Shown here: positions 1-40,356 of the stretch, piece after piece
Layout of the letters: the number at the start of each line of letters is the position of its first letter
Numbering within the stretch: the first letter of the stretch is position 1
Source of the DNA: Dictyoglomus sp. NZ13-RE01
Lineage (GTDB): Bacteria > Dictyoglomota > Dictyoglomia > Dictyoglomales > Dictyoglomaceae
Reading direction: 5' to 3'
NCBI GenBank assembly: GCA_002878375.1
Contig: NIRF01000012.1
Coordinates: 1 to 40,356 of the forward strand
DNA: 40,356 nucleotides
Position numbers and translations under genes: made by a program
The notes under the pieces: generated by a model
Told to the model about the DNA's origin: nothing
Databases searched by the model: none
What the model saw: the letters and a program-made list of their open reading frames with translations, nothing else

Positions 1-4
1 ATTA

Positions 5-80
5 TGGTGGCCCTACGGGGATTCGAACCCCGGTTTTTGGGTTGAGAACCCAACGTCCTGGTCCACTAGACGATAGGGCC
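5..80 (-). tRNA. tRNA-Glu (anticodon CTC), CCA encoded
   Basis: Read on the minus strand this folds as a full cloverleaf. The acceptor stem GGCCCTA pairs with TAGGGCC, the T-arm contains GGTTCGAATCC, and the five-base anticodon stem TTGGG/CCCAA encloses the loop TTCTCAA. The anticodon CTC reads the Glu codon GAG. Discriminator A and a genomically encoded CCA (5-7) follow. It lies 7 bases downstream of tRNA-Gln and is presumably cotranscribed with it. Confidence 0.96.
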
Positions 81-87
81 ATTTAAT

Positions 88-162
88 TGGCTGGGGAGGA
101 TGGACTCGAACCATCCCTACCTGATCCAGAGTCAGGCGTCCTACCAACTAGACGACTCCCCA
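88..162 (-). tRNA. tRNA-Gln (anticodon CTG), CCA encoded
   Basis: Minus-strand cloverleaf with acceptor TGGGGAG/CTCCCCA, discriminator G and encoded CCA (88-90). The anticodon stem CCTGA/TCAGG holds the loop CTCTGGA, giving anticodon CTG, which reads CAG (Gln). The T-arm has GGTTCGAGTCC. It is the first gene of a two-tRNA unit behind a consensus-like promoter. Confidence 0.95.
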
Positions 163-177
163 GTTAAAACTATGTTA

Positions 178-206
178 ATGATAAATAATAGATTAAGTTT
201 TGTCAA
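178..206 (-). promoter_or_regulatory. Sigma-70-type promoter of the tRNA-Gln/Glu unit
   Basis: On the minus strand a perfect -35 TTGACA (201-206) and a -10 TATCAT (178-183) are separated by exactly 17 bases. The expected start lies about 10 bases before tRNA-Gln. The same -35/-10 pair with the same spacing recurs before the transporter operon at 13432-13460. Confidence 0.8.
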
Positions 207-291
207 TAATTTAGTATAATTTATATAGTTAATTATATTCTAAAATCTACCTCTACAAAAACCTTAGATTTCAAGAGTTAAGCGAACCATC

Positions 292-1081
292 ATGAGAAAA
301 GATAAAATAATGTCTCTTAAAGATATATATCTTAATTATATTTTTATGTTACAGGTAGAAGGTAAATCTAAAAAGACTCTTGAACAATACACAATGGTTT
401 TAGATGATTTTATTGATTTTGTTGGCGATTTAGAAAATATTTCTGTCTTAAAAATTTATCAATATATTCAGACCCTCAAAGAGAAGGGATTAAAGCCTCA
501 TACTATTCATGATTATACAAAAATAATAAAAATCTTCCTTAATTATCTTTACAGAGAGGAAATTATCACACAAAATATTGGGGAAAGATTAAACCTAATT
601 CCTTACCTAAGCAATACCCATATGTTTTAAACGATGAACAAGTTTTTAGACTACTTAAAGCATGTCCCAAAAAACCCTTTAAGGATTTTAGAAATTATAC
701 GATCATTCTAAAATTTTTAGACACAGGTATAAGGCTCTCCGAACTTTTAAATTTAACTGTCAATGATGTTAACTTAATCAAAAGAAGTCTCCAAAACATG
801 GGAAGGGTGGTAAAGATAGAGAGGTTTATTTTGTAAAAGAACTTGCAAAAGTTTTAGCTCAGTATATCAAAAAGAGAGTTTTTATACCTTGTTCTTCACA
901 TACTCTTAGACATACATTTGCGAATAATTTCATAAGAAATGGTGGAGATGTGTTTACTTTGCAAAGAATACTTGGAGATTCTGACATTACAACTTGTATG
1001 ATATATGTTCATCTTAGTGGAAAGGACATACAACAGGCAATGATGAAGTTTAGTCCAGTGGATAGATTGGAAAGATATTAA
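292..1081 (+). pseudogene. Decayed tyrosine recombinase (XerC/D-like integrase)
   Basis: The first 100 or so codons (292 to about 600) encode a SAM-like core-binding domain, with motifs such as GKSKKTLEQY and GLKPHTIHDY. The reading frame then shifts near 590-605, where QYPYVLNDEQ and the first catalytic Arg region TGIRLSELL continue in another frame. It shifts again near 782, where HGKGGKDREVYF (catalytic Lys), SHTLRHTFA and MIYVHLS (Tyr nucleophile) follow, to a stop at 1079-1081. About 35-40 residues usually found between the Lys strand and HxxRH appear to be missing. The box that usually reads LGHS reads LGDS, so a catalytic His is Asp. The gene therefore looks inactive: a relic of a mobile element or an extra Xer copy beside tRNA genes. 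Family assignment is strong; the exact shift points are approximate. Confidence 0.85.
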
Positions 1082-1110
1082 AGTTTTTGGGTGGGGGGTG
1101 GGAAAGATGT

Positions 1111-1461
1111 TTAACGTATCCCAAGTTTGTCTAATATCTCTTTAGCTTTTATTAAAACTCTCTGAGCATCTTCATACTTAATCTCTTTATCACTGTTGTA
1201 ATCTGCATCATTACGATATCTCCTAATCGTATCTAAAGTTCTACCTATCCTCTTTTCATCAGAATTTTGTGATCTCATATAATAATCAATAACTTTTTTA
1301 TGGACATCTGAAGAAGTATAACTCCTATATTCTGTTCTATTCCTTGCAATACAAAAAACACCATAGTAAGCCCTACTTATCCCAGAGCGTAGATAAGCTT
1401 CTCCTCCTTTATTTATCAATTCTTTTGCAACTCTTATATACTCTTTCCAGTCAAAACTCAT
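1111..1461 (-). CDS. HEPN-domain protein, last gene of a three-gene cassette
   Basis: A 116-residue, mostly helical protein. The motif SGISRAYYGVFCIARN (residues 26-41) is characteristic of HEPN-domain proteins. The C-terminal helix carries RNDADY (83-88), the position where ribonucleolytic HEPN toxins have an R-x4-6-H motif; here Tyr stands where His would be, so RNase activity is uncertain. The start codon overlaps the stop of the upstream gene by four bases (ATGA), indicating translational coupling. HEPN proteins often act as toxins, or as nucleic-acid-binding partners, in toxin-antitoxin and defence modules. That role is inferred here from the domain and from the location beside a dead integrase. 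Confidence 0.75.
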   Translation of the reverse strand: MSFDWKEYIRVAKELINKGGEAYLRSGISRAYYGVFCIARNRTEYRSYTSSDVHKKVIDYYMRSQNSDEKRIGRTLDTIRRYRNDADYNSDKEIKYEDAQRVLIKAKEILDKLGIR

Positions 1462-1919
1462 AATGACTCTTCTGTATAGTTTAACCTTCCATTAACTTTG
1501 TCTAATATTTTTAAAAACCATGTTTCAAAAAGTTTATTTTCTAATTCTACTGCCTTCTCAGGAGATAAGTTCGTCTTTATTACAATAAAAAGCTCATCCC
1601 AATCCCCCTCAGGATCGTGATGAATTTCAAGATAAAGTGGGAATTCTCCAAAAACCTCTTTAATTTTTTCAATTGCTTCCTCAAGTATTGGAATTAGGTC
1701 CTCGTTAGATTTTAAAAACCTTTCTACTTCGTCTTTATTAATGAACTCATATTTTCTCTCTAAAAGGGCAATTTTGTGCTCTAATGATTGGAAGACAGAA
1801 CTTTCCACCCTATCCTCAGTAGGAATTTCAGGCATTTTAATATTACTAACCCCATAGATAAAAGAAAATGGAGGATTAACTAAAGAATATAAATTTTGAT
1901 GGTATTCAGGTTTTTGCAT
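1458..1919 (-). CDS. Conserved hypothetical protein, middle gene of the HEPN cassette
   Basis: 153 residues, soluble, with no signal peptide or membrane segment. I do not recognise a named domain. The N-terminal part contains a helical, probably coiled region (about residues 45-90). The C-terminal part has an acidic strand with HHDPEGDWDELFIVIKT, followed by a helix with SPEKAVELENKLFETWFLKI. The motif resembles small uncharacterised proteins encoded next to HEPN proteins, as I recall them; this was not checked. Its stop overlaps the HEPN start by four bases, and its own start shares one base with the stop of the TIGR04255-like gene. The three genes should therefore be made together, and the products may form a complex. 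It could be the antitoxin or regulatory partner, but nothing in the sequence proves this. Confidence 0.6.
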   Translation of the reverse strand: MQKPEYHQNLYSLVNPPFSFIYGVSNIKMPEIPTEDRVESSVFQSLEHKIALLERKYEFINKDEVERFLKSNEDLIPILEEAIEKIKEVFGEFPLYLEIHHDPEGDWDELFIVIKTNLSPEKAVELENKLFETWFLKILDKVNGRLNYTEESL

Positions 1920-2662
1920 TACACTAATTCCTCCTCAAAGGTTTCTCTTAATTTCTGAGTGATAGACTCTTCAAAAGCATGCTCAATTCTTTCATGAGCT
2001 TTATCAAGCCATATCGGGAGTTTGTCAAAAGAAATATATTCTGGAGTTATCATAGCATAATCAATATCAAGTACTAAGGAAAGAGCTTCTTTCTTTTCAG
2101 GTATGACTGTTGCAAAAGATAATATAAGATTTTCGTTTCCTTCCTCGTATGGAAACTCTACTCTTGTTAAAAAAGTAGAGTAAGTTTTTGGCAATCCTTC
2201 GGGAATAAGAGGATAATATCGAAAATAATCGCTTAATTCTATAGAATTAGAAAACTTAAAATTGTTTATATATCTAAGACCTATTCTTTTTAAACCTTTA
2301 GGATTTGCTATTTCTTTGTAAACATTGAAGTTATCTAATATCATTTTTTTAAAAATTTCCCAATTGGGATATGGCTTTAGTTGATTAATGACAAAAATAT
2401 GTGGTGCAATTTGAATCAAGGCAGTTTTATCCGTTTTAATAAATTTAAGTCTTGGTGGAGTTGGTTCTATAATTTGTTCTATACCTTTTTCTGAAGGTTT
2501 TAATTGTATACCAATTCCCATATCTTGTGTCTTTTCTGGAAACTCTTTTCTTACCTTTTCGTATACTAAACCCGGTATTGTCATGTCCCATTCTCTATCT
2601 GGAATAAACTCAAATTCACACAATGCTTCTACAACTGGGGGATTTTTATATCTTCTTCCCAT
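1919..2662 (-). CDS. TIGR04255-like protein, first gene of the HEPN cassette
   Basis: 247 residues with the N-terminal signature YKNPPVVEALCEFEF (residues 5-19), typical of the sporadically distributed TIGR04255 family of unknown function. Further family-like features are a strand-rich middle with TALIQIAPHIFVINQLKPYPNW and a C-terminal helical segment with DKAHERIEHAFEESIT. There are no membrane segments. It begins at an ATG preceded by GGGAGGAAATTAA and is the promoter-proximal gene of the cassette. Families with this patchy distribution are often part of mobile defence or toxin-antitoxin loci. Its biochemical role is unknown. Confidence 0.72.
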   Translation of the reverse strand: MGRRYKNPPVVEALCEFEFIPDREWDMTIPGLVYEKVRKEFPEKTQDMGIGIQLKPSEKGIEQIIEPTPPRLKFIKTDKTALIQIAPHIFVINQLKPYPNWEIFKKMILDNFNVYKEIANPKGLKRIGLRYINNFKFSNSIELSDYFRYYPLIPEGLPKTYSTFLTRVEFPYEEGNENLILSFATVIPEKKEALSLVLDIDYAMITPEYISFDKLPIWLDKAHERIEHAFEESITQKLRETFEEELV

Positions 2663-2708
2663 TTAATTTCCTCCCAAATCTTAAAGGTAAACTTTCATAA
2701 TCTTTTAT

Positions 2709-2738
2709 AATATATAACAAAGAATAATAGGTTGTCTA
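2709..2738 (-). promoter_or_regulatory. Probable promoter of the TIGR04255/HEPN cassette
   Basis: On the minus strand -35 TAGACA (2733-2738) and -10 TATATT (2709-2714) are separated by 18 bases, about 47 bases upstream of the first gene of the cassette. Both elements have one or more mismatches to consensus in an AT-rich background, so confidence is moderate. No other clear element was seen in 2663-2838 apart from a weak hairpin. Confidence 0.45.
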
Positions 2739-2802
2739 CTATGTAAGGATTACTTTTGCAAATAGGTATGGACATAGGTACCAGTATAAGTAGTAATGAA
2801 GT

Positions 2803-2828
2803 AGAGGAATAAAAAACCTTCTTCCTCT
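2803..2828 (-). terminator. Weak hairpin after the ABC-2 exporter operon
   Basis: The 7-bp arms AGAGGAA (2803-2809) and TTCCTCT (2822-2828) can pair around a 12-base loop just downstream of the exporter permease stop. No clean U-run follows on the minus strand, so it may stabilise the 3' end rather than terminate transcription. Confidence 0.3.
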
Positions 2829-2838
2829 AAATTTTCAA

Positions 2839-3636
2839 TCAACTTCCTGAACTTGAATAATAACGAAGTGCAAAATTCCAAAGTTTACATACAATTAGAA
2901 AGAAAATAATCGAAACTATTGGAGATATAATCACAAACACCAAACTAAATTTGTCGTTTGTTATATAAAATAAACTTGGATAATATGAAGCAAAACCAAT
3001 CGGAATGATTACAGTAAATATAAGCCTAAGTATATCGTTATATATTGTAATTGGATATTTAGAAAACTCGGAAAGTTCCATTGCAAGATTAGAAAGGTCA
3101 GTATGAGCAACCGTAAAGAACGACACCATAGAACCTAATAAAGTCAATGATGCATATATTAGACTCCCTGAAATAAGCAGTAAAGGTAAGAAAATGATTT
3201 TTATTAAAGTTAGTTTTAGTTTGGTAACAGCAATAATTAGTATAATAATCCCAAATATTAAATCCCCTATTCCATCCTCATCAAACGAATCTGTCATTAT
3301 TTGAAAAATGACATTTACTGGTCTTAATAAAAATCTATCCAACATGCCAGTTCTTATATAATAGGGTATTGACATTGTATTAACAAAAAAATAATGCCAT
3401 ATACCAAAACTGGTACTTGAAAAAGCATACAAAAATAAAATCTGATTAAAGTCCCACCCTCTAATATTATCAACAATATTAAATATAAAAACGATGATCA
3501 AGATATTTATAAGATTTTTTAAAATCAGTGCAATTATTCCAAAAACAAAGTCCAAGTTATACTCCATAAGAGAACTAATGTTTATCTTAAAAAATTGAAA
3601 ATAGAGTTTCAAATACCTAAAAAGTGTTTCCTTCAT
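2839..3636 (-). CDS. ABC-2 type exporter permease (DUF990-like)
   Basis: 265 residues with six predicted membrane segments in the ABC-2 layout. The pattern YNLDFVFGIIALILKN near residues 26-41 and the loop RTGMLDRFLLRPVNVIFQ resemble the DUF990 (PF06182) group of ABC-2 permeases. These work as two different permeases with one ATPase. Its start is three bases beyond the stop of the preceding permease gene, which is broken by two nonsense codons; the ATPase lies further upstream. The substrate is unknown; members of this class are usually treated as exporters or as handling lipophilic or glycan-type compounds. This subunit looks intact, but the complex may be crippled because its partner is damaged. 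Confidence 0.82.
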   Translation of the reverse strand: MKETLFRYLKLYFQFFKINISSLMEYNLDFVFGIIALILKNLINILIIVFIFNIVDNIRGWDFNQILFLYAFSSTSFGIWHYFFVNTMSIPYYIRTGMLDRFLLRPVNVIFQIMTDSFDEDGIGDLIFGIIILIIAVTKLKLTLIKIIFLPLLLISGSLIYASLTLLGSMVSFFTVAHTDLSNLAMELSEFSKYPITIYNDILRLIFTVIIPIGFASYYPSLFYITNDKFSLVFVIISPIVSIIFFLIVCKLWNFALRYYSSSGS

Positions 3637-3639
3637 AAC

Positions 3640-4467
3640 CTAACCACCTTGATTTATTAGTTTTTTCAGAGCCTTTCTATAAACTAGCCTATATAGGAAA
3701 TACAAAATTATTATCCACACAAATTGATATCCTAAGATGAATGAAAAACTATAATTAGATTTTCCTATAAAAAACTCTAATGGCGTAAAATATATAATCT
3801 TGAACGGAAGGAAATTCACTATTTTTTTAAATACCTCTGGATATAAGGTTATCGGCATAATCTTTCCCGCAAGTATTGCCATCACTACATACTTAAAACT
3901 CTGAATTCCCCAAATACTCACTGTATAAAAAGACATAATACCAAGAATTAACTCAAAATAGAATGTAAAAATATAAGAAAAAAGCAATATAACCAGAAAT
4001 TGTAAAATGGTTAAAATACCATTTTGGGATAATTCAGGAACAAAAATTAACATAATTCCTATAGCAGGTAATGCGTTGGTTAACAACTTATAAATACTTC
4101 TTCCTATTGATTCGTAAAATAGCTGTATTTGAATGTCAACTGGCTTTAACAAAGTATGAATTATATTCCCAGTTCTTACATAATCGCTAAACTCTCAACT
4201 TACATTGGAAGGTAAAATAAAGTCAATAACCTGTGACATATAAATATATACTAAGATATCTTTGAACGTATATTGTTCTATGCTAAATGAGACCGTTGAG
4301 GCGTATATAGCCTTCTACAAGAAATATTGGATGATTATATAAAATAAAGTTGTCAAAAAATTAAAAAATGTTGCCAATCTATATACATATTGCTCTAAAA
4401 AACCAATTCTTATTAACCGAAACATTAACTTTATGCGAGCACTAATAATGTCCACAGTCTTAAGCAT
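3640..4467 (-). pseudogene. ABC-2 (DUF990-like) permease broken by two in-frame stops
   Basis: The natural start is the ATG at 4465-4467, which overlaps the ATPase stop as TAATG. In that frame the protein begins MLKTVDIISARIKLMFRLIR and shows normal ABC-2 permease features, with loop YVRTGNIIHTLLKPVDIQIQ. The frame is interrupted by TAG at codon 51 (4315-4317) and TGA at codon 91 (4195-4197). No frameshift is needed: the 275-codon frame runs on to a normal stop at 3640. The part downstream of the second stop could only be made from an internal TTG (4150-4152), which would lack the first membrane segments. It may be a young pseudogene, since the sequence is otherwise well kept. Sequencing error is unlikely to create two separate stops. 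The sister permease (2839-3636) and the ATPase (4467-5444) are intact. Confidence 0.8.
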
Positions 4468-5444
4468 TATGATATATTTCCCTTTTCTTTGATATAAATC
4501 TGCTTAACTATTTCTTCAAGGTCTTGATATTTTATCTCCATTTCTACGACAAAATTTTCCCTCAAAATCTCTGTTATTATCTGTGAAACATAATTTTTTG
4601 GTACTTCATTAATTAATAAGCGGTTTTTAGAAATTTGATAAGAGAATCTTTTAACAATTTCAGGGACTACTATGTCTTCCTTTTTCATAATAAATAAGAT
4701 TTGACTTTGAATATTAAAACTATTGATGATTTCATTTTTTTGTCCGTCTATTATGATTTTTCCCTTATCTAAAATCAATATCCTTTCGCATACTTCTTCG
4801 ATATCTGAAATATCATGGGTTGTGAGAATAAGTGTAACCTTATTTTCCTTTTTTAATTCTTTAAGAAAATTAAGAATCGCTTCCTTACTAAAAATATCTA
4901 ACCCTATGGTTGGCTCATCTAAAAATACAATTTCAGGATTATGCAGAAATGCAGCACACAATTCAACTCTCATTTTTTCGCCTAAACTTAATGTCCTTAC
5001 TGGTCTATTCATAATTTCGCTAATATCGAGAAGTTCTGAAAAGAATTCAAGTCTACTAATAAAATCTTTATCATTAATCCGATAAATTTCTTTCAATAAT
5101 TTAAAAGATTCAATGGCTGATATATCCCATCTTAATTGACATCTTTGTCCAAAGACTGCACTTATTCTATAATTATTCACTTTCCTATATTTTGTTGGTA
5201 CATTTCCTAAGACCCTTACTTCTCCGTATGTTGGTTCCAAAATTCCAGTTAAAATCTTAATTAATGTGGACTTGCCAGCTCCATTTACGCCAATTAGACC
5301 AACAAATTCATTTGAATTTATCGAAAAGCTTACATTATCTAAGGCTTTGATTTCTTTTAAATTTTTTTGAAAGAGCTTTCTTAGATTTATATCTTCATAA
5401 GTTCTATAAATTTTCGTCAAATTTTTAACTTCAATAACCTTCAT
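4467..5444 (-). CDS. ABC-2 exporter ATPase subunit
   Basis: 325 residues. Walker A is GVNGAGKST (residues 52-60), the signature is LSLGEKMR, Walker B is IVFLDEPT, and the switch His is in LILTTHD. The N-terminus has the KIYRTYEDINLRKLFQK insertion seen in ATPases that pair with DUF990-type permeases. The C-terminal 80 or so residues form an accessory domain typical of exporter ATPases. It is first in the operon and its stop overlaps the start of the first permease. It powers the membrane complex encoded downstream, whose first permease gene is interrupted, so its present function is doubtful. The only nearby SD-like sequence is GGGAG, about 14 bases before the ATG. Confidence 0.88.
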   Translation of the reverse strand: MKVIEVKNLTKIYRTYEDINLRKLFQKNLKEIKALDNVSFSINSNEFVGLIGVNGAGKSTLIKILTGILEPTYGEVRVLGNVPTKYRKVNNYRISAVFGQRCQLRWDISAIESFKLLKEIYRINDKDFISRLEFFSELLDISEIMNRPVRTLSLGEKMRVELCAAFLHNPEIVFLDEPTIGLDIFSKEAILNFLKELKKENKVTLILTTHDISDIEEVCERILILDKGKIIIDGQKNEIINSFNIQSQILFIMKKEDIVVPEIVKRFSYQISKNRLLINEVPKNYVSQIITEILRENFVVEMEIKYQDLEEIVKQIYIKEKGNIS

Positions 5445-5529
5445 TTTAAAAGTTTATACTCCCAATTTTTAATTTCGTTCCACCTCATATCTCTATCATT
5501 TTTTTTCTACCTCTTTATCACCCACTTAG

Positions 5530-5558
5530 ATCATACTTTATCTGCATAATATCTTCAA
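5530..5558 (-). promoter_or_regulatory. Probable promoter of the ABC-2 exporter operon
   Basis: Minus-strand -35 TTGAAG (5553-5558) and -10 TATGAT (5530-5535) with a 17-base spacer. It predicts a leader of about 75-80 bases before the ATPase start codon. The call rests only on consensus match and position. Confidence 0.45.
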
Positions 5559-5631
5559 ATCGTAGCATATCTTAAAAAACGCTGTGATTAATTATAACAA
5601 CTATATATACACAAAAAAGTAGATTTTATTG

Positions 5632-5637
5632 TATAAT
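5632..5637 (+). promoter_or_regulatory. btuF: -10 box for the B12 riboswitch and btuFCD transcript
   Basis: A perfect TATAAT (5632-5637) lies about 10 bases before the riboswitch P1 stem, at the right distance for transcription to begin at or just before it. No good -35 hexamer is visible 16-18 bases upstream, so only the -10 element is claimed. Confidence 0.5.
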
Positions 5638-5647
5638 TAACTTAAAA

Positions 5648-5810
5648 AAGGTATAAGGTTCCCGAAAGGGATTAAAAGGGAAGTGCGGTGGAAGTCCGCC
5701 GCGGTCCCGCCACTGTGATGGGGAGCCTTCTCCATAATGCCACTGGGGAAATTTCCCTGGGAAGGCGGAGAGGGCGATGAACCAGAGCCAGGAGACCTGC
5801 CTTATACCTT
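5648..5810 (+). ncRNA. Cobalamin (AdoCbl) riboswitch
   Basis: The element is closed by a perfect 11-bp P1, AAGGTATAAGG (5648-5658) with CCTTATACCTT (5800-5810). It contains the conserved core GCCACTGTGATGGGGAG and the B12 box GAGCCAGGAGACCTGCC (5785-5801), which match the cobalamin riboswitch consensus. It precedes the B12 importer genes btuFCD. Together with the downstream terminator it should reduce importer expression when cobalamin is plentiful. Confidence 0.96.
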
Positions 5811-5818
5811 ATAAAGGG

Positions 5819-5848
5819 TCCAACTCCTTCGAGGAAAGGAGGTTGGAG
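5819..5848 (+). promoter_or_regulatory. Expression-platform hairpin with SD-mimic arm
   Basis: TCCAACTCCTT (5819-5829) pairs with AAGGA and GTTGGA (5836-5840, 5842-5847) with one bulged G, forming a stem just after the riboswitch. Its 5' arm contains CTCCTT, complementary to the real ribosome binding site of btuF (AAGGAGGTG, 5896-5904). Its 3' arm repeats AAGGAGG. The arm could therefore switch between this hairpin and the btuF SD. Regulation by this swap is inference. Confidence 0.55.
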
Positions 5849-5856
5849 TAAATAAT

Positions 5857-5895
5857 ACTCTACCTTTCTTCGAGGGGTAGAGTTTAATTTTTTTT
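5857..5895 (+). terminator. Intrinsic terminator (attenuator) upstream of btuF
   Basis: ACTCTACC (5857-5864) and GGTAGAGT (5876-5883) form an 8-bp stem, followed by TTAA and eight Ts (5888-5895). It lies between the riboswitch and the btuF ribosome binding site, which begins directly after the T-run. That position fits a riboswitch-controlled transcription attenuator. Confidence 0.8.
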
Positions 5896-5911
5896 AAGGA
5901 GGTGTAATTTT

Positions 5912-6802
5912 ATGAAAAGATCTTTAAGGATCTTATCTATCATTGTCCTATTACTTTTATGTATTAGTTTCTCAAAAACAAACTTTCCTATTGAGGTAAA
6001 GGATGATTTAGGAAGAGTTATAAAATTTTCACAAATTCCCAAAAGGATTGTTTCTTTAGCTCCCTCCTCTACAGAAATTTTATTCGCATTAGGGCTTGAT
6101 AAAGAGATTGTAGGTGTAACAGACTTTTGTGATTACCCAAAACAAGCTCAAACAAAAGAGAAAGTTGGAGGATTTAGCAATCCTAATGTTGAAAAAATAG
6201 TAAAATTAAATCCCGATCTTGTAGTTTTATATAAAAGCTTTCCTAAGGAGATATTCAACCAACTTACTCAACTATTACCAAATACCAATTTTATAGTGCT
6301 CGATCCCAAAAATTTTGAAGATGTATTAAATAATATTCTACTTTTAGGAAAGATTACAGGTAAAGAAACATCCGCTCTTAAAATTCATGGAAATATGTTA
6401 AGAAGATTAAAAGAGATAGAAAGAAAACTTACCTTTATAAAGCCCTCTAAAAAAGTTCTATTTTTGCTCTGGAATGATCCCTTTATTTCTGCATCACCAT
6501 CCACTTTTATAGGAGATTTGTTTAAAAAATTAAAAGTAATAAACATTGTGGAGAATGAAACTCCTGAGTACCCTATATTGAGTATTGAATATATTGTTAA
6601 CAAGAATCCAGATTATATAATAATTGGAGAAATGAGTGGAATAAATATAGATTCAATAATAAATAAACCTGAATTTTCAAGTATATCCGCCGTAAAAAAT
6701 AGAAAGGTCTATTATGTTAATGATGATTTAGTTTTTAGACCTGGACCAAGATTAATCGATGGCTTAGAAGCCCTATTTAGAATATTTTATCCTAATCTGT
6801 AA
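5912..6802 (+). CDS. btuF: Vitamin B12 ABC transporter substrate-binding protein
   Basis: 296 residues. An N-terminal hydrophobic signal (about residues 4-20) has no good lipobox, so the protein is probably periplasmic or tethered by its uncleaved signal. The class III binding-protein fold is shown by PKRIVSLAPSSTEILFALGL, IVGVTDFCDYP and the C-terminal GPRLIDGLEALFRIF. The start is supported by AAGGAGGTG seven bases before the ATG. It is the first gene behind the cobalamin riboswitch and is followed by the permease and the ATPase, which fixes cobalamin or a related corrinoid as the likely ligand. No cobalamin biosynthesis gene lies in the window, so uptake may matter for the corrinoid protein at 22853-23488 (inference). 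Confidence 0.92.
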   Translation: MKRSLRILSIIVLLLLCISFSKTNFPIEVKDDLGRVIKFSQIPKRIVSLAPSSTEILFALGLDKEIVGVTDFCDYPKQAQTKEKVGGFSNPNVEKIVKLNPDLVVLYKSFPKEIFNQLTQLLPNTNFIVLDPKNFEDVLNNILLLGKITGKETSALKIHGNMLRRLKEIERKLTFIKPSKKVLFLLWNDPFISASPSTFIGDLFKKLKVINIVENETPEYPILSIEYIVNKNPDYIIIGEMSGINIDSIINKPEFSSISAVKNRKVYYVNDDLVFRPGPRLIDGLEALFRIFYPNL

Positions 6803-6813
6803 TAAAATAATTA

Positions 6814-7749
6814 ATGGAAAGAAGAAAGGAATTATTACTGCTAATACTGATTTTGATTTTAGTCTTCTTCGTATCCATATGGACGGGAGGGGGGATTTCA
6901 AACACTAATATATTCTGGAATCTAAGACTGCCAAGAAGCTTATTAGTTATCTTGGTGGGAGGAAATTTGGCTATTTCAGGAGCCATCCTACAAGGATATT
7001 TTCATAATTTTCTCGCAGAACCTCATATTATCGGTATTTCTTCTGGAGCTGCCCTTGGAGCAACTATTTATTTTATTCTTGCAGGTGGCACATGGGAAAT
7101 TGATCCCCTATTGACACCCTGGATGTCCCTTTTAGGAGCTTTCTTTGTACTAATAATTCTGGTTTTTTGGAATAAAAAGTTTAAACTAAATTCTCAGCTT
7201 ATACTTCTTGGAGTTTCTCTTAATGCGTTACTTTCGTCTATTATCTCTTTTCTGCTTTTCTGGAATCAAAAGGTCTTTCAAGGTATATACTTTTGGATAC
7301 TTGGAGGGTTCAACGGTAAAGGGTGGAGACATTTAGAAATTACTTTTTTTTACTCTTTAATTGCTATTCCATGGGCATTTATTTGGAGGGATAAATTTAA
7401 TATACTATCTTTAAGCGAAGAAGAGGCTTATAGCTTAGGATTAGATGTTAGAAAATATGAAACATATTTATTAATATTGATCTCTCTTTTAATAGCTCCA
7501 TCTGTTGCAACATCTGGAATTATTGGCTTTATTGGACTAATATCTCCACATATTATGAGACTATGGAAAACTTCAGACTATAAATGGCTTATACCCTCAA
7601 GCTTTCTTGCAGGAGCTATAATATTAACTATCTCTGATATTGTTGCAAGAAATATATTCTATCCTTCAGAACTACCTATTGGCATCATTACCTCTTTTTT
7701 GGGAGTTCCCTTTTTTATCTATCTTTTAATGAGGAGTAAAAATGATTAG
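6814..7749 (+). CDS. btuC: Vitamin B12 ABC transporter permease
   Basis: 311 residues of the FecCD/BtuC family, with about ten membrane segments. Motifs include LRLPRSLLVILVGGNLAISG, the ISSGAALGA loop and SGIIGFIGLISPHIMR, which contacts the ATPase. It is slightly shorter than most family members, with a short N-terminus before the first membrane span. The gene follows btuF after 11 bases. There is no convincing Shine-Dalgarno sequence before its ATG, so translation may depend on coupling to btuF. It overlaps btuD by eight bases. Corrinoid specificity comes from the riboswitch rather than from the protein itself. Confidence 0.92.
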   Translation: MERRKELLLLILILILVFFVSIWTGGGISNTNIFWNLRLPRSLLVILVGGNLAISGAILQGYFHNFLAEPHIIGISSGAALGATIYFILAGGTWEIDPLLTPWMSLLGAFFVLIILVFWNKKFKLNSQLILLGVSLNALLSSIISFLLFWNQKVFQGIYFWILGGFNGKGWRHLEITFFYSLIAIPWAFIWRDKFNILSLSEEEAYSLGLDVRKYETYLLILISLLIAPSVATSGIIGFIGLISPHIMRLWKTSDYKWLIPSSFLAGAIILTISDIVARNIFYPSELPIGIITSFLGVPFFIYLLMRSKND

Positions 7750-8500
7750 AATAGAGAACTTAACGGCAGGATACAATTCTAACATTGTTATAAAAAATTT
7801 AAGCTGGAGTTCTCCAGAAAAGGGGTTTGTAGGAATTTTAGGACCAAATGGAGCAGGAAAAACTACTTTTTTAAGGATATTAATAAAATACTTACTACCA
7901 AAAGAAGGTTATGTTTTTATAAAAGGGAAAGAGATTAGAGAATATAAACAAAAAGATCTTGCAAAAATTGTAGCTTTTCTTCCTCAAAAAAGTATTCCAG
8001 ACCTATCATTTACCGTAGAAGAATATATTTCACTGGGTAGGTATCCATACTCTCGCTTTTGGTACTCTCTTAGCAGGAAAGATAAGGAAAAAATCCGCAA
8101 TATAATGGAAATTACTGAAACTATTAAACTTAAAGATAAAAAACTATTTCAGCTTTCAGGAGGAGAACAGCAAAGAGTAAACTTAGCAAGAGCCTTAATC
8201 CAAGAACCTAAAATATTATTATTGGACGAACCAACAAATAATTTAGACCCTTACTACCAAATATACTTTTTAGAATATATTAAGAAATTGGGGAAAGAAA
8301 TTCTTGTTATATCAAGTATTCATGATATAAATTTAGCCTCAATATATTCGGATTACATCATGTTTTTAAAAGATGGAACACTATATAAATATGGAGAAAA
8401 AGAAGAAGTTTTAACCCTTCAAAACCTAAAAAAAGTTTATAATTTATCCTTTATAGAAGTTACAACTCCAAAAGGAAAAATATTTTTACCAGTCAGGTAA
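7742..8500 (+). CDS. btuD: Vitamin B12 ABC transporter ATPase
   Basis: 252 residues. Walker A is GPNGAGKTT (34-42), the Q-loop is in FLPQKS, the signature is LSGGEQQR, Walker B is ILLLDEP, and the switch His lies in SSIHDINLAS. It is the FepC/BtuD type of ATPase that pairs with FecCD permeases. The start codon lies inside the end of btuC, with AGGAG five bases upstream, so the two are translationally coupled. It is the last gene of the riboswitch-controlled operon. Its 3' end overlaps the convergent membrane-protein gene (8486-9091) by 15 bases, with no terminator visible between them. Confidence 0.92.
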   Translation: MIRIENLTAGYNSNIVIKNLSWSSPEKGFVGILGPNGAGKTTFLRILIKYLLPKEGYVFIKGKEIREYKQKDLAKIVAFLPQKSIPDLSFTVEEYISLGRYPYSRFWYSLSRKDKEKIRNIMEITETIKLKDKKLFQLSGGEQQRVNLARALIQEPKILLLDEPTNNLDPYYQIYFLEYIKKLGKEILVISSIHDINLASIYSDYIMFLKDGTLYKYGEKEEVLTLQNLKKVYNLSFIEVTTPKGKIFLPVR

Positions 8501-9091
8501 AGGAGTTCTTGACATATACCTTTCAATTAACCATGTTCTTATAATTAGAGATAGAAGAATACCAAAAACAAACCATGATAAAGTAGAGATAAACAAAATA
8601 ACAAAAGTGTATAGAAATATCTTGGATTCAATCTTTCTTGCTGCAAGGACAAAATGTTTACTTAGCGTAATTTCTCCTTTTACGCCCCCAGGATATTCTC
8701 TAAAAGTCCATATATTACTTAATAAACTTGGAATGTTGAAATTGAAGAAATAAAAACCAAAAGCAAAACCACATAGTATTTCATAAATAGTTTTTGAAAA
8801 TCCAGCATAGGTTACAAGATACCATACAAAAATTATGTATATTATAACCACAAAGTTTAAAACCCAAAAGCCAAAGGAAGGCTTCTTTTTTTCCTCTTTC
8901 TTTTTCTCCTCCTCTTTTCTCCATGGAGGTACAATTTCTTTTTTACCTTCCACTGGTCTACCCTCTACGCTAACAAATTTACTTGCATCCTCTTTATAGG
9001 CAATCTCCTCTCTTTTCTCTAATCTTCTTGACCAGATTAGTAAAAAAGTTAAAAGAATCGGCATAAACCATGGTTGATAAATTAATCCCAT
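8486..9091 (-). CDS. Hypothetical membrane protein
   Basis: 201 residues that I do not assign to a family. A first hydrophobic segment (about 7-20) is followed by a charged, Lys/Glu-rich stretch (about 22-70, with KKEEKKK) that probably lies in the cytoplasm or forms a coil. Two hydrophobic hairpins come next (about 73-120 and 158-188). It starts at an ATG preceded by AAGGGGG and lies two bases after rpe, as the last gene of the rsmB-rlmN-PASTA-rpe operon. In Firmicutes this slot often holds thiN or unrelated genes, so context gives no function. It is probably lineage-specific. Confidence 0.7.
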   Translation of the reverse strand: MGLIYQPWFMPILLTFLLIWSRRLEKREEIAYKEDASKFVSVEGRPVEGKKEIVPPWRKEEEKKKEEKKKPSFGFWVLNFVVIIYIIFVWYLVTYAGFSKTIYEILCGFAFGFYFFNFNIPSLLSNIWTFREYPGGVKGEITLSKHFVLAARKIESKIFLYTFVILFISTLSWFVFGILLSLIIRTWLIERYMSRTPLPDW

Positions 9092-9093
9092 CT

Positions 9094-9753
9094 CTAAACC
9101 CCCTTAAAATTAAAAGATTTATAATATAGAACTACAGATCTTGGATCCTCATCCTCGAATATTCCTACACCACTAACAATTATATTTGCCCCGTTTTCAA
9201 TAACAGAGCCCACAGTATTCCTATCAATACCACCATCTACCATTATATCAAGATTTTTTTTACTATTTAAAGCCTTTTTCCTTAACTCATATATCTTTCT
9301 TAAAGTAAAAGGTATCAATTCCTGTCCCCCAAAACCTGGATTTACTGTCATAATTAATACCATATCAATCTCATCTAAAAGATAATCTAAAGAAGAAAGA
9401 GGAGTTGCAGGATTTAAGACCAAATAAGGTCTTACACCTTTGCTTTGAATATACTTTATTAATCTTTGAGGATGATAAGTAGCTTCAACATGAAAGCCCA
9501 ACTCATCTACTCCTGCAGAAATAAAAGCATCTACAAATAATTCTGGTCTCTCTACCATTAAATGCACATTTAATGGCTTATTTGCAATCTTTTTTATGGT
9601 TTTAACAAAGGAAGGTCCATAACTAAGATTAGGTACAAAATGCCCGTCCATTATATCTACATGCCATGCATCTATAATATCCTCAATCTCTTTCATTGAC
9701 TCTTCAATCCTTAATAAATTTACTGCTAAAAGTGAAGGATATACTTTTATCAT
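9094..9753 (-). CDS. rpe: Ribulose-phosphate 3-epimerase
   Basis: 219 residues, the normal length. A TIM-barrel enzyme interconverting ribulose 5-phosphate and xylulose 5-phosphate in the pentose phosphate pathway. Visible signatures are PSLLAVNLLRIEE, WHVDIMDGHFVPNLSYGP (metal-binding His and Asp), HLMVERP, MTVNPGFGGQ and the phosphate-binding VDGGIDRNT and SGVGIF. The start has AAGGAGG five bases upstream, and that SD overlaps the stop of the PASTA gene. Its place after the PASTA gene mirrors the Firmicutes order prkC-rsgA-rpe, though rsgA is absent here. It could serve xylose metabolism from the xylan module, but it is a general enzyme. Confidence 0.96.
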   Translation of the reverse strand: MIKVYPSLLAVNLLRIEESMKEIEDIIDAWHVDIMDGHFVPNLSYGPSFVKTIKKIANKPLNVHLMVERPELFVDAFISAGVDELGFHVEATYHPQRLIKYIQSKGVRPYLVLNPATPLSSLDYLLDEIDMVLIMTVNPGFGGQELIPFTLRKIYELRKKALNSKKNLDIMVDGGIDRNTVGSVIENGANIIVSGVGIFEDEDPRSVVLYYKSFNFKGV

Positions 9754-9763
9754 AACTACCTCC

Positions 9764-10333
9764 TTAAGGAGTCATGGTCTCTGTTTGCTCAGTACCTGTT
9801 TCCGTACTTTCTAAAGGTGTTTGAGTATTAATAGATGAAGACTCAGTCCAAAGAAGGATATTGCTACCTTTTTCTACAAAAAAATTACTATCTGGTACTT
9901 GTCTAACAACATATCCATTTTCTGAGGGAGTTACCTCAACTCTTAATCCAAGTTTTTCTAACAAATTTCTTGCATCTTCAACATTCATATGTTTAACATC
10001 AGGAACCAAAACTAATTTTGCAGGCTGACTAACCCATAGATCAATTATGCTTCCTTTTACTGTTCTTGTTATTGGGTTTTGATCAACAACAATAATATCA
10101 TTCTTTGATTTATCAACTACTACCCCTATTATCCTACATCTAAAACCATTTTCCGAAAGTAATTTTGTAGCAGTTATTATATCTTTACCTCTTACATCCG
10201 GTACATTCACTATATCACTCTTAGGGACAAAAAATATGTTTATAATACTGTATACATTTAGAGCAATTAAGAGTATTAAAAGACCAATAAGAATATATGG
10301 AGTATATTCAAAAATTTTATTCTGTTTCTTCAT
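9764..10333 (-). CDS. PASTA-domain membrane protein without a kinase domain
   Basis: 189 residues. A short cytoplasmic N-terminus (MKKQNKIFEY) precedes one membrane span (about 13-36). Two PASTA domains follow, about 42-104 (VPDVRGKDIITATKLLSENG) and 108-164 (VPDVKHMNVEDARNLLEKLG), and a Ser/Thr/Glu-rich tail (165-189). PASTA domains bind peptidoglycan fragments and normally form the outer part of PrkC/Stk-type Ser/Thr kinases or of some penicillin-binding proteins. No kinase or transpeptidase domain is present, and the gene begins inside the end of rlmN (17-base overlap), so it is not a truncated fragment of a longer frame. The position rlmN-(here)-rpe is where prkC sits in many Firmicutes. 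Confidence 0.88.
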   Translation of the reverse strand: MKKQNKIFEYTPYILIGLLILLIALNVYSIINIFFVPKSDIVNVPDVRGKDIITATKLLSENGFRCRIIGVVVDKSKNDIIVVDQNPITRTVKGSIIDLWVSQPAKLVLVPDVKHMNVEDARNLLEKLGLRVEVTPSENGYVVRQVPDSNFFVEKGSNILLWTESSSINTQTPLESTETGTEQTETMTP

Positions 10334-11378
10334 TTTTTCTAATCCACCTCACTACATATTTTCCTCTCAATTGTCCACATCCAGCCTTAATTTCTTCTCC
10401 CTTAGAAATTCTTAATGTCACATTAATACCGTGATCCATCAAATAATTTTCAAATTTTTTTATCTTCATAAGGGATGGTCTACTCCATGGAAATTCATCC
10501 ACAGGATTCCAGGGAATTAAATTTACATGGGCAGGTCTTCCTTTTAAAAGTTCTACCAATTTTTTAGCCATTTCTTGAGTATCATTTATGTCTTCCAATA
10601 GAACATACTCAAAACTAATTCTTCTCTTTGTTCTTTCCGCATAGTACCATACAGCTGGCATCAGTTCCTCTAATGGGTATTTTTTGTTTATAGGGACAAG
10701 AAGATTTCTTAATTGATTATCTGGAGCATGTAAAGAAATAGCAAGAGTTAGTGGTATCCCCTCCCCTGCCAATTTATAAATTTCTGGAACAATTCCTACT
10801 GTAGAAATAGAAATATGTCTTGCCCCCATATTTAACCCCCATGAGGAATGTATTACTCTTATAGATTTCATTACATTATCATAATTAGCTAAGGGCTCTC
10901 CCATTCCCATATAAACCACATTAGTTAGATCTTTTTTTTCACTTTTTAGAATCAATTTTGCGAGTAAAACCTGTGAAACTATCTCACCACAAGAAAGATT
11001 CCTTTTAAATCCTATAAGTCCAGTAGCGCAAAATTGACACCTAAAAGCACATCCAACTTGTGTAGATACGCATAGTGTCTGTCTATTTTGATGATACATA
11101 AGTACAGCCTCAATAGTTTCTCCATCCCAAAGCCTTAACAAAAATTTCTTTGTATCCTTCTCTTCTATAGTCTCTATGACTTCAGGTAAGTCAAAAGAAA
11201 AATCTTCATACAGTTTTTCTCTTAGTGACTTAGGAAGGTTAGACATATCTAATGGATTTAAAACAAGTTTTTTATAAATCCAATCCAATATTTGACCTGC
11301 CCTATAGGGTGGCTCACCAATTTTAGCCATATAATTTTTTAGTTCTTCAATATTATAAGAATAAATACTATCCTTCAT
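10317..11378 (-). CDS. rlmN: Dual-specificity rRNA/tRNA adenine C2-methyltransferase RlmN
   Basis: 353 residues, normal length. A radical-SAM enzyme that methylates C2 of A2503 in 23S rRNA and A37 in some tRNAs. The 4Fe-4S cluster motif is C110-AFR-C114-QF-C117, within QVGCAFRCQFCATGLIGFKR. The methyl-carrying Cys of the family corresponds to C334 in GEEIKAGCGQLRG. MGMGEPLANYDNV binds SAM, and SLHAPDNQLRNLLVPIN is a further family signature. It overlaps rsmB by 11 bases upstream and the PASTA gene by 17 bases downstream, in a compact minus-strand operon. Confidence 0.97.
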   Translation of the reverse strand: MKDSIYSYNIEELKNYMAKIGEPPYRAGQILDWIYKKLVLNPLDMSNLPKSLREKLYEDFSFDLPEVIETIEEKDTKKFLLRLWDGETIEAVLMYHQNRQTLCVSTQVGCAFRCQFCATGLIGFKRNLSCGEIVSQVLLAKLILKSEKKDLTNVVYMGMGEPLANYDNVMKSIRVIHSSWGLNMGARHISISTVGIVPEIYKLAGEGIPLTLAISLHAPDNQLRNLLVPINKKYPLEELMPAVWYYAERTKRRISFEYVLLEDINDTQEMAKKLVELLKGRPAHVNLIPWNPVDEFPWSRPSLMKIKKFENYLMDHGINVTLRISKGEEIKAGCGQLRGKYVVRWIRKNEETE

Positions 11379-12660
11379 TTTTGATTAAGGCTATAAAAAA
11401 TCCATCAGTATTGTATTCATAGGGAATTATTTTTAAAAAACCTCTATATAAGCTATCTTTGAAATGAAAATTCTTCAACTTAAAATTTATATTTTCTTTC
11501 AGAAAGCTTAAAACTACTGTTTCATTTTCCTGCCATGTCAAAGTGCAAGTACTATATAAAATTTCTCCTCCTCTTTTTACTAATTTTCCAGCTCTTTTTA
11601 ACATAGCAAGCTGAAGTTTTGAAAGCTCATATACATCCTCTCTTTTTCTTCGCCATTTAATTTCTGGCTTATGCCTTAAGACACCAAGCCCAGTACACGG
11701 AGCATCCAAAAGAACTTTATCAAAAGTACCATCTAAGCTCTCAGGAATACTTAAAACATCCATATTAAGAGTTTCTATTATGCTAATTCCTAATCTTTTA
11801 GCATTCTTCTCTATCAATTTTATTCTCGTTGAATTTTTATCAATAGAAACTATTTTCCCTCTGTTATTCATAAGCTCCGCAAGATGAGTTGACTTTGTAC
11901 CAGGAGCGGAGCACAAATCTGCAACCCTTTCTCCTGGTTTTGGATTTAATATTAATGAAGTTAACATACTTGCTTCACTTTGTACTGTAAAATAACCTTT
12001 CTTAAAAAGTTCATAGTTTTCAAAATCAAATCCATTCTCTATTATTAAGGCATCCTCTACCAATAAGCCATCTCTGTATTTAATTCTATCTTTTTCTAAC
12101 AGTTTTTTTAATTCTTCTTTATTAGTTTTTAATTTGTTTACCCTAATAGAAATTGGGGCTGGAAAATTATTAGCTTCAGCTATTTTAATAGCAATTTCAT
12201 CTCCTAAATATTCTTTCCATTCATCTAATATCCATTGAGGATGAGAAAGCTTAACATCTTCGGGTAAATTAGAAAAATCATAATTTTCGTTAACAATTTT
12301 TCTAATAACCGCATTTATGAGATTTTTCTCTTTTTTCGCCTTCATCTTTGCTATTTCTACTAACTCATTCATTGCTACAGGTAAAATTGTATTCTCTAAG
12401 AAATATTTATGATAAACTGCCATTCTTAAAAGAATTTTTGACCACAGAGATAAATCATCAGGTTTTTTAACAAATCTTTTCCAAACAGCATCAAGAGTTA
12501 ATTGCCATCTCAAAATTCCATAAACAAGTTCTGTTATAAAAGATTTCTCTTTTTGGGATAAATCTAAAGAGGGAAGGAAACTTCTTAACATCAAGTTGGC
12601 GTATCCTTCCCTCTTTTCTATTTCATAAAGAATCTCAACCGCCTTTAATCTTGCTCTCAT
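11368..12660 (-). CDS. rsmB: 16S rRNA (cytosine-967-C5)-methyltransferase RsmB
   Basis: 430 residues. The N-terminal third (1-130) is the NusB-like RNA-binding domain (RARLKAVEILYEIEK, FITELVYGIL). The C-terminal part is a Rossmann methyltransferase with ADLCSAPGTKSTHLA (SAM site), the catalytic DAPCTGLGVLRHKPEIKW (C322) and YSTCTLTWQENE (C372), the two-Cys arrangement of m5C methyltransferases. It shares one base with the upstream protease gene and overlaps rlmN, consistent with the conserved yugP-rsmB-rlmN order of Clostridia-like genomes. Confidence 0.96.
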   Translation of the reverse strand: MRARLKAVEILYEIEKREGYANLMLRSFLPSLDLSQKEKSFITELVYGILRWQLTLDAVWKRFVKKPDDLSLWSKILLRMAVYHKYFLENTILPVAMNELVEIAKMKAKKEKNLINAVIRKIVNENYDFSNLPEDVKLSHPQWILDEWKEYLGDEIAIKIAEANNFPAPISIRVNKLKTNKEELKKLLEKDRIKYRDGLLVEDALIIENGFDFENYELFKKGYFTVQSEASMLTSLILNPKPGERVADLCSAPGTKSTHLAELMNNRGKIVSIDKNSTRIKLIEKNAKRLGISIIETLNMDVLSIPESLDGTFDKVLLDAPCTGLGVLRHKPEIKWRRKREDVYELSKLQLAMLKRAGKLVKRGGEILYSTCTLTWQENETVVLSFLKENINFKLKNFHFKDSLYRGFLKIIPYEYNTDGFFIALIKNEG

Positions 12661-13349
12661 TAATCTCTTCTTCTCATATTTGCTAAAAGGATAAGCCTAA
12701 AGAGTTGTAAGATGGCCATAGCAGCTGCTGCAAGATATGTTAATGCAGCTGCATTTAAAACTGCCTTAACACCCTCACTCTCCCTTTGAGTAACAAGCCC
12801 TGTAGTAAGTAAAAGTTCCCTTGCTCTTTTACTGGCATTAAGCTCTACCGGTAAAGTAATAAGATAGAAGAGAACTCCTAAGGAAAACAAAAGAATTCCT
12901 ATATTCATCAAAGAATAGCTTCCAAAGATAAAACCAATTAAGAAGAGAGGAAATGCCATATTTGTACCAAAACCAGCAATAGGCACCAATGAAGATCTGA
13001 GAGCCAAAGCAAAATATCCCTCCGCATGTTGAATAGCATGTCCTATTTCATGGGCACAAACTCCAAGAGCAGAAATGGAAGGTGAGTAGTAAACAGGTTC
13101 CGAAAGTCTTAGGGTTTTTGTCCTTGGATCATAATGATCAGTAAGAGCTCCTGGCGTAAGCTCTACTTTAACATCATATAGTCCAAGAGAGCTTAGTAAT
13201 AGTTTTGCAGCCTCTGCCCCTGTGATTCCTCTTGAATTAGGAATTTGTGAATAATACTCAAAAGTAGATCTTACTTTCCAGCTTGCATAAATACTAAGAA
13301 TTAATGCTGGTAACAATATTATATACGTTGGATCCCAAAAAAAGAACAT
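12660..13349 (-). CDS. YugP-like membrane zinc metallopeptidase
   Basis: 229 residues of the neutral zinc metallopeptidase family PF04298. The motif HEIGHAIQH starts at H100 and supplies the zinc ligands H100 and H104 and the catalytic E101. VELNASKRA, further on, probably supplies the third ligand. Membrane segments lie at about 8-24, 113-160 and 195-222. Natural substrates are not known. It is the first gene of the minus-strand operon with rsmB, rlmN, PASTA and rpe, as in many Clostridia. The start codon is preceded by AGGAGGCGATAAT. Confidence 0.92.
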   Translation of the reverse strand: MFFFWDPTYIILLPALILSIYASWKVRSTFEYYSQIPNSRGITGAEAAKLLLSSLGLYDVKVELTPGALTDHYDPRTKTLRLSEPVYYSPSISALGVCAHEIGHAIQHAEGYFALALRSSLVPIAGFGTNMAFPLFLIGFIFGSYSLMNIGILLFSLGVLFYLITLPVELNASKRARELLLTTGLVTQRESEGVKAVLNAAALTYLAAAAMAILQLFRLILLANMRRRD

Positions 13350-13395
13350 ATATTATCGCCTCCTTCGCTATTTATTTCCATATCTTTAGACTTAT

Positions 13396-13424
13396 ATTAT
13401 ATTATAACTCTTTCAAAAAGTCAT
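13396..13424 (-). promoter_or_regulatory. Possible promoter of the yugP-rsmB-rlmN operon
   Basis: A perfect -10 TATAAT (13396-13401) lies 17 bases from a poor -35 ATGACT (13419-13424) on the minus strand, about 50 bases before the protease gene. The AT-rich tract contains overlapping TATAAT copies, so the exact register is uncertain. Confidence 0.3.
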
Positions 13425-13431
13425 TTTTTGA

Positions 13432-13460
13432 TTGACAATTAGCAAATTTTTAATTATCAT
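13432..13460 (+). promoter_or_regulatory. Promoter of the xylooligosaccharide-type transporter operon
   Basis: Perfect -35 TTGACA (13432-13437), 17-base spacer, -10 TATCAT (13455-13460). This is the same pair and spacing as the tRNA promoter at 178-206. It predicts a leader of about 130 bases before the first permease gene, and it is probably the sole promoter for the seven genes up to 22826. Confidence 0.8.
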
Positions 13461-13473
13461 ACTAAATGAAAAT

Positions 13474-13493
13474 AAACGATTTTTTAAACGATT
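13474..13493 (+). promoter_or_regulatory. Tandem AAACGATT repeats, putative operator
   Basis: Two copies of AAACGATT (13474-13481 and 13486-13493) are spaced 12 bases start to start. They begin about 14 bases after the -10 box, just past the expected transcription start. A repressor bound there would block the transporter and GH67 operon. Which regulator, if any, binds is unknown, and chance is possible in AT-rich DNA. Confidence 0.35.
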
Positions 13494-13598
13494 ATGATTT
13501 AATTCTAAAATGATATATTAAATAAAATAAGATAAAAGGGGGATTAAAACGCCGAAACTCAATAGTTACTACAAAAAATAATAGAAAGGAGGGCTTAG

Positions 13599-14582
13599 AT
13601 GTTACATTATATTTTAAGAAGAATTTTATACATGATTCCCATGATGATTTTAATCTCTATATTAGTTTTTATCGTGATTCAACTTCCCCCAGGAGATTTT
13701 TTAACCTCTTATATTTCTCAACTTGCTACCAGTGGAGAATCTGTTGACCTGGAAACAATTCAGGCATTAAAGGCAAGATACGGCTTGGACAAACCTCTAT
13801 ATATGCAATATTTAATATGGATTTGGAATATGTTTCAAGGCGATTTTGGAAGATCACTACTTTGGAATAGACCTGTCAGTGAACTGATTGGAGAACGTCT
13901 TGCCTTAACATTTGTTGTTTCTCTTTTTACATTAATATTTATTTGGATCGTATCTTTTATTATTGGAGTGTATTCTGCCACACATCAATATTCAATCGGT
14001 GATTATACCTTTACATTATTAGGATATCTTGGTTTAGCTACCCCTAATTTCATGTTAGCTTTAATTATTCTTTGGCTTGCATATTCCTATACAGGAAAAA
14101 ACTTAGCAGGATTATTCTCCCCAGAATATATAAACGCACCATGGAGTTTTGCCAAGTTTGTTGATATGCTAAAGCACATTTGGGTCCCTGTAATAATAGT
14201 AGGAACAAGTGGGACAGCAGGATTAATTAGAACATTAAGAGCAAATCTTTTAGATGAATTAAATAAGGCTTATGTACTAGCAGCAAGAGCTAAAGGACTT
14301 CCAGAAAGAAAAGTAATATTTAAATATCCTTTAAGATTAGCGATGATTCCCTTTATAGGAAGTGTTGGTTGGTCCCTGCCATTTTTAGTCTCTGGTGCAG
14401 AAATTACTTCTATTGTTCTGAATCTACCAACATCAGGTCCTTTACTTTTAAGTGCTCTTCAGAACCAGGATATGTATCTTGCTGGAGCTTTCATACTATT
14501 TTTAAGTCTATTAACACTTTTAGGGACTCTCATTTCTGATATTCTTTTGGCTTGGGTAGATCCAAGAATTAGATTCGAGTAG
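13599..14582 (+). CDS. Opp/Dpp-type ABC permease, OppB-like
   Basis: 327 residues with six membrane segments. The N-terminal MLHYILRRILYMIPMMILIS and the LKARYGLDKPLYMQYLIW segment are typical of OppB/DppB proteins. The EAA loop, which contacts the ATPase, is in NKAYVLAARAKGLPERKVIFKY. AAAGGAGG lies six bases before the ATG. It is the first gene of an operon encoding a complete importer with the next four genes. Such transporters carry peptides in many bacteria, but in thermophiles such as Thermotoga a large group imports oligosaccharides, and the downstream GH67 gene points to xylan-derived oligosaccharides here. Confidence 0.9.
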   Translation: MLHYILRRILYMIPMMILISILVFIVIQLPPGDFLTSYISQLATSGESVDLETIQALKARYGLDKPLYMQYLIWIWNMFQGDFGRSLLWNRPVSELIGERLALTFVVSLFTLIFIWIVSFIIGVYSATHQYSIGDYTFTLLGYLGLATPNFMLALIILWLAYSYTGKNLAGLFSPEYINAPWSFAKFVDMLKHIWVPVIIVGTSGTAGLIRTLRANLLDELNKAYVLAARAKGLPERKVIFKYPLRLAMIPFIGSVGWSLPFLVSGAEITSIVLNLPTSGPLLLSALQNQDMYLAGAFILFLSLLTLLGTLISDILLAWVDPRIRFE

Positions 14583-14592
14583 GGGGTATATT

Positions 14593-15702
14593 ATGGAGGA
14601 AGAAATTAGATTAGTAGAGGAAGAAAGGATTTATGTCGCATCCCAATGGAAATTAATGTGGTGGAAATTTAGAAAACACAAAATGGCAATGATAAGCGTT
14701 GGTGTATTATTAGTTTTCTACTTGATTGCTATTTTTGCAGAATTTGTTGCCCCTTATGATCCTCATAAGTATGATGTTAGATATGTGCTTGCACCTCCCC
14801 AAAGAATTCATTTCTTTGATGAAACAGGTTTTCATTTTAGACCTTTTGTCTATGGATACAAATTAGAATTAGATCCAAATACTTTAAGGAGAATTTATAT
14901 TGTAGACAAAACTAAAAAGTATCCAATTTATTTCTTTACAGAAGGACCTGAATACAAATTACTGGGTATATTTAAAACTAATATACATCTTTTTGGAGTT
15001 AGAGAGGGACACATCTTTCTCTTTGGAACTGATAGCATGGGAAGGGATCTTTTTTCACGTATAGTTTACGGAACAAGAGTTTCAACAACAGTAGGACTAG
15101 TAGGCGTCTTTATTAGTTTCATCTTAGGGATAATTATTGGTGGTATCTCAGGATATTTTGGGGGCGTCATAGATTTAATAATTCAAAGGGTTATAGAAGT
15201 ACTAAGAAGCGTACCTACATTACCTCTATGGATGGCTCTTTCTGCAGCTCTTCCTCCTCATTGGGACCCAGTAAAGGTGTATTTTGGAATAACTATTATT
15301 TTATCATTAATTGGATGGACTGGACTTGCAAGAGATGTGAGAAGTAAATTTTTATCATTAAGAGAAGAAGATTTCGTTACAGCAGCAAGATTAGCAGGAT
15401 CTTCTGAGATAAGGATAATACTAAGACATTTAGTTCCTTCCTTCTTAAGCCATATTATAGCTTCTTTAACTTTAGCTATTCCTAATATGATTATAGGAGA
15501 GACATCCCTTAGTTTCTTAGGTCTTGGTATTAGACCCCCTGCTATTAGTTGGGGGGTTTTAATCCAAGATGCTCAAAATATTAGGACAGTAGCTCTTTCC
15601 CCCTGGTTATTGATTCCTTTCATTTTTGTTGTGATAGTAGTTCTCGCTTTTAATTTTGTGGGAGATGGCATGAGAGATGCTGCAGACCCATATGCTAAAT
15701 AA
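14593..15702 (+). CDS. Opp/Dpp-type ABC permease, OppC-like with periplasmic insert
   Basis: 369 residues, about 70-80 longer than standard OppC. After the first membrane span (about 33-51) and the usual FVAPYDPHKYD, an extra segment of roughly 80 residues (about 63-140; rich in Tyr, Phe, Lys) comes before the conserved LFGTDSMGRDLFSRIVYG. The EAA loop is EEDFVTAARLAGSSEIRIILRH in the cytoplasmic part, and five further spans follow. Comparable inserts occur in OppC-like subunits of sugar-type systems, as I recall. It probably faces the binding protein. It follows the OppB gene by 10 bases. Confidence 0.9.
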   Translation: MEEEIRLVEEERIYVASQWKLMWWKFRKHKMAMISVGVLLVFYLIAIFAEFVAPYDPHKYDVRYVLAPPQRIHFFDETGFHFRPFVYGYKLELDPNTLRRIYIVDKTKKYPIYFFTEGPEYKLLGIFKTNIHLFGVREGHIFLFGTDSMGRDLFSRIVYGTRVSTTVGLVGVFISFILGIIIGGISGYFGGVIDLIIQRVIEVLRSVPTLPLWMALSAALPPHWDPVKVYFGITIILSLIGWTGLARDVRSKFLSLREEDFVTAARLAGSSEIRIILRHLVPSFLSHIIASLTLAIPNMIIGETSLSFLGLGIRPPAISWGVLIQDAQNIRTVALSPWLLIPFIFVVIVVLAFNFVGDGMRDAADPYAK

Positions 15703-15714
15703 GGAGGAAGAAAT

Positions 15715-16707
15715 ATGAATAATAATAAATTGTTAGAAGTAAAAAACTTAAGGACATACTTTCTATTAGATGAGGGGACTGTAAAAGCAGTAGATGGAAT
15801 AAGTTTTGAGATAAACAAAGGTAAAACCCTTGGAATTATTGGAGAGTCTGGATGTGGAAAAAGTGTAACCGCCCTTTCTATCATGCGATTAACAGGACCA
15901 AAAAGCAAAATCGTAGAGGGAGAAATCATATACTATCCTGAGGATAAAGATAAACCTATTGATATTGCAAAACTTGATCCCTTAGGACCGGAAATGAGAA
16001 GTATTAGAGGTAAAGAAATTTCTATGATATTTCAAGAGCCAAGAGCATCTTTTTCTCCTGTGCATACCATAGGCGAACAAATTATAGAAGCCATTCAGCT
16101 TCATCAAAAATTAGATAAAAAAAGAGCAAGGGAAGCTGCAATTGAAATGCTAAGGGTTGTAGGAATCCCAAGACCTGAGCTCAGAATAGATGAATATCCT
16201 CACCAGCTTTCTGGTGGTTTATGCCAAAGAGCCATGATAGCAATGGCACTTTCTTGTAAGCCCCAACTTTTAATTGCAGATGAACCTACCACTAATTTGG
16301 ATGTTACAATCCAAGCTCAAATATTAGAACTTCTTAAGCAACTTCAAGAGTTATTTGGTATGGCAGTAATTATGATTACTCATAATTTAGGGGTTATTGC
16401 GGAGACTGCAGAAGATGTCATTGTCATGTATCTGGGAAAAATTGTAGAAAGCGCAAAAGTAGATGAACTCTTTGAAAATCCACTTCATCCTTATACAAGA
16501 GCTTTAATGGAATCAATTCCCCATATAGGACCAAAAAGAAGAAGATTGAAAGCTATAAAAGGAATAGTACCTGATCCTTACAATTTGCCTAATGGTTGTA
16601 CTTTCCATCCAAGATGTGAGTACGTAATGCCTGAATGTAAAGAAAACTTACCTGAATTGAAAGAAGTGAAACCAGGACATAAGGTAAGTTGCTTCTTATA
16701 TAAATAG
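15715..16707 (+). CDS. Opp/Dpp-type ABC ATPase, OppD-like
   Basis: 330 residues. Walker A is GESGCGKS, the Q-loop is [13 protein letters not shown], the signature is LSGGLCQR (a variant of the usual LSGGMRQR), Walker B is [12 protein letters not shown], and the switch is MITHNLG. The C-terminal oligopeptide-transporter domain ends with the Cys-rich [16 protein letters not shown], which in related ATPases binds an iron-sulfur cluster. AAGGAGG precedes the ATG. It should form a heterodimer with the OppF-like protein encoded next. Confidence 0.93.
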
Positions 16708-16724
16708 AGAAGAGGGGGAAGGAA

Positions 16725-17744
16725 ATGCAAAATACAATTTTATTAGAAGTAAAAAACTTGAAAAAATATTTCCCTATAACAGAAGGATTTACAAGAAAAT
16801 TAGTAGGATATGTAAAGGCTGTTGATAATATAAGTTTTTATATAAAAGAGGGTGAAACTTTAGGACTCGTAGGAGAGTCAGGATGCGGAAAAACTACAAC
16901 GGGAAAGGTTATTCTCAGAGCTTATGATCCTACTGATGGAGATATTATTTTCTACCTTAATGGAAACCCTATAAATATAGCCAAAATCACAAATAAAGAA
17001 ATAAAGCCTCTAAGAAGATATATGCAGATGATATTTCAAGACCCATATACCTCCCTAAATCCAAGAATGACTATAAGGGATATTATAGGAGAACCTCTCT
17101 TAGTAAATAATTTAGCAAAAGGGAAAGACTTAGATGAGAAAGTAGCAGAACTAATGAAAAGAGTAGGATTAAGACCTGAATATATGAGAAGATATCCACA
17201 TGCCTTTAGTGGAGGACAAAGACAAAGAATAAGTATTGCAAGAGCCATAGCTTTAAATCCCAAGTTAATTGTTTGTGATGAACCTGTATCAGCCTTAGAT
17301 GTTTCTATACAAGCCCAAATACTCAATCTATTAAAAGACTTACAAGAGGAATTTCATCTTACATATCTTTTTATCTCTCATGATTTAGGGGTAGTAGAAC
17401 ATATATGTGATAGAGTAGCAGTAATGTATGTAGGGAAAATTGTAGAAGTAGCAAAAACCGAAGAATTATTTGAAAACCCAAAACATCCTTACACAGAAGC
17501 TCTTCTTTCCGCAGTACCTAAACCAGATCCAAAACAAAAAAGAAGGAGAATCTTGCTTAAAGGAGAAGTACCAGATCCATCTAATCCACCTTCAGGATGT
17601 GTTTTTCATACCCGTTGCAACTACGCAAAAGATATATGTAAGGAGGTGATGCCAGAATTAATAGAAATAGAAAAGGGACATTTTGTTGCTTGTCATCTTG
17701 CAGATAAATTAAGTCTGCAAGGTATTCCCATCTCCCCTAAATAA
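16725..17744 (+). CDS. Opp/Dpp-type ABC ATPase, OppF-like
   Basis: 339 residues. Walker A is GESGCGKTT, the Q-loop is [13 protein letters not shown], the signature is FSGGQRQR, Walker B is [12 protein letters not shown], and the switch is FISHDLG. The C-terminal domain contains [17 protein letters not shown], a Cys cluster matching that of the OppD-like partner. The gene lies 17 bases after the OppD-like gene with a GGGGGAAGG ribosome site. With the four other transporter genes it completes an importer. Confidence 0.93.
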
Positions 17745-17762
17745 ATATATGGAGGTGGAAAA

Positions 17763-19679
17763 ATGAGATTATTAAAGCTTGTCTCCCTTTTATTAGTCCT
17801 TCTATTAGTTTTTGGAAACAGCATAACTGCTCAAAAGAAATATAATGAAGCACCAATGCTTGCGGAACTTGTCAAGCAAGGAAAACTTCCTCCTGTAGAA
17901 CAAAGACTTCCAAAAAATCCTGTAGTAATTAAGCCTTTCGAAGAAATAGGAACATATGGAGGTACATGGAGAAGAGCATGGCTTGGAGCAGGAGATAGAT
18001 GGGGAATTGCTAAAATATCCTATGATGCATCCAATTTATTCCGCTGGAGTCCTGATGGTACTAAGGTAATTCCATGGTTAGTAGAAAAATATACTGTTTC
18101 TCCTGATGGTAAAGTATGGACATTTAAATTAAGAGAAGGTGCAAAATGGTCAGATGGCACTCCTTTTACCACTGATGACGTAATGTTCTGGTATGAAGAT
18201 GTAATATGTAATGAAGAATTAACTCCAACATTTCCCGGTTCGTTACTTTCAGGAGGAGAAAGAGCAAAATTTGAAAAAATTGATACTTACACATTCCGTG
18301 TAACATTCAAAGAACCAAATCCTCTATTCCTATACAACTTCCCAGCCCAAGGTTGGTTCATAGATAACTCAAAAGGCTCGTTGGGATACTATGCACCAAA
18401 ACATTATTTAATGCAATTCCATCCCAAGTATACCCCAAAGGAAAAAATAGAAGCTGAAGCCAAGAAAGCAGGATTTTCAAAATGGTATGAACTATTCCAA
18501 TTCAAGATTGATTATATTCAGAATCCAGATTTACCTACAATGGCACCATGGAAAGTAATAAGTAAAAGCCCTCAAGAACCTGTATACATCATGGAAAGAA
18601 ACCCATATTATATTGCAGTAGATCCTCAAGGAAATCAGTTACCATATATAGATAGAATAGCTCACTATTTAGTTAACGACGCAGAAATGATAAACATGAA
18701 AGCAATTGCAGGAGAAATAGATATGCAGGCAAGACACATGAGACTATCTAATTACACTCTATTTATGGAGAACAAAGACAAAGGTGGATATAGAGTATTA
18801 AAATGGAGATCTGGAGTAGGTGCAGATCCAGCCATATTCTTAAACCAAAATATAAAAGATCCTGTAAAAAGGAAGTTATTCCAAGATGTAAGGTTTAGAC
18901 AAGCTTTATCCCTTGCCATAAATAGAGATGAAATAAACAAAATGTTATATTTTGGCTTAGGTACGCCAATGCAAGCAGCAATTCCTAAAGGAGCTGCATA
19001 TTATGATGCTGCCTGGGAAAAAATGTATGCAGAATATAATCCAAAGAGAGCCATGCAGATCTTAGACGCTATGGGATTAAAGAAGGATAGTAGTGGATTT
19101 AGACTTGGACCTGATGGGAAACAAATTCAGCTTACCATTGAATTTACTACCTATCCAGGAAATGCTAATATTCAAGTCATAGAGCTAATAAAGAGCTATT
19201 GGGAAGCAATAGGAATAAAAACTGCTATTAAACAAATAGATCGAAGCTTATATACCACAAGATGTAATTCTGGTGATATTGAGATAGGAGTATGGGTAAT
19301 GGACCGTTGCTCTAACTTCATATTAAGTCCAGGAAGATTTCTTGGAACTATAACTGATGGACCATGGGCACCATTATATGCCCAATGGTATTCTTCAAAG
19401 GGTAAATCTGGAGAAGAACCAGCTGGAGATATAAGAAAAGTTTATGAATTATGGGATGAAATAGTTAAAACAGTGGATAAGGCTAAAAGAGATAGTCTAA
19501 TACGACAGCTTGTTTCCTTACATAAAAAGAATATTTGGATTATAGGAACGGTAGGAGCATTACCTCAGCTTGTAATAGTAAATAACAAGATGAGAAATGT
19601 ACCAGATGGTTTGATTTGGGATGACCCATTAAGATCAGAACTTAACTCATATCCAGAACAATTCTTCTTTAAACAGTAA
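17763..19679 (+). CDS. Extracellular solute-binding protein, family 5 (likely xylooligosaccharide)
   Basis: 638 residues, in the size range of the large sugar-binding members of family 5. A Sec signal peptide (about 1-23, ending ITAQ) has no lipobox Cys, so the mature protein should be free in a periplasm-like space. Family hallmarks are VWTFKLREGAKWSDGTPFTTDDV near residues 116-138 and VRFRQALSLAINRDEINKML in the middle. Aromatic residues are abundant, as in sugar-binding relatives. It is the last transporter gene. A strong hairpin after its stop probably keeps its mRNA abundant. The substrate is inferred from the GH67 neighbour: glucuronoxylan oligosaccharides or aldouronic acids rather than peptides. 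Confidence 0.9.
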   Translation: MRLLKLVSLLLVLLLVFGNSITAQKKYNEAPMLAELVKQGKLPPVEQRLPKNPVVIKPFEEIGTYGGTWRRAWLGAGDRWGIAKISYDASNLFRWSPDGTKVIPWLVEKYTVSPDGKVWTFKLREGAKWSDGTPFTTDDVMFWYEDVICNEELTPTFPGSLLSGGERAKFEKIDTYTFRVTFKEPNPLFLYNFPAQGWFIDNSKGSLGYYAPKHYLMQFHPKYTPKEKIEAEAKKAGFSKWYELFQFKIDYIQNPDLPTMAPWKVISKSPQEPVYIMERNPYYIAVDPQGNQLPYIDRIAHYLVNDAEMINMKAIAGEIDMQARHMRLSNYTLFMENKDKGGYRVLKWRSGVGADPAIFLNQNIKDPVKRKLFQDVRFRQALSLAINRDEINKMLYFGLGTPMQAAIPKGAAYYDAAWEKMYAEYNPKRAMQILDAMGLKKDSSGFRLGPDGKQIQLTIEFTTYPGNANIQVIELIKSYWEAIGIKTAIKQIDRSLYTTRCNSGDIEIGVWVMDRCSNFILSPGRFLGTITDGPWAPLYAQWYSSKGKSGEEPAGDIRKVYELWDEIVKTVDKAKRDSLIRQLVSLHKKNIWIIGTVGALPQLVIVNNKMRNVPDGLIWDDPLRSELNSYPEQFFFKQ

Positions 19680-19689
19680 AATTTAAAAT

Positions 19690-19718
19690 GAGGGGGAAAG
19701 TATTTAGCTTTCCCCCTC
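19690..19718 (+). terminator. Intercistronic hairpin after the binding-protein gene
   Basis: An 11-bp perfect stem, GAGGGGGAAAG (19690-19700) with CTTTCCCCCTC (19708-19718), encloses the 7-base loop TATTTAG. The tract after it is TAATATTT rather than a U-run. It probably acts as a 3' stabiliser or partial terminator that raises binding-protein mRNA over the enzymes downstream. Confidence 0.65.
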
Positions 19719-19748
19719 TAATATTTAAACGAGAAAAGGAGGAGAAGA

Positions 19749-21764
19749 GTGAAAGGAAAACAAAATTATGATTTGTGCTGGCTAAATTATAGACCCATAA
19801 ATATTAGTGATGACTTAAAAGTGACCCTTAAACATTTAGTATTAATAAATGTAGATTCTAAAATAATAAGAGATGAATACAAAAAATTTTGTAGGAGTAG
19901 TTTTAATATAAATCCGCAATTCAAAAGTTCCATCTCAAATATGGATTCTTGCGTCATTTTAGGACTTATTAAAGATCTTAAGAATTTATTTCCTCATTTG
20001 AACTCTGTAGAATCTTCTCTAAAAATGGGAGGATTTTATATAACAAAAATTAGTAACCATCCGATGAAGATTCTAATCGTAGGAAGTGATAATATTTCCC
20101 TCCTTTATGCCCTTTTCAAATTTTTTGAGATATTAAGGATTAATAGTTCGTTAGATCTTAATATTATAGAAAATCCTAAACTTGATTTGAGATTACTCAA
20201 TCATTGGGATAACCTGGATGGAACTATAGAGAGAGGATATTCAGGTAAATCAGTATTTTTTAAAGATAACAAAATCATTATTAATGAGAGAACTTACGAT
20301 TATGCACGTCTTATTGCCTCTATAGGAATAAATGGTGTAGTTATTAACAATGTTAATGTAAAAAAGAATGAAATAGAATTAATAACCTCAAAATATCTTA
20401 AAAGGTTATCACAACTTGCTGAGGTTTTTAAAGATTATGGTATAAAAATATACCTCAGTATAAATTTTGCTTCACCAATATACCTTGGAAACCTGGAAAC
20501 TGCAGATCCCTTGGATAAAAGAGTACAAAACTGGTGGAAAGAAAAGGTAAAAGAAATTTATGAATTTATACCTAATTTTGGTGGGTTTTTAGTTAAGGCA
20601 GACTCAGAATTTAATCCTGGACCTTATGTTTATGGTAGAACTCATGCAGATGGAGCCAATATGCTATCAGAAGCTTTATCTCGGTACAATGGAATCGTAA
20701 TCTGGAGAGCCTTTGTATACAATTGTATGCAAGATTGGCGAGACTATAAAACAGATAGAGCAAAAGCTGCTTTTGAGAATTTCATGCCTTTAGATGGATC
20801 CTTTAATGATAATGTTTACCTACAAATAAAATTTGGTCCTATGGACTTTCAAGTTCGAGAGCCGGTATCTCCATTATTTGGTGCACTGAAGAAAACAAAT
20901 CAAATCTTAGAAATTCAAATAACTCAAGAATATACAGGTCAACAAATTCACCTATGTTACCTACCTACCTATTGGAAAGAAATTCTCAACTTTGATACTT
21001 ATGCAGAAGGAAAAAATTCTGAAGTTAAAAAAAGAATTAGAGGTATAGCTGGGGTCTCTAATATTGGTGATGATATAAATTGGACTGGACATGACTTAGC
21101 TCAGGCAAATTTATATGGATTTGGAAGACTTTCATGGAATCCTGATGAGGATGTAGAAAAAATTACAAAGGATTGGATTGTTCTAACTTTTGGAAAGAAA
21201 GAGAAGGTTATTAATAATATTTTTTACATGCTAATAAAGTCCCACAAAATATACGAAAAATATACTACTCCTTTTGGACTGGGTTGGATGGTGAATCCAG
21301 GACACCATTATGGTCCAAATCCTGAGGGGTATGAATACTCCCACTGGGGAACATACCATAGAGCAAACTATGAAGCTATAGGAGTAGATAGAACATCAAA
21401 AGGAACAGGTTTTACTCTACAATATAATTCTCCGTGGAGAGAAATATTCGATAATATAGAAACATGTCCAGAAGAACTACTACTATTTTTTCATAGAGTA
21501 AGATATGATTATAAGCTAAAATCAGGTAAAACTCTTTTACAATCTATCTATGACCTACATTTTGAAGGAGTAGAAGAGGCGGAGCTTCTTAGGGAGAAAT
21601 GGATAGAACTAAAAGATGAAATTGAAGATACAATTTTTCAAAGGGTATTAAATAGGTTAAATATGCAAATAGAGCATGCAAAAGAATGGAGAGATGTAAT
21701 AAATACTTATTTTTATAGAAAAACTGGGATTCCTGATGAAAAGGGAAGAAAAATATATCCATAA
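19749..21764 (+). CDS. aguA: GH67 alpha-glucuronidase
   Basis: 671 residues, normal for GH67. It removes (4-O-methyl)-glucuronic acid from the non-reducing end xylose of xylooligosaccharides. The general-acid Glu lies in [11 protein letters not shown] (E287). The two residues that activate water are D366 in [18 protein letters not shown] and E394 in ITQEYTGQQ, matching the conserved GH67 trio. There is no signal peptide, so it acts on imported oligosaccharides. The start is GTG, chosen because AAGGAGG lies seven bases upstream. It is in an operon with the importer before it and a UroD-like methyltransferase 18 bases after it. The N-terminal part diverges from typical family members more than the catalytic barrel does. 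Confidence 0.95.
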
Positions 21765-21782
21765 TTTTAGGAGGCTATAAAA

Positions 21783-22826
21783 ATGAAAGATAATGAATGG
21801 AAAATTTTAGTGGACTGTGCCAATTTAAAGGAACAAGAAAGAATTCCTATAGCTCTTATTGTGGATAGTCCATGGATACCAGGCTTTTTGGGTATTAAGC
21901 ATACTCAGTTTTATGCAATTCAAGAAGTATGGTTAAATGCCTATTTTACTATTAAAAAGCTATTTCCAGAAATTATATTTATACCAGATTTTTGGGTTGA
22001 ATTTGGCATGGCTCAAGAACCATCTGGCTTTGGTTGCAAAATTCAATTTAGCGAAAATCAAACTCCAAATATTAATCCAATTATTGAATCCGCAGATGAC
22101 TTAGGAGAATTTTTAAAAAGATGCAAAATCCCAAATCCAAAGACTGACGGACTAATGCCTATTGTTTTAGAGATTTATAAATATGTAGAACCAAAAATAA
22201 ATGAAAGAGGCGAAAAAATAAAAATTGTTGCCAGTAGAGGTCCCTGTGCAATAGCAAGCCACTTAATGGGAGTTACAGAATTTTTAGTTGCTGTTAAAGC
22301 CTATGAAGAAGAAGCCCAAAAACTATTAGAAATAACGACTCAACTTGTTATTGATTGGTTAACAGCTCAAATTGAATCATTACATGAGGTAGAAGGCATT
22401 TTAGTTTTAGATGATATTGTAGGATTCTTTTCAGAAAAGGATTATTTAGACTACATACATCCCCATCTGAAAAAGATTTTTTCTTCCTTCAATTTTCCAG
22501 TAAAAATGTACCACAATGATACAGATAATCCAGTGCACTATAAGTATATTCCAGAACTTGGAGTTAACATATTTAATTTCACCCATTTACAGGACATAAA
22601 TAAAGTCTATGAGCTTACAGAAGGAAAAGTATGTCTAATGGGCAATATTCCACCCCTTGATGTTCTTGCATTAGGAAGTGAAGAAGATGTAGAAAAAAGT
22701 GTAGAGAATTTGATAAAATCCTTTGGGAAAAAGAGGGGTTTTATATTATCTGCTGGTGGAGGAACATCTCCAGGAACTCCCGAAAAAAATATAAGAGCAA
22801 TGATTAGAAAAAGCCAAACAATATAG
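21783..22826 (+). CDS. UroD/MtaA-family corrinoid-type methyltransferase, atypical metal site
   Basis: 347 residues with the uroporphyrinogen decarboxylase fold (TIM barrel), as in MtaA, CmuA and related corrinoid methyltransferases. Visible family marks are VASRGPCAIASHLMG, VLDDIVGFFSEKDY, GNIPPLDVL and the C-terminal GTPEKNIRAMI. It lacks the N-terminal arginine pattern of true UroD enzymes, and no haem genes are near. The MtaA-type zinc ligands H-x-C...C are altered: the first is H244-N-D246 and the second position falls in SAGGGTSPGTP without a Cys. It lies directly after the GH67 gene in the same operon and is convergent with a corrinoid-protein gene. I infer a methyl transfer to or from that corrinoid protein, possibly from 4-O-methylglucuronate. 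A role as a plain decarboxylase is unlikely. Confidence 0.8.
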   Translation: MKDNEWKILVDCANLKEQERIPIALIVDSPWIPGFLGIKHTQFYAIQEVWLNAYFTIKKLFPEIIFIPDFWVEFGMAQEPSGFGCKIQFSENQTPNINPIIESADDLGEFLKRCKIPNPKTDGLMPIVLEIYKYVEPKINERGEKIKIVASRGPCAIASHLMGVTEFLVAVKAYEEEAQKLLEITTQLVIDWLTAQIESLHEVEGILVLDDIVGFFSEKDYLDYIHPHLKKIFSSFNFPVKMYHNDTDNPVHYKYIPELGVNIFNFTHLQDINKVYELTEGKVCLMGNIPPLDVLALGSEEDVEKSVENLIKSFGKKRGFILSAGGGTSPGTPEKNIRAMIRKSQTI

Positions 22827-22854
22827 GGAGCCCATAAAAGGGCTCCCTTTTTTT
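22826..22854 (+). terminator. Rho-independent terminator of the transporter-GH67-methyltransferase operon
   Basis: GGGAGCCC (22826-22833) pairs perfectly with GGGCTCCC (22840-22847) around ATAAAA and is followed by seven Ts. It begins on the last base of the methyltransferase stop codon and ends in the stop of the convergent corrinoid-protein gene. On the minus strand the trailing sequence is less T-rich, so its use in that direction is uncertain. Confidence 0.93.
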
Positions 22855-23488
22855 ATCTATTTAATAAGTTATTTACTAACGATACTGCGGAAACTGCATC
22901 TTCTCCATAACCATCCGCCCCTATCTCCAACGCAAAAGTATTAGTCACAGGCGCACCTCCTACAATTACTTTTACCTTACTTCTTAAACCTTCCCTTTCT
23001 AAAGCCTCTATAGTAAGCTTCATGTTTGGCATAGTAGTAGTAAGAAGCGCAGACATTCCCAAAATATCTGGTTTATGCAATTTAACAGCCTCCACAAATT
23101 TTTCTGGTGGAACATCCACTCCCAAATCAATTACTTGATAACCTGCTCCTTCTAACATCATAGCTACCAAATTTTTCCCAATATCATGTAAATCTCCTTT
23201 AACCGTTCCTATTACAATCTTCCCTTTTAATGGTAGTCCGCTTTTTACTAATAGTGGCTTTAAAAGTTCAAGTCCTCCCTGCATGGAACGTGCAGAGAGC
23301 AAAACTTCTGGAACAAAGTATTCTCCATTTTTCATTTTCTCCCCTACGATAGTCATTCCTACAATTAATCCCTTATTTAATATATCTTCTGGAGAAATGC
23401 CTTCTTTAATTGCTAACTCCACTAACTCTTTAACCTTTTTCCTATTTCCTTCAACAACTGCACTGATTAATTCATTAAAATCAAACAT
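22853..23488 (-). CDS. Corrinoid-binding methyltransferase protein (MtaC/MtbC-like)
   Basis: 211 residues. The N-terminal B12-binding helical cap (about 1-85) is followed by a Rossmann B12-binding domain. The cobalt-ligating motif GDLHDIGKN has D99, H101 and G104; SALLTTT (146-152) and VIVGGAPV (175-181) complete the base-off/His-on site. The size and two-domain layout match the small corrinoid proteins of methanol, methylamine and O-demethylase systems rather than methionine synthase. AGGAGGG lies four bases before the ATG. It sits nine bases after the GH3 glycosidase gene in one operon and converges with the UroD-like methyltransferase, its most likely partner. The reductive activator and the second methyltransferase such systems need are not in the window. 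Confidence 0.93.
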   Translation of the reverse strand: MFDFNELISAVVEGNRKKVKELVELAIKEGISPEDILNKGLIVGMTIVGEKMKNGEYFVPEVLLSARSMQGGLELLKPLLVKSGLPLKGKIVIGTVKGDLHDIGKNLVAMMLEGAGYQVIDLGVDVPPEKFVEAVKLHKPDILGMSALLTTTMPNMKLTIEALEREGLRSKVKVIVGGAPVTNTFALEIGADGYGEDAVSAVSLVNNLLNR

Positions 23489-23497
23489 AGATCCCTC

Positions 23498-25753
23498 CTA
23501 TTCAACAAAAACATCGCTGAAGTATTTTCTATCCTTAGTTATAACTTTTGTCTCTGTGACTTCAAATCTATCACTTAATCTTATGTCTTCAGAGGAACTT
23601 CCAATGAATACTTCAAATACTCCAGCTTCTACAATAAACCTCATAAACTCATCATAAAAGGCAAGTTGTTCTGGATATAATCTAAAAGTGATCCTCTTCT
23701 TCTCTCCAGATTTTAGAAATACCTTTTTAAAGCCTTTTAACTCCTTTACTGGTCTTTCTAAACTTGCCCATTCATCATGAATATATAATTGAACTACTTC
23801 TTCTCCATCATATTTTCCTGTATTTTTTATATCAAAGCTTATATCTACAAAACCTGTAGGAGAAACTTTCTCTGGACTTATCTGAAGATTTGAATACTCA
23901 AAAGTTGTATAACTTAGTCCATGACCAAATGGGAATAGAGGTTTAGTATCTAATGTTATATACTCACTAAAGGCAGAGGGTTTTCTATTATAATAAACGG
24001 GGATCTGCCCTACTTCTACAGGAACTGATATTGGGAGTTTTGCGGAAGGATTATAATCGCCGAAAATTATGTCAGAAATAGCATTTCCTCCCTCTTCACC
24101 TGGATACCAGGCTTCTAAAATCGCAGGAATGTTTTCCTTTGCCCATTTTATAGTGAGAGGTCTTCCATTAATTAGAACTAAAACAATAGGTTTTCCTGTA
24201 GAATGTAATAATCTTAATAATTCTTCTTGACGTCCTGATAAATTTAAATCTGATCTATCATTTCCTTCTCCTGAGATTCCCCTCTTAAATAAACCACTTC
24301 TCTCTCCAAGAGCTACAATAACAACATCAGAACTCTTAGCCAAATTAATAGCTTTCTCAAACTCTTCAAAATCCCCTACAATGTCACAACCTTTTACATA
24401 CTCAACTTCCACATTATTTCCTACTTTATTTTTAATTCCTTCAAACAAAGTAACAGTATCTACTACCACTGATGCATCACTTAATTCTCCTCCTTCAGTA
24501 ATAGAAGGCATATGAGCTGAAAAACTGTAATCTCCATGCATACAAATTTTGCTATTGCCATTTGGACCTATTATTGCAATTTTCTTTAGTTTAGATTTAT
24601 CTAATGGTAATAATCCATCATTCTTCAGCAAAACTATAGATCTTCTCGCTACCTCTAAAGAAAAGTCTCTATGCTCTTTGCTATTAATAATGTTAATTTT
24701 TGAAGTGTCTGTTAAATAATTATCAAATAAACCCAATAAGAATTTAGCTCTTAAAACCCTCTCTACGGCCCTATCAATAACCTCCATAGAAATTAAACCT
24801 TCCTTTACTGCCTGAATTAATGGTTCTCCATAACAGTTAATATTAGGAAGTTCAATATCTATACCAGCTTCCAATGCTTTAATGGCAGCCTCTTTTAAAT
24901 CCTTAGCAGTTTTACGGAATGTATGAAGCATCTCAATTGCTATATAATCTGAGACTACAAATCCTTTAAAGCCCCATTCCTCTCGTAAAATTTTTGTGAG
25001 AAGAAATTTAGATTGAGCGCATGGAACTCCATCAATCTCATGATATGCATTCATTAGAGACTGAGAACCTGCCTCCCTTATTGCAACCTCAAAGGGAAAT
25101 AAAAACACTTCTCTTAATTCTCTTTCTGATACTCTTGCAGGTCCTAAATTCCTTCCTCCCTCAGAAATGCCATATGCAGTAAAATGTTTCACAGTAGCTA
25201 TAATTCCCTCGCTTTGCAACCCCTTTACATAGGATGATGCCATTTTAGCAACCAAATATGGATCTTCTCCGAAGGTCTCTTCTGTTCTTCCCCATCTTGG
25301 ATCTCTGGGAATATCAAGAACTGGAGCTAATCCTTGATGTACCCCAACGGCTTTCATTTCCTTTCCAATAATAGAAGCAACTTTCTCTATCAATTCTGGT
25401 TCAAAAGTACTTGCTAAACCTATAGCTTGAGGAAAGACTGTTGTTCCTGGTGCCATAAAACCAGATAAACATTCCTCATGAATAATAGCTGGTATACCTA
25501 ATCTCGTTTCTTCTTTAAGAAACTTTTGTATTTCATTAGCAATTTCTATAGTCTTTTCAAAAGTCATATCTTTTTGCCCTGCTAACCTTGTTATTTGTCC
25601 TATTCCATTCTTTAAAAGCTCTCTTGCCTTTTCTCTTGAAAATTTACCATTCTCAATCAACGAAGTAGCAAAAACAGAAGTAAGTTGAGCAACTTTTTCT
25701 TCCAGGGTCATTTTTGAAATTATTTCTTTTATTTTAAACTCTTCTCTTTGCAT
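23498..25753 (-). CDS. GH3 beta-xylosidase/beta-glucosidase
   Basis: 751 residues with the classical three-part GH3 layout: TIM barrel (about 1-350), alpha/beta sandwich (about 370-600) and C-terminal fibronectin-III-like domain (about 660-735). The catalytic nucleophile is D269 in GFVVSDYIAIEML. Substrate-pocket motifs include DIPRDPRWGRTEETFGEDP and TVKHFTAYG. An acid/base Glu probably lies in the RSGLFKRGISGEGNDRSDL segment. There is no signal peptide, so it acts in the cytoplasm on imported oligosaccharides. Co-location with GH67 and an importer favours xylooligosaccharides, but beta-glucosidase activity cannot be excluded. The corrinoid-protein gene follows in the same operon. Confidence 0.92.
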   Translation of the reverse strand: MQREEFKIKEIISKMTLEEKVAQLTSVFATSLIENGKFSREKARELLKNGIGQITRLAGQKDMTFEKTIEIANEIQKFLKEETRLGIPAIIHEECLSGFMAPGTTVFPQAIGLASTFEPELIEKVASIIGKEMKAVGVHQGLAPVLDIPRDPRWGRTEETFGEDPYLVAKMASSYVKGLQSEGIIATVKHFTAYGISEGGRNLGPARVSERELREVFLFPFEVAIREAGSQSLMNAYHEIDGVPCAQSKFLLTKILREEWGFKGFVVSDYIAIEMLHTFRKTAKDLKEAAIKALEAGIDIELPNINCYGEPLIQAVKEGLISMEVIDRAVERVLRAKFLLGLFDNYLTDTSKINIINSKEHRDFSLEVARRSIVLLKNDGLLPLDKSKLKKIAIIGPNGNSKICMHGDYSFSAHMPSITEGGELSDASVVVDTVTLFEGIKNKVGNNVEVEYVKGCDIVGDFEEFEKAINLAKSSDVVIVALGERSGLFKRGISGEGNDRSDLNLSGRQEELLRLLHSTGKPIVLVLINGRPLTIKWAKENIPAILEAWYPGEEGGNAISDIIFGDYNPSAKLPISVPVEVGQIPVYYNRKPSAFSEYITLDTKPLFPFGHGLSYTTFEYSNLQISPEKVSPTGFVDISFDIKNTGKYDGEEVVQLYIHDEWASLERPVKELKGFKKVFLKSGEKKRITFRLYPEQLAFYDEFMRFIVEAGVFEVFIGSSSEDIRLSDRFEVTETKVITKDRKYFSDVFVE

Positions 25754-25800
25754 TTAAATATGCCTCCTTTCTAAATTTCTCTCAACAATTACGCAACCGT

Positions 25801-25828
25801 TTTATAACTTTATAGTATTATACTACAA
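25801..25828 (-). promoter_or_regulatory. Possible GH3/corrinoid operon promoter with internal palindrome
   Basis: On the minus strand -35 TTGTAG (25823-25828) and -10 TATAAA (25801-25806) are separated by 16 bases. A perfect 13-base palindrome TAGTATAATACTA fills most of the spacer (25813-25825), a good place for a repressor. Both the promoter and the operator are suggested only by position and symmetry in AT-rich DNA. Confidence 0.35.
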
Positions 25829-25857
25829 TTATAAAATAAAGAATAGATTAACCTCTA

Positions 25858-25886
25858 TTGAATTTTTATTCTTTTTATTCTATCCT
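25858..25886 (+). promoter_or_regulatory. hslO: Possible hslO promoter
   Basis: -35 TTGAAT (25858-25863) and -10 TATCCT (25881-25886) with a 17-base spacer, leaving a leader of about 20 bases before the hslO start. Both hexamers differ from consensus at two positions. Confidence 0.35.
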
Positions 25887-25910
25887 TTTAGCTGTAAGGG
25901 AGGGATGTGT

Positions 25911-26795
25911 ATGGATTATTTAGTAAGAGCTATTGGAGAAGATGGAAAGATAATGGTATATGTAGCAAAAACAACAGAATTAGTTGAAAAGGCAAGAGAA
26001 ATTCATAATGCCTCTCCTACAGCTATTGCTGCATTAGGAAGAGCTTTAACATTAGTAAGCATAATGGGAAAAATGCTTAAAGGAAAAGAAAGAGTAAGTT
26101 TACAAATAATCGGCGATGGACCCTTAGGGGGAATATTTGTTGATGCAGATGCTCTTGGGAATGTCAGAGGTTACTTGAAAAGACCTTATATTGATTTACC
26201 ACCAACAGAAGATGGGAAATTGGATGTGGCAAAGGCTGTGGGACAAAATGGTATTATAAGCGTAATTAGGGACTTAGGATTAAAAGAATCTTATAGAGGT
26301 TATACAAACTTAGTTTCTGGCACAATAGCAAAAGATTTAGCTTACTATTTCACAACTTCAGAGCAACAACCCTCTGCAGTAGCTGCAGGAGTTTATGTAG
26401 ATAAAAACGGAAAAGTAGCTTCTGCAGGAGGTTATATTGTACAAGTTAGTCCAGATTTAGATAACTCTATAATATCCAAGATTGAAAATAATATTTTATC
26501 CTTAGAACCTCCCAGCAAATTGATTTTTGAGGGAGTAAAGCCGGAAGAAATAGTAAATTTGATTCTAAAAGATATTGAAAAGGTCATATTTCACCCTGAA
26601 GAAATTAGATATGCATGTAGATGCAGTAGAACAAAGGCAGAAAATGTACTTCTTGCTTTAGGAGAAAAAGAACTTTATGATTTAATAAACAAACAAGAAA
26701 TCACAGAAGTTAGATGTGAATTTTGTGGCACAAAATACATATTCACATCTAAAGACTTAGAAGAGCTTATTAAAATACTAAAAAATAAAAATTAG
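25911..26795 (+). CDS. hslO: Redox-regulated chaperonin Hsp33
   Basis: 294 residues from the start chosen here. Hsp33 is a cytoplasmic holdase activated by oxidative unfolding. The zinc-binding redox switch is C236-R-C238 and C269-EF-C272, the family spacing. Other signatures are HNASPTAIAALGRAL, LQIIGDGPLGGIFVDAD and EQQPSAVAAGVYV. An ATG six bases further upstream (25905) is in frame, but it abuts the ribosome site GGGAGGG with no spacer. The ATG at 25911 has a six-base spacer and gives the usual MDYLVRA beginning. The gene converges on ald, and the two stop codons overlap. Confidence 0.95.
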   Translation: MDYLVRAIGEDGKIMVYVAKTTELVEKAREIHNASPTAIAALGRALTLVSIMGKMLKGKERVSLQIIGDGPLGGIFVDADALGNVRGYLKRPYIDLPPTEDGKLDVAKAVGQNGIISVIRDLGLKESYRGYTNLVSGTIAKDLAYYFTTSEQQPSAVAAGVYVDKNGKVASAGGYIVQVSPDLDNSIISKIENNILSLEPPSKLIFEGVKPEEIVNLILKDIEKVIFHPEEIRYACRCSRTKAENVLLALGEKELYDLINKQEITEVRCEFCGTKYIFTSKDLEELIKILKNKN

Positions 26796-27910
26796 TCCTT
26801 TATTAATTCCTCTAAAGGTGTATATGGTAAATTGAAAGCATCCGCTACTGCTTTATGGGTTATTTTCCCTTCCAATAAATTAACCCCTCTTGCCAAAGAG
26901 GGATTGTCTATTATAGCCTTCTTCCATCCCTTTTCAGCAATCTCTAAAACATATGGTAATGTATTTAAGGTTAAAGCCCTTGTAGCAGTCCTTGGAACTG
27001 CCCCAGGCATATTTGCAACAGTATAATGTATAATGCCTTCCACTTCATAGATTGGATTTGCGTGTGTAGTAGGTCTTGATGTTTCTGCACATCCTCCTTG
27101 GTCTATTGCTACATCTACAATAACAGCTCCAGGCTTCATCATTTTTAGCATGTCTTTAGTTATTAATTTAGGTGCCTTAGCGCCAGGTATAAGCACAGCG
27201 GTAATTAATAAATCCGCATAACCAACTACCATTTTTAAGTTGTAGCTATCCGCTATCATGGTAGTTACTCTTCCTTGAAAATATTCATCTATAAATCTCA
27301 ATTTCCTTGGATTAATATCCAAAACTGTAACTTGAGCTCCCATCCCATAAGCAATTCTTGCAGAATTAAACCCTACTGTTCCTGCTCCGAGAATAACAAC
27401 TGTGGCAGGAGGAACTCCAGCAACACCACCTAAAAGTACCCCTCTTCCTCCAAATGGCTTTTCTAAATACTTTGCTCCTTCCTGAGGAGCCATCCTTCCT
27501 GCAATCTCACTCATTGGAGCTAATAAAGGCAAAAATCCATCATCAGTTTGTACAGTCTCATAAGCAATTCCAATTATCTTTCTTTTAATCAAATTGATAG
27601 TTAGTTCCTCTGATGCTGCTAAGTGTAGATATGTGAATAAAATTTGTCCCTCTCTAAGAAGAGGATATTCTTCTGGCAAAGGTTCCTTCACCTTAAGTAT
27701 TAAATCAGATTCATAAAACACATCTTCATGTCTTTCTACAATTATAGCCCCAGCAGATTTATACTCCTCATCGGAAAAACCACTACCTAAGCCAGCCCCT
27801 TTTTCAATTATAACTTTATGTCCCCTACTTGTTAATGTCTCTACTCCGCCAGGAACAATTGCCACTCTGTTTTCTTCAGGTTTAATTTCCTTTGGAATCC
27901 CAATTATCAT
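26792..27910 (-). CDS. ald: Alanine dehydrogenase
   Basis: 372 residues, the usual length. It catalyses NAD-dependent interconversion of L-alanine and pyruvate plus ammonia. The N-terminal MIIGIPKEIKPEENRVAIVPGG carries substrate-contacting residues. The Rossmann NAD site is VVILGAGTVGFNSARIAYGMGA, and VDVAIDQGGCAETSRPTTH is a strong signature. Alanine formation would be a nitrogen and electron sink in fermentation. It is the last gene of a long minus-strand run and overlaps the Nudix gene by four bases. AAGGAGGAG lies eight bases before the ATG. Its stop overlaps that of the convergent hslO and no terminator is visible. Confidence 0.97.
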   Translation of the reverse strand: MIIGIPKEIKPEENRVAIVPGGVETLTSRGHKVIIEKGAGLGSGFSDEEYKSAGAIIVERHEDVFYESDLILKVKEPLPEEYPLLREGQILFTYLHLAASEELTINLIKRKIIGIAYETVQTDDGFLPLLAPMSEIAGRMAPQEGAKYLEKPFGGRGVLLGGVAGVPPATVVILGAGTVGFNSARIAYGMGAQVTVLDINPRKLRFIDEYFQGRVTTMIADSYNLKMVVGYADLLITAVLIPGAKAPKLITKDMLKMMKPGAVIVDVAIDQGGCAETSRPTTHANPIYEVEGIIHYTVANMPGAVPRTATRALTLNTLPYVLEIAEKGWKKAIIDNPSLARGVNLLEGKITHKAVADAFNLPYTPLEELIKD

Positions 27911-28440
27911 ATTTTAACTCCTCCTTGAAGATAATAATATAAAGCTATTAAAGTTTTTGAATCTTTAATAAGACTTTGCCCTAATAAATTTTTAATTTCC
28001 TCACCATTGAGTTTCACAATCTCTAAAAACTCATCCTCATCAGGATGAACTTTTGTTTTTTCCAAACCCGTTGCTAAAAATAGATATAAAACCTCTGTAC
28101 TAATGCCGGGAGATGGATAAAATGTATGGATTAATGTTAATTTTTTAGGTCTATAACCTATCTCTTCCTCCAATTCTCTATAGGCACAATCTATAGGACT
28201 CTCTCCTTTATCCAACTTTCCCGCAGGAATTTCTAATAAAATCTCATTAGCACAAATTCTATACTGTTTAACAAAAAATATACCCCCATCATCATCTATG
28301 GGTAATATAGCAACTGCACCTGGATGCTCTACAACCTCTCTTTTAGCAAGTTTTCCATTAGGAAGTATCACTTCCAATTCTTTAACATTAATAATTTTAC
28401 CCTTGTACAATATTTTCTCCTGAAGTACTTTCTCCTTCAT
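27907..28440 (-). CDS. Nudix hydrolase, ADP-ribose pyrophosphatase type
   Basis: 177 residues. The Nudix box runs from G74 to Y96 (GKLDKGES...AYRELEEEIGY), complete with the catalytic REUxEE core. The N-terminal strand domain (EKILYKGKIINVKELEVILPNGK) and VVEHPGAVAILP are typical of the ADP-ribose pyrophosphatase branch (NudF-like). The start lies inside the end of recN (44-base overlap). It is supported by AGGAGG six bases upstream. Substrate specificity beyond ADP-ribose-like compounds cannot be read from sequence. Confidence 0.92.
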   Translation of the reverse strand: MKEKVLQEKILYKGKIINVKELEVILPNGKLAKREVVEHPGAVAILPIDDDGGIFFVKQYRICANEILLEIPAGKLDKGESPIDCAYRELEEEIGYRPKKLTLIHTFYPSPGISTEVLYLFLATGLEKTKVHPDEDEFLEIVKLNGEEIKNLLGQSLIKDSKTLIALYYYLQGGVKI

Positions 28441-30196
28441 TCATTTCCTCCTCTTTATTCAATTCTTTCTCCCGCAAGCTTTTTTTCATTTCAGAAGCCT
28501 TTATAAGCATCTCCTTGGCATGTTGTTGGCTAATCTCCGAAACTATGCTTCCCCCAAACATCCTGGAAAGCTCTATTATTCTTGACCTCTCCTCCAACAT
28601 ACTTACCTTTATCCTTGTTTGATCATTTATTACCCTTTTTTCTACATAAAAATGAGTATCCGCCCAAGCTGCTATCTGTGGTAAATGTGTTACACAAAAA
28701 ACCTGTCTTCCAATGGATAGATTCCAAAGTTTTTGTGCTAATAAATAGGCAGTTTCTCCTCCAATACCTGTATCAATCTCATCAAACACAAGTACAGGAG
28801 TATTATCGACTTTGCTTGCAATACTTCTAAGAGCCAACATAATTCGAGAAATTTCACCGCCAGACGCTATATTCCTTAGAGGTTTTAATTCTTCCCCTGG
28901 ATTTGTAGAGAGTAAAAATTCTACTTCCTCAAAACCTTTGCTACTTATCTTTTTATCCCTTACTAATATACTTCCAGGACCAGAAGGCTCCAAAAAGTTA
29001 ACAGAAAATATAGCATTTTCCATTCCTAAATCTTTAAGTTCCTTCTCAATACTAATCTTTAAGTTTTGAGCCACTTCTCTTCTTATATCAGAAAGCTTTT
29101 TAGCCTCTTCAATTAATCTCTCTTCTAAAACACTAATTTCCTTTTCTATTTCCTCAAGTCTCTCCTCACTACTCAATAGTTCTTCAAGTTCTAAGGCAAT
29201 TTTTTCTCTATACTCTAAGATTTCTTCTATGGTTCTCCCATACTTTCTTTTTAACTGTGATATTTTGTATAGTCTTTCCTCAATATCTTCTAAGCGAGAT
29301 GAGTCTACATTGAGACTTTCTCTAAACTTCAACAAAGAATTTATCGCTTCATCTAAATACAATTTTGAATTCACTAAATTATCATTAATGCCCTCCAATT
29401 TTTTGTCCAAATTCGATAAAGAAGAAAGTATAGAAATACTTTTACTAATCTGATCAAAAGCTGATCTCTGTTCTTCATCTCCCTCATAAATTAATCGATA
29501 AATCTCTTCTATTCCTTCTCTTATCTTCTCAATGTTTTGAAGAACCTTTCTCTCCTCAAGTAATTCTCCCTCTTCTCCCTTTACTAATTTTGCTCTATCT
29601 ATTTCATCCATTTGAAATTGTAGTAAATCTATTCTCTGTTGTCTCTCCTTTTCTTTCTCATAAATATTTTCCTTTTCTAAATATAGTTTTTTTAGACTAT
29701 CATATATCTCTTTCACAATTCTTCTCTGTTCTAAACATCTTTCTCCCCCAAAAGAATCAAATAACTCTAATTGTGTATCTCTATGGAGAATTTTCTGATG
29801 TTCGTGCTGTCCATGGATTTCCATTATATTGGATAGAAGTCTTTCCAACATACCTACCGTTACTAATTCACCGTTCACCCTACATTTACTTCTCCCAGAC
29901 TTACTAATCTCTCTATAAACCAACAATGTTTTATCTTCTTCCTTTGGAATTCCCCATTCATCCAATATGGACTCTATCACGGGATTTGTGGAAAATAAAG
30001 CTTCTACTATCGCCTTGTTACTTCCAGTCCTAATATTATCCACCGATGCTTTTTCACCAAGCAAAAAGGCTAAAGCATCTATTAATAAGGACTTTCCAGC
30101 CCCTGTTTCCCCAGTTATAACATTTAATCCCTCATGAAAATCTAATGTAATCTCATCTATAATAGCAAAATCTTTAACATGCAAGGCTAACAACAT
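28397..30196 (-). CDS. recN: DNA repair protein RecN
   Basis: 599 residues, an SMC-like ATPase for double-strand break repair. Walker A GETGAGKS (30-37) is in the N-terminal half-head, followed by long coiled coils (about 160-370, Glu/Lys/Leu-rich). The C-terminal half-head has the signature ASGGEISRIMLALRS, Walker B VLVFDEIDTGIGG and FCVTHLPQIAAWAD. The last 25 or so residues are a Glu-rich tail overlapping the Nudix gene. In Firmicutes recN follows argR after the NAD kinase; here argR is missing and recN follows directly after seven bases. Confidence 0.97.
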   Translation of the reverse strand: MLLALHVKDFAIIDEITLDFHEGLNVITGETGAGKSLLIDALAFLLGEKASVDNIRTGSNKAIVEALFSTNPVIESILDEWGIPKEEDKTLLVYREISKSGRSKCRVNGELVTVGMLERLLSNIMEIHGQHEHQKILHRDTQLELFDSFGGERCLEQRRIVKEIYDSLKKLYLEKENIYEKEKERQQRIDLLQFQMDEIDRAKLVKGEEGELLEERKVLQNIEKIREGIEEIYRLIYEGDEEQRSAFDQISKSISILSSLSNLDKKLEGINDNLVNSKLYLDEAINSLLKFRESLNVDSSRLEDIEERLYKISQLKRKYGRTIEEILEYREKIALELEELLSSEERLEEIEKEISVLEERLIEEAKKLSDIRREVAQNLKISIEKELKDLGMENAIFSVNFLEPSGPGSILVRDKKISSKGFEEVEFLLSTNPGEELKPLRNIASGGEISRIMLALRSIASKVDNTPVLVFDEIDTGIGGETAYLLAQKLWNLSIGRQVFCVTHLPQIAAWADTHFYVEKRVINDQTRIKVSMLEERSRIIELSRMFGGSIVSEISQQHAKEMLIKASEMKKSLREKELNKEEEMNEGESTSGENIVQG

Positions 30197-30202
30197 AACT
30201 TT

Positions 30203-31024
30203 TTACCTCCAATGAAGCTTCTTCTTCAATCTTTTAAAAAATTCCCATCCTTTAAAAAATATCAATTCCGCATGAAATGGAGCCTTTTTAATAACTATGT
30301 TATCATCTTTACCAATAAGGTCAACCTGTTTTCCATCAATCCATAATTCAATTTGCCATTTTCTCTTAACAAACAAAGAAAGCTCTCTATCAAAAGAGAA
30401 TATCAAAGGTCTCGATGAAAGTGAATGGGCACATATTGGTAAAATTTCAAAAGCCTCTAATTCTGGAAATAAAACAGGTCCACCAGCAGATAAGGCGTAG
30501 GCTGTTGAGCCTGAAGCAGTTGCTATAATAATACCATCTGCAGGTGATGTAGTAATACTATCATTTCCATAGAACATATCGAAGGATACAAGAGGAGTGT
30601 TTTCAGCCTTTAAAAGTACTAATTCATTATAAACATAGAAGGATAAGTTCTTAGTCTTTATATTTGCCTCAATTACAGGATGTTTCTCTATAAAAAATTC
30701 TCCATTCTCTAAAGCATCAAAAATCCTTCTAACTTCCTTCCCTTCAAAAGTTGTAAGAAAACCTAATCTACCTGTATTTATACCTAAGACAGGGATATTA
30801 TGTTTTGCCACCTGCTGAAGAGCATAAAGTACTGTTCCATCACCACCAATAGCAAAAACTAAATCTATATCCCTAATGTTATTCTCATTAATAAAATAAA
30901 TTTCTTTGGAGCTCTTCATACCCCATTGCTCAATTTCAAAGATTAATTTTTTTGCTTCCCTCTTTTTAGGATTATAAATAATACCTATTTTTTCAAAGTC
31001 TTTTTTAGGTTCCAGAGATTCCAT
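30203..31024 (-). CDS. nadK: NAD kinase
   Basis: 273 residues. It phosphorylates NAD to NADP. The catalytic GGDGT motif is at residues 60-64 (AIGGDGTVLYAL), VLGINTGRLGFLT and VYNELVLL follow, and DGIIIATASGSTAYALSAGGP forms the NAD site. The start overlaps the end of tlyA by 40 bases. The only Shine-Dalgarno sequence (GAGGAGG) lies one base before the ATG, which is closer than usual, and no better in-frame ATG, GTG or TTG exists nearby. The first ten residues are therefore less certain than the rest. Confidence 0.95.
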   Translation of the reverse strand: MESLEPKKDFEKIGIIYNPKKREAKKLIFEIEQWGMKSSKEIYFINENNIRDIDLVFAIGGDGTVLYALQQVAKHNIPVLGINTGRLGFLTTFEGKEVRRIFDALENGEFFIEKHPVIEANIKTKNLSFYVYNELVLLKAENTPLVSFDMFYGNDSITTSPADGIIIATASGSTAYALSAGGPVLFPELEAFEILPICAHSLSSRPLIFSFDRELSLFVKRKWQIELWIDGKQVDLIGKDDNIVIKKAPFHAELIFFKGWEFFKRLKKKLHWR

Positions 31025-31788
31025 GCCTCCTCTATAATCTTCTCATAATCAATCTCTTTTTTTACCCTTCCAAATAAGGCAGGATACTCAATATTTCCTT
31101 TTCCCTCCTTAGAAAGATAAAAAGTTATATTCTGAAGATAAAAATTCAATTTCTCAATCTCATATAACAACCTCTTAATAACCTCCTTATGAACCTCTAA
31201 CTTTCTTACAATTCCCCCTTTACTGACCTCAGAGGGTCCTGCTTCAAATTGTGGTTTAATTAATGCTATTATCCTTCCATCCTCTTTTATTAATTCAGGC
31301 AAACGAGGGAAAATTTTTAGTATTGATATAAAAGATACATCAATAGTAATAAGGTCAAATTTTTCAGGAAAATCATCCTTTTTTAAATATCTTGCATTTA
31401 CACCTTCCATTAAAATGACTCTTTGATCATTTCTTAATTTCTCATGCAAAAGACCCTTTCCTACATCAACCGCATATACTTTCTTTGCACCCTCTTGGAG
31501 TAAGCAATCAGTAAATCCACCTGTGCTTGCACCAATATCTAATACCACAAAGTCTTTTACAGATAAACTAAATTCATCTAAAGCCTTCTTAAGCTTGAAT
31601 CCTCCTCTACTAACATAGGGCTGTTTTTCTTTTATATCAATTTTTACATCAAAAGGAAACTTTATATCAGGTTTAATTACTAACTTATCATCAATTAAAA
31701 CAAGTCCTGCCATTATTGCTCTTTTTGCCTGTTCTCTACTCTCAAAAAAACCCCTCTTGACTAAAAGAACATCCAACCTTTCCTTCAT
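30985..31788 (-). CDS. tlyA: TlyA family rRNA methyltransferase
   Basis: 267 residues. An S4 RNA-binding domain (about 3-60; RLDVLLVKRGFFESREQAKRAI) precedes a Rossmann methyltransferase of the FtsJ type (VVLDIGASTGGFTDCLLQEGA, IDVSFISILKIFP, LIKPQFEAGP). TlyA proteins 2'-O-methylate cytidines in rRNA and are often mislabelled as haemolysins. The gene overlaps the dxs stop by four bases (ATGA) and is followed by nadK, the standard Firmicutes neighbourhood. Confidence 0.95.
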   Translation of the reverse strand: MKERLDVLLVKRGFFESREQAKRAIMAGLVLIDDKLVIKPDIKFPFDVKIDIKEKQPYVSRGGFKLKKALDEFSLSVKDFVVLDIGASTGGFTDCLLQEGAKKVYAVDVGKGLLHEKLRNDQRVILMEGVNARYLKKDDFPEKFDLITIDVSFISILKIFPRLPELIKEDGRIIALIKPQFEAGPSEVSKGGIVRKLEVHKEVIKRLLYEIEKLNFYLQNITFYLSKEGKGNIEYPALFGRVKKEIDYEKIIEEAWNLWNLKKTLKK

Positions 31789-33647
31789 TTTATTATTGAT
31801 TTATGAAGTATGTGTTCTTTTAGAATCTTGGACATTTCCAAAGGGGTAAGTTTATATATTTCCTTTAATAGCTTAGCATCTCCTTGCTCCAAATACTTTT
31901 CAGGAAGAGCAAAAGGTATAATTCTTATTGGATAATTGTTTTTATGGGTCCATTCTGATATAGCCCCAAATAAGCCACCTGTTATAATATTCTCCTCAAA
32001 AGTAACAATTATACTATGTTCCCTAACTACATCTTCTAATAATTTCTCATCTAAAGGCTTAAGAAAGCGCATATTAATTACAGTAGGATTTAAACCATCT
32101 TCTCTTAAAATATCCGCTGTCTCTAAAGCAGGATACACCATAGAACCCAATGTACAAAAAGCTATGTCCTTTCCCCATCTTAATACTTCAGCCTTGCCTA
32201 TATCTAAGTTTCTATATTGTTCATTCATAGGAACCCCAACAGCTTCGCCTTTTGGAAACCTTATAGCAATAGGACCATTATAATTTACCGCAGTGTAAAG
32301 CATTAATTTTAACTCCATCTCATCTTTTGGGGCCATAATCACCAAATTAGGAATTACTCTAAGATATGATAAGTCATATATTCCTTGATGGGTTGGTCCA
32401 TCATCACTAACAATACCCGCCCTATCCAAAACAAAAACCACATGAAGCTTTTGAAGACAAATATCATGTATTATTTGATCATAAGCTCTCTGCAAAAAGG
32501 TGGAGTATATAGCTACTACAGGCTTAAAACCTGAAATAGCAAGACCCCCTGCAAAGGTTACTGCATGTTCTTCAGCAATTCCCACATCAAAAAATCTCTC
32601 GGGAAATTCCTTTGCAAAGTAAATAAGTCCTGTACCTTCCGGCATAGCTGCAGTAATTCCAATAATCTTATCATCTTTTTTGGCAAGTTCTACTAATGTC
32701 TTCCCAAACACTTCAGTATAAGTTGGTTTCTTTTTTATACTATCACTTTTTGAAACCACACTATGATATTTTGAAGGATGTGCTTCTGCCTCACTATGTC
32801 CGCTTCCTTTCTTAGTGAGCACATGCACTAATACAGGAGTATTAAAATTTCTTTTTATACCTTTTAATAAAGAAATTAGAAGAGGAAGATCATGCCCATC
32901 AAAGGGACCAAAATATTTGAAACCTAAGTCTTCAAAAATAGGATTTACCATAAGAAAATTCTTTATTGCCCTTTCAAGTTTTAAATCTAAATCTAATACA
33001 AATCTACCTAAGGATGTCGCCTTTAAAATGTTTTGTGTGGTTTGCTTAAACAACCTAAACAACGGATAATTTCTGAGTTTTGATAGGTATAAAGCTAAAG
33101 CACCTACATTTGGGGAAATTGAATGTTCATTATCATTTAAAATCACAATCAAATCTGTTTTTAAATAGCCAATTTGGTTCAAAGCCTCCCATGCCATTCC
33201 ACATGTCAAAGCGCCATCTCCGATAACAGCCACAACCTTATAATCTTCTCCTTTTATATCTCGAGCCTTTGCAATACCTAAAGCAGATGATAGAGAAGTG
33301 CCAGCGTGTCCAACAGCAAAAGTATCATACTCACTTTCCCAAGGAGCAATGTATCCACTAATACCTCCATATTTTCTTATAGTATGAAAGTTTTTGGCTC
33401 TTCCTGTTATAAGCTTGTGAGTATAACATTGATGGCCTACATCCCATACAATTTTATCCTTTGGAGTATCAAACACGTAATGGAGTGCAAGAGTAAGTTC
33501 AACTGCTCCAAGATTTGAAGCTAAATGCCCTCCATTTTTTTCAATTGTATTAATAATAACTTCTCTAATTTCAGAAGAGAGTAATTTTAGCTCATCAATA
33601 GAGAGTTTTTTTAAATCATTAGGGTTATTAATCTTTTCTAATAGCAT
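31785..33647 (-). CDS. dxs: 1-deoxy-D-xylulose-5-phosphate synthase
   Basis: 620 residues. A thiamine-diphosphate enzyme that opens the MEP isoprenoid pathway by condensing pyruvate and glyceraldehyde 3-phosphate. Signatures are LASNLGAVELTLALHYVFD, WDVGHQCYTHKLITGR, the ThDP motif GDGALTCGMAWEALN with NDNEHSISPNVG, and EEHAVTFAGGLA with the catalytic Glu. The C-terminal transketolase domain is complete. The start overlaps the end of nusB by 20 bases and has only a weak ribosome site. The genes xseA, xseB and ispA, which usually separate nusB and dxs in Firmicutes, are absent here. Confidence 0.97.
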   Translation of the reverse strand: MLLEKINNPNDLKKLSIDELKLLSSEIREVIINTIEKNGGHLASNLGAVELTLALHYVFDTPKDKIVWDVGHQCYTHKLITGRAKNFHTIRKYGGISGYIAPWESEYDTFAVGHAGTSLSSALGIAKARDIKGEDYKVVAVIGDGALTCGMAWEALNQIGYLKTDLIVILNDNEHSISPNVGALALYLSKLRNYPLFRLFKQTTQNILKATSLGRFVLDLDLKLERAIKNFLMVNPIFEDLGFKYFGPFDGHDLPLLISLLKGIKRNFNTPVLVHVLTKKGSGHSEAEAHPSKYHSVVSKSDSIKKKPTYTEVFGKTLVELAKKDDKIIGITAAMPEGTGLIYFAKEFPERFFDVGIAEEHAVTFAGGLAISGFKPVVAIYSTFLQRAYDQIIHDICLQKLHVVFVLDRAGIVSDDGPTHQGIYDLSYLRVIPNLVIMAPKDEMELKLMLYTAVNYNGPIAIRFPKGEAVGVPMNEQYRNLDIGKAEVLRWGKDIAFCTLGSMVYPALETADILREDGLNPTVINMRFLKPLDEKLLEDVVREHSIIVTFEENIITGGLFGAISEWTHKNNYPIRIIPFALPEKYLEQGDAKLLKEIYKLTPLEMSKILKEHILHKSIIK

Positions 33648-34059
33648 ATTCTTTATCTTTTATCTCTAATACCCTATTCCAATTTCTTAAAATGTTTCTT
33701 AAAACACCATTCACAAACTTACTTGCAGACTCTCCTACATATTTTTTTGTAAGCTCTACAGCCTCATTCACCGATACACCTACAGGAATATCTGGGAAGG
33801 TTAAGATTTCACAAATTGCAATTCTTAGAGCATTTCTCTCAATTGTCCCTAACCTTTCCAAACTCCATCCTTTTGCAAATTCTTCTATGATCCTATCTGC
33901 AAGATCTCTATACTTATTACATCCTTCCCACAATTTATAAGCAAAAACTTGTGCCTGAGGGGAGAACTCTTTAAATTCCACCTCTATTTCCTGCCCCATG
34001 TCTTGTTGAAAAAGATAAGTAAGAATCTTCTCTCTACATCTTGTTCTTTCTCTACTCAT
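33628..34059 (-). CDS. nusB: Transcription antitermination factor NusB
   Basis: 143 residues, all-helical NusB fold. The N-terminus (RERTRCREKILTYLFQQDM) and the C-terminal IPVGVSVNEAVELTKKYVGESASKFVNGVL are characteristic. It binds boxA RNA with S10 in rRNA antitermination. It lies directly after the DUF2273 gene and overlaps dxs. The cluster asp23-amaP-DUF2273-nusB is conserved in Firmicutes. Confidence 0.95.
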   Translation of the reverse strand: MSRERTRCREKILTYLFQQDMGQEIEVEFKEFSPQAQVFAYKLWEGCNKYRDLADRIIEEFAKGWSLERLGTIERNALRIAICEILTFPDIPVGVSVNEAVELTKKYVGESASKFVNGVLRNILRNWNRVLEIKDKEYAIRKD

Positions 34060-34272
34060 TTATTCCCTTCCTATATTAAAGATTTCTTTTATTTTCTCTA
34101 AAAACTCATAAAAATTTACTTTCTTATCTATTATACTACCAAATAAATAGCCAATTAAAGCAAATAATAACCAAAAAATAGTTTTCCAAAATCCAATAGT
34201 TAAGAAAGATATGGCTAATATTATTCCTAAAATTGTGAATACAATACGTCCTTTGTATTCTTGCCAATTCAT
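34060..34272 (-). CDS. DUF2273 small membrane protein
   Basis: 70 residues with two hydrophobic segments (about 9-26 and 29-47) and a charged C-terminus. The beginning MNWQEYKGRIVF and the GYLFGSIIDKK hairpin end are typical of DUF2273 proteins, which are encoded between amaP/asp23 and nusB. It overlaps amaP by four bases. It probably belongs to the membrane-anchored Asp23 envelope-stress complex, but its role is unknown. Confidence 0.85.
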   Translation of the reverse strand: MNWQEYKGRIVFTILGIILAISFLTIGFWKTIFWLLFALIGYLFGSIIDKKVNFYEFLEKIKEIFNIGRE

Positions 34273-34805
34273 TGCTTAGCCCTCTTTACCGGAATAATGA
34301 CATCTTCTATAATTACCTCTATTTTATCTAAATTGATACCTAAAACATTCTCAAAATATACCTTAATTCTCTGCTGAAGCTCATTAACTATTCTATTTAC
34401 ATCAACACCTACTGGAATTTTTATTCTTAGAGATAAATACATCTTGTCTCTAACAATTTTAATGTCAGGTTTAATCTCTTGAATCTCATTAAAGTATTGA
34501 GCAATATCTTTTATAGAATTTCTAATACCTTGAATAGATATTCTAACTTCCCCTAAGCCCGATGTGCTTCCAATATTTAAAGTAGAATGTTCTCTATAAA
34601 TTAATGCAGAAACAAAGGTTATAAAACCGACTATAAAGAATATTATCAAAAAGACTAAAGAAAGTATAAGCCCTCCTTTAGTACACCAGCTCACAAAATT
34701 GAGTATTGGATTCCATTCTAAAAGAGCTAATATTGATATCAAAGAAAGAAGAGTTAGAGAAAAACCTAAAAAGATAAACAAAAACCTCTGATACCAGTTC
34801 TTCAC
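34269..34805 (-). CDS. amaP: Alkaline-shock membrane anchor AmaP-like protein
   Basis: 178 residues. Two N-terminal membrane segments (about 8-29 and 45-68) precede an Asp23-like soluble part (GEVRISIQGIRNSIKDIA, LSLRIKIPVGVDVNRIVNELQQRI). This matches AmaP, which anchors Asp23 to the membrane in Gram-positive bacteria. It overlaps asp23 and the DUF2273 gene by four bases each. Finding it in a probable diderm is consistent with the Firmicutes-like gene order nearby. Confidence 0.85.
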   Translation of the reverse strand: MKNWYQRFLFIFLGFSLTLLSLISILALLEWNPILNFVSWCTKGGLILSLVFLIIFFIVGFITFVSALIYREHSTLNIGSTSGLGEVRISIQGIRNSIKDIAQYFNEIQEIKPDIKIVRDKMYLSLRIKIPVGVDVNRIVNELQQRIKVYFENVLGINLDKIEVIIEDVIIPVKRAKQ

Positions 34806-35173
34806 TTTTTATCCTCCTTTTTCTTTTTATCTCCAAGATAGATACCTTTAATTATAACATTTACTTCCTGAACGTTAAGTCCAGTCATGCTTTCTACTAC
34901 TTCTTTAACATGGCTCTGTACATCCTTTGAAACCTCAGGAAAAGAATAATTAGGCAGGATATAAATAGGAACTAAGATAAAAACATCTTTTTCTTTTATT
35001 TCTACCTTAATTCCTCTCCCTATTGGAATTCCAGATACAAGTCTTTCAAAAGTGGATGGTAAATTTTCCCCTACCCGTGATACCCCTTTTACTTCTTGAG
35101 CTGCGATCCCAGCAATAATAGAAATAACTTCCTTTGAAATCTTAACTTTTCCATAGGATAATTCCTCTTTCAT
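34802..35173 (-). CDS. Asp23/Gls24 family envelope stress protein
   Basis: 123 residues with the family pattern: YGKVKISKEVISIIAGIAAQEVKGVSRVG at the start, a central RGIKVEIKEKDVFILVPIYI and a C-terminal TGLNVQEVNVIIKGIYL. The tail is Lys-rich. It probably associates with AmaP at the membrane. It starts 11 bases after accC, and the cluster order accB-accC-asp23-nusB is typical of Firmicutes. Confidence 0.92.
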   Translation of the reverse strand: MKEELSYGKVKISKEVISIIAGIAAQEVKGVSRVGENLPSTFERLVSGIPIGRGIKVEIKEKDVFILVPIYILPNYSFPEVSKDVQSHVKEVVESMTGLNVQEVNVIIKGIYLGDKKKKEDKK

Positions 35174-35183
35174 AATTTATCCT

Positions 35184-36545
35184 TCACTCCTCTACTAATA
35201 TTCTTCTCTGTAAGAAATCTGTAGAAAATTGCCCTTTAATAAAGAAGTTATTATCTAATATTTTCAAGTGTAAAGGAATAGTAGTTTTAACTCCTGAAAT
35301 AACAAACTCTTTTAGAGCCCTTTTCATTCTTTGAATTGCCTCATTTCTATCTCTACCCCATACAATAACTTTAGCAAGCAGTGAATCATAAAAAGGAGGT
35401 ATTGTATAACCTTCATATAGATGTGAATCAATTCTAACAAAAGGACCACCAGGAGGAATATATTTTGTTATAGTACCTGTTGATGGTGCGAAATCATCAA
35501 AAGGATCCTCCGCATTTATTCTACATTCTATGGTATGCCCTCTAATGACAACATCTTTAAAGTTTATTTTTTCTCCTGCGGAGATTAATATTTGCCATTT
35601 TACTAAATCAATACCTGTTGCCATCTCTGTTACTGTATGTTCTACTTGAATTCTTGTGTTTACTTCCATAAAGTAATAGTGTCCATTTTTATCAACAAGA
35701 AACTCAAAGGTTCCTGGACCTACATAACCTACTTTTAAAGCTCCTTTTATAGCGGATTTACTCATAGCTTCTCTTAGCTTTTGATCTACTATAGGAGAAG
35801 GTGTTTCCTCGATAAGTTTTTGATGTCTCCTTTGAACCGTACAATCCCTCTCTCCTAAAGATATGATATTCCCATACTTATCTCCTAAAATCTGTATCTC
35901 TACATGTCTCGGTTCTTCTAAATATTTTTCTATATACACTCCAGGATTTCCAAAAGCCTTTTCAGCCTCCATTTTAGCCAATCTTATATTCTGTATAAGA
36001 TCTTCTGGATGGTAAGCTATTCTCATCCCTTTACCGCCACCACCTGCTGTTGCCTTAATTAGCACCGGAAATCCTATTTCCCTTGCTATTTTTAGGGCTT
36101 GTTTTTCATCCTCTATAAGACCATCAGATCCAGGTATTAAAGGAACTCCAGCTTCTTTCATTAATTTTTTTGCTCCAGCCTTATCTCCTAATTTTTCTAT
36201 ATTTTCCTTGGTAGGACCTATAAAAACCAATCCATGCTCTTCACATATCTCTGCAAACCTTGCAGATTCAGCCAAAAATCCATATCCTGGATGTATAGCC
36301 TCAGCATTTGTAATTAATGCAGCACTTATAATATTCGGAATATTGAGATAACTCTGGCTCGCAGGAGGAGGTCCTATACATACTGCCTCATCAGCCATTT
36401 GAACATGTAAGGAATCCTTGTCTGCTTCCGAATATACAGCTACTGTTTTTATACCTAATTCTTGGCAAGCTCTTATAATACGAACAGCTATTTCTCCTCT
36501 ATTTGCTATTAATATTTTCTTAAACATAGTCTTACTCTGGTTCAA
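35184..36545 (-). CDS. accC: Biotin carboxylase subunit of acetyl-CoA carboxylase
   Basis: 453 residues, the family length. An ATP-grasp enzyme that carboxylates biotin on AccB, the first step of fatty acid synthesis or of another biotin-dependent carboxylation. Motifs are [20 protein letters not shown], the glycine loop [27 protein letters not shown] and the active-site [15 protein letters not shown]. The start overlaps the end of accB by 14 bases. The carboxyltransferase subunits are not in the window. Confidence 0.97.
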
Positions 36546-36966
36546 TTAAGAATAATTTTTGTCCATATTCTACTGCTTGTCCATTTTCTACTAATATTTT
36601 TTTCACTCTACCTCTTATATTAGACTTAACCTCATTCATTAGCTTCATTGCTTCAATAATGCATAAAATTTGTCCAACTTCCACCAGATCATTTTCCTTA
36701 ACAAAAGGTGGAGCACCTGGGGCTGGAGATCTGTAAAAAACGCCCACTAAAGGTGCAGTGATATAATGTCCCTCCTCGCTTTTTTCCTGCTTACCACTCT
36801 CAACTATTGTTTCTACAACTTTTGGACTTCCATTTGCCTTAGATAAATTTTCTGCTTTTTTAAGGATTAGTTTAACAGAACCATCCTCTAATACTAATTC
36901 TGCCAAATTTGATTGATTAAACAAATAAATTATTTCTTTTATATCTTCAAGATTCCATTCTCTCAT
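36532..36966 (-). CDS. accB: Biotin carboxyl carrier protein
   Basis: 144 residues. The N-terminal helical segment (1-45) and a Ser/Glu-rich linker lead to the biotinyl domain (about 68-144). It contains the biotinylation motif EAMKLMNE with the target K108 and the PSPGAP-like [11 protein letters not shown]. It carries the carboxyl group for AccC, which follows immediately. Confidence 0.95.
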
Positions 36967-36992
36967 ATATTTTTCTCCTCATAGTTTCTTTC

Positions 36993-37550
36993 TCAAGCTC
37001 TTTCTACATATTTACCGTTTCTTGTATCAACTACAATTTTATCCCCAACTTGTATGAATAACGGAACCTGAACGACAATACCTGTTTCTAACTTTGCAGG
37101 CTTAGAACCACCAGAAACAGTATCTCCTCTCAAACCAGGATCTGTTTCTACAACTTCCAAAACTACAGTAGTAGGGAGCTCAATACCAATAGGTGCATTA
37201 TCATAAAATAAGATGTTAACCATGGTTCCCTCTTTTAAATAATTTATTGCATCTCCTATCTGCTCCGAAGTAAGCATATACTGTTCAAAGGTTTCATGAT
37301 CAACAAAGTAATACTCATCACCTGTGTTATAAAGATATTCTACTTCTTTTTTATCAATAATTGCCTGCGGTACCAACTCTTCTGACTTAAAAGTTTTTCT
37401 AATAACATTTCCTGTTTTTATGTTTTTCAATTTAGCCTTTACTGTAGCCTGCCCCTGTGCCATATGGACATGCTGGGCCTCGAGAACTATATATATTTCT
37501 CCATCCAATTCAATAGTTAAACCAGGATAAAAATCATTTGTTGAGATCAT
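36993..37550 (-). CDS. efp: Translation elongation factor P with Gln at the loop tip
   Basis: 185 residues with the three beta-barrel domains of EF-P, which rescues ribosomes stalled at proline stretches. The start MISTNDFYPGLTIELDGEIY and the C-terminal DPGLRGDTVSGGSKPAKLETG are classical. The loop that reaches the peptidyl-transferase centre reads HVHMAQGQATVKAKLKN. The residue that is usually a Lys (PGKG; modified by EpmA or YmfI-type pathways) or Arg (rhamnosylated by EarP) is Q32, read directly as CAG. This suggests an EF-P that works unmodified or by another modification. Confidence 0.96.
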   Translation of the reverse strand: MISTNDFYPGLTIELDGEIYIVLEAQHVHMAQGQATVKAKLKNIKTGNVIRKTFKSEELVPQAIIDKKEVEYLYNTGDEYYFVDHETFEQYMLTSEQIGDAINYLKEGTMVNILFYDNAPIGIELPTTVVLEVVETDPGLRGDTVSGGSKPAKLETGIVVQVPLFIQVGDKIVVDTRNGKYVERA

Positions 37551-37564
37551 ACCTTGCTAACCTC

Positions 37565-38635
37565 CTATAGTATAATTAATTCTTTGGGGAATTTATTCAA
37601 AACTTCCCCTTTTTCCTTTCTTACTACTATCATATCTTCTATTCTAATACCAAACTTCTTAGGGAAATATATTCCCGGCTCAATAGTTACCACCATACTT
37701 TCTTTCAGAAATCCCTCTACTTTAGGAGCAAGTCTTGGCTTTTCATGGATATCAAGCCCTACTCCATGTCCCAAACCATGTCCAAAATATTCACCATAGC
37801 CATTCTCTTCAATTATACTCCTTGCAACACCATCAACAAACTTTAGTTCCAAACCTTCCTTTACAACCTCTTCCGCTCTTTTTTGTGCCTCCAAAACTAT
37901 ATTATAATACAAAAGTTCATCTTCTTGTGGAGTACCTAAATAAACTGTTCTTGTTATATCAGAATTATATCCTTGATAGCAAGCCCCAAAATCTAACACT
38001 ATAAATTCCTGAGGTAAGATTTCTTTATTACTTGCTACCCCATGAGGCATTGCGGATCTATATCCTGAGGCAACAATTGTATCAAATGCTGGCTTTTCCG
38101 CTCCCAATTTTATCATTTGATACTCTAACTCTAAAGCAACATCCTTTTCTTTTATTTTTGGTTTTATTAAAGTAAGAACTTTTTCTAAAGCTTTTTCAGC
38201 AATATCTAAAGCCCTCTTTATTTTTTCTATTTCTTCCTCAGTTTTAACAGCTCTTAAGTCTTCAATCCAATCCTCTGTTGAGATTAACTCACAATCATCT
38301 AATAGATCTTTCCACTTTACCCAATCACTATAAGATAGGTGTCTTCCCTCAAAACAGAATCTTTTCCATCCCTTTTTATTTTTTCTTTCTAAAATAAAAT
38401 CATAGTATGTTCTGTTAGAATTTATATGCACTATCTCTATATTTTTATAAATTTCTTCTTTTGCCTGTTCAGTATATCTCGAATCTAATAGGATAAAGGA
38501 ATTCTCAGGCTCCACTAAAAGAAGTGCTGTGGAGCCTGAGAATCCAGTTAGATACCTTATATTTTTTATATTAGTTACTAACAGAACATCTTTTTCTTCC
38601 TCGATTAATCTTTTCTGAATTTTTTCAATCCCCAT
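37565..38635 (-). CDS. M24 family metallopeptidase (Xaa-Pro peptidase)
   Basis: 356 residues. The N-terminal creatinase-like domain (1-125) is followed by the pita-bread catalytic domain. Metal ligands are visible as two Asp in VLDFGACYQGYNSDITRTVY, the His in YFGHGLGHGVGLDIHEKP, and the Glu residues in VVTIEPGIYF and GIRIEDMIVV. Both Xaa-Pro aminopeptidase and Xaa-Pro dipeptidase fit. It precedes efp by 15 bases, the common pepQ-efp arrangement, and both products deal with proline-containing peptides or translation of them. Confidence 0.93.
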   Translation of the reverse strand: MGIEKIQKRLIEEEKDVLLVTNIKNIRYLTGFSGSTALLLVEPENSFILLDSRYTEQAKEEIYKNIEIVHINSNRTYYDFILERKNKKGWKRFCFEGRHLSYSDWVKWKDLLDDCELISTEDWIEDLRAVKTEEEIEKIKRALDIAEKALEKVLTLIKPKIKEKDVALELEYQMIKLGAEKPAFDTIVASGYRSAMPHGVASNKEILPQEFIVLDFGACYQGYNSDITRTVYLGTPQEDELLYYNIVLEAQKRAEEVVKEGLELKFVDGVARSIIEENGYGEYFGHGLGHGVGLDIHEKPRLAPKVEGFLKESMVVTIEPGIYFPKKFGIRIEDMIVVRKEKGEVLNKFPKELIIL

Positions 38636-38645
38636 AAATACTCCT

Positions 38646-40356
38646 TTACTCCAAAATCTTTAATGTTATCAGAATAATTAACTCTTTATCAGTTTGCTGC
38701 ACCTTCTTTGACTTGAATAACTCTCCCAAAATAGGAATATCTCCTAAAAGGGGAACTTTATTAATGCTCTCTATATCTTCTGTTCTAATCAGTCCTCCTA
38801 TCGCTAATGTTTGGCCATCCTTTAAAGTAACAGTAGTCTGAGCCTCTCTTGTACTTATCTGAGGTACTTCCTGGACAAAGCCAGAAATGGTACTTACCTG
38901 AGGCTTAATAAGAGCAGTTATTGTCTTATCTGGATTTACTTTTGGAGTAACATCAAGAATTATACCTGCATCAACATAAGTTACTTCTTTAGTTCCATCA
39001 GACTTAACGGTTATTATTGGAACTCTATCTCCTATCATTATTCGTGTTTGTTTATCACTTAATGTAGTAACACTCGGTTGTGCTAATATTTTAGCAGCCT
39101 GCTGGGTTTCAAGAGCCTTAATAACTGCTGGAATTGATACTTCTGCAGATATCATGCTAACACTTAGACTTGACCAGCCTGCAGGTGCAGATATTTTAAT
39201 TCCAGAACTTATTGCTCCAGTACTCCAATCAATTCCCAAATCTTTTGTCTTTCCTTTTGTTACCTCCAAAACATTCACATCTATTCTAACCTGAGGAGTA
39301 GGTTTATCTACATCTTTTACTACTTTCAAAACTTCATCAATTTGATCAGATGGTCCCTCCATAAATAGGGTGCTTGTTCTTGAATCGTAATTAAACTTAA
39401 CATCCTTTGCCTTATCTGTTACCAAAGGCTTTAGTATATCAAAGGTAATATAGTTAAGAGAAATTTTCTCAGACCTTAGAGGTTTTGTCTCAACAACTTT
39501 AGGAACTTCTTGTATGGGTGTAACAGTATAATAAATCTGATTATCCTTCTTCTCAATCAAGACTCCTCCAGATCTACCAATGAGCTCTAAGGCTCTATCC
39601 CATTCTAACCTATTTAGATATAAGTCTACAAATCCACTGACCTTGGGATCAACCGCAAAACTATAACCACTTTGCCTTGCTAATTCCCTTATAACATCCC
39701 TTATGTCTACCTTTCTAATATCTCCAGAAACATAGAGTTTATCATCAACTTTTTCCACAATTAAAATAGGCTTTTCCTCTTGTGTTGTGGTTGGGACTGT
39801 AGAAGTAGTAGGTACTTCTACTACTTTTCTTTGTACATCTTCTCTATCTATCTTTGAAATTAAGTCCTCAAGATTTTTAAGATCAATTTCATTTCCTTGA
39901 GCTAAAAGGAGATGAGTTTTTTCATCATAACTTAGTTTAAGCCTATCAGCTAATTCTTTCCATGTTCTCTGAATATCTTCCAACGTTACATACTTAAGGA
40001 CAAAAAGTCTTATAGCCTCTTGAGCCACCAATCCCTCCTCTTTCTTTGGTACATCTACTTTGCTTATTAGATCTTCTAATACCTTTAGGTCTTCTTCTTT
40101 TCCTGTCGCTACTAATAAACCTGTCTTCTCATCAAAGCTGAAGGTTATGCCTTTTACTATTTGTCCTCCTACCCTCTGCAGGTCACTCAATGTTATGTAC
40201 CTTAATGTGTAAAGCTTCGTCTTCGCTACTTCACCTGGCACCGCTACCTTCTCTTCTGTCTTCGGCTTTACATAGGTTACTTTGTCGCTCTCCTCTATGC
40301 TTATACCTCCTACTTCACTTAGTATCTTCATTACTTCTTTTAAGTCTACTTTGTTT
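38646..40356 (-). CDS. Secretin (PilQ/GspD-like), 5' end outside the window
   Basis: The reading frame is open to the right edge of the window (NKVDLKEVMKILSE before the internal Met at 40329-40331), so the true start lies outside. The C-terminal third is a secretin pore domain: QPSVTTLSDKQTRIMIGDRVPI, VDAGIILDVTPKV and the end signature DGQTLAIGGLIRTEDIESINKVPLLGDIPILGELFKSK. Upstream are an STN-like domain (VDIRDVIRELARQSGYSFAVDPKVSGFV) and at least three repeats of the secretin N-domain type, each ending near LEDLISKVD, LEDLISKID or VLKVVKDVD. The protein would form an outer-membrane channel for type IV pili or secretion, implying an outer membrane. The M24 peptidase gene follows 10 bases downstream. 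Confidence 0.93.
   Translation of the reverse strand, partial: NKVDLKEVMKILSEVGGISIEESDKVTYVKPKTEEKVAVPGEVAKTKLYTLRYITLSDLQRVGGQIVKGITFSFDEKTGLLVATGKEEDLKVLEDLISKVDVPKKEEGLVAQEAIRLFVLKYVTLEDIQRTWKELADRLKLSYDEKTHLLLAQGNEIDLKNLEDLISKIDREDVQRKVVEVPTTSTVPTTTQEEKPILIVEKVDDKLYVSGDIRKVDIRDVIRELARQSGYSFAVDPKVSGFVDLYLNRLEWDRALELIGRSGGVLIEKKDNQIYYTVTPIQEVPKVVETKPLRSEKISLNYITFDILKPLVTDKAKDVKFNYDSRTSTLFMEGPSDQIDEVLKVVKDVDKPTPQVRIDVNVLEVTKGKTKDLGIDWSTGAISSGIKISAPAGWSSLSVSMISAEVSIPAVIKALETQQAAKILAQPSVTTLSDKQTRIMIGDRVPIITVKSDGTKEVTYVDAGIILDVTPKVNPDKTITALIKPQVSTISGFVQEVPQISTREAQTTVTLKDGQTLAIGGLIRTEDIESINKVPLLGDIPILGELFKSKKVQQTDKELIILITLKILE

Follow-up and report, generated by a model that had tools for sequence, protein, structure and literature searches.

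Enzymes of the GH67 and GH115 families both take off (4-O-methyl-)glucuronate, the GH67 family freeing 4-O-methylglucuronate, the sugar that predominates in the side chains of hardwood xylan. To our knowledge, neither the demethylation of this sugar by anaerobes nor a xylan locus with a demethylation branch has been described; a full-text literature search found no such locus, and a search on methylated sugars and corrinoids found nothing on 4-O-methylglucuronate. The corrinoid-dependent aromatic O-demethylases consist of a substrate-side methyltransferase (MT1) of the URO-D superfamily, a small corrinoid protein, an ATP-dependent activase and an acceptor-side methyltransferase (MT2), and transfer the methyl group of an ether to Co(I) (PMC13222342). 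The chloromethane methyltransferase CdmB (PDB 9rui) is an MT1 with the URO-D fold and a separate corrinoid protein and functions without zinc (PMC13222342).

The window analysed here is a stretch of 40,356 nucleotides from Dictyoglomus sp. NZ13-RE01, a heat-loving bacterium that uses wood sugars; its relevant features are listed in Table 1. As an earlier note on this DNA had read from the sequence, the GH67 gene is followed after 18 bases (21765-21782, with AGGAGG preceding the second gene) by the gene for a URO-D protein, here called UroD2, on which a corrinoid protein gene converges from an operon with a GH3 gene (9-base gap). The top NCBIfam match of the GH3 protein is a xylosidase/arabinosidase model, under its cut-off. 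The hairpin between the transporter and the GH67 gene may be a terminator, an attenuator or an RNA processing site. A cobalamin riboswitch and a BtuFCD-like importer lie in the same window, and cobalamin is proposed to be imported and not made. On sequence and genomic context, UroD2 is rather likely to serve as MT1 in the corrinoid-dependent O-demethylation of 4-O-methyl-D-glucuronate.

Table 1. Features of the window: positions, strands and basis of assignment
Feature	Position	Strand	Basis or remark
Cobalamin riboswitch	5639..5818	+	Rfam RF00174, 129 bits, full length
BtuF-like periplasmic binding protein, probable cobalamin uptake	5912..6802	+	PF01497, 140 bits; first gene 3' of riboswitch
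BtuC-like permease	6814..7749	+	ORF, operon order; identity read from sequence
BtuD-like ATPase	7742..8500	+	ORF with ABC motifs
OppB-like permease, family-5 oligosaccharide/oligopeptide transporter	13599..14582	+	PF00528
OppC-like permease	14593..15702	+	ORF
OppD-like ATPase	15715..16707	+	ORF
OppF-like ATPase	16725..17744	+	ORF
Family-5 solute-binding protein	17763..19679	+	PF00496, 232 bits
Strong hairpin, transporter/GH67 gap	19690..19718	+	12 pairs
GH67 alpha-glucuronidase	19749..21764	+	Pfam, closest solved relatives, catalytic-acid motifs
UroD2, URO-D superfamily methyltransferase, proposed 4-O-methyl-glucuronate:corrinoid methyltransferase (MT1)	21783..22826	+	PF01208, neighbourhoods
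Strong hairpin with T-run, parting the UroD2 unit from the convergent corrinoid/GH3 unit	22825..22848		overlaps end of UroD2 stop codon
Corrinoid (methyl-carrier) protein	22853..23488	-	PF02607 and PF02310
GH3 glycosidase, beta-xylosidase/arabinosidase-like	23498..25753	-	one transcription unit with corrinoid gene

The GH67 gene has a GTG start with the Shine-Dalgarno sequence GGAGGAG upstream. Its product exceeds the cut-offs of all three Pfam domains (GH67N, GH67M and GH67C: 38.6, 500 and 320 bits), has Geobacillus AguA (1k9d/1mqp, E 2e-258) as its nearest solved relatives and keeps the motifs round the known catalytic acids, including ITQEYTGQQ, common to Geobacillus AguA; the three domains and these motifs assign the predicted protein to GH67. 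The GH67 enzyme of Dictyoglomus turgidum reportedly acts on xylan.

In public genomes, the UroD2 family counts at least 564 related stretches, and the best 78 loci outside the Dictyoglomota were surveyed for their neighbourhoods together with 20 control windows. Among the Dictyoglomota, UroD2 is present in six of the seven genomes examined, each time beside GH67, and two sister species (G005 and G006) carry a single operon OppDF-corrinoid protein-RACo activase-MtaB-like-GH67-UroD2. GH67 (8 loci), GH115 (4) or the glucuronate isomerase UxaC (6) flank UroD2 in 18 of the best 78 non-Dictyoglomota loci and occur in none of the 20 control windows. GH67 lies less than 300 bp from UroD2 in five loci (P ~5e-12 even assuming one GH67 per genome), and the order in G060 is GH10-kinase-GH3-GH116-GH67-UroD2, with the last two genes overlapping. 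Adjacency to GH67 changes at least four times on supported branches of the tree; the pairing arose several times. Other genes adjoining UroD2 include UxaC with a TRAP transporter (G147), UxaC with UxaE and an SDR (Chloroflexi) and, in three Anaerolineae loci (L129, L143 and L145), genes akin to the OppB/OppC-like permeases of the window. UroD3 was observed beside a beta-glucuronidase. The earlier note had linked UroD2 with glucuronoxylan side chains and a corrinoid system and proposed a genome survey in which a neighbourhood confined to Dictyoglomus would count against the idea; the neighbourhood proved not to be so confined, and its conservation in several phyla lends this link good support.

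Because 60 of the 78 relatives have no GH67, GH115 or UxaC within the flanks examined, the substrates of the family may comprise several different methyl ethers or uronates, and UxaE in the Chloroflexi hints at galacturonate-type substrates. UroD2 could be a corrinoid methyltransferase for another sugar acid or ether, such as 4-O-methyl-galacturonate, an O-methylated aldouronic acid that has not yet been hydrolysed, or a compound of the kind of methyl-inositol; 4-O-methylglucuronate would then be no more than a side substrate. The tagaturonate epimerase UxaE and the many relatives that have Gfo/Idh oxidoreductases without GH67 or GH115 lend this some plausibility, but it is unlikely, as GH67 and GH115, whose common action is removal of (4-O-methyl-)glucuronate, pair with UroD2 in separate clades and the GH67-linked members include the UroD2 of the window.

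UroD2 scores 140.6 bits against PF01208 (cut-off 23.9), and its predicted fold (pLDDT 95.8) matches best the methylcobalamin:CoM methyltransferase 4ay7 (TM 0.83/0.86), an enzyme type that is also its best solved match by sequence, and matches UROD structures as well; the domain and the predicted fold place it in the URO-D superfamily. The former description as 'UroD/MtaA-family' holds at this superfamily level and fails at the family level, where the NCBIfam model mtaA_cmuA gives 79.6 bits (cut-off 235) and the hemE equivalog 65 (cut-off 303). HemE is ruled out by the low hemE score and because D. turgidum, a sister species of the same phylum, does not synthesize tetrapyrroles (PMC5167688); the URO-D proteins are therefore not haem enzymes. 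In the alignment, UroD2 lacks the His-Cys-Cys zinc site (His-x-Cys ... Cys) of the MtaA/MtbA/Mlp thiol-side methyltransferases, H-N-D and G replacing the Cys positions, and H244, D246 and G325-G327 are invariant across 45 aligned members. UroD1, a second URO-D protein of the same genome, retains this site; lacking it, UroD2 looks like a substrate-side enzyme (MT1). The zinc motif of aromatic O-demethylases, E-x14-E-x20-H, does not fit the conserved UroD2 positions.

Loss of the zinc site disfavours UroD2 as an acceptor-side MT2 of the MtaA type, which would unload the methyl group onto a thiol or folate after an MtaB-like or other MT1 had charged the corrinoid protein, for example from methanol, the link to xylan being one of co-regulation only. 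The fold and sequence match to the CoM methyltransferase and the MtaB-like gene in the operon of the two sister species agree with this scheme. However, UroD2 carries H-N-D and lacks a second Cys where UroD1 has the complete site, MtaB is absent from the genome of the window and from G001-G004 and was not seen near the surveyed relatives, and acceptor enzymes (homocysteine S-methyltransferase, Pterin_bind) adjoin the corrinoid gene elsewhere, so that we give the scheme little credence.

The corrinoid protein, of about 210 amino acids, matches PF02607 and PF02310, carries the D-x-H-x-x-G cobalamin motif as GDLHDIG and is the only PF02607 match in the genome. 'MtaC/MtbC-like', as it was first called, is fair on these domains, but no named NCBIfam subtype (MtaC, MtbC, MtgC, TIGR02370) reaches its cut-off, the best being MtgC_2 (259 of 370 bits) and TIGR02370 (211.7 of 215.3 bits). 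The system is not the pair of proteins initially envisaged but a split one of four or more parts, with the corrinoid gene convergent to GH67-UroD2 and outside the GH67 operon, and the RACo activase and UroD1 encoded on another contig. RACo is encoded in at least 44 of 50 UroD2 genomes against 113 of 379 sampled genomes (P 2e-15), an enrichment that may partly mirror an anaerobic lifestyle; corrinoid protein and activase co-occur with UroD2 in most of the 50, a genetic partnership of the MT1 type, and in G229 the genes UroD2-Corr-RACo-homocysteine S-methyltransferase share a strand. G160 and G423, the latter a Bacillus MAG with GH67-UroD2, showed just a MetH-type corrinoid domain; no corrinoid partner was found in G396 and G352, and no RACo in G060, which has two corrinoid genes. 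The few genomes without a standalone corrinoid protein, and the non-corrinoid enzymes among URO-D and MetE folds, would suit a corrinoid-free UroD2, be it a lyase/decarboxylase of the URO-D fold or a methyltransferase that acts directly on products of glucuronate; this is very unlikely given that in two lineages UroD2 shares an operon with RACo and the corrinoid protein and that the great majority of UroD2 genomes carry both partners. That an unrelated methyltransferase came to lie beside GH67 by chance, the alternative named in the earlier note, accords with the separate, convergent corrinoid unit here but is rejected, given the recurrence of the adjacency across phyla.

With UroD2 as the MT1 for 4-O-methylglucuronate, the family-5 ABC transporter would bring in xylan fragments, from which GH67 would release 4-O-methylglucuronate inside the cell. 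Conserved neighbourhoods and residues suggest that UroD2 would bind the sugar acid and hand the methyl group of this sugar over to the carrier protein encoded next to it, whose corrinoid is in the Co(I) state, leaving glucuronate to enter the ordinary uronate pathway. By analogy with its family, RACo would re-reduce Co(II) cobalt, and a second methyltransferase would take the methyl group off the carrier. Homocysteine may fit better than tetrahydrofolate as the acceptor, since dihydropteroate synthase is the sole folate-binding match in the genome; the search covered Pterin_bind (PF00809) and yielded no folate methyltransferase. The methyl group could reach homocysteine via an S-methyltransferase, the core MetE pair or UroD1. 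Corrinoid genes of UroD2 genomes elsewhere adjoin homocysteine methyltransferases or, in Clostridia, tetrahydrofolate-type ones. That the corrinoid protein serves methionine synthesis alone becomes less likely, since the genome also has the core MetE pair.

Thus, the B12-linked methyltransferase UroD2 probably strips the methyl group from the acid sugar of xylan, and the recurrence of the pairing in several bacterial phyla points to a route, not yet described, by which a very common plant sugar is used. There is about an even chance that UroD2 founds a family of cobalamin-dependent sugar-acid O-demethylases, widespread in anaerobes of many phyla, that feeds the methyl group of hardwood-xylan 4-O-methylglucuronate (and perhaps, through UroD3, that of arabinogalactan) into homocysteine or folate one-carbon metabolism. 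If so, hemicellulose breakdown would be bound to vitamin B12 supply and one-carbon metabolism, a large protein group now named 'uroporphyrinogen decarboxylase family' would gain a function, and corrinoid O-demethylation would widen from aromatics and methanol to carbohydrates.

The aromatic O-demethylases (MtvB, OdmB, VdmB; archaeal MtoB) have the same set of parts as proposed for UroD2 but act on methoxylated aromatics and deliver the methyl group to tetrahydrofolate or its archaeal counterpart, whereas UroD2 is tied to polysaccharide genes in a genome without a folate methyltransferase in the PF00809 search. CdmB resembles the proposed UroD2 system as a URO-D-fold MT1 with a separate corrinoid protein, but is haloalkane-specific and distant in sequence (phmmer E 0.003). 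The soluble MtaA/MtbA methylcobamide:CoM methyltransferases and the bacterial Mlp (MGC) proteins, the type to which UroD1 belongs, share the superfamily and the fold of UroD2, which differs in the zinc site and falls far under their family cut-offs. The type 1 mlp gene cluster combines Mlp2 and Mlp3 with a corrinoid protein and activase; the Corr-RACo-UroD1 operons of genus g2 are similar, though each holds one Mlp-like gene, and UroD2 is not Mlp-like. With the GH67/GH115 glucuronoxylan loci, the system has in common GH67, GH10/GH3/GH43, a uronate isomerase and a transporter.

The four genes named by the earlier note, re-read in the window as open reading frames and domains, are real and lie at the positions claimed (see the table). 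The GH67 product is an ordinary alpha-glucuronidase, with all three Pfam domains and a match to Geobacillus AguA, and its D. turgidum homologue, Dtur_1714, is active on xylan and xylo-oligosaccharides (PMC5167688). In a Pfam/NCBIfam comparison UroD2, the URO-D protein encoded next to it, passes the superfamily model only, and the named NCBIfam models MtaA, MtbA, mtaA_cmuA and hemE all fall far under cut-off. D. turgidum reportedly synthesises neither haem nor sirohaem nor corrinoid (PMC5167688), which rules out a haem role for the Dictyoglomus URO-D genes and makes the import of cobalamin necessary. In the window a BtuFCD-like operon stands behind a cobalamin riboswitch (129 bits). Close to the contig start (1111-2662) lie three small genes, the 247-aa one without a Pfam match.

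Features of the GH67-UroD2 region of the window
Feature	Position	Strand	Remark
GH67 alpha-glucuronidase	19749-21764	+	
UroD2 (URO-D gene)	21783-22826	+	18-base gap after GH67
Hairpin	22825-22848		between UroD2 and corrinoid protein genes
Corrinoid protein	22853-23488	opposite to GH67-UroD2	
GH3 glycosidase	23498-25753	opposite to GH67-UroD2	nine bases from corrinoid protein gene

GH67 adjoins UroD2 in all six UroD2-bearing Dictyoglomota genomes; the seventh, in which UroD2 was not found, is 86% complete. A UroD2 profile searched in a 386-genome sample found close relatives outside the phylum; a single scan across 84,980 species genomes yielded at least 564 confirmed related stretches, of which the best 80 were analysed. 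This survey extended the co-occurrence beyond Dictyoglomus: the flanks of the 78 non-Dictyoglomota loci among these best 80 hold GH67 in eight, the alpha-glucuronidase family GH115 in four and the glucuronate isomerase UxaC in six, whereas none of 20 control windows around corrinoid or corrinoid activase (RACo) genes of the same genomes holds any of the three. Even assuming one GH67 per genome, 0.34 would be expected in the UroD2 flanks, and five were observed within 300 bases of UroD2 (P about 5e-12). The tree requires at least four changes in this adjacency on supported branches. Hosts named for the 78 loci include Clostridia, Acidobacteria, Bacteroidota/Ignavibacteria, Atribacteria and Chloroflexi. 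The xylan locus of genome G060 (GH10, kinase, GH3, GH116, GH67) ends in a UroD2 gene that overlaps GH67; G147 carries UroD2 alongside a TRAP transporter and UxaC, and G229 has UroD2, corrinoid protein, RACo and homocysteine S-methyltransferase on the same strand. RACo occurs in at least 44 of 50 UroD2 genomes vs 113 of 379 sampled genomes, an enrichment that may partly reflect anaerobic lifestyle; none was seen in G060, nor was a standalone corrinoid protein in the UroD2 genomes G423, G160, G396 and G352. In Anaerolineae, UroD2 comes after an SBP-OppBCDF transporter that resembles the one before GH67 in the window; such window-like genes adjoin UroD2 at the Anaerolineae/Thermoflexales loci L129, L141, L143, L145 and L156.

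The UroD2 family may have several substrates. Neither glucuronidase nor isomerase occurs in the flanking sequence examined for 60 of the 78 relatives (from the best 80 of at least 564), and many of the contigs are short. In Chloroflexi the tagaturonate epimerase UxaE adjoins UroD2, which also fits a galacturonate-type substrate. A Verrucomicrobia and Planctomycetes clade (L084-L094) is devoid of GH67, GH115 and UxaC neighbours, some members having Gfo/Idh oxidoreductases; it probably has a different substrate, or its genes are scattered.

Alignment of the three URO-D types, with MtbA compared, shows that UroD1 retains the zinc-binding His-x-Cys ... Cys residues known from methylcobamide:CoM methyltransferases; in UroD2 and UroD3, which share L/M/A-D-D and R-G-P motifs, His-x-Asp replaces His-x-Cys and the second Cys is absent. 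Across 45 UroD2 proteins 32 positions are invariant, including D28, W31, E73, E79, R152, D210, D211, H244, N245 and D246. The high-confidence predicted structure (pLDDT 95.8) is nearest in fold to 4ay7 (TM 0.83/0.86) and uroporphyrinogen decarboxylases. We infer that UroD2 is the substrate-side enzyme, loading methyl onto the corrinoid protein, and UroD1 a thiol-side enzyme.

Domain searches of the genome (1.93 Mb, 99.99% complete) identified three URO-D genes and a single protein with the corrinoid helical domain, encoded in the window; MetH is therefore lacking. A RACo-type gene lies directly 3' of UroD1 (contig 9). In two species of the same genus a single operon reads OppDF - corrinoid protein - RACo - MtaB-like - GH67 - UroD2. 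In the other Dictyoglomota genus that single corrinoid protein has RACo, UroD1 and homocysteine-biosynthesis genes as its neighbours, and GH67-UroD2 is placed elsewhere; one carrier thus probably serves UroD2 and UroD1 alike. The MtaB-like methanol:corrinoid methyltransferase gene (L025:3663-5081, L024:3611-5065; 565 bits in Pfam, under the NCBIfam cut-off) means that methanol may be a donor or a product in those two species. At L031:5345-10449 and L032:4903-10010 homocysteine-biosynthesis genes of the DUF39 type and NIL/ferredoxin genes come after the corrinoid protein-RACo-UroD1 operon, possibly a corrinoid route to methionine in Dictyoglomus.

On contig 10 (L008:5738-8623) a gap of 18 bases separates UroD3 from a downstream GH2 gene matching the beta-glucuronidase equivalog (828 bits vs a cut-off of 544), a second glucuronidase-URO-D pair within the genome and possibly a second methyl-glucuronate (arabinogalactan-type) demethylation pair. 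In sister species UroD3 accompanies a zinc alcohol dehydrogenase and a fumarate-reductase-like flavoprotein (L029:7756-11734, L030:1-8206), L030 adding a Gfo/Idh oxidoreductase and a probable tricarboxylate-type transporter, which suggests another methylated substrate.

The second half of the methyl transfer seems to differ between lineages, as do the neighbours of the corrinoid genes in UroD2 genomes: homocysteine S-methyltransferase is beside them in four Verrucomicrobia and near them in Mariniphaga and twice in G060, and in Clostridia they adjoin Pterin_bind proteins with folate enzymes. In the genome of the window the sole Pterin_bind match is dihydropteroate synthase; since no folate-binding methyltransferase was found there, homocysteine is weakly indicated as the acceptor. 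One homocysteine S-methyltransferase gene is present, and MetF is clustered with formate-THF ligase and FolD, the latter two identified by reading the sequence. Two short MetE-like proteins, of 342 and 327 aa, are encoded near a DUF39-type homocysteine-biosynthesis gene (contig 6, L177:2238-4246) and represent a methionine synthase of the core-MetE type.

The earlier note had proposed that UroD2 and the corrinoid protein demethylate the 4-O-methylglucuronate released by GH67, or a product of it; its gene observations are confirmed, and the demethylation is a prediction well supported by gene order. A full-text literature search, with most subscription journals outside its reach, turned up none that deals with corrinoid demethylation of methylglucuronate. 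Clusters described by Kountz and Balskus resemble the genome of the window in having no folate methyltransferase, and these authors propose methyl-sulfur roles for them (PMC10418091). CdmB and some URO-D O-demethylases function without zinc (PMC13222342), so the absence of the zinc-site Cys residues in UroD2 is compatible with methyl transfer. In its predicted working the UroD2 system resembles a corrinoid O-demethylase.
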